This document shows positions 1-64,000 of a stretch of DNA of 64,000 nt, in pieces. This stretch comes from Rhodoferax sp. (GTDB taxonomy: Bacteria > Pseudomonadota > Gammaproteobacteria > Burkholderiales > Burkholderiaceae_C). The stretch is taken from assembly GCA_029865845.1 (NCBI GenBank), contig JARXAM010000023.1, positions 50,663 through 114,662 on the forward strand, in the 5' to 3' direction. The notes beneath the pieces are model-generated. The model was given only the letters and a program-made list of their open reading frames with translations, was not told the origin of the DNA and ran no database searches. Within the stretch, counting starts at the first letter, position 1. Every line of letters begins with the position of its first letter. The position numbers and the translations under genes are program-made.

Positions 1-545
1 CCCAACAGGGTGGCGGTGGCGGGCAGGCCCAGCGCCACCGGTGCGACCGACGCCACGACCACGCCCACCAGGCCCAGCCCCTCGCGCCACGCCACGACGC
101 GGCTGCGGTAGTGCGCGTTGCCGCCCAGCATGGCTCCCCAGCTTTGGTGGCTGATGCTCAGGAAGCTGTAGGCCGCATAGGTGAGCATGAGGCACAGGGT
201 GGCCCATACCAGCAAGGCATTGCTGCCATGTACCTGCGGGAAAAATAAAAGGTAAAAGCCCGTACCCAGCACGGCACACGCCGCCGCTGCACGCCCCAGC
301 AAGGCGGGTGCGCCTTGTTGATAGAGCGTGTCGCTCCAGCGGCCCAGCAGGGGGTCGATCAGGGCGTCCAGCAAGCGGGCCACGAGCAGCACCAGCCCCA
401 AAGTAGCCAGCGGCACCCCAAACGTCGTCGCATAGTGGTTGGGCAACACGACATACAAAGGCAAGGCGACAAAGGCCAGCGGCAGGCCCATCAGTCCGTA
501 GCGCCAGCCTTGGCTGGCCGCAAGCTGCGACGGTGTGCCGCTCAT
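1..545 (-). CDS. MFS_2/GPH-type transporter, partial at window edge
   Basis: Absent from the ORF track because its stop lies outside the window. Translating the minus strand from the ATG at 545 gives an uninterrupted frame to base 1. The protein is very hydrophobic and carries the family-like stretch ARLLDALIDPLLGRWSD after the first membrane segments, and later SRVVAWREGLGLVG. Both are typical of sodium:sugar-symporter-like MFS_2 proteins. Only the N-terminal ~181 residues are present. The start codon overlaps the stop of the chalcone-isomerase-like gene upstream (ATGA), so the two are translationally coupled members of the minus-strand cluster. Family call is fairly firm; the substrate is unknown. 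Confidence 0.85.
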   Translation of the reverse strand, partial: MSGTPSQLAASQGWRYGLMGLPLAFVALPLYVVLPNHYATTFGVPLATLGLVLLVARLLDALIDPLLGRWSDTLYQQGAPALLGRAAAACAVLGTGFYLLFFPQVHGSNALLVWATLCLMLTYAAYSFLSISHQSWGAMLGGNAHYRSRVVAWREGLGLVGVVVASVAPVALGLPATATLL

Positions 546-1114
546 GGCGCAACGCCCGACAGCAGATCGGCGCGCAAACGCGGCTCACTCGTGTGGTCGG
601 CCAGCCAGATGCCAAAAAAGAGACGACTGAAGGCGGCGTCCGGGATGGGCGGCCGGGGCTGGCCATTGAGCCAGAATGTCGCACCTTGGCCGGGCGTGTG
701 CATGCCGGTGAAGCGGTCCCCCGCCTTCACATCGGCGAAGGCCCCACGCATGGCCCCCAGCCACTGGTTCGCGGTGTCCGGCTCGATGGGGCCGCCCCGC
801 CGCATCTCGTCCAATGAGCGCTGCGCGATGGCTGACCCATTGAGGCTGCGCAGGTAGCTCAGTTCTAGCGCGAAGGGGTGTTGCCAGTAGGCAGCGGGTT
901 TGAAACCGGCAGTGACCCACAGGCGCGCATCGTAGATAGAGAGCCCCAAAAAGCGCATGCGCGCGCTGCCCGCCATGCGCGCCCCAGGCAGGGTGTTGCC
1001 GACTTCTTCAGGCGGGGCAAGGGTGCTTTGCGCCAAGGCAGGTTGCCACAGCGCGCACGCCCAACCGGCGACGTTGAGCGCGAGAAATGCACGGCGGGGA
1101 AGCGGGCGGGACAT
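542..1114 (-). CDS. Chalcone isomerase-like periplasmic protein
   Basis: 190 residues. The N-terminus (SRPLPRRAFLALNVAGWACALWQPALAQ) is a signal peptide with a positively charged start, hydrophobic core and an AxA-like cleavage site. The rest matches the bacterial chalcone-isomerase-like fold family: RMRFLGLSIYDARLWV near the start, then a C-terminal FFGIWLADHTSEPRLRADLL. Bacterial members are not flavonoid enzymes; their role is unknown, and they are often found beside Cfa-like methyltransferases. It lies between that gene (33 bp upstream) and the MFS gene (4-bp overlap), so it is probably in one operon. No catalytic claim is made. Confidence 0.85.
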   Translation of the reverse strand: MSRPLPRRAFLALNVAGWACALWQPALAQSTLAPPEEVGNTLPGARMAGSARMRFLGLSIYDARLWVTAGFKPAAYWQHPFALELSYLRSLNGSAIAQRSLDEMRRGGPIEPDTANQWLGAMRGAFADVKAGDRFTGMHTPGQGATFWLNGQPRPPIPDAAFSRLFFGIWLADHTSEPRLRADLLSGVAP

Positions 1115-1147
1115 GGGGAGTGCTTTGCGTGTGGAGCGGGCGCGGCA

Positions 1148-2395
1148 TCAGTCGGGCTTGCGCAGGGTGTACTGCACCACGTCTATGTTGTCTTCCAGGA
1201 ACGCGGCCTCGCAGTAGCAGAGGTAAAACTCCCAGATGCGCATGAAGCGCTCATCAAACCCCTGCTGAAGCACTTCGGTGCGTTTGGCCAGAAAGGCGTC
1301 GCGCCAGCGTTTCAGGGTTTCTGCATAGTCGTGCCCAAAGGAGAGTTCGTTCACCACGTCGAGTCCCGCAGCCCGTGCATGGGCTCGGAATTGGGCGGGG
1401 CTGGGCAGGCAACCGCCGGGAAAAATGTATTGCTGGATGAAGTCGGTAGAGCGGATGTAACGCTCAAAAAGCGCGTCATCGATCACGATGCTTTGGATGC
1501 AGGCCCGCCCGCCCGCCTTGAGCTTGGCCGCGAGGGTGGCGAAGTAGGTGGGCCAGTATTCGCGGCCCACGGCCTCCACCATTTCAATCGAGCAGATGGC
1601 GTCGAATGGCGCGTCGGCAATGTCGCGGTAGTCTTGCAAGCGCAGGTCTGCCTGCTGCTGTACACCGAGCATGCCCATGCGTTGTTGGGCAAAGGCAAGT
1701 TGCTCCACACTCAAGGTCACCCCGGTGGCGTGGGCCTTGAATTCGGTGATCGCCATTTCGGCCAACGCGCCCCAGCCGCAGCCGATTTCCAGCACCCGGT
1801 CGCCCGCCTGCACGCCCGCCTCTTGCAAGGCGCGGCGGACCTTGGCGTTTTGCGCGGCGGACAGGGGCTGGTTGTGGTTGGTGTCGAACCAGGCGGACGA
1901 ATAGTTCATCGTGTTGTCCAGCCACAGGCTGTAAAACGCGTTGCCCAGGTCGTAGTGGGCGTGGATGTTTTTTTGGCTGTTGGCTTTGGTGTTGCGGTTG
2001 AGCAGGTGCTTGACGCGGTACAGCAAGCGCCCCGCCCATGTTCCGTAAATCACGCCTTCGACGTGCGCGCGGTTTTTCACCAATACCCGCAGTAGCTCGG
2101 TAAGGTTGGGCGTGGTCCAGTCGCCGGAAAGAAAGCTTTCGGCAAAGCCGATGTCACCCGAGCGCAGGGCTGCGCTGCACACGTTCCAGTTGTGCAGCAC
2201 CAAGCTGGCGTGCGGGCTGGCATCTCCGCCAAAGCGATGTGCCGAGCCATCGGGCAACTGCACGGTCAGGCTGCCATGGCGGAGTTTTTGCAGCAGGTTG
2301 AATACGGTGCGGGCTGCGGCCGGTGTGCCGGGTGGCAAGGTGGCCGCAGCCAATGAAGGGGAGCTTAGGCCGGGGTTCATGGTGTTGGAGTTCAT
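1148..2395 (-). CDS. Cyclopropane-fatty-acyl-phospholipid synthase family SAM methyltransferase
   Basis: About 415 residues from the ATG at 2395. The track start at 2413 is a TTG and is less likely. The SAM-binding motif I is RVLEIGCGWGALAEMA; upstream is the Cfa-family stretch YSSAWFDTNHNQPLSAAQNAKV, and downstream CSIEMVEAVGREYWPTYF and the QYIFPGGCLPS loop. Family members methylate the double bond of unsaturated phospholipid acyl chains, giving cyclopropane or methyl-branched chains. Cfa-like proteins linked with FAD and DUF1365 proteins have been tied to methylated or furan fatty acids in alphaproteobacteria, so the product here may not be a cyclopropane. It directly follows the DUF1365 gene on the same strand. 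Confidence 0.9.
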   Translation of the reverse strand: MNSNTMNPGLSSPSLAAATLPPGTPAAARTVFNLLQKLRHGSLTVQLPDGSAHRFGGDASPHASLVLHNWNVCSAALRSGDIGFAESFLSGDWTTPNLTELLRVLVKNRAHVEGVIYGTWAGRLLYRVKHLLNRNTKANSQKNIHAHYDLGNAFYSLWLDNTMNYSSAWFDTNHNQPLSAAQNAKVRRALQEAGVQAGDRVLEIGCGWGALAEMAITEFKAHATGVTLSVEQLAFAQQRMGMLGVQQQADLRLQDYRDIADAPFDAICSIEMVEAVGREYWPTYFATLAAKLKAGGRACIQSIVIDDALFERYIRSTDFIQQYIFPGGCLPSPAQFRAHARAAGLDVVNELSFGHDYAETLKRWRDAFLAKRTEVLQQGFDERFMRIWEFYLCYCEAAFLEDNIDVVQYTLRKPD

Positions 2396-2416
2396 GGAGG
2401 TCTCGGGCGTCAAGGT

Positions 2417-3244
2417 TCAGGGGAGTTCGGTAGGGGGTGGTGGCATATCGGCACCGGTGGTCCACAGGGCCGGGGGCGCGGGCTTGCGGAAGAAGGGCAC
2501 TTTTTTGACCCACAGTTTGAGCGCCTGCCAATGGATGCGTGCGACAACCCCCAGCGTCATGGCAGGGTAGCGCCACAGGGCGTGGCGTTGGTTTGCCGCC
2601 GTTAGGGCTTGCAGCCGTCCGCTGACACTGGTCTGGAGGAGCGGGCCGGCTGCGTCGTCATAGTCAATGCGCGCGACGGTGCGACGGTGGTCCGCCGTGA
2701 GCAGGAAGCGAAAGCGGTAGCCGCCTTCGACGCCACAGAACGGGGAGACATGAAACACTTTGTCGGCCCGCAGTTCTTGCCCGTAACGCGGGTGGTTCAG
2801 CAGGTAGCAGTGGCGCTCACCAAAGGTGTTGTTGACCTCCACGAGAATGGCGCGCAGGCTGCCATCGGGCCGGTGGCAGTACCAAAAACTGACTGGCTTG
2901 AAGGTGAAGCCCAGCACGCGTGGATAGCAGTGCAGCCAGACTTCACCGGTCGCGTCGGTGATGCCTTGGGATGCCAGCAGTTGGTCCAGCCAGGCCAACG
3001 CACCCCCTTGGGCGGCAGGGCGGCCATCTCCATGGTCGGTATCAAAAAAGCTCAGACCCGCGAAGCGATTGCGTGCCAGCGCGCCGCTGCCATGGCTTGC
3101 CATGCTGCGCAGTGGCAGCATCAAAAAGTAGGTGCCATAGACAAACGCATTGCCTACCGGCCTGAGTCGTGCATGGCGCACCTCTCCAAAGCCGATCAGC
3201 GGCAGGGCTGCAAGTGCGGGCACGTTGGCAAGGGAGGTTTGCAT
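2417..3244 (-). CDS. DUF1365 family protein
   Basis: 275 residues, starting at an ATG 11 bp after the FAD oxidoreductase stop. It shows the DUF1365 hallmarks: GEVRHARLRPVGNAFVYGTYFLMLPL near the N-terminus, then RFAGLSFFDTDHGDG, CYPRVLGFTFKPVSFWYCHRPDG and AILVEVNNTFGERHCYLL. The family has no firmly assigned reaction, but it nearly always accompanies an FAD-dependent oxidoreductase and a Cfa-type methyltransferase, as here, which suggests a shared lipid-modification role. It lies within a continuous minus-strand cluster and is probably cotranscribed. Confidence 0.9.
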   Translation of the reverse strand: MQTSLANVPALAALPLIGFGEVRHARLRPVGNAFVYGTYFLMLPLRSMASHGSGALARNRFAGLSFFDTDHGDGRPAAQGGALAWLDQLLASQGITDATGEVWLHCYPRVLGFTFKPVSFWYCHRPDGSLRAILVEVNNTFGERHCYLLNHPRYGQELRADKVFHVSPFCGVEGGYRFRFLLTADHRRTVARIDYDDAAGPLLQTSVSGRLQALTAANQRHALWRYPAMTLGVVARIHWQALKLWVKKVPFFRKPAPPALWTTGADMPPPPTELP

Positions 3245-3255
3245 GGCGGTGTGTG

Positions 3256-4551
3256 TCAGGCCACTTGCAGGGCTCGCTGCGCCTTCAGGCGGCGGGCCAC
3301 GTCCAACCCGGACTTCAGGCCGTCTTCATGGAAGCCGTAGCCGGTCCACGCGCCGCAGAAATAGGTGTGTTGCATCCCCTGCAAGGCAGGCACTTTGCGT
3401 TGCGCCGCAATGGCTGCCAGGTCAAACACCGGATGGGCGTAGTCGAAACTGCCATGGATCTGTGCCGGGTCGATGTCGTTGACGGGGTTCAGTGACACGA
3501 CCACGCTTTGCGCAAAGGGCAACGGTTGCAGCATGTTGAGCAGGTAATGCAGGCATACACGGGCGCTGTCTTGGCCGGCATCTGCACTGCGTTGGTAATT
3601 CCATGCGGCCCAGGCACGGCGGCGTTGTGGCAACACACGCGTATCGGTGTGCAGCACCGCCCGGTTGGGTTGGTAGCGAATGGCACCCAAGACCTCGCGC
3701 TCTGCGGGGCTGGCGTCGCCCAGCAAGGCCAGGCTTTGGTCGGAATGGCAGGCCAGCACCACCGTGTCAAAGCGCTCGGTGTTGCCATGGATGGTCAGTG
3801 AAACGCCATGCGCGTCACGCGCAATGTGCTGCACCGGGGCGTTCAGCCGCTTGTCGGCGATCTGGGAGACAATTTTTTCTACATAGTGCCGGGCACCGCC
3901 GGACACCGTCCACCACTGGGGCCGATGGGTGACTTGGATCAGGCCGTGGTTGTGGCAAAACCGGATCATGGTGGCCACTGGAAACTGCAGCATCTGGTCG
4001 GTAGGGCAACTCCAGATGCACCCCAGCATGGGAAGGAAGTACCAGTCGCGGAACTCGGCCGAGAGTTGGTGCTGCGCGAGAAACTCGGACAGCGGTTGCA
4101 TGAGTTCGTGCTCTGCATCGCGCAGGGCTATGTCTGTAGCCAGCCGGTTGAACCGCAGCACGTCGCGCAACATGCGCAAAAAGCGTGGATTCACCAGGTT
4201 GCTGCGCTGGGCAAATACGGTGTTTAGAGAAGATCCACTCCACTCCAGTGCCCGCCTGCCGGGGGACGCGGGCACCTGCACCGAAAACGACATGTCCGAC
4301 TTGGCGGTGTCGACGCCCAATTCTGCAAAGAGCGCGATCAGGTGGGGGTAGGTGCGTTCATTGAAGACCAAAAAGCCCGTATCGACCCCGTGGGTTGTTG
4401 GGCCATTGCGGCCCGGCAGCGTGATGTCGACGGTGTGCGTATGCCCACCGAAATAGTCGCCCGCTTCCAGTAAGGTGATGTCTGCCAGACCACGCAGTTG
4501 GTGCGCAACGGAAAGGCCGGAAATGCCGGAGCCGACGATGGCAATCTTCAT
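3256..4551 (-). CDS. FAD-dependent NAD(P)-binding oxidoreductase (amine-oxidase-like)
   Basis: 431 residues. The N-terminal MKIAIVGSGISGLSVAHQL is a classic GxGxxG dinucleotide-binding motif, followed by the acidic LLEAGDYFGGHTHTVD typical of flavin-containing amine oxidase/phytoene-desaturase-like proteins. The C-terminus has the second FAD motif region YFCGAWTGYGFHEDGLKSG. It is the first gene of the minus-strand cluster with DUF1365, Cfa-like, chalcone-isomerase-like and MFS genes, so its promoter must lie in 4552-4764. The family includes a flavoprotein linked to unsaturated or furan fatty acid formation and singlet-oxygen response in Rhodobacter; that role here is inferred from neighbours. 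Confidence 0.88.
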   Translation of the reverse strand: MKIAIVGSGISGLSVAHQLRGLADITLLEAGDYFGGHTHTVDITLPGRNGPTTHGVDTGFLVFNERTYPHLIALFAELGVDTAKSDMSFSVQVPASPGRRALEWSGSSLNTVFAQRSNLVNPRFLRMLRDVLRFNRLATDIALRDAEHELMQPLSEFLAQHQLSAEFRDWYFLPMLGCIWSCPTDQMLQFPVATMIRFCHNHGLIQVTHRPQWWTVSGGARHYVEKIVSQIADKRLNAPVQHIARDAHGVSLTIHGNTERFDTVVLACHSDQSLALLGDASPAEREVLGAIRYQPNRAVLHTDTRVLPQRRRAWAAWNYQRSADAGQDSARVCLHYLLNMLQPLPFAQSVVVSLNPVNDIDPAQIHGSFDYAHPVFDLAAIAAQRKVPALQGMQHTYFCGAWTGYGFHEDGLKSGLDVARRLKAQRALQVA

Positions 4552-4735
4552 GGGCAGCCTCTGCGTACAGGAATGGTAGGTGGGGTCATGGATGGAAGTT
4601 TAAACCTCGCGGTAATTTTACGACTGATCGGTAATATATCGCAATGATGGGTTTTTCTTGGGTTTTTTTGCGTCGTGGGGGTTTGTGAAAAACCCTGTGA
4701 CTGAAATGTGTCAAGTGATTGACATACGCCACGAC

Positions 4736-4741
4736 TAGAAT
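4736..4741 (+). promoter_or_regulatory. Putative -10 box of the ferritin-like gene
   Basis: TAGAAT lies 23 bases upstream of the ATG, giving a predicted start about 17 bases before it, with a GAAAGG ribosome site in the leader. A TTGACA at 4719-4724 is only 11 bp upstream, too close for a standard -35. The divergent 213-bp gap (4552-4764) is AT-rich for this genome and must also hold the promoter of the minus-strand lipid cluster. Confidence 0.35.
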
Positions 4742-4764
4742 TTGCGAAGTTTTGAAAGGTTGTC

Positions 4765-5628
4765 ATGCTCTACCCTGAACTATTTAAGCAGTTGGAATCT
4801 GTGCGTTGGGATATGGACAAAGACATTCCCTGGGATAGCTTTGATCCGACGCAGCTATCGGACGAGCAGGCGGCCACCATCAAAATGAATGCCATCACCG
4901 AGTGGGCGGCACTGCCTGCGACCGAGATGTTCTTGCGAGACAACCGGGGTGATAGCGACTTTTCGGCCTTCATGTCGATTTGGTTTTTTGAGGAGCAGAA
5001 GCACTCGCTGGTACTCATGGAGTACCTGCGCCGGTTCCGGCCCGACATGGTTCCTACCGAAGCGGAGTTGCATGCCATCCGTTTTGAGTTTGACCCGGCC
5101 CCCGCACTCGAAACCCTGATGCTGCATTTTTGCGGCGAGATCCGCCTCAACCACTGGTACCGCCGGGCCAGTGACTGGCACACAGAGCCCGTTATCAAGG
5201 CCATCTACACCAAGCTCAGCCAAGATGAGGCGCGTCACGGAGGCGCATACCTGAAGTACATGAAACGGGCCATTGGCAAGTTTGGCAGCGAAGCCAAGGC
5301 TGCATTCGCCAAGGTGGGTGTGCTCATGGCCAGTGCCCGCCGTACCGCGCAGGCATTGCACCCTACCAATCTTCACGTGAACAAGTCGCTATTTCCCTTG
5401 GATACCATCCAGAGCCGGTTGCCCAATCCTGAGTGGTTGGAGCATTGGCTGGACAAGCAAATCAACTTTGATGCGGTGTGGGAATCCAAAGTGGTGGATC
5501 GCATCTTGCACAACATGAGCCTTTTGCTGGAGCGTAGTTTTACGACCGTTCAAGAGCTCAACAAGTTTCGGCGCGAACTCACCAAAGAAGCGGCGCTGGC
5601 CGCTGGAGTGTCAGAGCAGCCGGTCTGA
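4765..5628 (+). CDS. Ferritin-like di-iron protein
   Basis: 287 residues, mostly helical. Metal-ligand motifs are visible: Glu at 46/54 (EWAALPATEMF), EEQKH at 76-80, Glu125 in HFCGEIRLNHWY and DEARH at 154-158. This is the double ExxH pattern of the ferritin-like/fatty-acid-desaturase-like di-iron fold. No signal peptide, so probably cytosolic. The RBS GAAAGG sits 7-12 bases before the ATG. It is divergent from the FAD/DUF1365/Cfa cluster and could act on the same lipids or in iron/peroxide handling; neither can be decided from sequence. Its last 18 bases overlap the end of the convergent HD-type gene. Confidence 0.85.
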   Translation: MLYPELFKQLESVRWDMDKDIPWDSFDPTQLSDEQAATIKMNAITEWAALPATEMFLRDNRGDSDFSAFMSIWFFEEQKHSLVLMEYLRRFRPDMVPTEAELHAIRFEFDPAPALETLMLHFCGEIRLNHWYRRASDWHTEPVIKAIYTKLSQDEARHGGAYLKYMKRAIGKFGSEAKAAFAKVGVLMASARRTAQALHPTNLHVNKSLFPLDTIQSRLPNPEWLEHWLDKQINFDAVWESKVVDRILHNMSLLLERSFTTVQELNKFRRELTKEAALAAGVSEQPV

Positions 5629-6840
5629 GCGTGGCAGCGCTGTGAGCGGCAGCAGCTTGGCAAGGTTGATTTGCACCTTGACCTCGCTGTGCGGCACACT
5701 GGCCACGATGCGGTGCTCGGGCAGGTGCGTTTCGCGAATCACTGGGTCCACCGTGGGCAAGCCCGCGCGGTTGATCAACACGGCGACTTTGGGTGTTGTT
5801 GTGTTTTGCCCGCGCTGAATCACGACCGCGATTTCCTGGGTGGCCAGTCGCACAAAGGAGCCCGGTTGGCAAATCCCCACGGCCTTGATCAGCGCAGCGC
5901 CTGCCTCGTCAATGGCCTTGTTTTCATCGAAATAACACCCCTGCATCGCCATGGCCGGGGTGATGGGCTTGCGCGAGACACGTGGTGAGAGCCGCGCGGC
6001 AAACATGTCAGCACGCTGAATGAGGCGCGCAAACCTGCCACCGGCATCGCGGGGAGCGAGCGGCCCCGGCGCAGCCGTGTGGTGGTCCTTGACGGCCTTG
6101 AGCCAGTGGGCATCGTCAATGCCCATGGCCGCAAGCATGTGGGCGGACCGGTCTGCGTGTTGCCGTATATGAATCTGCTGCTCTTTGCTGGGTGGGGCGA
6201 CTTGTACGGCCAATTGGTCTTGCAACTCGGTCATGCCGTAGTTCATGGTGAGGGCGGCCAACCCCAAGGTTTGCACCTCGGCCTCGGGCCACTGCAACAC
6301 GTCTTTCGCTGCGAGCATGCACATGACGCTCACCAGCATCGCGTGGGTGGCGCTGTACATGCGCAACTCGTTGGCAGACAGATAGATCAAGGCGAACAAG
6401 GTGCCGTCTGGGTTGCGCAGGCAGTGCCGGGCCAATTGCCGCTGCAGTTGTTCCAGTCGCTCCATAAAAGTAGTGGCCTGCGAGTCCCGTAGCAAGAAAT
6501 TGGCAATGGTTTGAAGGTCCAGCCAGTCCAGGCGTTCGTCGGGCGCATCCTGCCGGTCCACGAACGCAAACCGGGAAATCTTGGTGTCTGCGATCATTTT
6601 GAGCGGCTTGTCATCGCGCACCATGCCATGCAGTCGGTCCACATAGGCACGGTGGTGGGCCTCGGAGTCCGCCACGTCGATGTAGAGGCCCCCGCCGCGC
6701 TGGGAAATATCTTCCAAATCGCCACGTGAGGGGATGACATAGCCCTTGCATGCCAGCAGCGTGCCTTCTCTGTCGCGGAGCGGGAAAGGCAGCGGGTGGG
6801 CAATGCGAATGGAATCGATACTGATGGTGACGAGGTGCAT
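5611..6840 (-). CDS. Degenerate HD-GYP-type signalling protein
   Basis: 409 residues. An N-terminal ~100-residue region (PLRDREGTLLACKGYVIPS) is followed by a helical HD-like domain. Remnants of HD-GYP are visible: H167 in MYSATHAMLVSV, IRQHADRSAHML (H228), DHH at 252-254 and ADMFAARLSPRVSRKP. The metal-binding HD dyad is replaced by MN (199-200) and no GYP loop is present, so c-di-GMP hydrolysis is unlikely. It may be a binding or regulatory derivative. Its 3' end overlaps the ferritin-like gene tail to tail by 18 bp. Confidence 0.75.
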   Translation of the reverse strand: MHLVTISIDSIRIAHPLPFPLRDREGTLLACKGYVIPSRGDLEDISQRGGGLYIDVADSEAHHRAYVDRLHGMVRDDKPLKMIADTKISRFAFVDRQDAPDERLDWLDLQTIANFLLRDSQATTFMERLEQLQRQLARHCLRNPDGTLFALIYLSANELRMYSATHAMLVSVMCMLAAKDVLQWPEAEVQTLGLAALTMNYGMTELQDQLAVQVAPPSKEQQIHIRQHADRSAHMLAAMGIDDAHWLKAVKDHHTAAPGPLAPRDAGGRFARLIQRADMFAARLSPRVSRKPITPAMAMQGCYFDENKAIDEAGAALIKAVGICQPGSFVRLATQEIAVVIQRGQNTTTPKVAVLINRAGLPTVDPVIRETHLPEHRIVASVPHSEVKVQINLAKLLPLTALPRSDRLL

Positions 6841-6916
6841 ACGGCAGCGGGATTATGCAACGTCCATCGGCTGTTAACGGCCACTCTTGAATGGACAGCA
6901 CGCCCAGTGGAACTGA

Positions 6917-6922
6917 TAGCAT
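6917..6922 (+). promoter_or_regulatory. Putative -10 for a leaderless rfaE2 transcript
   Basis: TAGCAT ends exactly six bases before the rfaE2 ATG, so the predicted +1 coincides with the start codon. There is no Shine-Dalgarno sequence. TGGACA at 6892-6897 is a possible -35 with a long 19-bp spacer. The same geometry recurs at purE, tsaB and pyrF. Confidence 0.35.
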
Positions 6923-6928
6923 GCGCAG

Positions 6929-7429
6929 ATGACCGATACCGCCCAGTCCCCCGCATTTCTCCACAAAATAGTGTCTACCGACGACGTGGCTTCTGCCCTG
7001 TTGCGCTTGCCCCGCCCATGGGTCTTCACCAACGGGGTGTTTGATGTGTTGCACAAGGGTCATGTGATGTATCTCGCCCAGGCGCGCGCCTTGGGTGGAA
7101 GTTTGATCGTCGCACTCAATACGGATGCCTCTGCCAAGCGTTTGGGCAAGGGGGATGATCGTCCGCTGAACGCCGAATACGACCGTGCGGTGGTGATGGC
7201 CAGTCTGGGGGCGGTGGACTTGGTGACCTGGTTTTCGCAAGACACGCCACAGGCTTTGATTGCGACGCTTCGCCCCGACATTCTGGTCAAAGGCGGTGAT
7301 TACGACATGCAGCTATTGCCCGATACCCGGTTGGTGGAGTCGTGGGGTGGCAGGGCACTCGCACTGCCCTTTGTCAGTGGCTACTCCACCACAGGCTTGG
7401 TCAAGAAAATACGCGCTACCAGCGCCTAA
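6929..7429 (+). CDS. rfaE2: D-glycero-beta-D-manno-heptose 1-phosphate adenylyltransferase
   Basis: 166 residues of the cytidylyltransferase-like fold. FTNGVFDVLHKGHVMYL carries the HxGH nucleotide-binding motif (HKGH at 42-45), GGDYD follows, and GYSTTGLVKKI near the C-terminus matches the ISTT-type motif. It transfers AMP to heptose 1-phosphate in ADP-heptose synthesis for LPS inner core. Here it is a stand-alone domain, as is usual in betaproteobacteria, rather than the HldE fusion of enterics; no kinase partner is in the window. The gene lacks a Shine-Dalgarno sequence. Its stop overlaps the glnE stop on the other strand by 4 bp. Confidence 0.95.
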   Translation: MTDTAQSPAFLHKIVSTDDVASALLRLPRPWVFTNGVFDVLHKGHVMYLAQARALGGSLIVALNTDASAKRLGKGDDRPLNAEYDRAVVMASLGAVDLVTWFSQDTPQALIATLRPDILVKGGDYDMQLLPDTRLVESWGGRALALPFVSGYSTTGLVKKIRATSA

Positions 7430-10146
7430 GTAATGTCCATGGCGTCACCAAACACGTGACGCCACAGGGTGATGCCCGCTTGCTGGGCAGATGCTGCATC
7501 GTCCGCAGGCAGACGCGGGGGCTCTTCGTTCAGGCGTGCAGTGTGTTGGATTTGTCGCAGTTGCCGGTAGGTGCTGGCGGCAGCTTCGCCTAAAGGTGCT
7601 GGCAAGAGTCCTGCGGCTTGCAGCCGATCCAAAAGGGCAATGTTGCCCACGTTTTCCAATAGGGCGGGATGGTCTGTGCCTGCGAGAAGCACCAGGTACT
7701 GGACGGCGAATTCAATGTCCACCATGCCGCCGGGGCTGTGTTTTACATCGAACCATTCGGGCGGTACCGGGTGCGCGCTGCGGACCCGGTTTCGCATGCT
7801 ATGAATTTCGGTGCGCAGGGCGTGCGGGTCACGCGCGCAAGCGATGACGGCGCGGCGCACCGCTTCAAAACGTTCGGCCATGCCGTGGCTGCCAAACACG
7901 CAGCGGGCTCTGGTGATAGCTTGGTGCTCCCACGTCCAGGCGGCATTGCTGCCACGCTGCTGCTGGTAGTTGGCATAGGCCTCCATGCTCGTGACCAACA
8001 GGCCGGCGTTTCCGTTGGGACGCAGCGCGGTATCGATCTCGTACAAGTCGCCTTCACCGGTTTGCACCGTGAGCCAGTTGATCAATTTGCGGACCAGGGC
8101 GGAATACACTTCGGAGGCGCGCTCGTGCGGGTCGTCGTATACGAACACGATATCGAGGTCGCTGCCGTACCCCAGCTCTTTGCCGCCCAACTTGCCATAC
8201 GCAATGATGCCGAATTGCAGCGTGGCGCTATGGCGCTTGGGGGTGCGGTCCCAGCACCAGCGGGTCGTGATGGATAACACCGACTGGGCCAATGCGCTCA
8301 GGTCATCGGCAACATGCTCCACCCCCAGTCGGCCTTCGATGTCGCGGGTCAGCGTTCTGAAAACTTCTGCATGGTGGGCGCGCCGCAGCAGGTTCAGCAG
8401 GCTCTCGTCATCGTCTTGCCCGCTTCCTTTGAGGGCCTGCATGCGCCGCTCCAAATCCGCTTCGAACACCGGGGCGTCAAAGCGCTCATCCAGGCCGCGG
8501 TTGTCTGCCAACTCATCGATGACGCCGGGGTGTTTCATCAGGTAGCGCGCGGGCCAGCGCGCAGCGCCCAGCATGCGCAAAAGACGTTGGTGCACCAGGG
8601 GGCGCTCAAGCAACATGGCCAAGTAGCTCTCGCGCCGCAGCAGGGGCTCGATCCAGTCGGCTAGGCGAACGGCCGCTTGCATTGAGGTCTCCCCGGCACG
8701 CAACCACTGGCCGGTGCGGTCAATCAGGTGGCTCAGGCGTTGGCGCGAGGCGTCTTTGAGTGCCAAAACTCTGGGGTGTTCCCTCCATAGGGCAACCCGT
8801 GTCTTGAACTCGCCGTCCAGCGATTCCAGCACACCGTCCAAGTCCGGTGCAGCCGCTTTGGCACCTTGGGTGCAGCCTTTGCAGCTTGGCTCGGTGCCCC
8901 CTAGCAGCGCATCAAATTCTTGCGCTACCAGTTCGCGGTGTTGGTCCAGGGCGCATAGCAGGGCGCTGCCCGATGCCAGACCCATGGTTGTCGCGATCCA
9001 TTGCAGGTCGGACGCATCGGATGGGAGCACATGCGATTGTTGGTCGTCCAGGTATTGGATGCGGTGCTCCACCTGTCGCAAGAACAGGTAGGCACTGGCC
9101 AGGCTTGCGGCCGTGGCCTCTGGCATCAGGCCGGCCTGGACCAAGCGCTGCAATGCATTGACCGTAGGGCGGGTTCGCAAATCGGGGAACTGTCCGCCGC
9201 GCACGACTTGCAGCAACTGAACAATGAACTCAATCTCGCGGATGCCGCCACGCGACAACTTGACGTCGTTGCTGCGCTCGGGTCGCCCCGCGCTGCGCTT
9301 GGCCGCGTGATCCCGTATTTGCCGGTGCAGCAAGCGCAATGATGCGAACACGTTGTAATCGAGGTAGCGCCGGAATACAAACGGCGTTACCAGGGCGCGC
9401 AGTTGGCGGGCAGCGGGGGACGCAATGGCCGTGGCGGGTGCCACAACCCGGCTTTTGAGCCATGCAAAACGCTCCCATTCCCGGCCCTGCACATGGAGGT
9501 ACTCTTCCAGGGCCCCCAGAGAGACCACAGGCGGGCCGGCATTGCCGTTCGGGCGCAGGGCGAGGTCCACCCGGAACACGAAACCGTGGTCGGTACTTTC
9601 ACCCACGACCCCGTACAGAGCCCTAACCATTTTTCCGAAGAACTCCTGGTTGGTAATGCGCTGTCTGCCCAGTGCGTCGCCGTCGGTCTCTCCGTCGTTG
9701 TCGTAGACATAAATCAGGTCAATGTCGCTGGACACGTTGAGCTCCCGTGCACCCAGCTTGCCCATGCCCACCACCATGAGTTGCGCAGGCGCGCCGTTCG
9801 CGTCGCGGGGCGTACCGTGCTGGGCGCAGAGTTGCTGCAAGCTCGCTGCATACGCGCGCTCCAGGGTCCATTGCGCCAGGTCGGACATCACGCGCGTGAC
9901 CTCTGTGACGCTGGCACACCCTGTGCAATCCAGGGTCATCACCCGCTCCAAGACCAAATGGCGGGTGATGCGCAAGGTCGTGGGAAGGTCGTGCCCTTGT
10001 TGTTCGAGGGTGGTCGTGAGTCGCTGCAGTTCCCCCATGTCGGGAATACCTGCGCGCAGCATGGCCATGTCAGTGGCGTACCGTCGCCGAATGCGCTGGG
10101 CGTAGCGTGACCCGGTGCTGTCCATGGTTGGATCGGGGCGGGTCAT
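7426..10146 (-). CDS. glnE: Bifunctional glutamine synthetase adenylyltransferase/adenylyl-removing enzyme
   Basis: About 906 residues from the ATG at 10146; a second in-frame ATG at 10125 is equally possible, and the track start (GTG, 10170) is less likely because it abuts the divergent gene. Two nucleotidyltransferase domains are visible: NVSSDIDLIYVYDND near residues 165-180 and GYGSDLDIVFVYDDPHE in the C-terminal half, each preceded by a G-K-LG motif (MGKLGARELN; YGKLGGKELG). GlnE adds and removes AMP on glutamine synthetase in response to PII state. Size fits the family. It is divergent from yhdP with fewer than 30 bp between starts. Confidence 0.97.
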   Translation of the reverse strand: MTRPDPTMDSTGSRYAQRIRRRYATDMAMLRAGIPDMGELQRLTTTLEQQGHDLPTTLRITRHLVLERVMTLDCTGCASVTEVTRVMSDLAQWTLERAYAASLQQLCAQHGTPRDANGAPAQLMVVGMGKLGARELNVSSDIDLIYVYDNDGETDGDALGRQRITNQEFFGKMVRALYGVVGESTDHGFVFRVDLALRPNGNAGPPVVSLGALEEYLHVQGREWERFAWLKSRVVAPATAIASPAARQLRALVTPFVFRRYLDYNVFASLRLLHRQIRDHAAKRSAGRPERSNDVKLSRGGIREIEFIVQLLQVVRGGQFPDLRTRPTVNALQRLVQAGLMPEATAASLASAYLFLRQVEHRIQYLDDQQSHVLPSDASDLQWIATTMGLASGSALLCALDQHRELVAQEFDALLGGTEPSCKGCTQGAKAAAPDLDGVLESLDGEFKTRVALWREHPRVLALKDASRQRLSHLIDRTGQWLRAGETSMQAAVRLADWIEPLLRRESYLAMLLERPLVHQRLLRMLGAARWPARYLMKHPGVIDELADNRGLDERFDAPVFEADLERRMQALKGSGQDDDESLLNLLRRAHHAEVFRTLTRDIEGRLGVEHVADDLSALAQSVLSITTRWCWDRTPKRHSATLQFGIIAYGKLGGKELGYGSDLDIVFVYDDPHERASEVYSALVRKLINWLTVQTGEGDLYEIDTALRPNGNAGLLVTSMEAYANYQQQRGSNAAWTWEHQAITRARCVFGSHGMAERFEAVRRAVIACARDPHALRTEIHSMRNRVRSAHPVPPEWFDVKHSPGGMVDIEFAVQYLVLLAGTDHPALLENVGNIALLDRLQAAGLLPAPLGEAAASTYRQLRQIQHTARLNEEPPRLPADDAASAQQAGITLWRHVFGDAMDIT

Positions 10147-10173
10147 AATTCTGGCAACCGTGCAGACCACTTG

Positions 10174-13100
10174 ATGAGCGACACCCCACCCGACTTTCCA
10201 CCCCGGCTCCGAGCCATGGCAACCCTTGCAACATGGGCCTTGCGCGCGTTAGTACTTGGGTGGGTGCTCATAGGGCTGCTCTGGTGCGGGCTGCATTTTG
10301 TCATTGTGCCGCGAATCGCCGAGTTTCGCCCGTGGATCCAAGAGCAGGCCTCACAAGCTTTGGGCTTGCGCGTGCAGATCGGCGCGATTGAGGCGCGCTC
10401 GAATGGGGTGATTCCGTCCATTGAGCTGCTTCGTGTATCGGTTGCCGACCAGGCGGGACGACAGGCGTTGCTTCTGCCCAGCGTGTCCGTGGCCCTGTCG
10501 CCACGCTCCTTGTTGGGCAAAGGATTTGAGCAACTCTATATCGACAGTCCCCAGCTAGACGTGCGACGCAGTGCCGATGGGGCATGGTGGGTGGCCGGCC
10601 TGCGGGTGGGCGATCCTGAAAACCCCGGCGGCACGCAGGCAGATTGGCTGTTTTCACAAACGGAAGTCGCATTGGTGAACGGACAGGTCACCTGGACCGA
10701 TGAGACCCGCGCCGTAGAGCCCGTGGTGTTTGGGCGGGTCAGTTTGGTCATTCGCAACCGATTACGCAGCCACACAATGCGACTGGACGCAGATCCCCCT
10801 GCCCATTGGGGGGCGCGCTTCGAGTTGCAGGGCCAGTTCAAGCAGGCATTGCTGTCGGGACATCCGGGAGACTGGAAGGCGTGGAGCGGCCAAGCTTATG
10901 CGCAGTTTTCTCAGGTGAATGTCGCAGAGCTTGGCCGCTATGTGGACCTAGGCGCCCAGGTGCGCCACGGGCAGGGAACACTGCGCGCCTGGGTAGACCT
11001 GCATCGTGGCGAGGCCCGTGCAGCGGTGGCCGACGTGCAGCTGGAGCATGTGGACCTGCATGCGGGGGAACCTTTGCAGCCGATCACGCTGGCGTCGGTG
11101 TCAGGGCGCATGGGCGTGCGCGCCATCGCGGGGGGGCACGAGTGGAGTACTGAATCCTTGCAGTTCACCACTGCAGATGGCCTGCATTGGCCGGGGGGCA
11201 ATGTGCGTGTGCAGCAGTGGGCTGCTGATGGCGCGGCCGCTGAGCATGGTTCCTTGCAGGCCGACAAGCTGGATGTGGGGGCCATGGCCATGCTGGCGGA
11301 CCGCCTTCCGGTGGCGCAAGGGCTGCATACGGCCTTGCGCCGCTTTGACCCCCGTGGTGTGGTGGATCAGGTGCAGGCCACGTGGACGGGGCCGATCGCG
11401 GACCTGCGCGAATTCAAGGTGACAGCCCGCATGCGCGGATTGCAGTGGGCATCGTGTCGCTGCGATGCAAGTAGCCTGCCCGGTGTCCGGGGGCTGGACG
11501 CCACACTGGACATGGATCAGTCCAGGGGCACCGCCACGGTGAGCCTGCGCAGAGGGGCAATCGACGCGCATGGCTGGTTGGTAGAGCCCGAGGTCGCTGT
11601 CGACCAACTTTCGGGGACCATCGAATGGACGCATGTCGATGGCAAGCTGGTGGTTCGTGGCAAGAACCTGCGGTTCGTCAATCCCGATGGCCAGGGTGAT
11701 CTGGCCTTGACGTGGCAGGGATACACACGGGGCGAGGCGGCGCAGTCACTTGGGCTATTGGACTTGCAGGGCAGCTTGAGTCGTGCCAATGCGGCGCAGG
11801 TGCATCGCTACCTGCCTGTGGAGGTGGAGCCCGACGTCCGGACCTATGTGCAAGAGGCCTTGTTGGGCGGCACAGCGACCCAAGTGCAATTCAAGTTCAA
11901 GGGCGACCTGGATCAGTTTCCCTATCGGAGCGGTGATGCAGGCGAATTCCGAATCGCCGCGAGCTTGGGCAACGCCACCTACGCATTTGCCCCCCATGGG
12001 GTACTGCCCAAAGACAGTTTGCCGTGGCCGGTGCTGGGTCAAGTACAGGGTGAGTTGGTGCTGGACAACGATGTGCTCAGGATCAAGTTGCTCAAAGGTA
12101 GCGTGGGGCCGACTGCGCTGGCCCTCGGGAGAACAGACATCGTCATCAGCCAGTTGTATGACGCATCCCAGTTGACGGTGGCGGCCGAGGCCAGGGGGCC
12201 GTTGCCCGACCTGCTCCGTGTTGTTGATGCCTCGCCATTGGGGGGGTGGATGGACCAGGCCCTTGCCCACACGACGGCCACCGGTGTGGCGGACTACAAA
12301 TTCAAGCTGGCCTTTCCGTTGGCCGATGTCAACCGGGCCACGGTGCAGGGCAGCGTTGTGCTGGCCGGAAACGACCTGCAGTTTTCCCCAGAGACCCCCA
12401 AACTGAGCCGCGCCAGGGGCGTGATTGCGTTCACTGACACCGGATTTTCGTTGGCAGGTGCGCAGGCCAAGATGCTGGGTGGGGACGTCAAGATAGAGGG
12501 CGGACTGACGTTTGGTGCACCTGCCGCCAGCCCAGCTGCCTTTGCGCGCGCGGCTGCGCAGCAGCTCAAGATCACCGGAGTGGCGACAGCGGAGGGGCTG
12601 CACCAGGCGGCTGAGCTGGGCTCCGCAGCCCGCTTGGCGCAGTTCATGACAGGTAGCGCCGGGTACAGCGCCACACTGGGATTTCGCTCAGGCGTTCCAG
12701 AGATACAGATCGCCACCAATTTGGTCGGCATGGCCTTGGCTTTGCCCCACCCGCTGGGCAAAGCTGCCGAGGTACCGTTGGCACTTCGGTTGGAAACTGC
12801 GGTGCTGAAAACCCCTGTGGGCACGGTCAGCACGCCCCTGCGCGACCGCTGGCAACTGGAGGTAGGAAAGTGGGCCTTGGCCACCTATGTGCGTGACCTC
12901 TCCGGGGTACAGCCGCGTGTGCAAAGTGGTGCCCTGGGAATTGGCCTAGGCCCCCAAGAAACCGTTCCCTTGCCCCCGGATGGGGTGGTGGCGCATCTGA
13001 ACCTGGCAACCCTCGACGCGGATACCTGGATTGCTGTCTTGGGCAAGCTCGCGTCCACCCCCTCGCAGTCCGTGGGGGGGATGGTGGGCGGATTGCCTCA

Positions 13101-14229
13101 GGAAGGTGACGAGGCCTATTTGCCCTCGGTACTGATCGTGCGCGCCGATGAGTTGGTCTTGTCCGGCTACCGGCTCCATCGGGTGACCGTGGGCGGAGGG
13201 CGTGAGGGAAGTTTGTGGAAAGCCAATGTGGACGCCAGCGAGATGAGTGGCTACCTTGAATACAGCATGCCGCGCGACACCAACGCTGGCAGGTTGTACG
13301 CGCGCTTGGCGCGGCTGTCTTTGGGAACCAGCGAAGCCCAAGATGTGGAGACCTTGCTGGATGGTCAGCCAGCGGCCATTCCTGCGCTCGACATTGAAGT
13401 CGAGGATTTCGTTTTGCGGGGCAAAAAAATTGGCCGTATCGATATCGAGGCGATCAATCTGGGTTCTGCCACGACGCGGGAGTGGCGACTCAACCGGTTC
13501 AACATCCAGAATGCAGAGGCTGAGCTGACCGCCGCAGGCAATTGGGCCACCGGATCGCCGCTGGCTGGTGCATCGGCTACACGCCCCAGCGAGCGGCGGC
13601 GCACGGCGTTGAACTTCAAGTTAGATGTGCGCGATGCCGGTGAACTGTTGGGGCGCTTGGGCATGCCGGGGGTGGTGCGCAAGGGCAATGGCAAGGTAGA
13701 GGGGAAGGTGTCATGGTCGGGCTCGCCCATCACGGTGGACTACCCCACCATGGGCGGGGCATTCAACGTCAATATCGAAAACGGACAATTCCTGAAGGCC
13801 GACCCCGGGATTGCCAAGCTGCTGGGGGTCTTGAGTTTGCAGAGCCTGCCGCGGCGACTGGCCCTGGATTTTCGCGATGTGTTCAGTGAAGGCTTTGCAT
13901 TTGATTTCTTCCGGGGCGATGTCTCGATCGACCAAGGCATGGCCAAAACCAGCAACTTGCAAATGAAGGGCGTGAACGCGGCGGTCATGATGGACGGGTA
14001 TGCAGATATCGCCAAGGAAACCCAAAATCTGCGGGTGGTGGTGGTGCCCGAGATCAATGCGGGCAGTGCGTCGTTGATCGCGTCCACCGTCAACCCGCTG
14101 GTAGGGCTGAGCACCTTCCTCGCGCAGCTGCTCCTCAGAGGCCCTTTGGTCAGTGCGGCTACTCAGGAATTTGTGGTGGACGGCACCTGGTTGGACCCTA
14201 AAGTGACGCAGGTGCCGCGCAAGCCTTGA
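10174..14229 (+). CDS. yhdP: YhdP family AsmA-like envelope protein
   Basis: 1351 residues from the ATG at 10174 (the track begins one codon earlier at a TTG). A single N-terminal membrane helix (about 18-42, ALRALVLGWVLIGLLWCGLHFVIV) precedes a long periplasmic beta-rich region with DUF3971/AsmA-like features: LRVQIGAIEARSNGVIPSIEL near the start and a C-terminal AsmA-like block (GLSTFLAQLLLRGPLVSAATQEFVVDGTWLDPKV). YhdP-type proteins bridge inner and outer membrane and help carry phospholipids outward. Its location between glnE and a Nit-type hydrolase is a common betaproteobacterial order. Confidence 0.9.
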   Translation: MSDTPPDFPPRLRAMATLATWALRALVLGWVLIGLLWCGLHFVIVPRIAEFRPWIQEQASQALGLRVQIGAIEARSNGVIPSIELLRVSVADQAGRQALLLPSVSVALSPRSLLGKGFEQLYIDSPQLDVRRSADGAWWVAGLRVGDPENPGGTQADWLFSQTEVALVNGQVTWTDETRAVEPVVFGRVSLVIRNRLRSHTMRLDADPPAHWGARFELQGQFKQALLSGHPGDWKAWSGQAYAQFSQVNVAELGRYVDLGAQVRHGQGTLRAWVDLHRGEARAAVADVQLEHVDLHAGEPLQPITLASVSGRMGVRAIAGGHEWSTESLQFTTADGLHWPGGNVRVQQWAADGAAAEHGSLQADKLDVGAMAMLADRLPVAQGLHTALRRFDPRGVVDQVQATWTGPIADLREFKVTARMRGLQWASCRCDASSLPGVRGLDATLDMDQSRGTATVSLRRGAIDAHGWLVEPEVAVDQLSGTIEWTHVDGKLVVRGKNLRFVNPDGQGDLALTWQGYTRGEAAQSLGLLDLQGSLSRANAAQVHRYLPVEVEPDVRTYVQEALLGGTATQVQFKFKGDLDQFPYRSGDAGEFRIAASLGNATYAFAPHGVLPKDSLPWPVLGQVQGELVLDNDVLRIKLLKGSVGPTALALGRTDIVISQLYDASQLTVAAEARGPLPDLLRVVDASPLGGWMDQALAHTTATGVADYKFKLAFPLADVNRATVQGSVVLAGNDLQFSPETPKLSRARGVIAFTDTGFSLAGAQAKMLGGDVKIEGGLTFGAPAASPAAFARAAAQQLKITGVATAEGLHQAAELGSAARLAQFMTGSAGYSATLGFRSGVPEIQIATNLVGMALALPHPLGKAAEVPLALRLETAVLKTPVGTVSTPLRDRWQLEVGKWALATYVRDLSGVQPRVQSGALGIGLGPQETVPLPPDGVVAHLNLATLDADTWIAVLGKLASTPSQSVGGMVGGLPQEGDEAYLPSVLIVRADELVLSGYRLHRVTVGGGREGSLWKANVDASEMSGYLEYSMPRDTNAGRLYARLARLSLGTSEAQDVETLLDGQPAAIPALDIEVEDFVLRGKKIGRIDIEAINLGSATTREWRLNRFNIQNAEAELTAAGNWATGSPLAGASATRPSERRRTALNFKLDVRDAGELLGRLGMPGVVRKGNGKVEGKVSWSGSPITVDYPTMGGAFNVNIENGQFLKADPGIAKLLGVLSLQSLPRRLALDFRDVFSEGFAFDFFRGDVSIDQGMAKTSNLQMKGVNAAVMMDGYADIAKETQNLRVVVVPEINAGSASLIASTVNPLVGLSTFLAQLLLRGPLVSAATQEFVVDGTWLDPKVTQVPRKP

Positions 14230-14261
14230 GCAAGCGCACCTGCCTATGCACGGAGTTGGAT

Positions 14262-15080
14262 ATGAAAGTAGCAGCCATTCAGATGGTGTCGGCCGCCAGC
14301 GTGGCGGACAACTTGGCCAGCGCGGCCCGACTTTTGGAGCACGCAGCGGCCCAAGGCGCAGAGCTCGCCGTGTTGCCCGAGTATTTTTGCTTGATGGGCC
14401 TGCACGACACCGACAAGGTCGCCATCCGGGAGCCATTTGGGCATGGCCCGATACAGGATTTTGTGGCGCAGCGCGCCCGCGCCCTGGGCCTGTGGATTGT
14501 GGCCGGCACACTGCCCTTGCAAGCCAGCCAGCCGGATTTGGTGTGCAACAGCTCCCTGGCCTACAGTCCGGATGGCGAATGTGTCGCCCGCTACGACAAG
14601 ATCCACTTGTTCCAGTTCGACAACGGACTGGAGCAGTACGATGAATCGCGTGTGCTGGAGCGCGGCAGCACGCCCACGGTATTTACCTTGCCGTCGGTAG
14701 ACGGCCATCGGTGGACGGTGGGCATGAGCGTGTGTTACGACCTGCGTTTCCCCGAGCTGTACCGTGAATACGCCAATCGCAGTGTGGACTTGCTGTTGGT
14801 GCCCAGCGCATTTACTTATACGACGGGCGAGGCCCATTGGGAGGTGCTGTTGCGGGCTCGCGCCATCGAAAATCTGTCCTTCGTAGCCGCCGCAGCCCAA
14901 GGCGGGCAGCACCCCAGCGGGCGCACAACCTGGGGCCACAGCCTCGTGGTGGACCCATGGGGCAAGGTGCTTGCGCAGCAAGCACAAGCGCCCGGTGTGG
15001 TGTTGGCGGATGCGGACTACCGGCAGTTGGCACATTGCCGCGCGCAGTTGCCAGCCCTGCAGCACCGCACGCTCGGCTGA
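14262..15080 (+). CDS. Carbon-nitrogen hydrolase (nitrilase superfamily, Nit-type)
   Basis: 272 residues from the ATG at 14262, which has CGGAG six bases upstream; the track start at 14226 overlaps this leader. The catalytic triad is readable: Glu40 (LAVLPEYF), Lys113 (RYDKIHLFQFD) and Cys158 (MSVCYDLRFPELYR). This pattern and the length match the Nit1/Nit2 subgroup, whose characterised members hydrolyse deaminated glutathione or omega-amidase substrates. The specific substrate is not provable here. It follows yhdP by 32 bp and is probably cotranscribed. Confidence 0.9.
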   Translation: MKVAAIQMVSAASVADNLASAARLLEHAAAQGAELAVLPEYFCLMGLHDTDKVAIREPFGHGPIQDFVAQRARALGLWIVAGTLPLQASQPDLVCNSSLAYSPDGECVARYDKIHLFQFDNGLEQYDESRVLERGSTPTVFTLPSVDGHRWTVGMSVCYDLRFPELYREYANRSVDLLLVPSAFTYTTGEAHWEVLLRARAIENLSFVAAAAQGGQHPSGRTTWGHSLVVDPWGKVLAQQAQAPGVVLADADYRQLAHCRAQLPALQHRTLG

Positions 15081-15089
15081 CTCCGTGCG

Positions 15090-15227
15090 CTACCGGTCTG
15101 ACGAATTGGTTTCTTTTGTCGACTCAGACGCAGGCTCCCCCCCTTTACGCCCGGAAAACATGGTCCACCACACAATACCCACTAACAGCAAGCCCGCCCC
15201 GAGGGCTTCCAATAACAACAAGATCAT
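15090..15227 (-). CDS. Small single-pass membrane protein, function unknown
   Basis: 45 residues on the minus strand, shown in the track only as the tail of a longer frame (15090-15539). Reading from the ATG at 15227 gives one strong membrane helix (ILLLLEALGAGLLLVGIVWWTMF) followed by a short polar tail. The hydrophobic-then-charged design argues that it is real rather than a shadow. Its ATG overlaps the proposed mltA ATG within TCATGA, so the two genes are divergent with interleaved start codons. AAAGG lies upstream at a workable distance. No function can be assigned. Confidence 0.55.
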   Translation of the reverse strand: MILLLLEALGAGLLLVGIVWWTMFSGRKGGEPASESTKETNSSDR

Positions 15228-16368
15228 GAACTGGCCTTTGAGGTGGATAGCATGGGGCGTCATTGTAGGCAGCATGGTGGGGTGCACCAGTACGCCGGTG
15301 GCAATACCGCCACCGCCACCTGGCAGTCGTGTGGCGGCGCCCGTCCCGGCTCCTTCGCCGGCACCAGCGTCCGTACCGCTTGCGCAGGGCCGCCACCGGT
15401 GGGTGCCCGTGCCGTGGGATGCTTTGCCGGGGTGGGGCAATGACCCACTGCATGAAGCCTGGAACGCATGGCTCAAGAGTTGCGAACGGCCGGTGGCGCC
15501 CACCGCGGCGTTGTGCAACGACGTCCGGCGACTCAGCATAGGCAGTGTGTCGGAGCAAATGGAGTGGATGTACGCCCGGCTTCAACCCTATCGGATCGAG
15601 ACGGCGCAAGGCGATGCCACCGGCTTGCTCACCGGGTACTTTGAGCCCACCTTGGAGGCAACCCGCCAACCCGCATCGGGGTTTTCGGTTCCGGTGTACC
15701 AGTTGCCCAAAGGGTTGGCATCCCGCAAGCCCTGGTTTACGCGCCAGGAAATGGACACCCTGCCGGAGGCACAAGCAGCATTGCAGGGGAAAGCCATCGT
15801 GTATCTTGCCGATCCTGTGGACGCGTTGGTCCTGCAGATACAGGGCTCTGGGCGTGTGCGGGTGACGCAGGCCGACGGGAGTCAGCGCTGGATTCGATTG
15901 GCCTATGCGGGCACCAATGATCAGCCCTATCGCAGCGTAGGCAGGTGGCTGCTGGACCAAGGCTTGGTGAAAGACGCGTCTTGGCCTGGCATCAAAGCGT
16001 GGCTCGCGCAGAATCCTCAGCGCCTGCAAGAATTACTGTGGGCCAACCCCCGCGTCGTGTTCTTCAAGGAAGAAGTACTCACGGAGCTGGATGCCGCTTT
16101 TGGTCCGCGTGGGGCCCAAGGCGTCGCACTCACACCCGGGCGGTCTATTGCCATTGATCCGGGCAGCGTTCCCTATGGGGCACCCGTGTGGTTGTCTTCG
16201 ACGGGGAATCAGATAAATTTACAAAAATTGGTAATCGCTCAGGATACGGGTACGGCGATCATCGGAGCGGTTCGCGCGGACTACTTTGCTGGGTGGGGAA
16301 GCGAGGCTGCCGACTTGGCTGGACGCCTGCGACAACCATTGCAAATGTGGATTTTGTGGCCCAAATAA
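15226..16368 (+). CDS. mltA: Membrane-bound lytic murein transglycosylase A
   Basis: 380 residues from the ATG at 15226; the track start (14971) runs back into the hydrolase gene. The N-terminus is a lipoprotein signal (LRWIAWGVIVGSMVGC) with the lipid-accepting Cys at 23, then a Pro-rich linker. The MltA double-psi barrel follows: TGYFEPTLEATR, VDALVLQIQGSGRVR, LAYAGTNDQPYRSVGRWL, FFKEE and the 3D domain AIDPGSVPYGAPVWLS...LVIAQDTGTAIIGAVRADYFAGWG, with the catalytic Asp in QDTG. It cleaves peptidoglycan to 1,6-anhydro products at the outer membrane. No clear Shine-Dalgarno precedes the start. Confidence 0.93.
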   Translation: MNWPLRWIAWGVIVGSMVGCTSTPVAIPPPPPGSRVAAPVPAPSPAPASVPLAQGRHRWVPVPWDALPGWGNDPLHEAWNAWLKSCERPVAPTAALCNDVRRLSIGSVSEQMEWMYARLQPYRIETAQGDATGLLTGYFEPTLEATRQPASGFSVPVYQLPKGLASRKPWFTRQEMDTLPEAQAALQGKAIVYLADPVDALVLQIQGSGRVRVTQADGSQRWIRLAYAGTNDQPYRSVGRWLLDQGLVKDASWPGIKAWLAQNPQRLQELLWANPRVVFFKEEVLTELDAAFGPRGAQGVALTPGRSIAIDPGSVPYGAPVWLSSTGNQINLQKLVIAQDTGTAIIGAVRADYFAGWGSEAADLAGRLRQPLQMWILWPK

Positions 16369-16426
16369 GCGATTAGCCGTTACCATGGATACATTGAATT
16401 CGTGATAATCGTAAAAGGATGGCCTC

Positions 16427-17377
16427 ATGAACAAAGAAATGCGTGATGTCGACGAGCGGACCAATCTGGCCGCCAACAGCATGTTCGAGCTTTTGCTGTT
16501 CCGACTGGGGGAGGCACCGGGTAGCCAGCGGCGGGAATTGTTTGGCATCAATGTGTTCAAGGTTCGCGAGATTTTGGTCATGCCGGAGATCACGGCCATG
16601 GTCAACTCGCCGCCTTCGGTTATGGGGGTGGCCAACATCCGGGGCCAAATGATCACCGTGATCAACTTGCCAGAAGTGGTGGGTTGCAAGCCCACCAAGG
16701 GCTTGGGGATTTTGTTGGTGACCGAATTCGCACGCACCACCCAGGCATTTGCGGTGGAGGAGGTGAATGAAATTGTTCGCCTGGAGTGGAAGCAGGTCTT
16801 GTCTGCCGAGAACGCGGGTGGGGGCTTGGTGACCAGCATCGCCCGTTTGGATGGCAACGTCGAAAACACCCGTTTGGCGCAAGTGCTGGATGTAGAGCAA
16901 ATTTTGCGCAATGTGTTGCCCCAAGACCCGCAGACCGCTGAGACGCACACCACCATCAAAGTGCATTTGCAGCCGGGGCAGGTGATATTGGCGGCCGATG
17001 ACTCTGCGGTGGCACGCCTGATGATAGAAAAAAGCCTCAAGGCGATGGATGTGTCCTACATCATGACCAAGACCGGCAAAGAAGCGTGGGAAAAACTGCA
17101 AGCTCTGCACGCACAAGCCCAGGCAGAAGGCAAGGGCATCCAGTCCAAAGTGGCGTTGGTGTTGACCGACTTGGAGATGCCCGAGATGGACGGATTTACC
17201 CTGACAAGAAACGTCAAGCAGGATGGCCGTTTCAGCCAGCTGCCCGTCATCATCCACTCGTCACTCACCGGCTCCACCAATGAAGGGCATGTGAAAAGTG
17301 TGGGGGCCGATGCCTACATTGCCAAGTTTGTCGAAGAAGAACTGGCGGTCACTATCCGCGACGTGCTGCACCCCTGA
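16427..17377 (+). CDS. cheV: CheV-type chemotaxis protein (CheW plus receiver)
   Basis: 316 residues. The N-terminal ~170 form a CheW domain (ELFGINVFKVREIL...VMGVANIRGQMITVINLP), which couples receptors to CheA. The C-terminal receiver domain has the acidic pair in ILAADDSAVAR, the phospho-acceptor Asp in LVLTDLEMPEMDGF and the conserved Lys in DAYIAKF, so it should be phosphorylatable and may act in adaptation or as a phosphate sink. AAAGGA lies upstream of the ATG, with GATAAT at 16404-16409 as a possible -10. It stands alone; no other chemotaxis genes are in the window. Confidence 0.93.
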   Translation: MNKEMRDVDERTNLAANSMFELLLFRLGEAPGSQRRELFGINVFKVREILVMPEITAMVNSPPSVMGVANIRGQMITVINLPEVVGCKPTKGLGILLVTEFARTTQAFAVEEVNEIVRLEWKQVLSAENAGGGLVTSIARLDGNVENTRLAQVLDVEQILRNVLPQDPQTAETHTTIKVHLQPGQVILAADDSAVARLMIEKSLKAMDVSYIMTKTGKEAWEKLQALHAQAQAEGKGIQSKVALVLTDLEMPEMDGFTLTRNVKQDGRFSQLPVIIHSSLTGSTNEGHVKSVGADAYIAKFVEEELAVTIRDVLHP

Positions 17378-17416
17378 CAGCGTCAAGGCACCGCCTGCAA
17401 TGCCAGGTGTATACGC

Positions 17417-17436
17417 GGGCGAGATGCAGCTCGCCC
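17417..17436 (+). other. Intergenic hairpin between cheV and yajC
   Basis: GGGCGAG-ATGCAG-CTCGCCC forms a perfect 7-bp stem with a 6-nt loop, 40 bases after the cheV stop. No T-run follows, so a simple intrinsic terminator is doubtful. The rest of this 195-bp gap contains TACAAT at 17493-17498, a possible -10 for yajC. Confidence 0.4.
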
Positions 17437-17572
17437 TCCAGGGACCCTAACCATCTTCCCAACCTCGCGCAGGGGCGCATGGGTGGGCGCATACAATTAT
17501 TGGCTGTCCGGCGGGGTAGCTGCGCTGCGCCTGCCTTTTTTGTTTGTTTCCTTTTTGTGGAGTTTGCCTGTG

Positions 17573-17896
17573 ATGATTTCTTCTGCGTATGCCCAAACTG
17601 CACCTGCCGCTTCTGGCGACATGCAATCCTCCCTCATGGGCATGTTGCCGCTGGTGCTGATGTTTGTGGTGCTGTATTTCGTGATGATTCGCCCACAAAT
17701 GAAAAAGCAGAAAGAGCACCGCGCCATGATTGAGGCCTTGGCCAGCGGGGACGAAGTGGTGACCGTGGGTGGTGTTTTGGGCAAGGTGCGCCAGTTGACG
17801 GACACCTATGTCGGGCTGGAAGTCGCCAGCGGTGTTGAAATTCAGGTCCAGCGCAGTGCGGTGGTCCAAGTGTTGCCCAAAGGCAGCATCAAGTAA
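17573..17896 (+). CDS. yajC: Sec translocase accessory subunit YajC
   Basis: 107 residues from the ATG at 17573, with GGAG about 11 bases upstream. The track's longer frame begins in the leader. One N-terminal membrane helix (SLMGMLPLVLMFVVLYFVMI) is followed by the family signature RPQMKKQKEHRAMIEAL and EVVTVGGVLGKV. YajC joins SecDF-YidC at the inner-membrane translocon. The gene is 27 bp before secD, the standard yajC-secD-secF order, though the usual tgt/queA neighbours are not upstream here. Confidence 0.95.
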   Translation: MISSAYAQTAPAASGDMQSSLMGMLPLVLMFVVLYFVMIRPQMKKQKEHRAMIEALASGDEVVTVGGVLGKVRQLTDTYVGLEVASGVEIQVQRSAVVQVLPKGSIK

Positions 17897-17923
17897 CCTG
17901 ACCATCGAAAGCAAAGCGCGATC

Positions 17924-19804
17924 ATGAACCGTTATCCGGTATGGAAGTACGCGATCATCCTGATCGCGCTGGTGGTGAGCGGCCTGTATGCGCTGCCCAA
18001 TGTGTTTGGGGAGGCACCAGCGGTGCAGGTGTCTTCCGCCAAGGCGTCGGTCAAGGTGGACGCAGCCCTGTTGTCCAAGGTGGAGCAAACGCTCCAAGCG
18101 GCGGGCCTTCAGGCCGATGCGGTGACCTTGGATGGCAACTCTGTCAAGGCCCGTTTTGCCGACACGGACATCCAACTCAAGGCCAAAGATGCGATTCAAA
18201 AGTCGCTGAACCCCGATCCTGCCGACCCCGCATTTGTCGTGGCCTTGAACTTGTTGTCGCGCTCGCCCGCGTGGCTGACCGCCTTGCATGCATCTCCCAT
18301 GTACCTCGGGCTGGATTTGCGGGGGGGAGTGCATTTCATGTTGCAAGTCGACATGCAAGCGGCCTTGACCAAGCGGGTCGAGTCGCTGGCGGGCGACCTG
18401 CGAACGGTGTTGCGCGAAAAGAATGTGCGTCATGGTGGCATTGCGCGCAATGGGCAGGTCGTGGAATTGCGTTTGCGTGATGCGGCGACCGCAGAGGCTG
18501 CCCAACGCATCCTCCAAGACCAGTTTGCTGATCTGGAAACCCGCACGGTGGTACAGGGCACCGAATTCACCCTGATAGCCAGCATCAAGCCGGTATCTGC
18601 GAAGACCATCCAAGACCAGGCGCTCAAACAAAACATCACGACGCTGCACAACCGCATCAATGAACTGGGCGTTGCAGAACCCGTGATCCAGCAGCAGGGC
18701 CTGGACCGCATCGTGGTGCAGTTGCCAGGTGTGCAAGACACGGCCAAAGCCAAAGACATTTTGGGCCGCACCGCCACACTGGAAGTGCGGATGGTGGACG
18801 AGAGCACCGAGGCCCGCGCCGCCGAAACCGGCACGGCACCCGTGCCCTTTGGAGCCGAGCGGTATTTGGACCGTGAAGGGCGGGCGGTGATTGTGAAAAA
18901 GCAGGTCATTCTGACCGGCGAAAACCTGACCGACGCCCAACCCGGATTTGACAGCCAAACCCAAGAGCCCACGGTCAACTTGTCCTTGGATGCCAAAGGG
19001 GCACGCATATTCCGCGATGTCACCCGAGAGAACATCAACAAACGCATGGCCATCCTGTTGTTCGAAAAGGGCAAAGGCGAGGTGGTCACAGCCCCGGTGA
19101 TTCGCTCCGAGATTGGTGGGGGGCGTGTCCAGATATCGGGGAGCATGACCACAGTCGAGGCGGCGGACACGGCACTGCTGCTGCGGGCAGGCTCGTTGGC
19201 TGCCCCCATGGAAATCATCGAGGAACGTACCATTGGCCCCAGCTTGGGTGCTGAAAACATCGCCAAAGGCTTCCAAAGCGTTACCTGGGGTTTCGCAGCG
19301 GTGGCAATTTTCATGTGCGTGTATTACATGCTCTTTGGCGTGATCTCTAGCGTTGCGCTGGCCTTCAACCTCTTGTTGCTGGTGGCGGTGCTGTCCATGT
19401 TGCAAGCCACGCTGACCTTGCCGGGCATGGCGGCCATGGCCCTGGTGCTGGGTATGGCCATCGACGCCAACGTGCTGATCAATGAGCGCATTCGCGAGGA
19501 ACTGCGAAATGGTGCCTCACCCCAAGCGGCCATTCACGCCGGATACGACCGGGCGTGGGCCACCATCATCGACTCCAACGTGACCACCTTGATTGCTGGT
19601 TTGGCCTTGTTGGCATTTGGCTCCGGCCCGGTGCGCGGGTTCGCGGTGGTGCATTGCCTGGGCATACTGACCAGCATGTTCTCCGGCGTGTTCTTTTCAC
19701 GTGGCGTGGTCAACCTGTGGTACGGCCGCCAGAAAAAACTCAAGGCAGTGTCTATCGGAACGGTATGGCGTCCTGACAGCGCGCCGCAAATCACGAGCCA
19801 TTAA
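17924..19804 (+). CDS. secD: Protein translocase subunit SecD
   Basis: 626 residues. An N-terminal membrane helix (YAIILIALVVSGLYALPNVF) is followed by the family motif YLGLDLRGGVHFMLQVD, the large periplasmic P1 domain, and a C-terminal bundle of five helices beginning near FAAVAIFMCVYYMLFG. The signature VLGMAIDANVLINERIREEL carries the conserved intramembrane Asp that conducts protons. SecDF pulls exported proteins across the membrane using the proton gradient. The gene is separated from secF by 12 bp. Confidence 0.97.
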   Translation: MNRYPVWKYAIILIALVVSGLYALPNVFGEAPAVQVSSAKASVKVDAALLSKVEQTLQAAGLQADAVTLDGNSVKARFADTDIQLKAKDAIQKSLNPDPADPAFVVALNLLSRSPAWLTALHASPMYLGLDLRGGVHFMLQVDMQAALTKRVESLAGDLRTVLREKNVRHGGIARNGQVVELRLRDAATAEAAQRILQDQFADLETRTVVQGTEFTLIASIKPVSAKTIQDQALKQNITTLHNRINELGVAEPVIQQQGLDRIVVQLPGVQDTAKAKDILGRTATLEVRMVDESTEARAAETGTAPVPFGAERYLDREGRAVIVKKQVILTGENLTDAQPGFDSQTQEPTVNLSLDAKGARIFRDVTRENINKRMAILLFEKGKGEVVTAPVIRSEIGGGRVQISGSMTTVEAADTALLLRAGSLAAPMEIIEERTIGPSLGAENIAKGFQSVTWGFAAVAIFMCVYYMLFGVISSVALAFNLLLLVAVLSMLQATLTLPGMAAMALVLGMAIDANVLINERIREELRNGASPQAAIHAGYDRAWATIIDSNVTTLIAGLALLAFGSGPVRGFAVVHCLGILTSMFSGVFFSRGVVNLWYGRQKKLKAVSIGTVWRPDSAPQITSH

Positions 19805-19816
19805 GAGGGTACCGCC

Positions 19817-20770
19817 ATGGAATTTTTCAAGATCCGTCGTGACATTCCGTTTATGCGGAATGCCGTGATTTTCAATGTGATCTCTTTGGCCACATTTTTG
19901 TTGGCCGTGTTTTTCTTGTTCTCCCGAGGTCTGCATTTGTCCGTGGAGTTCACGGGTGGCACATTGATGGAGGTCAGTTACGCACAACCTGCCCCCCTGA
20001 ACACCATTCGCAGCACGGTGGCGGGTTTGGGTATCCAAGATGTGCAAGTCCAAAACTTTGGAACTGCGCAGGACGTGCTTATTCGCATGCCGGTGCAAAA
20101 AGGCAGTACCTCGGGTCAGCAAAGTGAGCGCGTGTTGGGCGCACTCCAGGCGGCGGACCCCAGCGCCACCCTGCGCCGTACCGAATTTGTGGGCCCCCAA
20201 GTGGGCGACGAATTGGCCGCAGACGGCCTCAAAGCCCTGGCTTTTGTCGTGGCGGGCATCATGCTGTATTTGGCGATCCGCTTTGAGTGGAAGTTCGCTT
20301 TGGCCGCCATCATCGCCAACCTGCACGATGTGGTGATCATTCTGGGCTTCTTTGCGTTTTTCCAATGGGAGTTTTCGCTCCCCGTGCTGGCTGCCGTCTT
20401 GGCAGTGCTGGGCTATTCGGTCAACGAGTCGGTGGTGATTTTTGACCGTATTCGGGAAAACTTCCGCCGCTACCGCAAGATGAATACGCAAGAGGTCATC
20501 GACAACGCGATCACCTCCACCATCAGCCGCACCATCATCACCCACGGATCGACCCAACTCATGGTCCTGTCCATGCTGATTTTTGGCGGCGCAACGCTGC
20601 ACTATTTTGCGCTGGCGCTGACCATTGGTATTTTGTTTGGCATCTACTCGTCGGTGTTTGTGGCAGCGGCGATTGCCATGTGGTTGGGCATCCAGCGCGA
20701 AGACTTGATCAAGGCCCCCGTGAAAAAAGACCAAGACGCGTCGGACCCCAATGCCGGGGCCTCTGTTTAG
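19817..20770 (+). CDS. secF: Protein translocase subunit SecF
   Basis: 317 residues with one N-terminal helix (VIFNVISLATFLLAVFFLF), the LSVEFTGGTLMEV motif, a short periplasmic domain and five C-terminal helices. The SecF signature VLGYSVNESVVIFDRIRENFRRYR is present, matching the SecD proton-path segment. GAGGG lies 9-10 bases upstream. It forms the SecDF complex with the preceding gene and is likely in one operon with yajC and secD. Confidence 0.97.
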   Translation: MEFFKIRRDIPFMRNAVIFNVISLATFLLAVFFLFSRGLHLSVEFTGGTLMEVSYAQPAPLNTIRSTVAGLGIQDVQVQNFGTAQDVLIRMPVQKGSTSGQQSERVLGALQAADPSATLRRTEFVGPQVGDELAADGLKALAFVVAGIMLYLAIRFEWKFALAAIIANLHDVVIILGFFAFFQWEFSLPVLAAVLAVLGYSVNESVVIFDRIRENFRRYRKMNTQEVIDNAITSTISRTIITHGSTQLMVLSMLIFGGATLHYFALALTIGILFGIYSSVFVAAAIAMWLGIQREDLIKAPVKKDQDASDPNAGASV

Positions 20771-20788
20771 CGATCTGATGGCAGGTTG

Positions 20789-23320
20789 ATGGCTACTCCT
20801 CAGACGTTGACCGCTTCCAAGGAGCTCGCACGGACGGTGCGACAACAGTTTCTTGCACAGGCCACCGCTGCCCTTGCAGACATGGGTGCTGTGGTGCAGG
20901 AGCGACTCACTGAGCTGATGGACGAGATGACCAACGCACGGGAGTCGCAGACCCGCCGCGATGTGTGGATGGCCTTTCGCCAGAGCCGGTCCGCGTGGGT
21001 GGAGGCTACAGCCAAAGCCTGGCGCGAAAGCCTGCAGCCGATGCCCGCTGCCAAACGTGGCCCCAGTCTTGAGGCCGCCAGCTTCGAGTTGGTGGGCGCG
21101 GAGGTGGTGGAAAACAAAATTCTCGCCTCACGCATGGTGCTGTTTGTGCACGAAAAGGTGTTGCCCCAGCTCGATGACCTGCGTATCCGGATCAAGTATC
21201 TGGAGGCCAGGGAAGACTTGGAGGGCCACGACATCTTCCGTCCAGAAGTGCTGGTGGTCTTGTTGGTTGAGCACTGGACGAAGTCGGGCATGCGGGGTGA
21301 GGCCCTAACGATGGTGATGGACGTGGTTCAGCGCTTGCTGGTGGAGCGCCTGACCCATGCCTACCAAAAGGCCAACGACTACTTGATTCAACACGGGGTG
21401 ATGCCCCATATTGAACTGCATGACCGGGTGAAGATGCCATCCCGGCAAGCGCAAGCGCAGCGACCTGGAGCTGACGTAGTGCCGTCGGCCCCGCAGTCGT
21501 TGGATGGGCATGAGCCCCGAAGCACAGCGTCCGGCTATGCGGCAATCGCGCCGAGTCACCCTGCCCCGCCGCTGCCACGAGGAATGGGCCAGACCTTGCA
21601 GAGTTCGCGCGCGCCAACAATGGTAGCGTCGGGGCCCAACGCCCACAGCCCGACCGCGCCCTTTGGCGGCCGATTGGATTGGGGTGGTGGTACCGGTGTG
21701 CCCTTGGGGCCCGACGGGCCCGCGTCGTCACCAGCCAGTGTGGGGCTTGCGCCGTATTGGCACCAGTCGCTGCGCAGTGACAGTCTGCCAAGTCACCTCG
21801 TGGGCGAGGGGGGCGTTGCACAAGCGGCACCCATAGCAGCCACGCCGCGGACCCGGGCGCATCACCGCGCACAAGGTCTGGTGGGGCAACTGCGCAGATG
21901 GTTTAGCCACTACAGCGGCGTCGAGGGATGGGGCGCAGAGATTCCGCCAGCTTCTCCCGCCCTGAGTTTGGCGCTGGGCCCTGCAGGCACTATGCCCCAC
22001 GGCGACCTGATCGACCCACCGCTTGGCGTGGGGCAGGTTGCAGGCGCATTGCGGGAGCAATCCGAGGCCCTGAAGCAGAAGGCCGAAACCAAAAGCGAAA
22101 AGGCCACCATCGAAATTGTCGACCTGATGTTCCAGGCCATCTTGGCGGAAGAGCGGATTCCGCCGGGAGTGCGGGTGTGGTTTGCCCGGTTGCAGATGCC
22201 GGTGTTGCGTGTCGCACTGGAAGACCCCGACTTTTTGGGCACCACGACCCATCCGGCCCGTCTGCTGATTGACCGCATGGGCTCGTGCGTCATGGGTTTT
22301 GACGATGCGGATGTGCAGAGCCGCATCATCGAAGCGGAAATCCGGCGTGTGGTGCAAGTTGTCGAACAGTACCCAGAGACGGGCAAGCGCGTCTACCAAA
22401 TTGTCTACGACGAGTTCCAGAAATTCCTCTCCAAGTTCCTGACCGAAAGTGGGCCCGCACATCGGCTGGTTACTGTGGCGCAGCAAGTGGAGCAGAAGGA
22501 AGCATTGGCCATCCAATACACCATTGAACTGCGTGACATTCTGAAAGACATGCCGGTGCACGACACGGTGCGGGAGTACATGTTCAAGGTGTGGGCGGAG
22601 GTGCTGGCGGTGTGTGCCTTGCGAAAGGGTGCTCAACATGCCGATACCTTGCATTACAAAACGGCGGCCACCGATCTGATTTGGGCGGCTAGCGCCAAAA
22701 CGCAACGCAACGACCGCACCAAGGTCATTCAGGACTTGCCGGCGTTGCTGATGCGGTTGCGCATGGGCATGGATCTGCTGGGCATGCCAGCCCCGGAGCA
22801 GGAGTCCCACTTGAAGCGACTGAACGACACCATGGCAGATGCGTTTTTGTCCAAGACCCAGCCGGTGTCCCAGGCCACTATCGACGCCATGGCCCAGCGA
22901 CTCAGTCACCTCGAAGACGTGGTCACGGAAGACGGGATGGGTGACTTGCCCCTAGATGCCGAGAGTTTGGAGATGATGCTTGGAATCGATGCGTCGATGA
23001 TTAACGTCGTGTCCGATGGGGGGGCCAAGCCCACTGCGGTGATGCTGGCCTGGGCCCAGGAACTGGAGTTGGGAACGTGGTACACCCTGGACTTTGGGCA
23101 ACAGATCACCGTGGTGCAGTTTGTATGGCGCAGTGCGCGCAAGCACCTGAATTTGTTTGCGCAGGCCGGCGGTACCAGCTACCTGATTCAAGGCGGCCGG
23201 TTGGCCGCCTACCTGCAAGCCGGTTTGCTGCTGCCCCAAGAAGAAGAATCGCTAACGGCGCGCGCCACCCGCAACGCCTTAAGCAAACTAGAGGCAGAGC
23301 CCCAGCGGCTGCTCAAGTAG
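20789..23320 (+). CDS. DUF1631 family protein
   Basis: 843 residues from the ATG at 20789; the track begins one codon earlier at a TTG. The N-terminal ~215 residues and C-terminal ~440 are helical and match DUF1631 proteins, which are widespread in beta/gammaproteobacteria and have no settled function. Between them (about 220-400) lies a Pro/Ala/Ser-rich, probably disordered stretch. The C-terminal part ends WYTLDFGQQITVVQFVWRSARKHLNLFAQAGG, resembling a PilZ-like module, which would fit c-di-GMP signalling; that is inference. It follows secF closely but is probably functionally separate. Confidence 0.75.
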   Translation: MATPQTLTASKELARTVRQQFLAQATAALADMGAVVQERLTELMDEMTNARESQTRRDVWMAFRQSRSAWVEATAKAWRESLQPMPAAKRGPSLEAASFELVGAEVVENKILASRMVLFVHEKVLPQLDDLRIRIKYLEAREDLEGHDIFRPEVLVVLLVEHWTKSGMRGEALTMVMDVVQRLLVERLTHAYQKANDYLIQHGVMPHIELHDRVKMPSRQAQAQRPGADVVPSAPQSLDGHEPRSTASGYAAIAPSHPAPPLPRGMGQTLQSSRAPTMVASGPNAHSPTAPFGGRLDWGGGTGVPLGPDGPASSPASVGLAPYWHQSLRSDSLPSHLVGEGGVAQAAPIAATPRTRAHHRAQGLVGQLRRWFSHYSGVEGWGAEIPPASPALSLALGPAGTMPHGDLIDPPLGVGQVAGALREQSEALKQKAETKSEKATIEIVDLMFQAILAEERIPPGVRVWFARLQMPVLRVALEDPDFLGTTTHPARLLIDRMGSCVMGFDDADVQSRIIEAEIRRVVQVVEQYPETGKRVYQIVYDEFQKFLSKFLTESGPAHRLVTVAQQVEQKEALAIQYTIELRDILKDMPVHDTVREYMFKVWAEVLAVCALRKGAQHADTLHYKTAATDLIWAASAKTQRNDRTKVIQDLPALLMRLRMGMDLLGMPAPEQESHLKRLNDTMADAFLSKTQPVSQATIDAMAQRLSHLEDVVTEDGMGDLPLDAESLEMMLGIDASMINVVSDGGAKPTAVMLAWAQELELGTWYTLDFGQQITVVQFVWRSARKHLNLFAQAGGTSYLIQGGRLAAYLQAGLLLPQEEESLTARATRNALSKLEAEPQRLLK

Positions 23321-23321
23321 G

Positions 23322-23333
23322 GTGCTATAGCAC
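23322..23333. other. 12-bp palindrome between convergent genes
   Basis: GTGCTATAGCAC is a perfect 12-bp palindrome filling most of the 20-bp gap between the DUF1631 and smg stops. It is too short, loopless and T-poor to be a convincing terminator. Its role is unknown. Confidence 0.3.
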
Positions 23334-23340
23334 TGCGTCC

Positions 23341-23835
23341 TTAATGCCATGTGCGGCACAGCCCGTCGTCGCAGAGTTCATCGAGCAACCATGTGTCGGG
23401 CGTGTGCCCCAAGGCCTTGAGTACCACCAAGATAACGAGTTTCAGATTGTCCACGGACAGTGGAAATTGGCCGACCGCCAGTGCCCGGTCCAACACCACT
23501 TCCCGCAGCGCGGGGGGCACCATGCCAGCCCGTTCCAAAAAAATCAGGTAGTCCAAACACGCCACGCCTAGCGCCTGTTCCGCGTCGGCATACGCCCGTG
23601 TGCTCAGCGCGCTGGGCCCATGCTCGCGCGTGCCCTTTGGCAGGGTACCCGCCAGGGGTGGCGCTGTGGCGGGGTATAAGGTCGTGCCATCCAGCCCACA
23701 GAGCCACTCCATCGCCTGCGTGACCGATTGGAAGTCAAAGCCTGCGGAGCACAAGGTGCGCTGCAGGCGGGCGGGCTCAGGGCGTGGACCCAGGGTGTTG
23801 AAATGGTGGTAAACAAAGGCAAGCACATCAAACAT
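23341..23835 (-). CDS. smg: Smg (DUF494) family protein
   Basis: 164 residues from the ATG at 23835; the track's longer frame (to 24378) runs antisense through dprA and is not real beyond this point. MFDVLAFVYHHF at the N-terminus and ALRELVLDRALA-like and LKLVILVVL segments are typical of DUF494/Smg. The family is helical with unknown function and sits next to dprA in many proteobacteria, as here, separated by 89 bp. Probably cotranscribed with dprA and the LysM gene. Confidence 0.9.
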   Translation of the reverse strand: MFDVLAFVYHHFNTLGPRPEPARLQRTLCSAGFDFQSVTQAMEWLCGLDGTTLYPATAPPLAGTLPKGTREHGPSALSTRAYADAEQALGVACLDYLIFLERAGMVPPALREVVLDRALAVGQFPLSVDNLKLVILVVLKALGHTPDTWLLDELCDDGLCRTWH

Positions 23836-23924
23836 GGCAGCCAATGTAGCGTCAAAAAACGCATTGGACACCGGGCTCCAGAACAGCCGCGCTTTTCTGC
23901 GCTTTGCCTGACTCGCAGGGTTCG

Positions 23925-25163
23925 CTAGCCGGAGAAAATCCGCTGAAACCTGCCACCTGGAAGGCGGGCGACCCAACCGCCAATCTCCAAACCCATCAGC
24001 AATGCCTGCAAGGTGGCAGTGTCCATGCCGCAGCGGGCTTGCAGCGCATCCAGACCCATGGGGTCGTGCCCCAGCGCAAGGAGCAGGCCCGACTCCACGC
24101 CAGACAGGCCTGCCAGCGTATCCGCACCGTTCGCCGATGCTGGGTCCGTCGCCGCAGGAGCCAGGGGCGCACCCGTCAACGCAAACGCGTCCAGCACATC
24201 CTGCGCAGACTCCACCAAAGAGGCCCCTTGTTTGATCAGCGCATGGCACCCACGCGCTTGGGTGGAGTGGATGGAGCCGGGTATGGCGAAAACGTCTTTG
24301 CCTTGCTCGGCCGCCAACTGGGCAGTAATGAGCGACCCCGACTTGAGGGCTGCCTCCACGACCAAGGTGCCCTTGCACAAGCCCGCAATGAGGCGATTGC
24401 GCCTGGGAAAGTTGGCGGCCAAGGGGGGCGTACCCAGTGGATACTCGCTCAGTAGCAGGCCGCGCTGCGCGATGCGATGCGCAAGGTCGAAGTGCCCTTT
24501 GGGGTAGACCCTGTCCAGGCCCGTTCCCACCACGGCCACGGTTGCCCAGCCCGGTCCGGCATGCCCCGTGAGTGCGCCTTCGTGGGCTGCGCCATCGATT
24601 CCCAGGGCCAAACCGGACACTACGGTCAGGCCAGCTTGCGCCAGACTCTCTGCAAATTGCCGGCCGTTTTGCACACCTTGTGGCGTGGGGTTGCGGCTGC
24701 CCACGATGGCCACACCCGCGTCGGTGCAGTGCGCGAAACTGGCGGCCAAGTTGTGTGCCTGCCCCAAGGCGTACAGCAAGATTGGCGGGTCCTCGATGTT
24801 TAGCAACGCTTGCGGGTAGTCCACCTCGCCCAGGGCGACCACGCGGCGCTCCAGCGGCGACGCGCCAAGCCAGTCAAGGGTGGTGGACAACAGAGTCTGC
24901 AAGTCAGGGGGTTCGCTTCGCAGTGCGCGGGCCTGCGCTGCGGTCACACATCGCAATAGGGCCGATTCGCTGGCTTGGAAGATGTCCTCCACCAGTCCAA
25001 ACTGGCGCAGCAAGACGCGCCCTGTCGCCGGTCCGACACCGCTTGTGAGGCCCAGGCGCAGCCAGGCCCGTAGTTCAGAGTCTTCCAATGTCAGGGCCTT
25101 TGCGTCAATGGTTCCGGGGGGTGACCAAGCGCGCACCCACCCGCACGCCATCGGTGATTTCAA
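23925..25163 (-). CDS. dprA: DNA-processing protein DprA
   Basis: Up to 412 residues. The Rossmann-like DNA-processing domain shows VAIVGSRNPTPQGVQNGRQFAESLAQAGLTVVSGLALGIDGAAHEGAL, then FPRRNRLIAGL and VFAIPGSIHSTQARGCHALIKQGA. A C-terminal winged-helix-like segment follows. DprA protects incoming single-stranded DNA and loads RecA during natural transformation. The start is uncertain: the ATG at 25163 would overlap the LysM gene by 59 bp; a GTG (25136) or a TTG near 25088 would reduce or remove this. Confidence 0.93.
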   Translation of the reverse strand: MKSPMACGWVRAWSPPGTIDAKALTLEDSELRAWLRLGLTSGVGPATGRVLLRQFGLVEDIFQASESALLRCVTAAQARALRSEPPDLQTLLSTTLDWLGASPLERRVVALGEVDYPQALLNIEDPPILLYALGQAHNLAASFAHCTDAGVAIVGSRNPTPQGVQNGRQFAESLAQAGLTVVSGLALGIDGAAHEGALTGHAGPGWATVAVVGTGLDRVYPKGHFDLAHRIAQRGLLLSEYPLGTPPLAANFPRRNRLIAGLCKGTLVVEAALKSGSLITAQLAAEQGKDVFAIPGSIHSTQARGCHALIKQGASLVESAQDVLDAFALTGAPLAPAATDPASANGADTLAGLSGVESGLLLALGHDPMGLDALQARCGMDTATLQALLMGLEIGGWVARLPGGRFQRIFSG

Positions 25164-26346
25164 GAATCAGCCCATAAGACACGCGTTCGTACACCGCAAA
25201 GACCATGAGCAAGCCGTTGCGTTCATCGGGCAGCTTCATCAAGGGCTTGGCCGGGTCGGTGCGGTCGATCAGGCGCTGCCCGTCCTTTTGGATCGCCAGC
25301 ACATGTCCAGATTCGATGCCGTCCCGGCGTCCCAAGTTCATGGCCACGACTTGGTTTTGGGATGCATTGAGGATGGAGGTGCTGCCGTAGACCGAAATAA
25401 TGCGCCCGCTCACGGGGCCCTGCGGTGCGCGTGGCGTGTAGCTGCTAAACCCTTTTGGGGGTTCGGGCAGTAAGCGGTCTCCTATCCGGATTTCTTCTTT
25501 GGCGGTAAGTATGTCAATGGTGGCGGGCACCTCGGCACTGACCATGCCACCCTCTGCGTTGCGAACCTCGGCGCTGGTCTCTCCCCGCACGACGGCAGCC
25601 CGCCCGATGTATTGGGCCTCGTAGGCCAGTATCTCTGCGGTGTCAGGGTCTTTGAGTGCAATCGCGTTGCGAAAGACACGCATCAGGGGCGACGGCATCT
25701 GGTCTTGCACGACCAATGGTGCTGCGGTGCCCCGCGCGTAGGCCCGGTCACCGCGCCCCAAGAGCACGCGCTCTTCTTGGGTTGCCACAATGCGCGCGGC
25801 CTGGCTCAAGCCCGCCGCATCAACGACCAGTGGCTCGGCCAAGAAGGCCTCTATGACATGGGTTCGCAAGGTGGGGAGTGCGTTATCGGGCAAGGCTTGG
25901 TTGCGTATGCCGGGGCTCATGCGCACCGTGGGAATGCCGGTGCCACTGCTTGCCGCATCCGACGAGCCCATCGGCTGCGCCAAGGACAGGGTTGCCACCC
26001 CGTTTGTGCGGTCCAACACCAGAATTTGTCCGGGGTAAATGCGATGCGGATTCCTGATGTCCTCCAAATTCATCCCCCACAACTCAGGCCACCGCCATGG
26101 ACTTTTCAGGTACATCGAGGCAATGCCCCACAAGGTGTCGCCCGGCACCACGGTATACCGTTCAGGGGCATTCGCAGAAAGCTCTCCGAGCGGCACGCCG
26201 TTTTGGGCGACTGCCTGAGCCGTTTGCCGCTGTGCCGGGGTAATCGGAAAATTTTGAGACCAAGCCTCTGTAGCCAGCCAAACGCCAGTGCATGCCACCA
26301 GTGCCCGAAGCGCTGGATGTGGATAGGCCAACAAGAATGTCGTCAT
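25105..26346 (-). CDS. LysM-domain secreted protein
   Basis: 413 residues from the ATG at 26346; the track frame extends further but without support. The N-terminus is hydrophobic (LRALVACTGVWLATEAWS), consistent with export. One LysM domain at about 54-102 (YTVVPGDTLWGIASMYLKSPWRWPELWGMN...NPHRIYPGQILVL) should bind peptidoglycan. The rest is a beta-rich region with GDRAYARG and VVAMNLGRRDGIESGHVLAIQKDG. Members of this type sit upstream of dprA across betaproteobacteria, as here. It is divergent from def with 140 bp between. Precise role unknown. Confidence 0.88.
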   Translation of the reverse strand: MTTFLLAYPHPALRALVACTGVWLATEAWSQNFPITPAQRQTAQAVAQNGVPLGELSANAPERYTVVPGDTLWGIASMYLKSPWRWPELWGMNLEDIRNPHRIYPGQILVLDRTNGVATLSLAQPMGSSDAASSGTGIPTVRMSPGIRNQALPDNALPTLRTHVIEAFLAEPLVVDAAGLSQAARIVATQEERVLLGRGDRAYARGTAAPLVVQDQMPSPLMRVFRNAIALKDPDTAEILAYEAQYIGRAAVVRGETSAEVRNAEGGMVSAEVPATIDILTAKEEIRIGDRLLPEPPKGFSSYTPRAPQGPVSGRIISVYGSTSILNASQNQVVAMNLGRRDGIESGHVLAIQKDGQRLIDRTDPAKPLMKLPDERNGLLMVFAVYERVSYGLILEITDGVRVGARLVTPRNH

Positions 26347-26486
26347 AAAGTGCAGAACGAAATGATTACGGGGACAGTACGCCCGATTTTGCGCCCAAGC
26401 CCTCGGGGGCGGCAATGTATTTGAAAGCCCGCGCGGAGGACGGATTCCAAAAAGGCGAAAATACCAAGCTCTCCTAGGCAGCATAC

Positions 26487-26996
26487 ATGGCAATACTCTC
26501 CATTCTCCAATTCCCCGATGCACGGTTGCACACTGTTGCAAAACCCGTGGCCCATGTGGACGATCGCATCCGTACTCTGACCGCCGACATGTTGCAAACC
26601 ATGTACGCAGCCCAAGGCATCGGTCTGGCCGCCAGCCAAGTGGACGTCCACGAGCGGGTCATTGTGATTGATGTGTCCGAGGAGCGCGATCAGCCCATGG
26701 TTTTGATCAACCCCGAATTGGTATGGACCAGCCCCACCACCCACCTCAATGAAGAGGGCTGTTTGTCTGTGCCCGGAATCTATGACGGCGTGACACGCTT
26801 TGACGCGGTGCATTGCCAGGCCATGGACGCCGATGGTCACAGCCGTGTCATCAAGGCTGAGGGCTTGCTGGCGGTGTGTATCCAGCATGAGATGGACCAC
26901 CTGTTGGGCAAGGTGTTTGTGGAATACCTCTCTCCGCTCAAGCGCAACCGCATCAAAACCAAAATGCTCAAGGCCCAGCGCGAGGGCGCGCGCTAA
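26487..26996 (+). CDS. def: Peptide deformylase
   Basis: 169 residues with all three family motifs: GIGLAASQV (45-52), EEGCLSVPG with metal-binding Cys92, and HEMDH (134-138) providing two His ligands and the catalytic Glu135. It removes the formyl group from nascent chains. Its stop codon is immediately followed by the fmt ATG, so the formylation and deformylation genes are coupled, the usual arrangement. Confidence 0.98.
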
Positions 26997-28028
26997 ATGT
27001 CGGCCTTGCAGCGCCCCTTGCGCATCATTTTTGCGGGCACGCCCGAGTTTGCCCGCGTGGCTTTGGCCGCGTTGCATGCAGCCGGTCACACCATTGCCTT
27101 GGTGATGAGCCAGCCCGACCGGCCCGCCGGCCGGGGCATGAAATTGCAAGCCTCCGCGGTCAAGCAGTTTGCAATCGAGCACGGCATACCGGTGTCGCAG
27201 CCCCGCAGCCTGCGCCTGGAGGGCAAGTTCCCCGAGGACGCCGCCCTGGCGCGCCAAGCCATCGCCGACGCACGTGCGGACGTGATGGTGGTGGCCGCCT
27301 ACGGGCTGATCTTGCCCCAATGGGTGCTCGACGACATGGGGGGCGTGCGCGACGGTGGACGCACCCGACTGGGTTGCCTGAACATTCACGGCTCGCTGCT
27401 GCCCCGCTGGCGTGGTGCCGCACCGATCCACCGGGCCATAGAGAGCGGCGATGCGCAAACGGGCGTCACCATCATGCAAATGGACGTGGGGTTGGACACC
27501 GGCGACATGCTGCTCACGCAAGCGCTGCCGGTGGCACAGGACGACACCACCGCCACCTTGCATGACAAGGTGGCGGCGCTGGGGGCTCGTATGGTGGTGC
27601 AGGCGCTCGACCTGGCAACGCAAGGGGCCCTGCGGCCTGTGCCTCAGCCGTCCGAGGGGGTCACTTACGCCCACAAAATTGAAAAAGACGAAGCACCCAT
27701 TCGCTGGACCGATGATGCCGCCTGCATCGTGCGTCGTATTCGTGCGTTCAACCCCTTTCCCGGTGCCACGACGGGGCTGCGCGGGGAGGCCATCAAGGTC
27801 TGGGCTGCCCACGTGGGTGCTGGCTCCGTGGCCGGGGCCGCGCACGGGCAGGTGATTGCGGCAGGGCCTGAGGGCATCGTCGTGGCGGCCCACGAGTCGG
27901 CGGTGGTCCTGACGGCGTTGCAGCGCCCTGGCGGCAAACGCATGGCGGTGGCCGACTTTGTGCGTGGCATGCCCTTGGAGCTGGGAGAGCGCTTGGACAT
28001 GCCGCCCGCACCGGTGCCCGTGGCCTGA
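26997..28028 (+). CDS. fmt: Methionyl-tRNA formyltransferase
   Basis: 343 residues. The N-terminal formyltransferase domain begins [23 protein letters not shown], with [11 protein letters not shown], the active-site [21 protein letters not shown] and [11 protein letters not shown]. The C-terminal OB-like domain binds tRNA. It uses 10-formyl-tetrahydrofolate to formylate initiator Met-tRNA. Abuts def upstream and overlaps azlC by one base downstream. Confidence 0.97.
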
Positions 28029-28768
28029 TGTTTTTTCTCTCTGCCATTCGTCGGCACCCGGAATTCCGGCGGGGCTTTTTCGACATGGCTGGCGTGGCCC
28101 CCGGCATTGCGGCCTGGGGCTTGATGACGGGCGTGGCCATGGTCCAGTCCGGCCTGAGCACCACGGAGGCACTGCTCATGGCCACCACTGTGTTTGCGGG
28201 CAGTTCCCAACTGGCGGCCATGCCGCTGATCCAGGCGGGCGCGCCCATGTGGGTCATCCTCGCCACGGGGTTTTGTGTGAATTTGCGGTTTGTGGTGTTC
28301 AGCGCCCACTTGCGCCCCTACCTGATGCATTTGCCGCGCTGGCAGCGTTTGGTGACAGGTTACCTGTCTGCGGACCTGACCTACGTGTTGTTCACCCAGC
28401 GCTACCCGCAGCCGGGCCCCAGCGCGCCTGCGCGGGAGGGGCAGATCGCCTACCTGGCCGGCAATGGTGGCATCAACTGGGCAAGCTGGGTGCTTAGCAG
28501 CGTGGCCGGGGTCATTTTGGCCAACTTTGTGCCGACCACATGGGGTCTGGGTTTTGCGGGAATTTTGGCATTGGTGGGCATGCTGGCCTCTTTGGCAGAC
28601 ACCCGCATGCGCTGGGTGTCTGCCGCAGTGGCGGGCGCCGCAGCCGTTGCCGCATTTGCGCTCCCGCTCAAGCTCAATATCTTGGTGGCCATTGCGGCGG
28701 CGGTGACGGCGTGCTTGTTGCTGGAGGCCCGTTTGCCCTCCCACGGCAATGATGGGCGAGGTGCCTGA
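28028..28768 (+). CDS. azlC: AzlC family branched-chain amino acid exporter subunit
   Basis: 246 residues, highly hydrophobic with several helices. GVAPGIAAWGLMTGVAMVQSGLS, FAGSSQLAAMPL and CVNLRFVVFSAHLRPYL are typical of AzlC, the large subunit of an AzlCD-type exporter of branched-chain amino acids and analogues. The start overlaps the fmt stop by one base and the end overlaps azlD by one base, so all four genes from def look like one operon. Substrate is inferred from the family. Confidence 0.9.
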   Translation: MFFLSAIRRHPEFRRGFFDMAGVAPGIAAWGLMTGVAMVQSGLSTTEALLMATTVFAGSSQLAAMPLIQAGAPMWVILATGFCVNLRFVVFSAHLRPYLMHLPRWQRLVTGYLSADLTYVLFTQRYPQPGPSAPAREGQIAYLAGNGGINWASWVLSSVAGVILANFVPTTWGLGFAGILALVGMLASLADTRMRWVSAAVAGAAAVAAFALPLKLNILVAIAAAVTACLLLEARLPSHGNDGRGA

Positions 28769-29127
28769 TGGCTGACTGGTTTGCCGCTACGGATGCGTGG
28801 ACGGTACTCACCATCCTGGGCCTGGCAGGTGTGACGGTGGTAACGCGTTCGTTCTTTTTCATTTTCGACAAGGACTGGACCTTGCCCCCCTGGGCCCAGC
28901 GCGGCCTTCAGTACGCGCCCATCGCGGCGCTCTCCGCCGTGATCGTGCCGGAAATGGTGATGTTGCAGGGTCAGCTCATTCATACGCTGAAAGACGCACG
29001 GCTCTATGCCGTGGCGGCGGGGCTGGCCTATTTCTTTTGGCGGCGGGGGCAAGGGCAGGCCGTGTTGGGCACCATTTTGTCGGGCATGGCGGTGTACCTG
29101 CCGCTGCACATTGGGTGGGGTTGGTAG
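28768..29127 (+). CDS. azlD: AzlD family small exporter subunit
   Basis: 119 residues with four predicted helices (WTVLTILGLAGVTVVTRSFFFI; LQYAPIAALSAVIVPEMVML; a third around LYAVAAGLAYFFW; a fourth in VLGTILSGMAVYLPL). Matches AzlD, the small partner of AzlC. Its ATG shares one base with the azlC stop, supporting translational coupling and a 1:1 complex in the inner membrane. Confidence 0.9.
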   Translation: MADWFAATDAWTVLTILGLAGVTVVTRSFFFIFDKDWTLPPWAQRGLQYAPIAALSAVIVPEMVMLQGQLIHTLKDARLYAVAAGLAYFFWRRGQGQAVLGTILSGMAVYLPLHIGWGW

Positions 29128-29205
29128 GCTGCGCGGCGCGGCTGTTCCTGCACAGGGGCGGTGTGGTACGTTGCTGTTACGAGGCGTTGCGGCAAGGCGC
29201 ACTTC

Positions 29206-29211
29206 TACAAT
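29206..29211 (+). promoter_or_regulatory. Putative -10 box upstream of pgk
   Basis: TACAAT occurs 75 bases before the pgk ATG inside the 159-bp gap after azlD. No well-spaced -35 is evident: TTGCGG lies only 13 bp upstream. If used, the leader would be about 69 nt. Confidence 0.3.
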
Positions 29212-29286
29212 GGGGGGCGTTGCCGCTCAGGGCGGAAGCAGCGTCTGAAATCCCCATTCCATTTCCATTTTTCCAAGGTTGATCTC

Positions 29287-30480
29287 ATGCAAGTGATCCG
29301 TTTCTCCGATCTGGTGGCGCAAGGCCAAGTGGCCGGCAAGCGTGTGTTTATCCGCGCCGACTTGAACGTTCCCCAGGACGATGCTGGCCACATTACCGAA
29401 GACACCCGCATTCGCGCCAGCATTCCTTGCATTGAGATGGCCCTCCAGGCCGGTGCCGCTGTGATGGTGACCAGCCACCTGGGACGCCCCACCGAGGGCG
29501 AGTTCAAGCCCGAAGATTCGTTGGCACCCGTTGCCCAGCGCATGGGCGAGTTGATGGGCCGACAAATCCCCGTGCTGGCCAATTGGACCGACGGCGTGAC
29601 GGTTGCACCTGGCCAGTTGGTGATGTTGGAAAACTGCCGCGTCAACAAGGGCGAGAAAAAGAACAATGAAGAACTGGCCAAAAAAATGGCGGCGCTTTGC
29701 GACATTTTTGTGCACGATGCTTTTGGCACCGCCCACCGCGCGGAGGCCTCGACCTACGGCATCGCCCAATTCGCGCCCATCGCTTGCGCCGGCCCCTTGT
29801 TGGCGGCCGAAATGGACGCGATCTCCAAAGCCCTACTGGCACCCAAACGGCCCCTGGTGGCTATCGTGGCAGGCTCCAAGGTGTCGACCAAACTCACCAT
29901 TCTCAAAAGCTTGGCCGCCAATGTGGACCAACTCATCGTGGGCGGCGGTATTGCCAATACCTTCATGCTGGCGGCCGGGTTGAAAATCGGCAAGAGCTTG
30001 GCCGAGCCTGATTTGTTGGCCGAGGCCACCGCAGTGATCGAGGCCATGAAGGCACGCGGCGCTGCCGTGCCTATTCCGACCGATGTGGTGACTGCCAAGA
30101 CCTTTGCGGCGGATGCGCCCGCCACCATCAAGGCCGCCACCGAGGTGGCTGACGACGACTTGATTCTTGACATCGGCCCCCAAACCGCCCAGGCCTTGGC
30201 CGAGCAACTCAAAAAAGCCGGCACGATAGTGTGGAACGGCCCGGTCGGTGTGTTCGAATTCGCCGCATTTGAAAATGGCACCAAGGTCATTGCCCACGCG
30301 ATTGCCGAGAGCAGCGCGTTCAGCATTGCCGGTGGCGGTGACACGCTGGCCGCGATTGCCAAGTACGGCATCGAAAAACAGGTGGGCTACATCTCCACGG
30401 GCGGCGGTGCGTTCCTGGAAGTGCTGGAGGGCAAGACCCTGCCAGCTTTTGAAATCTTGGGCAAACGCGCTGCAGGCTGA
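29287..30480 (+). CDS. pgk: Phosphoglycerate kinase
   Basis: 397 residues from the ATG at 29287; the track start (29161) lies in the leader. Family motifs: [27 protein letters not shown] near the N-terminus, [26 protein letters not shown], the nucleotide-binding [24 protein letters not shown] and the C-terminal [13 protein letters not shown]...[11 protein letters not shown]. Catalyses 1,3-bisphosphoglycerate plus ADP to 3-phosphoglycerate plus ATP. First gene of the glycolytic block with pyk and fba downstream. Confidence 0.98.
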
Positions 30481-30526
30481 GTTTTTTCCATGCGCACAGA
30501 CGGTGCGCCGATTGGACGCGCGCCTA

Positions 30527-31501
30527 TCAGGCGGGCGTACGTGGGGCAGGGGGGGGCACGATGTTGCTGCGAACTTTTCCCACGCCCTCTGCTTTGGCCA
30601 AGTCGAGCTGGGTGCGTGCCTCCTGCAAAAAGCCGACAACGGTTCCCGGGCACGCATGGGTGCGGGTGACCACGCCGGCGCTCACCGTGATGTGTTGCAG
30701 TGACGCTTGGTGCGGCACCACGGAGCCCAGATTGCCGACCTGCCGAACCATGTCATGGGCAAGCGCGCGGGCGTCTGCGGGGGATGTGTCGGGCAACAAG
30801 CATGCAAATTCTTCCCCCGCAAAGCGGGCCACGACGTCCGCTGGCCGACGCACCACGGCCTTGAGCGTGGACGCAATGCGCCGAAGCCCTTCATCGCCCG
30901 CTTGGTGGCCGTAGCGCGCGTTGTAGGCACTGAAATGGTCGATATCGACCAAGATCAACGACAGGGGCATGCCGCTGCGCGTGGAGCGTGCCCACTCCGA
31001 TGCCAATTGGTGGTCAAAAAAGCGCCGGTTAAACACTCCGGAAAGCCCATCCCACAGTACCAGCTTGTCCAGCATGTCCGCTTGGAATTTCAGCGTCAGA
31101 TGGGTGTGTACCCTGGCACGCACTACGGCGGGCGTGATCGGTTTGGTCACGCAGTCGGCGGCACCCAGGCTCAAGCTATGGGTTTCTTGGCCCGGGTCTG
31201 ACCGTGCCGTCACCATGATGACAGGTACCTTCGCGGTGGATGGCGCAGCCTTGAGCGCCTTGCATACGGCAAACCCGTCCATGCCAGGCATTTGTACATC
31301 GAGCAAGATCAAATCCGGGACCACGCTTTGGCACAGCCCCAATGCCTGCGCGCCGCTGGTGGCCATGTACACCTGGTAGTCGTCACACAGCGCCTGAACC
31401 AATAGCTCCATGTGTGCAGGTTGGTCGTCTACCACCAGAACACTGGGCTTGCCATGGGTGCTGTCCAGCAGGGCAGAGGCGGAGGCCGAATCGGGGTTCA
31501 T
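30527..31501 (-). CDS. Response regulator diguanylate cyclase (REC-GGDEF)
   Basis: 324 residues. An N-terminal receiver domain shows the acidic pair D25/D26 (LVVDDQPAH), phospho-acceptor D68 (LILLDVQMPGMDGF) and Lys120 (CVTKP). The C-terminal GGDEF domain has DGLSGVFNRRFFD, DIDHFSAYNARYGHQAGDEGLR and the active-site loop as AGEEF (228-232), a tolerated variant, with an RxxD inhibitory site (RPAD, 219-222) five residues upstream. It should make c-di-GMP upon phosphorylation, with product inhibition. Oriented against the flanking glycolysis genes and divergent from pyk across 168 bp. Confidence 0.93.
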   Translation of the reverse strand: MNPDSASASALLDSTHGKPSVLVVDDQPAHMELLVQALCDDYQVYMATSGAQALGLCQSVVPDLILLDVQMPGMDGFAVCKALKAAPSTAKVPVIMVTARSDPGQETHSLSLGAADCVTKPITPAVVRARVHTHLTLKFQADMLDKLVLWDGLSGVFNRRFFDHQLASEWARSTRSGMPLSLILVDIDHFSAYNARYGHQAGDEGLRRIASTLKAVVRRPADVVARFAGEEFACLLPDTSPADARALAHDMVRQVGNLGSVVPHQASLQHITVSAGVVTRTHACPGTVVGFLQEARTQLDLAKAEGVGKVRSNIVPPPAPRTPA

Positions 31502-31669
31502 AGTTCAATTGGTCGGGCCATTGAAAAAGAAAAAGGCCCCTATTGCAGCACGGTCTATGCAGTTGCCAACCCCGTAGTTACCCGTCGCCGCAGCGTCTTG
31601 TGCCTGCTATGTAACTGAGGTACGGGTAGGCGTGTGAGAATAGGTAACTACCCTCAAGGAGACTCATCT

Positions 31670-33103
31670 ATGCCGCGCCGCGCTACCAAAATTGTTGCCA
31701 CTCTCGGGCCTGCTTCCAGTGATGGAGCCATGTTGGAGCAAATGATCCGTGCCGGCGTGAACGTGGTTCGTCTGAACTTCAGCCACGGCAAAGCGCAAGA
31801 CCATATTGACCGCGCCCGTCTGGTGCGCGAAGCAGCGCAACGCGCCGGGCGCGAAGTGGCCATCATGGCCGACTTGCAGGGCCCCAAAATTCGCGTGGGC
31901 AAGTTTGCCGATGGCAAAGTGTTTTTGGAACAAGGCCAGAAGTTCGTGCTGGATGCCGCCCGCACCGAGTTGGGCGACATCGACGCCGTGGGTCTGGATT
32001 ACAAATCGCTCCCCAACGAAGTGAAGGCCGGGGATGTGTTGCTGCTCAATGACGGCCTGATCGTGATCACCGTGGACGCCGTCGTGGGCGACCAGGTGCA
32101 CACCACGGTCAAACTCGGCGGCGAGTTGTCCAATAACAAGGGCATCAACAAGCAAGGCGGCGGTCTGACCGCGCCAGCGCTCACCGGTAAAGACATGGAG
32201 GACATCCGCACCGCCATGAGCTTCCAGGCCGACTACGTGGCAGTGAGTTTCCCCAAGAACGCCACCGACATGGAAATGGCGCGCCAGTTGTGCAACGTGG
32301 CCGCCGCCGAATACAACCACAAGCCCGGCTTAATTGCCAAGATTGAGCGTGCCGAGGCGATCCCCAAGCTGGAAGAGATTTTGCTGGCTTCTGACGGCAT
32401 CATGGTCGCCCGTGGCGACCTCGCCGTGGAAGTGGGCAACGCCGCCGTGCCCGCGCTGCAAAAACGCATGATCAAGCTGGCCCGTGAGCACGACAAAGTG
32501 GTGATTACGGCCACACAGATGATGGAGTCCATGATCACCAACCCCGTGCCCACGCGCGCCGAGGTGAGCGACGTGGCCAACGCTGTGTTGGATGGCACCG
32601 ACGCGGTCATGCTGTCCGCCGAAACGGCGGCTGGCAAATACCCGCTGGAAACCGTGATCGAGATGGCCAAAATCTGCTTGGCCGCCGAAAGCAGCGAGAT
32701 GGTCAAGCTCGATGCCGACTTCACCGGCAAGACCTTCACCCGCATTGACCAGTCCATCGCCATGGGTGCCCTGTTCACCGCCCACCACTTGGGTGCCAAG
32801 GCCATTGTGGCCATGACGGACAGCGGAAGCACCGCCTTGTGGATGAGCCGCCACCTGATCCATGTGCCAATTTACGCACTCACCCCCAAGGTCAGCACCC
32901 AGCGCAAGATGACGCTGTACCGCAATGTGCGTCCCTTGCTGATGAGCACCAGCGCCGACCGCGACACCGCCTTGCTCGACGCAGAAAAGCACCTCAAAAC
33001 CCGCAGCATTGTGCAAAAGGGCGATATCTACGCCATCACCTGCGGTGAGCCCATGGGTGCGCCCGGCGGCACCAACATGCTCAAAATCTGCGCTGTTAGC
33101 TGA
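31670..33103 (+). CDS. pyk: Pyruvate kinase
   Basis: 477 residues from the ATG at 31670, which has AAGGAG nine bases upstream; the track start is 12 codons early. Motifs: TKIVATLGPASS, VVRLNFSHG, ADLQGPKIRVG, the active-site block IMVARGDLAVEVG, and VVITATQMMESMITNPVPTRAEVSDVANAVLDGTDAVMLSAETAAGKYP. Catalyses phosphoenolpyruvate plus ADP to pyruvate plus ATP in the cytosol. GAGAAT at 31636-31641 could be a -10. Lies between the diguanylate cyclase and fba. Confidence 0.98.
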   Translation: MPRRATKIVATLGPASSDGAMLEQMIRAGVNVVRLNFSHGKAQDHIDRARLVREAAQRAGREVAIMADLQGPKIRVGKFADGKVFLEQGQKFVLDAARTELGDIDAVGLDYKSLPNEVKAGDVLLLNDGLIVITVDAVVGDQVHTTVKLGGELSNNKGINKQGGGLTAPALTGKDMEDIRTAMSFQADYVAVSFPKNATDMEMARQLCNVAAAEYNHKPGLIAKIERAEAIPKLEEILLASDGIMVARGDLAVEVGNAAVPALQKRMIKLAREHDKVVITATQMMESMITNPVPTRAEVSDVANAVLDGTDAVMLSAETAAGKYPLETVIEMAKICLAAESSEMVKLDADFTGKTFTRIDQSIAMGALFTAHHLGAKAIVAMTDSGSTALWMSRHLIHVPIYALTPKVSTQRKMTLYRNVRPLLMSTSADRDTALLDAEKHLKTRSIVQKGDIYAITCGEPMGAPGGTNMLKICAVS

Positions 33104-33114
33104 GGGGCGCGCAC

Positions 33115-33143
33115 GCGTTGCGGCCCTGCGCAGGCTGCAACGC
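33115..33143 (+). terminator. Possible pyk terminator hairpin
   Basis: GCGTTGCGGCC...GGCTGCAACGC forms an 11-bp stem with one G-T pair and a 7-nt loop, beginning 12 bases after the pyk stop. Only a weak T-rich stretch follows (ctttgtgttt), so termination would be partial or Rho-assisted. Confidence 0.4.
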
Positions 33144-33198
33144 GGCACTTTGTGTTTCGAGGCAAACACCTGCGCCAAGCCTGCGGATTTCTCGCGGT

Positions 33199-33204
33199 TA
33201 GAAT
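33199..33204 (+). promoter_or_regulatory. Putative -10 box upstream of fba
   Basis: TAGAAT lies 72 bases before the fba ATG, after the pyk hairpin. No consensus -35 is visible at the right spacing. Leader would be roughly 65 nt. Confidence 0.3.
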
Positions 33205-33275
33205 CAGCCCAAGGTACTGGTTACCAAGCGGTTACAGCAGCCGCTACGGGTTTTTAACTTCCTGGGAATTGAAAC

Positions 33276-34355
<1,080 letters not shown>

Positions 34356-34376
34356 GCGCATTTAGAGCCATCTGTG

Positions 34377-34402
34377 AAAGGCCACCGTTCGGTGGCTTTT
34401 TT
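34377..34402 (+). terminator. Intrinsic terminator after fba
   Basis: GCCACCG-TT-CGGTGGC is a perfect 7-bp stem (34381-34396) followed by TTTTTT, with AAAG upstream extending the base of the stem. It begins about 22 bases after the fba stop and marks the left boundary of the accessory island. Confidence 0.9.
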
Positions 34403-34451
34403 GCTGGAAATCACCCTAAACTCCAAGCCTTGCACGAGAGGGATGTGATGA

Positions 34452-37400
34452 ATGGCAACCAAGGTGAGTAAATCGCAAGACGCTACGCCGTCGCCTATTT
34501 TGAATGGGCCTTACAGCGAACCCGTGCAGCATTACGCTACCGCGCCTGACGGATCGTTGGACTATCAAGACCCACGCATAGGCCGCCGCATCTTTGTTCC
34601 GCAGACTCCCCAGGTGCCCATTGGCAAACAAGCACAAGGCAGCTTGTACGACGTCAATGATTTTTCCGCCGAATACCGCACCCATCTGGTCAACTTGCTG
34701 CGAGAGCACGTCGGTCGTTGGCGGCAATCTGGATATGCCGATGTCACTAGTCGCGTCACACGCGACTTATTGCAATACTGGTTCTGCAACGCGGACCGCC
34801 CAGACTGGAAACGCCTGTTCTTTGCACAGCAAGAAGCAGTAGAAACCGCCATCTGGCTCAACGAAGTGGCCCACAAATCTAACGTGGGCAGCCATGTACT
34901 CACCGAGTTGCTACAAGCCAATGCATCGGTAGAAGACCCTGCCAGCATCCTGCCACGTATCGCCTTCAAGATGGCCACTGGCACAGGCAAGACCGTGGTT
35001 ATGGCCTGCTTGCTGCTGTACCACTACCTCAACCGCAGCCAGTACCGCAATGACCCGCGCTACGCAGACTATTTCTTGTTGGTGGCGCCGGGGGTCACCA
35101 TTCGCGACCGCTTAAGCGTTTTGCGGGTGGATACCCAGGTTAGCAAAGATGCCGACGCTGCCGACTACTACCGTGAACGCCAACTTGTGCCGCCAGCGTA
35201 TGCCAGACTGTTGGCGGGGCTGAATGCCAAACTAGCTATCACCAACTACCATGCCTTCGAGCCACGCCTCATCAGCGGCAACAAGCGCAGCCCCATGGAC
35301 GGCAAGCTCGGCCCCAACGGGCAGAAGGTGGAAGCCCGCGAAGACACCACGCAAATGCTCAAGCGCGTGTTGGGCAGCTTCAAACCCGGTCGCCGCTTGG
35401 TAGTCATTAACGACGAAGCCCACCACTGCTACCTGCCCAGAGCTAAAGGCAAAGACACTGAAGAAGAAAATTCCGCCACTGAAAACGAACGCGCAGCCGT
35501 GTGGTTTAGCGGCTTGCGCGCCATGGCCAAGCGCTGGCAAGTGGGGGCGGTGTACGACCTCTCTGCCACGCCCTATTACCTGGCCGGATCTGGATGGCCA
35601 GCCTATTCGTACTTCCCGTGGCTGGTTTCGGACTTTGGTCTGATTGAAGCCATTGAAGCCGGGTTGGTAAAAATCCCCTTTTTGCCCGTGGGTGACACCT
35701 CGCAAGAGCTGGACGAGCCCAAGCTGCGTAACCTCTACGAACACTGCAAAGACGGCTTGCCTAAAAAGGGCCAACGCAAAGAGCGCCAAGAAGATCAGCA
35801 GGCGATGGGTAGTGGGGCTGGTGGCAAGCGGAAGAAAGGCGCAAGCCTTGCATCTCAGCCAGAGCGTCCGCCGGAGTTGCCCGCATTGCTCAAAACTGCC
35901 TTGCAGCAGTTTTACGCACATTACGCCGCTTATGAAAAAGGCTTGCGTGAGCAAGGCGAGCGTGGCAAAGACCTGCTCAGCTCGCCACCCGTGTTCATCG
36001 TGGTGTGCTCCAACACCACAGTGTCTAAAGAGGTGTACAAGCTCATCGCAGGCTATGAAACCGAAGACGATGCCGGCCACGCCTTTGCCGTGGAGGGCGT
36101 GCTGCCACTCTTTTCTAACTACGAACCCGTCACCCGTGCGCGCCGCACCAAACCGCCTACCCTGCTCATCGACTCCGACGCACTGGAAAACTCGGGCCAA
36201 GTCAACGACGAATTCAGGCGCGTCTTTGGCTCCGAGATCCAAACCTTCAAACGCGACTACCGCCTCAGCAACCCCGACAAATCGGTAGAAGCACTCACAG
36301 ACGGTGACCTCCTGCGCGAAGTCGTCAACACTGTGGGCCGCCCTGGCAAATTGGGCGAACACATCCGCTGCGTCGTCAGCGTGGGCATGTTGACCGAGGG
36401 CTGGGACGCCAACACCGTCACCCATATTGTTGGTGTGCGCGCTTTTGGCTCGCAATTGTTGTGCGAACAAGTAGCTGGCCGCGCCCTGCGCCGCAGGCAA
36501 TACTTTTTGGACCCCAAGACTGGCAAGTTCCCCCCCGAATACGCCCACATCATTGGCGTGCCCTTCAAGCTCTTCAAGGGAGGCGAAACCGTAGCCCCCA
36601 CCACGCAAGACATCCAGCACCTGCGTGCCTTGCCAGAGCGCGCTGAACTGGCCATCGACTTCCCCAACCTCGTGGGCTACAAAATCGCCCACAACGCAGA
36701 CGACATCCGCGCCGACTTCGCCGCCACGCCAGACTTTGTGGTCAACATGAACGAGCTGCCCACGCTCACCACCCTGCGCACCGCCTTCTCCGCACACGAA
36801 GAAGAGCTGCGCACCAATGTGGATGCCCTGCGTGACCAAGAGGTGGTGTACTGGATAGCGCAGCAAGTCATGTCCCGCTACTACCGGGGAGACAACGGCC
36901 TGGCTGAGATTGAAAAGTTCACCGACGTGCGCCGCATCGCCCAGCAGTGGTTCGACCACAAAATCGACCTCGTGGGCGAAACAGACCCCCGCTACAAGCG
37001 CATGGTGCGTCTGTATGACGGCACTGCCGTGGCCCGCGCGGTGTACCACGGCATAGAGGCCGCAGCCTTGCAGCGACATTTGGTCGACGGTGCCACTGCG
37101 CAGAGCGAGCACATCATCCCCCTCATCAACCACTACAACCCGCGCTCCAGCTCCGGTTATGTGCATGCAGCCACCGTCAAGCCCGTGTATGCCACCAAAA
37201 AAAGCCACGTTAATTTTGTGGTGGCCGACACCGACAGCTGGGAGCAAATTGCCGCCAAAACCTTTGAGCAAACCGAGGCAGTGCAAAGCTATGTGAAAAA
37301 TGCCTTCCTGGGCTTTGCCATTCCGTACGTGGACAAGCACGGCACAGACCGCCAGTACCAGCCCGACTTCTTATGCCGCATCAAAACCCCCGGCGGAGAG

Positions 37401-37700
37401 TTGTTCAACCTTATCGTTGAAATCACCGGCTTTGCCAAAGACAAAGAACTCAAACGCTACTTCACCACCCAGCGCTGGCTACCCGCAGTGAACGGCCAGC
37501 GCGACAAATTTGGCGGCCTACCCTGGCACTTCATCGAAATCACCGATATCGACCGCATCAAAAACGAGTTGCTGCCCGCCATAGAGCGCATCAGTGCCGA
37601 AGTGGACGACCAAGTGGAGCGCCACTTCTGGATGCATGCGCAATCTTCCACCCTGGAAACCATCTGGGGCGACGATGACGATCAACTCTTTTTTCACTAA
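34452..37700 (+). CDS. Restriction endonuclease, type III Res-like helicase-nuclease (BPTD_3080-type)
   Basis: 1082 residues. Superfamily 2 helicase motifs: Walker A KMATGTGKTVVMACLL (about 172-183), VVINDEAHHCYL (about 318-328), LSATPYYLAGSG and EQVAGRALRRRQYF (about 670). The C-terminal domain resembles a PD-(D/E)XK nuclease, with YQPDF (D972) and NLIVEITGF (E990), but the expected catalytic Lys is Thr992. I recognise the N-terminus (PILNGPYSEPVQHYAT...DPRIGRRIFVPQTPQVP) as that of BPTD_3080-type restriction proteins, by memory only. GAGAGGGA precedes the ATG. First gene of a four-gene operon with a PemK-like gene and a methyltransferase. Confidence 0.88.
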   Translation: MATKVSKSQDATPSPILNGPYSEPVQHYATAPDGSLDYQDPRIGRRIFVPQTPQVPIGKQAQGSLYDVNDFSAEYRTHLVNLLREHVGRWRQSGYADVTSRVTRDLLQYWFCNADRPDWKRLFFAQQEAVETAIWLNEVAHKSNVGSHVLTELLQANASVEDPASILPRIAFKMATGTGKTVVMACLLLYHYLNRSQYRNDPRYADYFLLVAPGVTIRDRLSVLRVDTQVSKDADAADYYRERQLVPPAYARLLAGLNAKLAITNYHAFEPRLISGNKRSPMDGKLGPNGQKVEAREDTTQMLKRVLGSFKPGRRLVVINDEAHHCYLPRAKGKDTEEENSATENERAAVWFSGLRAMAKRWQVGAVYDLSATPYYLAGSGWPAYSYFPWLVSDFGLIEAIEAGLVKIPFLPVGDTSQELDEPKLRNLYEHCKDGLPKKGQRKERQEDQQAMGSGAGGKRKKGASLASQPERPPELPALLKTALQQFYAHYAAYEKGLREQGERGKDLLSSPPVFIVVCSNTTVSKEVYKLIAGYETEDDAGHAFAVEGVLPLFSNYEPVTRARRTKPPTLLIDSDALENSGQVNDEFRRVFGSEIQTFKRDYRLSNPDKSVEALTDGDLLREVVNTVGRPGKLGEHIRCVVSVGMLTEGWDANTVTHIVGVRAFGSQLLCEQVAGRALRRRQYFLDPKTGKFPPEYAHIIGVPFKLFKGGETVAPTTQDIQHLRALPERAELAIDFPNLVGYKIAHNADDIRADFAATPDFVVNMNELPTLTTLRTAFSAHEEELRTNVDALRDQEVVYWIAQQVMSRYYRGDNGLAEIEKFTDVRRIAQQWFDHKIDLVGETDPRYKRMVRLYDGTAVARAVYHGIEAAALQRHLVDGATAQSEHIIPLINHYNPRSSSGYVHAATVKPVYATKKSHVNFVVADTDSWEQIAAKTFEQTEAVQSYVKNAFLGFAIPYVDKHGTDRQYQPDFLCRIKTPGGELFNLIVEITGFAKDKELKRYFTTQRWLPAVNGQRDKFGGLPWHFIEITDIDRIKNELLPAIERISAEVDDQVERHFWMHAQSSTLETIWGDDDDQLFFH

Positions 37701-37708
37701 GACCCGTT

Positions 37709-38065
37709 ATGCCAAGTAGTTACACCTGTGGCGACATATTGCATGTCAACTTCCCCATGGCAGAGGGCGATAGCGCCATGGGGCAACCCCGCTTCAAGGC
37801 ACGCCCCGCACTGGTAGTGACCGATGCCGACAGCAACGGCGACTTTGTGATGGTGGCCGTTACCAGCAAGGCCCATCATGCCTACTGCACCGAGCTACAC
37901 GCCAGCGACTTGGCCAACGGTCAACTCCGGCAAACCTCGTACGTGCGCGCCGACAAGCTCTTCTCGGTCAACACCCAGGCGGTGCAGGCCAAACTGGCAG
38001 TTGCCAAACCTGATTTGGTAGCACGGGTTCGCAAACTTTTGTGTCCAGCTGTCGGCTGCAAATGA
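37709..38065 (+). CDS. PemK/MazF-like toxin-fold protein
   Basis: 118 residues. It begins [14 protein letters not shown] and has the MazF/PemK core [29 protein letters not shown], keeping the Arg after the first strands and the VTSK segment that hold the RNase active site in characterised members. [16 protein letters not shown] near the end also fits the family. It lies between the restriction nuclease (8 bp) and the methyltransferase (13 bp). No antitoxin-sized gene is adjacent. It may be a true RNase kept in check by the restriction system, or a repurposed fold. Confidence 0.85.
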
Positions 38066-38078
38066 AGGCGTAATACCC

Positions 38079-40754
38079 ATGGCCACCAAAAAACCATCCA
38101 CCTCTGCCACATCTCGCGCCAAAACACCCCGCGCAACCGCTGGCGAAACAGCGGTGGGCAGCAACAAACCTGTGGATGCCATCCGCCACAAGTTTGACCC
38201 CGACGACACCACCGCCCCTAAGCGCGTACACATCCCCAGCCGCGAAGAAGCAGGCCAAGAGGCCGATGCAGTACAGGGCTTGCCAACTATCAAAAATGTA
38301 GCGCTTAACCCAGTGACCACAAGGGGCCAAGACCCCGAGCTTTACTGGATGCACAAGTACGGCAGCGCCGACCAAGAGCGCGCGCTGCAAGTGGACATCC
38401 GCAGCCTCTACCGCCACGAACACATCGCGCCCGAGAAAGTCATGGCGCGGCTCTACCAGTTCAAAGAGCGTGATACGGCCCAAGACCAGTTGTTTGTGAA
38501 CGAACTCTTTGGCAACCCCCTGGCCATGGACGAGCTGGACAAACCCGGCAGCTACTACAAACACCCCGACAAATGGCAAAACCGCCTCATCCAGGGCGAC
38601 AGCCTGCTCACCATGACCAGCCTCTTGGAGCGCGAAGGCATGGCCGGCCAGGTGCAATGCATTTACATGGACCCGCCCTACGGCATCAAATACGGCAGCA
38701 ACTGGCAAATGCGGCTGAACGACCGCAACGTGAAAGACGGCGCGGACGAGAACCTGAGCGGCGAGCCCGAAGTCATCAAAGCCTTTCGCGACACCTGGGA
38801 GCTGGGCATTCACAGCTACCTGAGCTACCTGCGCGACAGATTGCTGGTGGCCAAAGACTTGCTATCCAACTCCGGCAGTTGCTTTGTGCAGATCAGCGAT
38901 GAGAACGTCCATCTGGTGCGTTGTTTGATGGATGAGGTGTTTGGTAGTGAGAATTTTGTAGCGCTCATCACGTTCAAAAAAACCGGTGGACAAACTTCAA
39001 ACTTACTTTCGCCAGTAAGTGACTATTTGGTTTGGTATGGGAAAGACGTTGAGCAGATCAAGTATCGCCAGCTATTTAAGGAAATCAAAGCCGGTGAAGG
39101 TCATAGCACAGGCGAGAGGTACGACCAAGCATTGCTCGTAGACGGCACAGTGGTAACGGCTGGATCACTAGACGATGTGCCGAAAGGGACACGTTTTTTT
39201 CGGCATGTCACGTTGTCCTCCAATCGACCCGCAAAAGAGCACGAAAAAATTGAGTTTGAATTTAAAGGTCGAAAGTTTCTCCCGCCTGCAAACAGAACGT
39301 GGACAACGACCGTTGAAGGTATGGGCAATTTGGTTAAGGCGGATCGAGTTCATGCTGGGGCAAAGAGTCTCAATTACGTCAAGTACCTCGATGATTTTCC
39401 GGCGTATCCAATTGGGAATTTATGGGAAGACGTTAGTGGAAGTGGGGAACGCCACTATGTTGTTCAGACGAGCCAACGGGTAATTGAGCGCTGTATCCTC
39501 ATGACCACCGACCCCGGCGACCTGGTGCTGGACCCCACCTGTGGCAGTGGCACCACCGCCCATGTGGCCGAGCAGTGGGGCCGGCGCTGGATTACCAGCG
39601 ACACCAGCCGCATTGCGCTCAACATTGCCAAGACCCGGCTCATGACCGCCACCTACCCTTGGTACAAGTTGGCCGACGTGGTGGGGCAAGATGTTCGCCA
39701 TGGCTTTGTCTATAAAACCGTGCCGCACATCACGCTCAAAAGCCTGGCCAACAACGAGCCGCCCGAGACCGAGACCCTGTTTGACCAACCCGAGCAAGAC
39801 AAAAAGAAGCTGCGCGTGGCTGGTCCCTTTACGGTGGAGACGCTGCAAAGCTTTGAGCCCCTGGCCCCCAGCCAGTTGGCTGCGGCCAATGCCGACATGG
39901 ACAATGTGCAGCGCTTTACCGAGCGCATTTATGAGCACCTGAAAACCGCAGGCATCAAGAACGGTGCCAAGAACGAAACGGCGGTGTTCAACCGCGTGGA
40001 CACCATCAACGATGCCGAGGGCGCCCTGCATGCCGAGGGCTGGTACGCCACGGCAGAGGGCGAACGCAAGGCCTACCTGTTCATTGGCCCGCAGTTTGGC
40101 AGCGTGAGCCGTGCGGCGGTGAATGCCGCCATCAAGGCCTGCAGCCGCCGGGCTGATGCGGATTGGCTCGTCATCTTGGGCTTTGCGTTTGAAAGCGATA
40201 TTGACAACCGCAACGTCACGCGCAAGGTGGGCAGCTTTGAAGTGACCAAGGCGCGCATGCATGACGACCTGATGCAAGACGGCTTGATCAAGAAAGACAA
40301 AAAAGCCGCCAGCTTTGTGACCATTGGCGAGCCCGATATTGGCCTAGTGCGTGCAGGAGGGGCTGGGCAGGGCGATACGGTGCAGGTGGAGATACGCGGC
40401 TTGGATATTTACGACCCGGTGAAAGACGAGGTGAAGGGCCGCAGCGTGGCCGACATTGCCTACTGGATGCTGGACGACGACTACAACGGCTCAGACTTTG
40501 TGCCCACGCAGGTGTTTTTCTGCGGCGGTGACAAGGATGAGTTTGACAAGTTCAAACGCGGCTTGCATTCCCTGGCCGTAGCCAGCACCAAGAAGGCGGC
40601 GGAGCGCACGCTCAAGATTGAGCTGGACGATGAAGCCTTTGAGCGTGTGTATGGCCACCTGTCGCACCCTGTGCCTGCCGCCAAAGGGCGCAAGCTGGCG
40701 GTGCGGGTGGTGAGTCAGTTTGGCGAAGAGAGCACCAAAGTGCTCACGCTGTAG
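38079..40754 (+). CDS. Site-specific DNA methyltransferase, beta-class (type III Mod-like)
   Basis: 891 residues. The catalytic motif [13 protein letters not shown] (DPPY at 198-201) precedes the SAM-binding motif [39 protein letters not shown] (about 483-520), the beta-class order used by type III Mod subunits; N6-adenine methylation is likely but N4-cytosine cannot be excluded. Between them, about residues 288-470, the DNA is AT-richer and of different codon use, probably the target-recognition region. A long C-terminal extension (to 891) exceeds usual Mod size. Partner of the upstream restriction protein; 13 bp after the PemK-like gene. Confidence 0.92.
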
Positions 40755-40768
40755 GAGTGGTGGGCTGC

Positions 40769-42634
40769 ATGAACAGCGTAGTGCCTGAAATCACCGCCGC
40801 TTGGGCAGCTATCGACTGGGCCAGCGCCCTGTCAGACACCGCACTGTGTGACTTGGCAGGCGCGGGCGTGTTCCAGCGCGGACAGACTTACGCGGCCAGC
40901 GGCGCGGTGCAAGAGGCGGCGCTGGAGCCCCTGCAGGATGGCGGCGTTGAGTTTCGTGCCTGCGTCATGGGAACCCAGCCCTATACCTGCGAGGTGCAGC
41001 TCACGATAGCTGCCGAGGTACAGGGCGAATGCGATTGCCCGCATGCGCAAGACGGAAACTTTTGCAAGCACCAAGTGGCCTTGGCTTTGTTGTTGCGTGG
41101 TTTGCTGGGCGGCGCAGTGATTGAGCAAACCCCCGAAACACAAAAAAAGGTGGCCGCTGCCGCCAAACGTGCACAAACACAGGCCAAAAACCGGGATGCG
41201 CTGCACGCCTTTGTGCGCCGCCAAAGCGCCGCTGTGCTGGCCGAACGCCTGTTGCAATGGGCCGAACGTGACCGCAATTTACTCGCCGATCTGAAAGCTT
41301 GGGCCGCCCAAGCGCAAGCGGCGGATGACCCCAAAGCGTTGCGAACGGTGCTGGGCGAGCTGCTCAAGCACAGCGGTTTTTTGGACTGGCATGGCAGCGG
41401 GGTGTATGCGCGCCGTGCTGAAAAAGTTTTGCCCTTGCTGGAGCAGGCACTGGAGAAAGACCCCATCCAGGCGCGTAGCTTGTGCGACTATGCCTTGCGC
41501 CGCTTGTACAAGGTGGGGGAGCAAGCGGACGACTCCAACGGTGAGATCGGTGAGCTGATGGGCGGCGTGATGGGACTGCTGCTGCGCAGCTTGCAACTGG
41601 CCCCGCCCCCCGCACAGTGGGTGGATGACTGGTTTGCCTTGATGGAGGCCGACCCCTGGGGCCTGTGGCACGAGGACGCGGTGCTCAAGGTGGCAGGCTC
41701 TGCGGTGCAGCAACGCTTCAGCCAGCGCGTGCAAAAAGACTGGCTGGCGTGGGTAGGGGCGCATTCCCAAGATGCGACAACGCGTGCGGGCAAGAAGCAT
41801 GTGGCGGTGACAATGGGAGGGCGCTGGGACTATGAGCGCTCCAAGCTTCGCAAACGCTACTTGGAAGACCTGAAGCGCCAGGGCGATGTAATGGCGGTGA
41901 TAGAGGCCATGCGTACCTCCATGCATGAGGCGTATGAGCATGGCGAGCTGGTGGCCTATTGCGAATTGGTGGGCAAGATGCGCGAGGCATTGCAGTACGC
42001 ACAGGCTGCGTACAAACTGTTTCCGAATGACTGGCGCAGCGAGGCCGATGTGTTGCGCTGCTACGAGCGCGATGGCTGGGATGCTGAGGCGCTTTTCATC
42101 CGGCGCAAGCAGTTGGAAAAGAACCCCTCGTCGGAACATTTTCACGCTGTGCTGAAAGCCGCCCAAGCAGCGGGGCAGGATGTGCACACCTACCGCAATG
42201 CACTGTTTGCCTGGGCCGCAGAGCAAGAGTTGCACACCGAGCCCCGCGCACTGGTGGGCTACCAGCGGCGCATCGTGGCGCAAGCGGCGGGCCGTAATGT
42301 GAGTGTGCGGGTGGCATGGCTGCTGTCAGAAAAAGCGTGGGAGCAAGCGCTGCAGTTGGTGCAGCCCCCGCATGTGTGCGCGCCAGATTTGTTGCAAACC
42401 TTGGCCAAAAAGTTACCCAAAGCGCAGGCACCGCAAGCGGTGGCCCTGCTACAGCGGGTGTTTGCGGTGGCCATGCCTGGGGCCAGCACGCCCTACACCG
42501 ATGTGTTGGCACTGGTGGCCGATATGGCAGCCCGCATGGAGCGCGAGCCACGCAGCCACTGGCTTGCATGGCTGCGGGCCGAATACAAAGCGAAGCGCAA
42601 CTTCATCAAGGGGCTGGACGCTCTGCGTGCGTGA
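40769..42634 (+). CDS. SWIM zinc-finger protein
   Basis: 621 residues from the ATG at 40769, which has GGAG about 11 bases upstream; the track start is a GTG four codons earlier. The SWIM motif CxCx8CxH is clear: C88, C90, C99 and H101 in ECDCPHAQDGNFCKH. SWIM domains bind DNA or protein and often accompany SWI2/SNF2-type helicases. The rest is helical, repeat-like and probably forms an alpha-solenoid (for example YCELVGKMREALQYAQAAYKLFPNDWRSE). It lies 14 bp after the methyltransferase and is the last gene of the restriction operon. Function unknown. Confidence 0.85.
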   Translation: MNSVVPEITAAWAAIDWASALSDTALCDLAGAGVFQRGQTYAASGAVQEAALEPLQDGGVEFRACVMGTQPYTCEVQLTIAAEVQGECDCPHAQDGNFCKHQVALALLLRGLLGGAVIEQTPETQKKVAAAAKRAQTQAKNRDALHAFVRRQSAAVLAERLLQWAERDRNLLADLKAWAAQAQAADDPKALRTVLGELLKHSGFLDWHGSGVYARRAEKVLPLLEQALEKDPIQARSLCDYALRRLYKVGEQADDSNGEIGELMGGVMGLLLRSLQLAPPPAQWVDDWFALMEADPWGLWHEDAVLKVAGSAVQQRFSQRVQKDWLAWVGAHSQDATTRAGKKHVAVTMGGRWDYERSKLRKRYLEDLKRQGDVMAVIEAMRTSMHEAYEHGELVAYCELVGKMREALQYAQAAYKLFPNDWRSEADVLRCYERDGWDAEALFIRRKQLEKNPSSEHFHAVLKAAQAAGQDVHTYRNALFAWAAEQELHTEPRALVGYQRRIVAQAAGRNVSVRVAWLLSEKAWEQALQLVQPPHVCAPDLLQTLAKKLPKAQAPQAVALLQRVFAVAMPGASTPYTDVLALVADMAARMEREPRSHWLAWLRAEYKAKRNFIKGLDALRA

Positions 42635-42712
42635 ACAGAATGCATGCGGCCCGCAGGAGGGAATGTGGGGATAATTCGCCCTCTGCTTTTCGGTTTCATC
42701 ACTCCACACCCC

Positions 42713-43618
42713 ATGACTTCAGCTTTGCACACCTCCGCTTTGTCCCTTCCCTTGCTTGCCCGTGGCAAGGTGCGTGATAACTATGCGGTGGGTGAAGACC
42801 GCATCCTGATGGTGGCCAGCGACCGGCTGTCTGCCTTTGACGTGATCATGGGCGAGCCCATTCCGGGCAAAGGCGCGTTGCTGACCCAAATGGCCCTGTT
42901 CTGGTTTGACAAGCTGGGCAAAAACGGCGCAGACGTGTGCCCCAATCACCTCACCGGCGAAGCCCCGGAGAGCGTGGTTACACCCGCAGAGATTCCCCAG
43001 GTCACCGGGCGCTCGATGCTGGTCAAGCGCCTCAAGCCACTGCCCGTAGAGGCGGTAGTGCGCGGCTATTTGGCCGGCAGCGGTTGGAAGGAATACCAGC
43101 ACAACGGCGCGGTCTGCGGGGTGCCCTTGCCTGCGGGCCTGCAGAACGCCAGTAAATTACTTGCGCCCATCTATACGCCAGCGGCTAAGGCGGCCGTGGG
43201 TGATCACGACGAGAACATCACGTTCGAGAAAACGGTGGAGATGATTGGCCTGGACTTGGCCACCCGCGTGCGCGACCTCAGTATCCAGATCTATCAGGTC
43301 GCTGCGGAGTTCGCCCTGACCAAAGGGATCATCATTGCCGACACCAAGTTCGAGTTCGGCTTGGACCGGGACGGCACGCTGACCCTGATGGACGAGGTGC
43401 TCACCCCAGACTCCAGCCGCTACTGGCCAGTGGAAAGCTACCAGGTGGGCACCAACCCCCCCAGCTACGACAAGCAGTTTGTGCGCGATTGGCTGGAGCA
43501 AGCGTTGGTGGACGGAAAGCCCTGGGACAAGACGCCGCCCGCGCCCCGTGTACCCCGCGACGTGATCGAGAAAACGGCGGCCAAGTACCGCGAAGCGCTC
43601 ACCCGGCTGACGACCTGA
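42713..43618 (+). CDS. purC: Phosphoribosylaminoimidazole-succinocarboxamide synthase
   Basis: 301 residues from the ATG at 42713; the track start is 23 codons early. Motifs: [73 protein letters not shown] and [14 protein letters not shown]. Of the yeast Ade1-like, longer SAICAR synthase class. Converts CAIR plus aspartate to SAICAR in purine synthesis. GATAAT at 42670-42675 is a possible -10, and no Shine-Dalgarno is evident. It resumes the housekeeping order interrupted by the restriction island. Confidence 0.97.
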
Positions 43619-43624
43619 CGCGGC

Positions 43625-43642
43625 CCCGGTGTCACAACCGGG
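43625..43642 (+). other. Hairpin after purC
   Basis: CCCGGT-GTCACA-ACCGGG forms a 6-bp stem just past the purC stop. No T-run follows, so it is a weak terminator candidate at best. The 88-bp gap also holds the AAGGAG ribosome site of the next gene. Confidence 0.3.
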
Positions 43643-43706
43643 TACCACCACGCGCGGCGAGCCTCGCCCAACAATGGATCTCCCAACCCACAACAAGGAG
43701 AGAGAC

Positions 43707-44288
43707 ATGGCGGGCAAGAAAATTTTGATGATTTGCGGTGACTACTGCGAAGACTACGAGACCATGGTGCCTTTTCAAGCATTGCTGGCCGTGGGCCATA
43801 CCGTGCATGCGGTGTGCCCCGAAAAAAAATCGGGCGACCAGATCAAGACGGCCATCCATGACTTTGAAGGGGCCCAGACGTACAGCGAAAAGCCGGGGCA
43901 CAACTTTGCCCTCAATGCGACCTTCGCCGACATTCGCGCCTCGGACTACGACGCCTTGGTACTCCCCGGAGGCCGGGGCCCTGAATACCTGCGCACCTAC
44001 CCCGCTGTGGTGGCTGCCGTGCGCCATTTTTTTGATACCAACAAACCCGTGGCCGCCATCTGCCACGCAGCCCAGTTGCTGGCGGGTGCCAACGTGCTTG
44101 CGGGACGCCACTGCGCGGCCTATCCGGCGTGCCAGGTCGAGGTGGAAATGGCGGGTGCAAGCTATGCCGCCATTGCCGTGGACAGTGCCGTCACGGACGG
44201 CAACCTGGTGACAGCGCCCGCGTGGCCCGCGCACCCGGCATGGATTGCGCAGTTTCTTGCGCTGCTGGGTACGCGTATCTCCCATTGA
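43707..44288 (+). CDS. DJ-1/PfpI family protein
   Basis: 193 residues from the ATG at 43707, with AAGGAG upstream; the track start is early. The fold is indicated by KILMICGDYCEDYETMVPFQAL, YDALVLPGGRGPEYL and the nucleophile elbow AAICHAAQLL with Cys119-His120. The family includes glyoxalases, deglycases and chaperone-like proteins; substrate cannot be told from sequence. Lies between purC and a ribbon-helix-helix gene, with its own ribosome site. Confidence 0.9.
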   Translation: MAGKKILMICGDYCEDYETMVPFQALLAVGHTVHAVCPEKKSGDQIKTAIHDFEGAQTYSEKPGHNFALNATFADIRASDYDALVLPGGRGPEYLRTYPAVVAAVRHFFDTNKPVAAICHAAQLLAGANVLAGRHCAAYPACQVEVEMAGASYAAIAVDSAVTDGNLVTAPAWPAHPAWIAQFLALLGTRISH

Positions 44289-44341
44289 CCGGACGTGGGG
44301 TGTCCGCACACCATGGGGCACCCCTACCGTCGGAGACAACC

Positions 44342-44719
44342 ATGTGCCAAGTCTTTGTCAGCGCCGACCCCGGCCTGTATGCCAGCAAAGCCCGCTCCGT
44401 GCGCCTGCACGGCGTGGCCACCAGCATCAAACTCGAAAACCTCTTTTGGCAGGTGCTTGAAGAGATTGCGCAGCGGGACGGCATGGGCGTGCCCCAGCTC
44501 TGCACCAAGCTCTACGACGAGCTGGTGAGCGAGCGTGGTGAAGTGGACAACTTCGCCTCGTTCCTGCGGGTGTGCTGTGGGCGGTACATGGCGCTTCAAT
44601 TGAGCGGCGGCATACCGCAGGACGCCAGCATCCCCATTGCCAGCCTCAATGCACGCTCTGTGCTTGCCACCGAGCGCAAGGGCACAGCGCACCACGGGCT
44701 GCATGTGCGTGCGGCATAG
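44342..44719 (+). CDS. Ribbon-helix-helix (RHH_4-like) DNA-binding protein
   Basis: 125 residues from the ATG at 44342; the track's longer frame (44129) overlaps the PfpI gene. RSVRLHGVATSIKLENLFWQVLEEIAQRDGMGVPQLCTKLYDEL fits the RHH_4 pattern: a beta strand with alternating residues followed by two helices. The C-terminal ~40 residues look disordered. Such proteins are probably small regulators. Located 53 bp after the PfpI gene and convergent with the YbbN-like gene. Confidence 0.75.
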   Translation: MCQVFVSADPGLYASKARSVRLHGVATSIKLENLFWQVLEEIAQRDGMGVPQLCTKLYDELVSERGEVDNFASFLRVCCGRYMALQLSGGIPQDASIPIASLNARSVLATERKGTAHHGLHVRAA

Positions 44720-44744
44720 TGCGAAGGGTAGGGCGCTGTCGCCT

Positions 44745-45701
44745 TTAGTTCAGCGCCATGCTGAGTTTGCGGCGGTAGCTGGCCACTAGCTGGGCTTGCG
44801 GGTCTTGTTCGGCAACCACTTTGCCCAGCACCTCAATACCACCGGCCGCCTTGTTGGCCGCAGCCGGATCGGCTTTGGGTTTGGGGGGCGTCAGCAATTC
44901 GAGGATGGCGACAAAGGTCTTGCGGGGCACCTCGCCGTTCCACGCCTTGTCGCGCATGATGATTTCCAGCAACTCGTCCATCGCGCCCGTCCAGTCGCCG
45001 CCCACCATCAGCACGCGGGCTTTGGCCAAGCGGGTGTCAAAGTCGCGCTTGTTGGCGGCAATCAGTTCGTCAAACTGGGCCGGGGTCCACAGGCCCTTGT
45101 CGTCCGTCAGTGCAAACTTGATCGCATCCAAAAACTGCGCCAAGGCCTCGAAGCGTTGTTGCTTGGGGATGTAAGCCAGCGTCGGGGCCAGAGCGGCCTC
45201 GGCGTCTTCGATCATGTCGCTTTCAATCAGCAGCTTGACGTAGTCATAGCGCGCGTCGTCGTTGCCGGGGTTCAGGGTCAGGGCTTCGTGCAGCTTTTGC
45301 AATGCCGCGTGCGGATCGCCCGCCTCCGCCAGTGACTGCGCATCTTCGACATCGGCCTCGGCCTCCAGCACGTTTTCTGAGGGGACGTGCTTGTCCAAAA
45401 ACTCGGTGAGCTTGCTCTCGGGTACCGCACCCATGAAGCCGTCGGCCGGCTTGCCATTGATCATTAACACGCAGGTGGGAATGCTGCGGATGCCGAAAGC
45501 TTGGGCCAGTTGTTGTTCTTGGTCGGAGTCAATTTTCACCAGCTTGAAGCGGCCGCCGTAGTCGGCTTCTACCTTTTCCAGCAGTGGCCCCAGCGTTTTG
45601 CAAGGCCCGCACCAAGGCGCCCAGAAATCGACCAAAACGGGCACCTGGTGTGAGGCGGCGATGACTTCGGTTTCGAAGTTTTCTAGGGTGACGTCGATCA
45701 T
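44745..45701 (-). CDS. YbbN/CnoX-like thioredoxin with TPR region
   Basis: 318 residues. The N-terminal thioredoxin domain (about 1-110) has VDFWAPWCGPCKTLGPLL with an intact CxxC (C31, C34) and the cis-Pro in RSIPTCVL. The rest is a tetratricopeptide-like region (LAEAGDPHAALQKLHEALTLNPGNDDARY; AWNGEVPRKTFVAILELL). E. coli YbbN/CnoX has an SxxC in place of CxxC, so this form is probably redox-active as well as chaperone-like. Divergent from purE with only 37 bp between starts. Confidence 0.9.
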   Translation of the reverse strand: MIDVTLENFETEVIAASHQVPVLVDFWAPWCGPCKTLGPLLEKVEADYGGRFKLVKIDSDQEQQLAQAFGIRSIPTCVLMINGKPADGFMGAVPESKLTEFLDKHVPSENVLEAEADVEDAQSLAEAGDPHAALQKLHEALTLNPGNDDARYDYVKLLIESDMIEDAEAALAPTLAYIPKQQRFEALAQFLDAIKFALTDDKGLWTPAQFDELIAANKRDFDTRLAKARVLMVGGDWTGAMDELLEIIMRDKAWNGEVPRKTFVAILELLTPPKPKADPAAANKAAGGIEVLGKVVAEQDPQAQLVASYRRKLSMALN

Positions 45702-45726
45702 GGGAGGTTAGCTCGGGGTGAAAAAG

Positions 45727-45732
45727 TAAAAT
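45727..45732 (+). promoter_or_regulatory. Putative -10 for a leaderless purE transcript
   Basis: TAAAAT ends exactly six bases before the purE ATG, so +1 would fall on the start codon. No Shine-Dalgarno is present. No consensus -35 is evident in the 37-bp divergent gap with the YbbN-like gene. Confidence 0.4.
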
Positions 45733-45738
45733 TCAACA

Positions 45739-46242
45739 ATGAAATCAATTCAAATCGGCGTCGTCATGGGTTCCAACTCGGATTGGGACACCATGCAACA
45801 CGCAGTCCAGATTCTCCAACAGTTTGGTATCGGCTTTGAGGCGCGCGTCATTTCCGCCCACCGCATGCCCGACGACATGTTCCGCTACGCCGAGTCCGCT
45901 GTGGGCCGGGGCCTGAAGGCCATCATCGCAGGGGCCGGCGGCGCAGCCCACCTGCCCGGCATGCTGGCGGCCAAAACCACGGTGCCCGTGCTGGGCGTGC
46001 CAGTGCAGAGCAAAGCGCTGTCGGGGGTAGATTCTTTGCACAGCATTGTGCAAATGCCCAAGGGTATTCCGGTGGCCACTTTTGCCATTGGCAACGCGGG
46101 TGCGGCGAACGCAGCCCTGTTTGCCGTGGCGCTCTTGGCCAACGAAAGCCCTGCGCTACGCAGTGCGCTGGACGCGTTTCGCGCCGACCAGACCGACACC
46201 GCCCGCAACATGACCCTGCCGGTGACCGGCAGCGACGCGTAA
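45739..46242 (+). CDS. purE: N5-carboxyaminoimidazole ribonucleotide mutase
   Basis: 167 residues. [20 protein letters not shown] and [15 protein letters not shown] are the conserved nucleotide-binding blocks; [25 protein letters not shown] and [30 protein letters not shown] complete the class I PurE core. Interconverts N5-CAIR (made by PurK) and CAIR (used by PurC). Overlaps purK by one base (TAATG), so the two are coupled. Divergent from the YbbN-like gene. Confidence 0.98.
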
Positions 46243-47462
46243 TGGGCGCACCGGCAAGGCCCACCGGCGGGCTGGGCAGCTCCAATGAGATGACGCTGGG
46301 CGTCATGGGCGGTGGTCAGTTGGGCCGCATGTTTGCCCATGCTGCGCAGCAGATGGGTTTTTTTACCGCTGTGCTGGACCCGGATGCCACCAGTCCGGCT
46401 GGGCGCATCAGCCACCACCATGTGCAGACGGCCTACACCGATGCCGATGGATTGGCACGGCTCGCGTCGGTGTCCGCGGCCATCACCACCGAGTTCGAGA
46501 ACGTGCCGGCCCAGGCGCTGAACCAACTCGCGCGCACCCGCCCGGTGTCGCCCAGTGGTGCTGCCGTTGCAATAGCCCAAGACCGCGCGGCCGAGAAGGC
46601 GCACTTTGTGCGATGCGGCGTGCCCTGTGCGCCCTATGCCGTGATACAGACGGCTGAACAATTGGCCGCCGTGGTGGATGCCGAGGCCAGCGCCGCGCAG
46701 GGCTTGCTGTTGCCCGGCATTTTGAAGACCGCCCGCATGGGCTATGACGGCAAAGGCCAGGTGCGTGTCACCACGCCGGCTGAACTGGTGGCTGCCTGGG
46801 CCGCCTTGAAGCAGGTGCCGTGTGTGTTGGAAAAAATGCTGCCCCTGCAGTGGGAGTGCAGTGTCATCGTCGCGCGCGGCGCGGACGGCACCTGCGTGAA
46901 CCTGCCGGTGCAGCGCAATTTGCACCGTGACGGAATTTTGGCGGTTACCGAGGTGTACGAAGGCAATGTGCCCCAGGCGCTGGCCCAGCGTGCGGTAGCG
47001 GCTGCGACATCGATCGCACAGGGTGTGGACTACGTGGGTGTGCTGTGTGTGGAATTTTTTGTGCTGGACGAATCCCACCCCGCCGCCGCAGGCTTGGGTG
47101 GACTGGTGGTCAACGAGATGGCCCCCCGCCCCCACAACAGCGGCCACTACAGCATGGACGCCTGCGACGTATCGCAGTTCCACCTGCAGGTGCGCACGCT
47201 GGCCGGTTTGCCGCTGGTGCAGCCGCGCCAGCACAGCCCGGCCATCATGCTCAATCTGTTGGGCGAGGTGTGGCCCGAAGGCGGCGTGCCTGACTGGGCG
47301 GCCGTGCTCGCGCTGCCCGGTACCCACTTGCACCTGTATGGCAAGCTGGACGCCAAAAAAGGCCGCAAGATGGGCCACCTCAACATCACCGGTGCCACCA
47401 TCGAACAGGTGCGCGCCACTGCACTGGAGGCGGCCCGCATTTTGGGCATTGCCGCGTTTTGA
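46242..47462 (+). CDS. purK: N5-carboxyaminoimidazole ribonucleotide synthase
   Basis: 406 residues; an in-frame ATG at 46290 (MTLGVMGGG) is an alternative start. The N-terminal Rossmann segment MTLGVMGGGQLGRMFAHAAQQMG is followed by the ATP-grasp domain (GILKTARMGYDGKGQVRV, VLEKMLPLQWECSVIVARG, CVEFFVLDE, VNEMAPRPHNSGHYSMDAC). Uses ATP and bicarbonate to make N5-CAIR. Shares one base with purE and is followed by the Sua5/TsaC-type gene. Confidence 0.97.
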   Translation: MGAPARPTGGLGSSNEMTLGVMGGGQLGRMFAHAAQQMGFFTAVLDPDATSPAGRISHHHVQTAYTDADGLARLASVSAAITTEFENVPAQALNQLARTRPVSPSGAAVAIAQDRAAEKAHFVRCGVPCAPYAVIQTAEQLAAVVDAEASAAQGLLLPGILKTARMGYDGKGQVRVTTPAELVAAWAALKQVPCVLEKMLPLQWECSVIVARGADGTCVNLPVQRNLHRDGILAVTEVYEGNVPQALAQRAVAAATSIAQGVDYVGVLCVEFFVLDESHPAAAGLGGLVVNEMAPRPHNSGHYSMDACDVSQFHLQVRTLAGLPLVQPRQHSPAIMLNLLGEVWPEGGVPDWAAVLALPGTHLHLYGKLDAKKGRKMGHLNITGATIEQVRATALEAARILGIAAF

Positions 47463-47488
47463 ATGCCCGCTACTCCGTTGCCCCGCGC

Positions 47489-48550
47489 ATGATTGTTTCT
47501 GCCTACCAATTCGCCGACGGGGTGGAGCTGGCACCCGATGCCATTGCCAGCGCCGCAGATGCTGTGCGCGCGGGACGCCTGATTGGCTTACCCACCGAGA
47601 CGGTGTATGGCCTGGGTGCGGATGCGTCTGACCCGGTGGCCGTGGGCAAGATATTTGGCGCCAAGGGCCGCCCGGCCGACCACCCGCTGATCGTCCACGT
47701 GGCTGCGTTTGACGGCGGCATGGGCGGCGTGGCGCATTACTGCGCCCGTGTGCCTGCATTTGCGCAGCAACTCATGTCGGCCTTCTGGCCGGGTCCACTC
47801 ACCCTCATCCTGCCGCGCAAAGAAGGTGTGGGCGAAGCCGCTGCTGGTGGCCAGAACAGCATTGGGCTGCGTTGCCCGGCGCACCCGGTTGCCCAAGCTG
47901 TGCTGGACTCGTTGCGCAAGCCCTTGCCTGGCAGTCGCGAGGTGTGGGGTATCGCGGCACCCAGCGCCAATAAGTTCGGCCGCGTAAGCCCCACCACCGC
48001 CGCCCACGTGCACAGCGAGTTTGGCGACGATTTGCTGATTCTGGACGGTGGCCCCTGCGAAGTGGGCATCGAGTCCACCATCATCGACTGCACCCGCGGT
48101 GCGCCCGTGTTGCTACGCCCCGGCTCCATCACCGCACAACAGGTGGAAGACGCGTGCGGACGCGCGCTGTTGTCCAAAGAAGCGCTGCAGGTGCAGGGTC
48201 AACATGCGCCACGCGCCTCGGGTACCTTGGAGTCGCACTACGCGCCCCGTGCCACCGTGCGGCTGATGGATGCCAAAGCGTTACAGGCAGCACTGGATCT
48301 GTTGGGTAGCACCGCCTCGCCGGACAAGCGCCCCTGCATTGCGCTCTACCACCGAAGCCCCTTGCATGTGCGCTCACCGATGGTGCTCGCCCATCGCATG
48401 CCGACGCACGCGCAGCCGGCGGCACACGAGCTGTTCTCCAAGTTGCGGGAAATGGACGCACAAGGCGTTGGCCTTATATGGGTGGAAACCCCGCCCACTG
48501 CCCCAGAGTGGGACGGTGTGCGCGACCGCCTCACGCGCGCGGCCGCCTAG
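47489..48550 (+). CDS. tsaC: L-threonylcarbamoyladenylate synthase (Sua5-type)
   Basis: 353 residues from the ATG at 47489; the track start is a TTG ten codons earlier. The YrdC domain shows GRLIGLPTETVYGLGADA, IFGAKGRPADHPLIVHV and AAPSANKFGRVSPTTAAHV, STIIDCTRGAPVLLRPGSIT. A linker (HYAPRATVRLMDAK) and a C-terminal Sua5 domain make it the longer Sua5 form rather than the short TsaC. Makes threonylcarbamoyl-AMP for tRNA t6A37. TsaB, another step of the same pathway, is 9 kb downstream. Follows purK closely. Confidence 0.93.
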   Translation: MIVSAYQFADGVELAPDAIASAADAVRAGRLIGLPTETVYGLGADASDPVAVGKIFGAKGRPADHPLIVHVAAFDGGMGGVAHYCARVPAFAQQLMSAFWPGPLTLILPRKEGVGEAAAGGQNSIGLRCPAHPVAQAVLDSLRKPLPGSREVWGIAAPSANKFGRVSPTTAAHVHSEFGDDLLILDGGPCEVGIESTIIDCTRGAPVLLRPGSITAQQVEDACGRALLSKEALQVQGQHAPRASGTLESHYAPRATVRLMDAKALQAALDLLGSTASPDKRPCIALYHRSPLHVRSPMVLAHRMPTHAQPAAHELFSKLREMDAQGVGLIWVETPPTAPEWDGVRDRLTRAAA

Positions 48551-48573
48551 GCCGCGCCGCGCGCACACAAAAA

Positions 48574-48602
48574 AAGGCCGCTTGCCCAGGGGCTGCGGCC
48601 TT
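48574..48602 (-). terminator. Intrinsic terminator of the ompW gene
   Basis: AAGGCCGC-(13 nt)-GCGGCCTT forms an 8-bp stem. On the minus strand it is followed by TTTTTT, about 20 bases after the OmpW stop. On the plus strand only two Ts follow, so it mainly serves the minus-strand gene, though it may also limit tsaC read-through. Confidence 0.85.
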
Positions 48603-48622
48603 GCACGTGGGTCCAAAAACAA

Positions 48623-49294
48623 TCAGAACTTGTAGCCAACGGTCAGGCCATAAGCGCTGGGGTCCAGGGTGATATCCATGGACTGCCCGGTGGACAATTT
48701 GGTTCTGGTTTTCAAGGGCGTGAAGCTGTAGAACACATCCACAAACCATTGCTTGTTGATGGCCACTGTGGACCCGATCTGCGCGGTGTAGGTCAGTTGC
48801 GGATCGATGGTGATTTTGGTTGCGCTCCCGCCCGGATTGGTGAGGGCGGTCAAGGCCCCGGAACCTGTTTCATTGAAGAAGTAGGCATAGGTCAGGCCCA
48901 AGCCCACATAGGGGCGCCACGCTGCTGAGGGCTCCATCCACCGGTATTGCACCAGCGCACTGACAGGCAGGGCCGACACCTTGCCGATTTGGCCCACCCC
49001 CGCCAGCGCGCCCGCGCCCGAGAGTTTGTGCTCAAAGGGCAAGGCCAGCGGAACGTCCACGGACACATGGTCGGTCACCATGTAGCTCACGCCGCCAATC
49101 ACTTGGCTGGCCGCGCTCACATCGGCTTTGGAGTTGCTCAGGCTGGGGGCGCTCAGGCTCCCGCTGTCTACGTGGGGCGCGATGGTGCCAAACCCACCGC
49201 GCGCCATCCAGGTGCCTGCACTCTGGGCCCATGCGCCAGAACCCGCAGCGGCCACCAAAACAGCCCCCGCAAAAAACTGTGTTGTGACTTTCAT
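48623..49294 (-). CDS. OmpW family outer-membrane protein
   Basis: 223 residues from the ATG at 49294; the track start is 12 codons early, and GGAAAG precedes this ATG. A signal peptide (KVTTQFFAGAVLVAAAGSGAWAQ) is followed by an 8-stranded barrel pattern: VIGGVSYMVTDHVSVDVPLALPFEHKL, LPVSALVQYRWMEPSAAWRPYVGLGLTYAYFFNE, and a C-terminal GLTVGYKF ending in aromatic Phe. OmpW barrels form channels for small hydrophobic molecules. Downstream of the SGNH gene with 26 bp between; ends at a clear terminator. Confidence 0.9.
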   Translation of the reverse strand: MKVTTQFFAGAVLVAAAGSGAWAQSAGTWMARGGFGTIAPHVDSGSLSAPSLSNSKADVSAASQVIGGVSYMVTDHVSVDVPLALPFEHKLSGAGALAGVGQIGKVSALPVSALVQYRWMEPSAAWRPYVGLGLTYAYFFNETGSGALTALTNPGGSATKITIDPQLTYTAQIGSTVAINKQWFVDVFYSFTPLKTRTKLSTGQSMDITLDPSAYGLTVGYKF

Positions 49295-49320
49295 GATGTG
49301 TCTTTCCAAAGATGGAGGTC

Positions 49321-50496
49321 TCAGAGCCAACCGGCAGCGGCCAATTCTTTGGCCACGAGCTGCGCTAACAGTTGGTACCCGTAGGGCGTGGGGTGGACAG
49401 AGTCGGCAAACAAGTACTTCGACACATCACCGCTGTTCACGTTGCTGGCATTGCACACCAAAGAACTGCCCAGCACATTGGGCGCGGGCGTGGCCAAATT
49501 GCAGGCGGTGCCGGTGACGTTGCTCAGGCCGTATTGGGGCGGGTTGGCGACCTGGTCGGTGCTGACGGTATAGGCATCTACCAGCCGGACCCGCGCGTCC
49601 TGGCCCAAGCCCGCAGCCAGTGCGGCATTGAATGACTGCGACAGTGCATTGACAATGGCGCGCATGCCCGGATTGCTGGCCTCTTGCGCATCGGCAAAGG
49701 GCGTGCGGCTCAAATTGGGCATGTTGATCACCACCACCCGCGTGGCCCCTTTGGCCAGCAACTGGGTTTTGACGAGGGTGGCCAGTTCGGTGCCGGCGGC
49801 AGCCATTTTTGCGGCCAAAACTCCTGCCGTCACAGTCAGCACATTGGCGCCTGCGCCGCCAACAGTGGCCAGATCGGTACCGGTCCAGCCTGCAACCCCG
49901 GTGGCGTAGGTGGGCAAGGACGCATTTCCCAGCAAGCCTAAAACGCCGAGTTGAACAAAGGCATCGTTGCCGCCAGCCATCACCGTGACGAGCTCAGTGC
50001 CCTTGAAGTCGCCATGCCGGGTCAGGTGGTCGTTGATCTGGAATGCCACGGGCTCGGTCAACTGGCCCAGTGCGGCGCTGTCGGGTAGGTTTCTGTTGCC
50101 AATGCCCACGACCCCAGTCACCCGTGAGCCGCCCTGGGCATAGTTGGTACACGCCGCGTTGGCCTGGCGCGCCACCACAAAGTTCAGCCCCATCGCCGCC
50201 ACCGAGCCATCACCGTTCAAGCCCGTCACGGCCGGACACGGTGCCGTTAGTCCCAACTGGGTGGCAATGCGTTGGGTCCAGTTCTGGGCCGACGCGCCGT
50301 TGACGGTGTATTTGCCACCCCCCAGGGTTGCGATAGAGCCCACGCCATGGGTGCCCACATCGCTCAAACTGTCCCCAAAGGAGACCAAGCTGCTGTACCT
50401 GACCTTGGGGGCTTGGTCACCATCACCGCCCCCGCCGCAGGCCACTAGCATGGAAGCAGCGATGCAAGCGGCAACGCCCGTTTTGCGTATACCCAT
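49321..50496 (-). CDS. SGNH/GDSL hydrolase lipoprotein
   Basis: 391 residues. A lipoprotein signal (KTGVAACIAASMLVAC) is followed by a Gly-rich linker. The catalytic blocks are visible: SFGDSLSDVGTHG (Ser nucleophile), YAQGGSRV, AGGNDAFVQ (Asn of block III) and DSVHPTPYGYQLLA (Asp-His of block V). Likely an outer-membrane-anchored esterase or lipase acting on an unknown ester. Between dacB and ompW on the minus strand; spacing of 26 bp to ompW suggests a shared transcript. Confidence 0.9.
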   Translation of the reverse strand: MGIRKTGVAACIAASMLVACGGGGDGDQAPKVRYSSLVSFGDSLSDVGTHGVGSIATLGGGKYTVNGASAQNWTQRIATQLGLTAPCPAVTGLNGDGSVAAMGLNFVVARQANAACTNYAQGGSRVTGVVGIGNRNLPDSAALGQLTEPVAFQINDHLTRHGDFKGTELVTVMAGGNDAFVQLGVLGLLGNASLPTYATGVAGWTGTDLATVGGAGANVLTVTAGVLAAKMAAAGTELATLVKTQLLAKGATRVVVINMPNLSRTPFADAQEASNPGMRAIVNALSQSFNAALAAGLGQDARVRLVDAYTVSTDQVANPPQYGLSNVTGTACNLATPAPNVLGSSLVCNASNVNSGDVSKYLFADSVHPTPYGYQLLAQLVAKELAAAGWL

Positions 50497-50617
50497 AAAA
50501 CTCTCCTAAGAATAAAAAAAGAACGACCGTGCTTTTGTACTCAGGATGTTAGGCCTTTGCCCATGGGTTGCGCACTAGGGTAAGTACGTCTAGGCGCATG
50601 CGCTTCGTGCAGTGCGT

Positions 50618-52096
50618 TCAATCGCGCGCGGCCCACTCCACCAGGGCTTCCACGGCCGGTCGGGCTTCTTCCGCGCGGGGATGGTTGACAAACGCCACCA
50701 GCACATAGCGTTTGCCACTTTGTGCGTGCACATAGCCTGCCAAGGCAACCACGCCGTTGAGGCTGCCGGTTTTCAGGTGGGCCACGCCGGCGCGGGGTGT
50801 TTTCAGTCGTCTGAGCGTGCCGTCAACGCCGCTGATGGGCAGCGAGGACATGAGCTCGGGCATGAACGGTGCCGCATAGGTTTTGAGCAATAAACGGCCC
50901 ATCGCCTGCGCCGAGATGCGCTCATGGCGCGAGAGGCCGGAGCCGTTGTCCACCGTGGGCGCATCGTCGTCGCCCAACCACCCTTTCCACCACCGTTGCA
51001 CGCGCGTGCGGCTGGCAGCAAAGCTCCCGGCAGGCAGTTGTACGTTGGCCACCACATCGGGCGGCAGGCCCGGGGGCGTGTCTGCCACGCGGCCCAGGGT
51101 CAGAAACACCTGCTGGGCCATGACGTTGTTGCTGAATTTGTTGATGTCGCGAATCAGCTCTGCCAGGGGGGCAGAGGTAGTAACCAGAGTGGGTTTGCGG
51201 ACCAGCAAGCCCTCCGGTACCGTACCGCGCCGCACCTGTCCCCGCAACACGCCGCCCATGCTCTCCCACATGCCCCGCACGGCCCGTGTGCCAAACAGTT
51301 GGGGGTCTGCATACGCCACAGGCCACGCCCGCTCTTCACACGCCGCCGGATAGCTTCCTGCAAATTGGACGCGCAGCGGGTTGGAAAAGTCCGCCCGCAG
51401 TGCCGCCCGGTAGTCTCCACATTCCGCAGGTTTGGTACTGAGCGCTACCGTGGATGGCAGGGCCACGCCCGCCAGTGGCGGGTCGTACTGCACATACGCT
51501 ACCTTGCCTTCTGGGCTTGGCGTAAATGTCATGACCATGGAGTGAAAGTTCAGCAGCAAGGCATCGGGTGCCACGTTGTAGGGGCGCTGGCCTTCGCCAT
51601 CGAACGCGGCGGGGTTGGGGGGCGGCAGGTCCCACGCGTCATGGTCCAGCACCACATCGCCGGTAATGGTCTGGATACCCAGCCCTTGCACCCGGCGCAG
51701 CAGCAGCCACAAGCGCTCCATGACCAGCTTGGGGTCCCCCAAGCCTTTGAGGTACACATCGCCTTGCAGCACCCCCTTGTGCACCTTGCCGTCTACGTAC
51801 ACCGGGGTGGCCCAGGTGTAGGCCGGGCCCAGCAGGTCCAGGGCTGCCACGGTGGTCACCAGTTTCATGGTGGAAGCCGGGTTCATCGGGGCATTGCTGC
51901 GGTGCGCGAGTCGGGGGGGCGTGCCGCCTTGGGCATCCGTCACCAAAAACGACACCGCGTCCAGCGGCACTTTCGCGCGGGTTAGCGCGGCGTCAACCTC
52001 GGGCGGGAGGGCTTGGGCGGTGGCGCTGGCAGAGAACAGCGTTGTTGTGAACAGCGCGGCACCAAGCAGGACACAGCGAGTAAAGGTGAAGTGCAT
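50618..52096 (-). CDS. dacB: D-alanyl-D-alanine carboxypeptidase/endopeptidase (PBP4)
   Basis: 492 residues with a signal peptide (LLGAALFTTTLFSASATA). Penicillin-binding motifs in order: STMK (75-78, catalytic Ser75), SNN in INKFSNNVMAQQ, and KTG in VAHLKTGSLNGVV. The large insert between the first two motifs is typical of class C PBP4/DacB. Trims or cleaves peptidoglycan cross-links in the periplasm. Lies 19 bp after the large NTPase gene on the same strand; whether they share a transcript is unclear. Confidence 0.95.
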   Translation of the reverse strand: MHFTFTRCVLLGAALFTTTLFSASATAQALPPEVDAALTRAKVPLDAVSFLVTDAQGGTPPRLAHRSNAPMNPASTMKLVTTVAALDLLGPAYTWATPVYVDGKVHKGVLQGDVYLKGLGDPKLVMERLWLLLRRVQGLGIQTITGDVVLDHDAWDLPPPNPAAFDGEGQRPYNVAPDALLLNFHSMVMTFTPSPEGKVAYVQYDPPLAGVALPSTVALSTKPAECGDYRAALRADFSNPLRVQFAGSYPAACEERAWPVAYADPQLFGTRAVRGMWESMGGVLRGQVRRGTVPEGLLVRKPTLVTTSAPLAELIRDINKFSNNVMAQQVFLTLGRVADTPPGLPPDVVANVQLPAGSFAASRTRVQRWWKGWLGDDDAPTVDNGSGLSRHERISAQAMGRLLLKTYAAPFMPELMSSLPISGVDGTLRRLKTPRAGVAHLKTGSLNGVVALAGYVHAQSGKRYVLVAFVNHPRAEEARPAVEALVEWAARD

Positions 52097-52115
52097 AAGT
52101 GGATTCCGGAAACAT

Positions 52116-55100
52116 TCAGGGCTTGGCGCAGTCGATGACCAGTACCGTGATCTTGTGCTTCAACTCGCGGGGTACGGTGGCAGTCAGTCGTTGTTGGAGT
52201 TCGTGCGGGGTTTTGGGCTTGTGTCCGCCGTCAGCAGCTGTGATATTTTTGAAAGCTCCGGTGAACCAAAAGACGATGTACACCCCATACCCATCGCTGC
52301 CACGCTCGCGGCTGTATTTGGCGATGAGTTGCTCGTGAACGGCTTTCCATACATCTCTATGTGAGTCTCGTTTGATCTCTATGGGTATCTGGTTCGCTCC
52401 ATACATAACTTTGATGTCTGCGCGCTTGTGCTCTGCATACGCGCCCTCTTGCTCTGCATGGACCTTTAGTGGGCCAAAGACCTTCTTGAGGTCCGACAGT
52501 AAGGCGTCACGGCAGTCGTTTTCTAGCCGAGGTGTGTCCGCGTTCCAGTACTGTGTGTAGTCGTTGGTGTTTCCGTGGCGGATTTCTCTTGCCAGTAGGT
52601 TCAACTGGTCTACCACCAGCGCATGCAAGTCTGCTGCGTTGGCCGGCTCCAGGTTGGCCAGGGTGTGGCATACCTCGGTGACGGAAGCGGGACGGAAGAG
52701 GGCTTTGCGGCGCAGGATGTTTTGTTCATAGCGCGCACGTTGGAGTCTTTCTTCCCATGGCTTGAGGGCACGCCGCCCAATCAGGTTGTCCAGCAAGCCT
52801 TGTGCTTCGTTTGAAGGACTTGATGCGAGGGCATTGATGAGATGCTGCACATAGCGAACAGTTTCTCTGGCAGGGGTCACTGTGTGAATTTCTCCGGTTT
52901 CCGTATCTTCGGGTGGCGTGAAATTTGGACCCAAATGTTCAATGAATAGTGCCGCCGCATCTAAGCTCAGCGTTGTGGAGTCATCAGATTCAAGAAAATG
53001 TCCCCTCAGCAGATCGGATGCATGTGCAGCACGAGACTGGTTGGTTCCAAGGTACTGTTTCAATTGGCTCAAGTAGAGCGTTGGTGCAACCTGAACACCT
53101 GCGGTGAGCCAATACACGCGTTGTGCAACATCCAGGTTAGCCATCGCAAGACGTTTTGCGATGAGAGAAAGTTGCTCTGAACGCGGTAGCTCGGGGAGCA
53201 CGCGCTTGATCAGCGATCGCACATACTGCAGTTGGGTTGCAGTAAGTCTGGTTGGTAGTGATTCGATAATGCTGGCTGCGATGGGGAGGCGAATGGCGTG
53301 GAGGACATCGTCATGGATAAAAGCATTCAGCCCGGACAAATGTGTAGCCTTTTTTGAAAGTTCTTTTTGGACCAAGGTTTGCAAAATGGGGGTTACCAAG
53401 TCCGGCCGTTCTTCGGTTAACTTGGCGAACCAAGTTGGCGGCGTCCGGTCTCTGCTGGTCAGCCGAAATGCAATCAGTGTTCGAAGTAGTTCCTGACGGA
53501 GGTTCAGCGCATCTGACGGTGACTCTTGAAACCTCAAATGCATTGCTGCCAAGCACGCAGCCGAGATACGAAGAAATCGACTCTCTACATGCAAATCAAG
53601 AATTTGCTTTGCATCCGGGAGATCAGTCCGATGCAAGCATTGGCGCAGCCCTTCCAGAGCCAAGTCCACCCAGTAGGTGTTTTCTTGGCAAAGTTTGAGC
53701 AATCTTTCCTCAGGGGATTTCAGGTTGCTGTTGTGCAAGGCATCCAGGTAGGCTTGCCCGATTTCTCTGAGTAAATCGAAGTGTGCTTCTTGGGTGGAGA
53801 GTTTGGGGAGCTCGGCGGCAAGAAACAGCCGCCTTTTTTGTTGGCGTTGCGTTGTCTTGTATGTGTTGTTCTGCTCGTTGATGGATAGCTGGACTTCATC
53901 AGGCGGGTAAGGTGACGACAAGATAGCGGTGTTGATCCAGTCGAGATCATTCGGGTGGTTTTCTGCCCATGACGACAAGCGATCGATTGCTGCTTCACTT
54001 CCGTCAATTTGTTTGGCAATTTCAAATGACTCGCGGATCAAGACCTTCCTCAGCTCTTCATTGCAGCTTTCGGCAAGGTGCAGATACCAGCTGGGTGCGT
54101 CGCTTGATTGGGGGGCGTTGCATAACGTGTTCCATAAGGTTTGCACGTACTTTCTTGCTAAACCTTGGGAGCCGTCAAACTTTGTTAGTCCGTATTCGAA
54201 GAGCGCTTTGTAATGTGCCGGGTGATCAATAAACCATTGGCTTAGTGCCTCGCGGTTGTCCTGTTCCAAGCCGTTTTCTCCGTAATCGCCCACGCCAAGT
54301 GATAGCCATTGGTAGACCGTTGCGGTGTCACTTATCTCGCCAAAATGAGTAACGGTTTCTACAAGCAGGTTCCCCACCATTGCAGATAGCTCATATTCAC
54401 CGCCGTCTGAGCTCAACCGGATGTTGCTTGTGACCAAGGAGTCCATCAGGTCGGGGAGCGCCTCGCGCGGTGTGTAACGCGACAGATGGCTCCAGAATTC
54501 CCATTGGCTGTTGTTGAGCTTGAGTGATCTGGGGGTGAAGTAGCCCCAGATTTCTTGGGTAGAGAGGCTGTTCGGATAAAGGTGCTTTAACAGCTCGCCC
54601 AATAGAGCGTCGTCACCGTCCTCAATGCTCTTGTTCCAGACTTGCTCCAGAAGTTCTCTTGTGATCGTCCAATCGTGGTTCGTTTGGCCTGTGATGCACA
54701 GCACTCCCAATGCGCTCTGCCGTATCTCCGAGCGGTAGGTCGCATCGCTGACTAACCGAACTAACTCGCCAGTCAAGCCCGGCATGGCTTGCCCATGCTC
54801 CATCGCCTCCAACACACAGTCCAACACCGCTTGGTGTGCGGGGCTGCGGTCAGGAGATTCGAGCCATTCCCGGAACGTGGCTTCCATGTCGGGTGTGGCC
54901 AATGCACCAAACGGTCTGCTGGCCCAGTTCTGGCTGCGAAAGTGCGCGTAGCGTTGGGCCTCGCGCTGCAAGGCTTGGAGGATGTGCTTCTTTTCGGCCA
55001 CGCTGAATCGCAACACATCGCCGTGTAGCACCAGCCCGAGTGCATCCTGGTCTATCAAGGTACGCCGGACGCTCTCATCTGTCACGACCGCCAACCATGC

Positions 55101-56156
55101 ATGCAACCCCCGCAGTTCGGGCACTACGCCACCGTCTTCGCCCTGGATGAGTGCGAGCACGCGGTTCGCGGGCAGGTGACTGCGTATCCGGTCGGCCAGA
55201 TACGTCGCGCCCAAATACTCCGCCACGGTGCGGTGCACGGGGGTGAAGTTCCCTTGGCCGTCGCTGGAAAAAAGGTGGGTATCTAGTGCTTTGTTGCAGG
55301 CATCCGTGCTCGGTGTGCCCGCACCGCCGGAAAGTAGCATGGTCAGCACCATCGTATGCGGGGTGTCCTGTTTTGGGCGCTGAAATGCAATGGCAGAGCT
55401 ACCGGATAGCAGCATGACTGCGCACAGGTAGCCTGCAGCATTTAAGAGCTGTGCATCGGGGATGGAGTTGCGGCGCTGCGCGTCGAGGTGAACTTGGTTT
55501 TGTTCTTGGACCAGTTTGGTGCAGGCTTTTTCGTACACCTCCGCCTTGCTGCGGGGCCAGCGCTCTGCGGAGTTGCCTACCGCCTCCACCAACATGCGCA
55601 GGGTTTGCGGGTTGGTGAGCAGGCCGCCCAAGTCTTTGTGATGGGCTTGGTCTACAAAAGCTTGTGCGTCTGCTTCGCTCGCTTTGAGCCAAAGGGCTGT
55701 GAATTGCAGAATCTGTGCATCGTTGAGTTCTGTCAGATGAAGCTCTGCAAACTCACCTTCGCCCGCCAGCCGCTCCAAGGCGTCGCTGTCGGTACTGCCG
55801 CGCCAGTCGGCTTCGCGGCACGAAAGGCGAAAGGGCGGGGTGTCCATAGCATTGAGTTTGATGCGGATGTCCTTCAAAGGGGATCGCCCCTCCAGTGCGG
55901 CCGCTTCATCCAGACCGTCAATGAAGATGGGGTGTCGGTAGCCGTCGGGCGGCGTGAGGTCCAGAAAGTCGCTGGCTTTGAGGTATTCGCCCCCTTCTTG
56001 TTCGGCCAAGATTTTGAAAGTCGTGGTCTTTCCTGCGCCAGGGTCCCCCAGCAGCACCCACGCGCGCAGGCTTTGGTAGTCCGCCAACGGCCTGGCCTCG
56101 GTGAGTGAGCCATCCGGCTTTCTTGCACAAACTGTCCGCTCGATGGCTAACCTCAT
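52116..56156 (-). CDS. Large STAND/NACHT-like P-loop NTPase with C-terminal nuclease motif
   Basis: 1346 residues. The NTPase is at the N-terminus: Walker A GDPGAGKTT (37-45), Walker B PIFIDGLDE (76-84), then RLSCREADW, which resembles the sensor region of NACHT-like proteins. A long helical, repeat-rich region follows, probably a solenoid sensor. Near the C-terminus ADIKVMYGANQIPIEIKRD gives a PD-(D/E)XK-like set: D1247, E1260, K1262. The arrangement fits a sensor NTPase with a nuclease effector, as in several bacterial anti-phage proteins, but with the effector at the C-terminus. Overlaps the AAA_14 gene upstream by 4 bp. Composition changes along the gene: the 5' third is GC-rich and the rest AT-richer. 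Confidence 0.75.
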   Translation of the reverse strand: MRLAIERTVCARKPDGSLTEARPLADYQSLRAWVLLGDPGAGKTTTFKILAEQEGGEYLKASDFLDLTPPDGYRHPIFIDGLDEAAALEGRSPLKDIRIKLNAMDTPPFRLSCREADWRGSTDSDALERLAGEGEFAELHLTELNDAQILQFTALWLKASEADAQAFVDQAHHKDLGGLLTNPQTLRMLVEAVGNSAERWPRSKAEVYEKACTKLVQEQNQVHLDAQRRNSIPDAQLLNAAGYLCAVMLLSGSSAIAFQRPKQDTPHTMVLTMLLSGGAGTPSTDACNKALDTHLFSSDGQGNFTPVHRTVAEYLGATYLADRIRSHLPANRVLALIQGEDGGVVPELRGLHAWLAVVTDESVRRTLIDQDALGLVLHGDVLRFSVAEKKHILQALQREAQRYAHFRSQNWASRPFGALATPDMEATFREWLESPDRSPAHQAVLDCVLEAMEHGQAMPGLTGELVRLVSDATYRSEIRQSALGVLCITGQTNHDWTITRELLEQVWNKSIEDGDDALLGELLKHLYPNSLSTQEIWGYFTPRSLKLNNSQWEFWSHLSRYTPREALPDLMDSLVTSNIRLSSDGGEYELSAMVGNLLVETVTHFGEISDTATVYQWLSLGVGDYGENGLEQDNREALSQWFIDHPAHYKALFEYGLTKFDGSQGLARKYVQTLWNTLCNAPQSSDAPSWYLHLAESCNEELRKVLIRESFEIAKQIDGSEAAIDRLSSWAENHPNDLDWINTAILSSPYPPDEVQLSINEQNNTYKTTQRQQKRRLFLAAELPKLSTQEAHFDLLREIGQAYLDALHNSNLKSPEERLLKLCQENTYWVDLALEGLRQCLHRTDLPDAKQILDLHVESRFLRISAACLAAMHLRFQESPSDALNLRQELLRTLIAFRLTSRDRTPPTWFAKLTEERPDLVTPILQTLVQKELSKKATHLSGLNAFIHDDVLHAIRLPIAASIIESLPTRLTATQLQYVRSLIKRVLPELPRSEQLSLIAKRLAMANLDVAQRVYWLTAGVQVAPTLYLSQLKQYLGTNQSRAAHASDLLRGHFLESDDSTTLSLDAAALFIEHLGPNFTPPEDTETGEIHTVTPARETVRYVQHLINALASSPSNEAQGLLDNLIGRRALKPWEERLQRARYEQNILRRKALFRPASVTEVCHTLANLEPANAADLHALVVDQLNLLAREIRHGNTNDYTQYWNADTPRLENDCRDALLSDLKKVFGPLKVHAEQEGAYAEHKRADIKVMYGANQIPIEIKRDSHRDVWKAVHEQLIAKYSRERGSDGYGVYIVFWFTGAFKNITAADGGHKPKTPHELQQRLTATVPRELKHKITVLVIDCAKP

Positions 56157-57430
56157 GCTGCCTCTAGCCAGTGCGTTAGCGGATACGACAAAAACTCCGT
56201 CAGGTTTACGCCACCCGTGCCCACCAGCAGCGTGTTGCTGCCGTTGTGCTGCTTGGCGAACTCGTTCATACCGCCGAGGGCGCCTACGCTGGGGCCGCTC
56301 TTCACTTCGATGGCAGTGCGGCGCAGTGCGTCGTTGATGACAAAGTCAACTTCATAGGGGCTTTCGCGCCAGTAGCCGATCTCCTCATGGGGGCGAGCGC
56401 TGTTACAAAGGTGTGCGCCAACACTACTCTCTACCAGTCGGCCCCAGTAGCTGCGATCGGCTTGCGCTTGGGCAAATGTGTAGGGTGTGGCGCTGGACAT
56501 GAGCGCCGTGTTGAGTACCTGAAACTTGGGCGCCGACGCACGTTTGCGGGCTGCTCCTACGTGGTACTTTTGCAAGCCCATGAGCAGGCCCGCATTTCCC
56601 AGCAGATCTAGATAACCCGCCAGCGTGGTTTCGTTGCCCGCGTCTTGCAATTGGCCTTTCACTTTGCCCAGCGCCAAAATTTGGCCGGAGTAAATGGAGC
56701 CTAAGGTGAATAGCTGCTTGAGCAGCGCGGGTTTATCCACGCGCGCCATTTGAAGAATGTCGGTTTCAATGCTGGGCTGCACCAAGCTGGCCAGCACGTA
56801 GTTACGCCAGCGCTCTTCGTCTCGGATGAGTGGGGCGCTGCCGGGATAGCCGCCAAAATAGATGTACTCATGGAGGTTGAAGTCAAAGGCGTGGTGCATT
56901 TCTACAAAAGACCAATGTGCGGCGCGAATCAGCTCGTAGCGTCCGGTCAAACTTTCGGTCAGGCCCTTTTGAAGGAGAAGGGGCGAACTGCCCAGTAGCA
57001 CCACGTGCATGGGCAGGCCACGTGCGCGGTCGGCGTCCCATAGGCCCTTGACGGTGTCGGGCCAGCGGGGAATCTTCTGAATTTCATCCAGAACCAACAC
57101 GAACGGCGAACTCGGGTTCCTTTCATGGTGTGCTTCGCACTCCGCGCGAGCGGATTGCCAGGTCCTAACCAGCCACGCGGCATTGCGGGGGATGCCGTCT
57201 ATGTCGGCTGTTTCATACCCGTTGATTCCCCAAGGAGGCATTGACAAGTTGCGTGTCCAAGGCTCTCCATCGGGGTCTACCGACACAAAGCGGTGCGCCA
57301 GGTCTTCAATCGCTTGGCGAACCATCGTGGTCTTTCCGACTTGGCGAGGCCCCGCCACCATCGTTATGAAACGAGGGACTTCTTGCAGTCGGTTTTTGAG
57401 CGTTTGAACGTGTGGACGTTGAAAGTTCAT
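56153..57430 (-). CDS. AAA_14/DUF4143 ATP-binding protein
   Basis: 425 residues. Walker A GPRQVGKTT (27-35) and Walker B VLVLDEIQKIPRW (111-123) are those of the AAA_14 family; the HEYIYFGGYPGSAPLI segment and the C-terminal DUF4143 follow, with a PD-(D/E)XK-like pattern EVDFVINDALRRTAIEVKSG (D362, E375, K377). Family members are common, mobile and of unclear function. The ATG at 57430 sits at the edge of a perfect 32-bp palindrome and has no Shine-Dalgarno, so expression is probably self- or operator-controlled. Its stop overlaps the start of the big NTPase gene, indicating one operon. Confidence 0.88.
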   Translation of the reverse strand: MNFQRPHVQTLKNRLQEVPRFITMVAGPRQVGKTTMVRQAIEDLAHRFVSVDPDGEPWTRNLSMPPWGINGYETADIDGIPRNAAWLVRTWQSARAECEAHHERNPSSPFVLVLDEIQKIPRWPDTVKGLWDADRARGLPMHVVLLGSSPLLLQKGLTESLTGRYELIRAAHWSFVEMHHAFDFNLHEYIYFGGYPGSAPLIRDEERWRNYVLASLVQPSIETDILQMARVDKPALLKQLFTLGSIYSGQILALGKVKGQLQDAGNETTLAGYLDLLGNAGLLMGLQKYHVGAARKRASAPKFQVLNTALMSSATPYTFAQAQADRSYWGRLVESSVGAHLCNSARPHEEIGYWRESPYEVDFVINDALRRTAIEVKSGPSVGALGGMNEFAKQHNGSNTLLVGTGGVNLTEFLSYPLTHWLEAA

Positions 57431-57460
57431 ACATTGTGAGTAAATTTACTCACAATGTAT
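57429..57460. promoter_or_regulatory. Perfect 32-bp palindrome at the AAA_14 gene start
   Basis: ATACATTGTGAGTAAA is followed directly by its exact reverse complement, with no spacer. It overlaps the first bases of the AAA_14 start codon (57428-57430), leaving no room for a separate ribosome site. It could be a repressor operator, a cruciform or, in mRNA, a hairpin occluding initiation. AT-rich in a GC-rich genome. Confidence 0.9.
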
Positions 57461-57554
57461 TCTCTTTGTGCTGGGTGCGTCAACGTGAACCGCTCGCCGT
57501 GGAGGTATTGGCTATTGATGTAAGTTGCCGAGAGGCGCGCAGACATATCCCTTT

Positions 57555-57560
57555 TAAAAT
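57555..57560 (+). promoter_or_regulatory. Putative -10 for a leaderless tsaB transcript
   Basis: TAAAAT ends exactly six bases before the tsaB ATG, so +1 would fall on the start codon. No Shine-Dalgarno is present. TTGCCG at 57525-57530 is too distant (24 bp) for a standard -35. The rest of this 136-bp gap holds the 32-bp palindrome. Confidence 0.4.
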
Positions 57561-57566
57561 CCGCCG

Positions 57567-58316
57567 ATGAACCTCCTGGCCCTGGACACCGGAACCGAAT
57601 ACCTCTCCATCGCGCTGCGCACCGGCGAGGCCGGGAGCACGCGGGTGGTGGAGCACCACGGACCTGGCGGTGCGAAGGCCTCTACCGATGTGTTGGCCGC
57701 TGTGCAGCGCATGGTGGAGCAGGCGGGCTTGCGGTTTAACCAGCTCGATGCCATCTGTTTCGGCAGTGGGCCTGGCTCGTTCACGGGGCTGCGCACCGCC
57801 TGCTCGGTGGTGCAAGGGCTTGCTTTTGGTGCAGATGTGCCGGTGCTACCGGTGGACTCGCTGCTCGCCGTGGCAGAAGACGCCCGTTGGCGCGCGGCAC
57901 CGCATGCCGCCAGCGTGCAGGTGACGGCCTTGCTGGACGCCCGCATGGATGAGATGTACGTGGGCGAGTACCTGTTTACCCAAGGGCACTGGCAGGTCGT
58001 GCAACCCGCCACTTTGTTGCGTCCGCAAGACCTGCATGTGCAGCAGGCCCATGCCAATGGGCCGCACCTGCTGGCGGGCAACGTGTTCGAGGTGTATGCC
58101 AACCACCTGCGTGCATGGGCTGCGCCCGCCCAACAGCGTGCGTCGGCCTTGCCCACGGCGGCAGCCATGCTGCGCATGGCACCAGCGATGCTGGCCCAAG
58201 GCCTTGCGGTCGACGCCGCATTGGCCATGCCCCGCTACATCCGCGACAAGGTTGCCAAAACCACCGCCGAGCGTGAGGCTGAGAAGGCCGCCGCCCACGC
58301 GGTTGCTGCACTATGA
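57567..58316 (+). CDS. tsaB: tRNA threonylcarbamoyladenosine biosynthesis protein TsaB
   Basis: 249 residues of the ASKHA/actin-like fold: LLALDTGTEYLSIALR at the start, the GPGGAKAST and FGSGPGSFTGLRTACSVVQGLAFG segments, and PVLPVDSLLAVAED. TsaB scaffolds TsaD and TsaE in forming t6A37 on tRNAs, using the threonylcarbamoyl-AMP made by the Sua5/TsaC gene in this window. Overlaps rimI by 4 bp (ATGA), the common tsaB-rimI order. Confidence 0.95.
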   Translation: MNLLALDTGTEYLSIALRTGEAGSTRVVEHHGPGGAKASTDVLAAVQRMVEQAGLRFNQLDAICFGSGPGSFTGLRTACSVVQGLAFGADVPVLPVDSLLAVAEDARWRAAPHAASVQVTALLDARMDEMYVGEYLFTQGHWQVVQPATLLRPQDLHVQQAHANGPHLLAGNVFEVYANHLRAWAAPAQQRASALPTAAAMLRMAPAMLAQGLAVDAALAMPRYIRDKVAKTTAEREAEKAAAHAVAAL

Positions 58317-58804
58317 GCGGTGCCTCCCTGCGCGCCATGGAGGCTGCGCAGCAAGAAGCTACGTTTGTGCCGCTGGTGGCCGACCAGCTGGACCGGGTGC
58401 TCCACGTAGAGCACCAGGCTTACTCGCACCCCTGGAGCCGCGCCAACTTTATGGACACGCTGCACAGTGGCTACCAAGCCCAATTGCTGATTGCCAACGA
58501 CCACGTGCTGGGCTACTTTGTGGCCATGAAAGGCGTAGACGAAGTGCATTTGCTCAACCTCACCGTGGCACCGGCCTTCCAGCGTCAGGGCTGGGCACGG
58601 GTCCTGTTGGATGCATTGGCGGTTTGGTCGCGTGGCCAAGGCGCGCAGTGCCTGTGGCTGGAGGTGCGGGCTGGCAACATGCGGGCCTTGCAGATTTATG
58701 AAACCCATGGCTACGTGCGCATGGGTGTGCGCAAAGCGTATTACCCCGCCGCAGCCGGGCAGCGTGAAGACGCGGTGGTCATGCGCCTGGCGCTGGAGCA
58801 CTAA
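58313..58804 (+). CDS. rimI: Ribosomal protein S18 alanine N-acetyltransferase
   Basis: 163 residues of the GNAT fold. VLHVEHQAYSHPWSRANFMDTL is the RimI N-terminal signature, LNLTVAPAFQRQGWARVLLDAL the acetyl-CoA-binding motif A, and EVRAGNMRALQIYETHGYVRMGVRKAYYP the C-terminal RimI block. It acetylates the N-terminal Ala of S18. Its start overlaps the tsaB stop, so the two are coupled; the uracil-DNA glycosylase follows after four bases. Confidence 0.95.
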   Translation: MSGASLRAMEAAQQEATFVPLVADQLDRVLHVEHQAYSHPWSRANFMDTLHSGYQAQLLIANDHVLGYFVAMKGVDEVHLLNLTVAPAFQRQGWARVLLDALAVWSRGQGAQCLWLEVRAGNMRALQIYETHGYVRMGVRKAYYPAAAGQREDAVVMRLALEH

Positions 58805-58808
58805 GCCC

Positions 58809-59696
58809 ATGGCACTGCACCTTGACAAGCGCCAACGCGCCATGCTGCTGGAGATGGGGGTACACGTCTGGCTGCCGGGCACCGACTTTGGGGTGGTGCC
58901 CGATGCGGCGGGGCTAGACGCCGCCCCTGCACAGCCCGCCCGTCCGCAGCCCCCCCTGGCGGTGCCGTCCGCGCCACCCGCGTCGGCAGGGGCCACCCGA
59001 GCGGCTGCGCCGCTTGCACCCCCCACACGTCCGGCACGCCCCGCACCGTCATCACCGTCTGCCCCGCCCCCGGTTTCCGCACCGGTTTCGATGCAAGCGC
59101 CTTCGCTAGAGGGTTTGGACTGGGCGGGCATGGCAGATGTGGCGGCACGCTGCCAAGCCTGTGGATTGTGTGCGGGCCGCAAGCACGGCACCCTGAGCGC
59201 CGTGGCCCCGCCCCAGGCGGATTGGATGGTGGTGGGCGACCCGCCCGACGAGCACGAAGACAGCGCGGGCCAGCCATTTGTGGAAGACCCCGGCCTGCTG
59301 CTGGGCAACATGCTCAAGGCGGTGGGCGTGAGCCGCACGGGCCAGGGCGCGACAGGGGCCTATGCCACCAACATTGTCAAATGCCGCCCGCCTTACGGAC
59401 GCAACCCCTCGCCCGCCGACCTGGCCCAATGCGCGCACTTCCTCCAGCGGGAAATAGCGCAGGTTCAGCCCAAAGTCATCTTTGCCGTCGGGCGCTTTGC
59501 CATTCAAACCCTGCTCTCTGAGCATGGCGCCTTGGCCACCCAGCCCTTGGGCAAATTGCGTGGCACGGTATACCGTTATCGCGGCATCCCGGTGGTGGTG
59601 AGTTACCACCCGCAGTTGCTGCTGCGCAATAGCGCAGACAAAGCCAAGGCCTGGGCCGACCTGTGCCTGGCCATGGACACCCTGCCTCCTTCTTAA
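58809..59696 (+). CDS. Uracil-DNA glycosylase (family 4-like, Fe-S)
   Basis: 295 residues from the ATG at 58809; the track start lies inside rimI. An unusual N-terminal extension has a Pro/Ala-rich, probably disordered linker (about 38-95). The catalytic domain follows: CQACGLCAGRKHG (C115, C118, C121 as Fe-S ligands), VVGDPPDEHEDSAGQPFVE, NIVKCRPPYGRNPSPADLAQC, and VVVSYHPQLLLRN with the conserved His. The active-site loop GDPPDEHED departs from the usual GEAPG. Removes uracil from DNA in repair. Last of the tsaB-rimI-udg set; pyrF follows after nine bases. Confidence 0.85.
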   Translation: MALHLDKRQRAMLLEMGVHVWLPGTDFGVVPDAAGLDAAPAQPARPQPPLAVPSAPPASAGATRAAAPLAPPTRPARPAPSSPSAPPPVSAPVSMQAPSLEGLDWAGMADVAARCQACGLCAGRKHGTLSAVAPPQADWMVVGDPPDEHEDSAGQPFVEDPGLLLGNMLKAVGVSRTGQGATGAYATNIVKCRPPYGRNPSPADLAQCAHFLQREIAQVQPKVIFAVGRFAIQTLLSEHGALATQPLGKLRGTVYRYRGIPVVVSYHPQLLLRNSADKAKAWADLCLAMDTLPPS

Positions 59697-59699
59697 AAT
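59694..59699 (+). promoter_or_regulatory. Putative -10 for a leaderless pyrF transcript
   Basis: TAAAAT contains the TAA stop of the glycosylase gene and ends exactly six bases before the pyrF ATG. No Shine-Dalgarno. TGGACA at 59674-59679 is 14 bp upstream, short for a -35. Confidence 0.35.
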
Positions 59700-59705
59700 C
59701 ACCCC

Positions 59706-60554
59706 ATGACATTTCTTGACCAGTTGCGCAACGCCGAGCGCCAAAACGGCTCCCTGTTGTGCGTGGGCCTGGACCCCGAACCCGCCAAATTTCCAGACCA
59801 CCTGCGGGGCGACGTCAGCAAGATCTACGACTTTTGCGCTGCCATCGTGGACGCCACCGCCGACCTGGTAATTGCCTTCAAACCCCAGATCGCCTACTTC
59901 GCTGCGCACGGCGCCGAGGCACAATTAGAAAGGCTCATGGTCCACATGCGCCGTGTGGCACCCCACGTGCCCGTCATTCTGGATGCCAAACGTGGCGACA
60001 TTGGCAGCACGGCCGAGCAGTACGCCAAAGAAGCATTTGAGCGCTACGGGGCTGACGCAGTCACCCTCTCGCCCTTCATGGGATTTGACTCGGTGCAGCC
60101 CTATCTGAAGTACCACGGCAAAGGAGCGTTTTTGCTGTGCCGCACCTCCAACCCCGGAGGGGACGACTTCCAGCCCCAGCACCTGCGCGACCTGCCCGGC
60201 CAGCCGCGCTTGTACGAGCACATTGCGGCGCTGGCCCAAGGCCCTTGGAACCTCAATGGCCAGTTGGGTCTCGTGGTGGGGGCGACCTACCCGGCAGAAA
60301 TTGAGCGCGTGCGCGCCTTGGCCCCTACCGTTCCGCTACTCATACCCGGCGTGGGCGCCCAAGGCGGCGACGCCGTGGCCACGGTGCGGGCGGGCTGGCG
60401 GTCGGAACAAGGCCAGACGACGGCACCCATTGTGGTGAACTCGTCCCGCGCCATCCTGTATGCCTCTGCAGCCGCCGACTTTGCTGCGCTGGCCCGCCAA
60501 GCGGCCATGCACACGCGTGCGGTGCTCAACGCGGCCGCTGACGACTGTAAATAG
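59706..60554 (+). CDS. pyrF: Orotidine 5'-phosphate decarboxylase
   Basis: 282 residues, the longer type-2 Pyr[14 protein letters not shown], then the catalytic [19 protein letters not shown] (Lys-Asp core), [15 protein letters not shown], and [36 protein letters not shown]. Decarboxylates OMP to UMP in pyrimidine synthesis. Immediately follows the glycosylase gene, though a -10-like box overlaps the junction. Confidence 0.97.
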
Positions 60555-60663
60555 TGGGTAAGCAGATGTAAGACCTTTAGGCCCAACCGCCCTTCGTGTC
60601 TATTCTGGCCACTGCGCATGGTGCATGCGTGTGGCTCAGGTAGACAAATAAGGGAGGGCCCTC

Positions 60664-62481
60664 ATGGCAACAGAGCGGGTATCCGGTCGTGCATCTGACG
60701 ATGTACAGGACCATGGCGAGACTAGGCGTTTGGCGCCCATGGCCGCCGTGGTGGGCAGCACTGCGGGCCTGGCCGCATGTGGTGGGGGTGGCAGCGATAG
60801 TGGCTCCGGTGTTCTGGGTGGCACCGATGGCAACCTGTTGGGCAGCTCCACCACCCCTTCCCCTTTGGTGCCGGCTACTGACGCGCAAGCAGCGCGCTTC
60901 TTGCTGCATGCCAGCTTTGCCGTTACCGATGCTGACATCGCTGCGCTGCGCAGCCTAGGGTACTCCGCCTGGCTGGACGCAGAGATTGCCAAAGCACCCG
61001 GCACCAGTGGTTGGGACTGGCTCAACAGCGAGGGCTACAACAACATCCAGAGCCCGAGCAACTTTTACGACACCACCGCCGCTGGCGACTACATGGTGTG
61101 GGGGCAATTAATGTCTGCGCCCGACCCGGTGCGCAAACGCGCCGCCTTGGCGTGGTCCGAACTGATGGTGGTGTCCCTCAGTGGCATCTCTACCATCTGG
61201 CGCATTTACGCCATGGCGGGGTATTGGGACACGCTGGTGACGCATGCCTTGGGCAACTTTCGCGACCTGCTGGAGGCGATCACCCTCAACTCCGCCATGG
61301 GCCACTACCTCAATACCAAGGGCAACCTCAAAGAAAACACGGCCACCGGACGCCAGCCTGACGAAAACTACGCCCGTGAGGTGATGCAGCTATTTAGCAT
61401 TGGTCTGTACCTGCTCAAGCCCGATGGCACGCTCGATCTGGACGCCCAGGGCAACCCGCAGGAAACCTATGGCGCAAGCGACGTGAGCCAACTGGCGCGG
61501 GTCTTCACCGGCTACGACGTGGACATGAGCCAAAGCCCGTACACCCCAGTGCCCCAAGTTGGAGGTGGCAGCCGCAACATTCCTGCGCCCGCATTTCACC
61601 GCCTGCCGCTCAAGCTCAACCCGGCCAACCATTCCACCCTGGAGGCCACTTTTTTGGGTGTCACGATACCGGCCAACACGCCCGCCGACGAGGCCCTGAA
61701 AACGGCGCTGGACACGCTGTTTCTTCACCCCAACACCGCCCCCTTTATTTGCAAGCAACTCATCCAGCGCCTGGTCACCAGCAACCCCAGCCCGGCCTAC
61801 GTGGGGCGTGTGGTGGCGGTGTTTGCCAACAACGGCAAAGGAGTACGAGGCGATCTTGCACAAGTGTTCAAGGCGGTCGTGATGGACAGTGAAGCCCTGA
61901 GCGCAGACGGCCTGACTGACCCCGAGTTCGGCAAGCTGCGCGAGCCGATGCTGCGCTTGTTGCAGTGGGGGCGCACGTTTGGCGTGGGTTCGGCCAACGG
62001 TACCTGGAAGATCAGCGACCTGAGTACCGCCGGCGACGAACTCGGCCAAAGCCCGCTGCGCGCGCCCTCGGTGTTTAACTTCTTCCGGCCAGGCTATGTG
62101 CCAGCCTCCACCGTGTCAGCACCTGCCACCGGCTTGAGCGAGGGCAAGGTGGCTCCAGAGTTCCAAATCGTCAATGAAACCAGCGTGAGCGGTTACCTGA
62201 ACTACATCATGGGTGTCATCGACGGTGGCATTGGCGGGGGCGACATCAAGGTGGCCTACACCGCCGAGTTGGCCCTGGTGTTGGACCCCGCCGCTTTGGT
62301 GCAAAGGCTGAATCTCTTGCTGACGGCGGGGCAGTTGTCGCAAGGCACCATGGACCTGATTGCCGCCACGCTACGAACGGTGCCCGTCACGGCCAGCAGC
62401 ACCGCTACGCTCAAACGTAACCGGGTTTGTGCAGCCGTGTTCATGGTCATGGCCAGTGTGCAGTACCTGGTTCAAAAGTAG
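60664..62481 (+). CDS. DUF1800 family exported protein
   Basis: 605 residues. The N-terminus has a twin-arginine-like stretch (ETRRLAPMAAVVGSTAGLAAC) ending in a lipobox-like Cys, followed by a Gly-rich linker, so it may be a Tat-exported lipoprotein. DUF1800 features: AQAARFLLHASFAVTDADIAALRSLGYSAWLDAEI, ENYAREVMQLFSIGLYLL, FTGYD, FICKQLIQRLVTSNPSPAYVGRVVAVF and SVFNFFRPGYVP. GGGAGG precedes the ATG. Function unknown. Paired with a DUF1501 gene 9 bp downstream, as is typical of the family. Confidence 0.9.
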   Translation: MATERVSGRASDDVQDHGETRRLAPMAAVVGSTAGLAACGGGGSDSGSGVLGGTDGNLLGSSTTPSPLVPATDAQAARFLLHASFAVTDADIAALRSLGYSAWLDAEIAKAPGTSGWDWLNSEGYNNIQSPSNFYDTTAAGDYMVWGQLMSAPDPVRKRAALAWSELMVVSLSGISTIWRIYAMAGYWDTLVTHALGNFRDLLEAITLNSAMGHYLNTKGNLKENTATGRQPDENYAREVMQLFSIGLYLLKPDGTLDLDAQGNPQETYGASDVSQLARVFTGYDVDMSQSPYTPVPQVGGGSRNIPAPAFHRLPLKLNPANHSTLEATFLGVTIPANTPADEALKTALDTLFLHPNTAPFICKQLIQRLVTSNPSPAYVGRVVAVFANNGKGVRGDLAQVFKAVVMDSEALSADGLTDPEFGKLREPMLRLLQWGRTFGVGSANGTWKISDLSTAGDELGQSPLRAPSVFNFFRPGYVPASTVSAPATGLSEGKVAPEFQIVNETSVSGYLNYIMGVIDGGIGGGDIKVAYTAELALVLDPAALVQRLNLLLTAGQLSQGTMDLIAATLRTVPVTASSTATLKRNRVCAAVFMVMASVQYLVQK

Positions 62482-62490
62482 GAGATTCAG

Positions 62491-63996
62491 ATGGCTCACC
62501 ACGCTACCCACGACGCCCAACGCCGCCAGTTTCTGCGCCGAACCGCGCAAATGGCATTGGGTGGTACCGCCCTTCCGCTGGCCCTGAACATGGCCGCCAT
62601 GGGCGAAGCCGCCGCCTTCAACGCACCTGCCGGTGACTACAAGGCACTGGTGTGCATCTTCCTGACCGGCGGCAATGACTACGCCAACACCCTGGTCCCG
62701 TTTGATGACGCTAACTACAACCTCTACAGCACCATCCGGGGCGGGGGGGCAGGCCAAACCGCAGGGGGCATCGCCTTGGCCAAGTCGTCCCTGGCAGCCA
62801 CCTTGCTCACGCCCCTGAGCCCACCGCTAGACAGCCAGGGCCAGGCCGGGCGCCAGTTTGCGTTGCATCCATCCATGACCGCGCTGGCGCAGCTCTTCAA
62901 TACCGGCAAGATGGCGGTACAGCTCAATGTGGGGCCCTTGGTCAAACCGCTGACGCGCACCCAGTACGTGAACGCGGACAAGCGTCTCTACCCCCGCCCA
63001 CGGCAGTTGTTTTCTCACAATGACCAGCAAAGCGTGTGGCAGTCCTCGTCGCCCGAAGGGGCCAAAGCGGGGTGGGGCGGACATTTGGGCGACAAGGCCC
63101 TGGAAAACAGCCTGAATGCCACGTCGGTGTTTACCAACATCTCGGTGGCGGGCAATGCGGTGTATTTGTCAGGCGACATGGCCCTGCAATACCAAGTGAG
63201 CACGGGCGGTGCCATCAAGATCAAGGCCGCTACCGCATCCACCGCGTTGGGCCATGCCGCACTGCCGGCGGCGGTGTACAGCATGTTGCACAACCAAACC
63301 AGTGCCCATAAATTGGAGAATGAATACTTGGCCATCACCCGGCGGGCGCTGGACTCCGAGACCACCGTCAGCGCAGCGCTGGCGGCCCCCGCCCCAGCCA
63401 CGGTGTTTCCGGCAGATGCGCTGGGCAAGCAGTTGCAAATGGTGGCGCGCCTGATCCAGGGCCATACCGTGCTGGGGGTACGCAGGCAGGTGTACTTTGT
63501 GTCCATCGGTGGCTTTGATCTGCACGACAACCTGATTCGCGACCACGGCGGACTTCTGGGCAGCGTCAGCGATGCGATGGCGGCGTTCTACAACGCCACG
63601 GTCGCGATGGGGCTGGAGCGGCAGGTGACCGCGTTCACCGCGTCTGACTTTGGTCGCACGCTCACCTCCAACGGCGATGGCTCCGACCACGGCTGGGGCG
63701 GGCACCATTTTGTCGTGGGCGGAGCCGTGAATGGCCAGCGCTTTTATGGCGAGGCACCGCCCATCAACGTGACCGATGGCGCGGGCTCGCCCAAGGTCTA
63801 TGCCCCCGCCGAGCAGTGGCATGTGGGGCAGGGGCGTTTGCTGCCCCGCACCTCGGTGGACCAGTACGCGGCCACCTTGGCCAAATGGTTTGGTGTGACC
63901 GACGCCGAAATGCCCCAGGTGCTGGCCAACATCAACAACTTTGGTGTGCCAGCGGGCCGGCCCGATTACCCGTGGGACTTGGGCTTTATGGCCTGA
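62491..63996 (+). CDS. DUF1501 family Tat-exported protein
   Basis: 501 residues. A Tat signal (RRQFLRRTAQMALGGTALPLALNMAAMGEAAAF) is followed by the DUF1501 core, related to the alkaline-phosphatase/sulfatase fold: LVCIFLTGGNDYANTLVPFD, LNVGPLVKPLT, RQLFSHNDQQSVWQSS, and the C-terminal TASDFGRTLTSNGDGSDHGWGGHHFVVGGAVNG. Function is unknown; it nearly always accompanies DUF1800, as here. GGAG lies upstream. Ends four bases before the window edge. Confidence 0.92.
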   Translation: MAHHATHDAQRRQFLRRTAQMALGGTALPLALNMAAMGEAAAFNAPAGDYKALVCIFLTGGNDYANTLVPFDDANYNLYSTIRGGGAGQTAGGIALAKSSLAATLLTPLSPPLDSQGQAGRQFALHPSMTALAQLFNTGKMAVQLNVGPLVKPLTRTQYVNADKRLYPRPRQLFSHNDQQSVWQSSSPEGAKAGWGGHLGDKALENSLNATSVFTNISVAGNAVYLSGDMALQYQVSTGGAIKIKAATASTALGHAALPAAVYSMLHNQTSAHKLENEYLAITRRALDSETTVSAALAAPAPATVFPADALGKQLQMVARLIQGHTVLGVRRQVYFVSIGGFDLHDNLIRDHGGLLGSVSDAMAAFYNATVAMGLERQVTAFTASDFGRTLTSNGDGSDHGWGGHHFVVGGAVNGQRFYGEAPPINVTDGAGSPKVYAPAEQWHVGQGRLLPRTSVDQYAATLAKWFGVTDAEMPQVLANINNFGVPAGRPDYPWDLGFMA

Positions 63997-64000
63997 GGCC

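Follow-up and report, generated by a model that had tools for sequence, protein, structure and literature searches.

How does a toxin gene embedded in a restriction operon stay silent when no antitoxin gene accompanies it? The question is raised by a gene of the PemK/MazF family that lies between the two genes of a putative restriction-modification (RM) system in a Rhodoferax MAG (2.74 Mb, 75.8% complete). Below, the window is the whole stretch of 64,000 nucleotides that was analysed, and L numbers denote the other loci with which it was compared. The features under discussion are these:

34452 to 37700, + strand: Res, a BPTD_3080-family restriction endonuclease of 1082 aa, with an SF2 helicase and a C-terminal nuclease region (NF046055; ResIII, PF04851)
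37638 to 37697, + strand: the antitoxin-like, putatively toxin-binding tail of Res, residues 1063-1082, AQSSTLETIWGDDDDQLFFH (stand-alone antitoxin-tail profile)
37709 to 38065, + strand: PemK/MazF-family toxin of 118 aa, without a separate antitoxin gene (PF02452; MazF fold)
38079 to 40754, + strand: Mod, a type III-like N6/N4 DNA methyltransferase of 891 aa (PF01555; PADLOC PDLC03632)
40757 to 42634, + strand: SWIM zinc-finger protein of 625 aa, a possible accessory member (PF04434; PADLOC PDC-S62)

The stop codon of Res occupies 37698-37700, pemK starts 8 bp downstream, and another 13 bp separate its end from the ATG of Mod at 38079, so that the ORF coordinates bear out the tight spacing to both neighbours given in the original prediction. 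About 97 bp lie between an aldolase-like gene and the start of Res downstream of it. Res scores 969 bits against NCBIfam NF046055 (cut-off 800) and its helicase motifs, MATGTGKT and NDEAHH, are invariant across 13 relatives, while Mod matches the PADLOC model PDLC03632 (MTase_III) with an E-value of 2.7e-166. Judged by its domains, i.e. a BPTD_3080 Res above the family cut-off together with an N6/N4 methylase Mod, the locus is a type III-like RM system of putative activity. The SWIM zinc-finger gene, which begins 2 bp past mod and matches the PADLOC candidate PDC-S62 (E = 7.9e-33), has a homologue in L033 and none in the other loci searched for it; it is possibly part of the defence operon. 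Within the region 33276-43618, the RM island sits between genes that, named by eye, are fructose-bisphosphate aldolase-like and purC-like.

The 118-aa product of pemK matches Pfam PF02452 (PemK_toxin) with 40 bits (E = 5e-10; cut-off 23.1), and it is the only match to that family in the MAG. Its AlphaFold2 model, built from 13 relatives, has a mean pLDDT of 86, and the best fold matches in the PDB, as found by Foldseek, are the MazF proteins of S. aureus, M. tuberculosis and B. subtilis (TM ~0.74, E = 6e-7). Two residues, R32 and T52, are invariant in the 13 sequences aligned, and we take them to be the catalytic Arg/Thr pair of MazF, as the profile match to solved MazFs also indicates. Comparing the window with L279 gives a pN of 0.17 against a pS of 0.74, which indicates that pemK is under purifying selection. 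By family, fold and selection, all of them read from sequence, pemK is a real gene of the PemK/MazF toxin family and a predicted RNase. The original prediction had described the RNase fold core as intact, and so it is, with 'RPALVV' and 'VAVTSK' holding the invariant R32 and T52 within a modelled MazF fold; it had also named loss of active-site residues in homologues, along with a lack of toxicity, as what would speak against it, and both residues are kept in the 13 relatives. In the PemK of the window, L279 and L280, six extra residues are inserted into the first loop (residues 19-30 in the window); they are missing from L033, L042 and the aligned stand-alone relatives. A scan of genome contigs with the PemK peptide retrieved no relative, and relatives were therefore gathered with Res as the query; PemK had no match among plasmid sequences either.

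No antitoxin-size gene lies upstream of pemK, as had been predicted, since the Res ORF covers the preceding 3.2 kb, and the ORF list together with a six-frame scan of the window revealed no separate antitoxin gene adjoining pemK on either side. When the whole window was scanned in six frames with a full-length antitoxin profile, a single match fell below an E-value of 1, and it corresponds to residues 1039-1078 of Res (E = 0.008). There is no antitoxin N-terminal domain at the locus, nor does any match to the DUF2281 antitoxin family reach the cut-off in the MAG, at its 75.8% completeness. The description of the toxin as "without an antitoxin" is right as far as a separate gene is concerned but misleading with regard to function, because Res carries an antitoxin-like tail.

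This tail is encoded immediately upstream of pemK, as the C-terminus of Res, and it has counterparts elsewhere. A search for the same placement in homologous loci, which the original prediction had proposed as a check, places PemK between Res and Mod in L033, L042, L279 and L280 as well, and in all five PemK loci Res has an extra C-terminal tail: ERHFWMHAQSSTLETIWGDDDDQLFFH in the window, where the shared lead-in 'ERHFWM' starts at residue 1056, ERHFWMNAQSSSLTSVWDDDDDQLFALPS in L279, ERHFWMAASSVSLRQIWDNADDEIWNDQ in L033, ERQFFAKAQSVSMANVWDNPGDEVWNGA in L042 and DEFWMNIQAQTVDSTWCEADEHLFEAPKQA in L280. The nearest stand-alone PemKs in the order, L204-L209, have small DUF2281-like antitoxins upstream, which score ~23 bits for DUF2281, just under the cut-off of 26.5. 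The C-termini of such antitoxins (for example AQSASLRHVWDNPEDEAWNDLPLR and AQAGSMKEIWDNEADEAWNEA) share the pattern AQ..(S/V)(M/L)..(V/I)WDN..(D/E)E(V/A)W, and the Res proteins of the PemK loci have the same motif at their C-terminus, adjoining or overlapping the start of the toxin gene; the L042 tail, for instance, with AQSVSMANVWDNPGDEVWNGA, closely resembles the ends of stand-alone PemK antitoxins, of which AQSASLRHVWDNPEDEAWNDL is one.

A profile was built from six stand-alone antitoxin tails, with no Res sequence included, and compared with 3,442 C-termini, namely 173 of Res proteins and 3,269 of decoy ORFs. The top four were the Res tails of L042 (E = 1.8e-12), L033 (2e-9), L279 (3e-5) and the window (0.015), the last of these scoring 12.2 bits versus 9.4 for the best decoy; the L280 tail was below detection with this profile. 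The window tail is degenerate (WDNxxDEVW has become WGDDDDQLF) and, among the four tails that were detected, has diverged furthest. In the model of the window Res the tail is flexible past a long helix, with pLDDT below 50 from residue 1066, the model as a whole having a mean pLDDT of 56 and being poor outside the C-terminal region. Isolated Res tails matched no family in an NCBIfam search, and their sole Pfam match, HTH_15 for the L034 tail, was judged irrelevant. Plasmid tblastn searches with the window and L042 tails returned weak chance matches, and those inspected were not antitoxins.

A second toxin family provides a second case. In L034-L036, whose Res proteins share a clade with those of the PemK loci, a lone VapC (PF01850) lies between Res and Mod, and in L034 the Mod frame extends back across vapC. 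Their Res proteins end in VapB-like tails, such as APDTLGEALRLLASLPDDFYLDGREDPP in L036, which are unlike the tails of the PemK loci. With a profile made from eight stand-alone VapB tails, the Res proteins of L035 and L036 rank first among the 3,442 C-termini (E = 2.2e-7 and 2.8e-7), and that of L034 is a borderline case, reaching E = 0.015 when the profile was extended, with one decoy scoring better. Neither the 18 best matches of the PemK-type profile nor those of the VapB-type profile include a Res of the other group. When the L036 tail was searched against 7.3 Gb of plasmid sequence, its best match (E = 0.2) was the C-terminus of a VapB adjoining a VapC, on pALVIN02. The Res tails of the VapC loci keep 'PDDFY..GREDPP', with an Arg at the position of VapB Arg64; in the Shigella VapBC complex a segment of VapB wraps VapC and puts this Arg into the active site (PMC3384007). 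Judged by these profiles and motifs, the Res C-terminus in lone-toxin loci is a homologue of the toxin-binding tail of that toxin's usual antitoxin family, and this homology lends good support to the earlier suggestion that one of the restriction proteins might control PemK.

Between loci, the tail goes with the toxin and not with the Res core. In the tree of the Res core the window branches as sister to L033 (80% identity, support 99/97), and L279 comes next (78%). PemK of the window, in contrast, is 38% identical to that of L033 and 74% to that of L279, and the Res tail agrees with L033 at 7 of 18 positions and with L279 at 13 of 18. At the DNA level, the window and L033 are 87% identical in Res, 45-59% across the slot between Res and Mod, and 89-94% in Mod, although the start of Mod is variable in other locus comparisons too. 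Together with the identities of PemK and tail, this drop is the pattern expected of an exchanged toxin-plus-tail cassette. The PemK and VapC loci are also interleaved in the Res tree, with two changes needed per label. Toxin and matching tail thus appear to have been exchanged between loci as one cassette, both between PemK subtypes and between PemK and VapC with its VapB-like tail. After the last core strand there are at least 52 residues in eight of eight lone-toxin Res proteins and at least 45 in three of 111 other Res proteins, but since all eight lone-toxin loci belong to one Res clade, the extra length of the C-terminus could by itself be an ancestral trait.

The position between Res and Mod is used more widely. 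A Res scan of GTDB genomes provided 80 loci, to which further genome and virus searches added more. In the 121 loci in which Res precedes Mod, the gap exceeds 200 bp in 70 and is no more than 60 bp in 51, and the variety of genes inserted in those 70 identifies the Res-Mod junction as a cargo slot. By Pfam, its contents include PemK, PIN/VapC, Fic, KilA-N, GmrSD, zeta-like, Abi_2, ORF6N, Bro-N and Schlafen-type genes, and further kinds were recognised by eye; MNT/HEPN-like genes are also among the cargo. Examples of cargo-bearing NF046055 loci are L038, L043, L054, L070, L055 and L177. In L054 a zeta-toxin-like gene (L054:9114-9641) stands alone in the slot, and the Res there has no extended tail. 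On the Methanohalobium evestigatum plasmid pMETEV01 (L297), an archaeal PemK is paired with an AbrB-type antitoxin that has a 'WDTEEEDETW' tail, and the pair is flanked by genes for a DUF262 protein and a restriction endonuclease.

Our main reading, which we consider quite probable, is that the locus is a type III-like RM operon with a built-in toxin-antitoxin (TA) switch, in which Res itself would be the antitoxin of PemK and the toxin would be released in a manner similar to PrrC from EcoprrI. In a further-reaching form, to which we assign a probability of roughly 0.55, Res carries a captured and swappable antitoxin tail, release of the toxin signals the condition of Res itself, as a guard of restriction, and toxin and tail are exchanged as a cassette at the Res-Mod junction. 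In the main reading, the final 20-30 residues of Res would be the toxin-binding tail of a DUF2281-type antitoxin, acquired without the antitoxin's N-terminal part, and with that part absent the operon is not expected to be autoregulated like a TA pair. Res, being made first, would bind the PemK translated just after it and block its RNase, the flexible tail covering the active site much as MazE wraps MazF across its active site (PMC4803016). Were Res to be lost, proteolysed or tied up by an anti-restriction protein of a phage, PemK would become free to cleave RNA and so arrest the cell, as a second line behind restriction. While the tail homology, its match to the toxin and the swap can be read from the alignments, direct binding and neutralisation of PemK by the tail are what we infer from that homology, and a release of PemK upon phage anti-restriction is drawn from analogy. 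An abortive-infection arm triggered by failed restriction, as the original prediction had it, would be the most plausible use of such an arrangement, judging from PrrC/EcoprrI.

The same molecular evidence, i.e. the tail homology, is equally expected if the arrangement serves addiction only, where the tail lets Res neutralise PemK and cells that lose the locus are exposed to the toxin, which outlasts Res, so that the RM locus is retained. PMC3874152 portrays both RM and TA modules as selfish and addictive, and the distribution of the locus is patchy, with no match in three sampled genomes of the same genus. On the other hand, the slot often holds genes of abortive-infection or defence type (Abi_2, GmrSD, Fic, Schlafen), not addiction modules alone, which is no more than suggestive. 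We regard pure addiction as possible rather than probable.

It is unlikely, in our view, that PemK is an ordinary toxin whose antitoxin acts in trans, or a toxin-like RNase that has come to do without one, and that the resemblance of the tail is incidental. The window's own tail match is weak, other antitoxins of the MazE family are present in the MAG, and since the MAG is incomplete (just 75.8%), an antitoxin encoded elsewhere is still conceivable. However, the three MazE-type antitoxin genes of the MAG were rejected as candidates, each being located before its own VapC or Doc-like toxin, the tail matches of L042 and L033 are strong (E = 1.8e-12 and 2e-9), and the pattern recurs with VapC and VapB, the tail tracking the toxin rather than the Res core.

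One may also consider that the tail does not neutralise PemK and instead brings it, as an active RNase in the complex, to invading DNA or its transcripts, on which Res and PemK would act together. The tail is modelled as flexible past the nuclease region and a long helix, and for HEPN proteins it has been proposed that their RNase activity works together with restriction (PMC3710099), but the segments to which the tail is homologous are inhibitory ones, that of VapB blocking the VapC active site and MazE covering that of MazF; we hold recruitment to be improbable. Finally, that PemK is the decaying relic of what was once a pemIK pair, as the absent N-terminal part of the antitoxin and the diverged window tail might suggest, is most improbable given the pN of 0.17 versus pS of 0.74 between the window and L279, the intact frames in five loci and the invariant catalytic residues.

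The main reading, Res with a captured antitoxin tail, offers a testable answer to how a toxin in a restriction operon stays silent without its own antitoxin, and a possible molecular mechanism through which the defeat of restriction could be sensed by the cell. That RM enzymes restrain RNases has been argued from PrrC/EcoprrI and from gene neighbourhoods; here a short, swappable, putative inhibitory element is seen within a restriction enzyme, with two toxin families. In the open-licence literature, papers on BPTD_3080, on fusions of antitoxin domains to restriction endonucleases and on toxins placed between res and mod yielded no earlier description of the arrangement. Our observations also suggest that antitoxin tails concealed on neighbouring proteins may exist for other "orphan" toxins as well.

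Among known systems, PrrC of E. coli is a translation-disabling anticodon nuclease of a type Ic RM locus that is silenced by EcoprrI and activated when the Stp protein of phage T4 inhibits restriction (PMC2610378, PMC12707154). As there, an RNase gene is embedded in an RM locus here, whether it encodes PemK (window, L033, L042, L279, L280) or VapC (L034-L036); unlike there, where a HEPN/ABC-ATPase protein is under the control of a type I complex, the toxin is a PemK or VapC, the RM system is type III-like, and the proposed silencer is a captured antitoxin tail on Res. RM-linked HEPN toxins were likewise proposed to be inhibited by RM subunits until restriction is overcome (Anantharaman et al. 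2013, PMC3710099). Our reading shares the notion of RM subunits that hold an RNase in check, but whereas that proposal was based on gene neighbourhoods and HEPN fusions, a specific antitoxin-homologous element on Res is found here. With PemIK/MazEF and VapBC the loci have in common the toxin families, their fold and active-site residues, the antitoxin-first order and a homologous toxin-binding tail; they differ in that the tail sits on a restriction enzyme (1082 aa in the window), with neither a separate antitoxin nor the antitoxin N-terminal part. A further parallel is pALVIN02 of Allochromatium vinosum, where a complete vapBC (6038-6675, i.e. L199:1375-2012) is placed in a type I RM operon, with hsdS on one side and hsdR on the other. 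There too a TA toxin resides within an RM operon, and the L036 Res tail finds its closest plasmid match in the tail of this VapB; unlike the PemK and VapC loci, the plasmid locus has a full, separate VapB, and it may resemble the state before the tail was captured.
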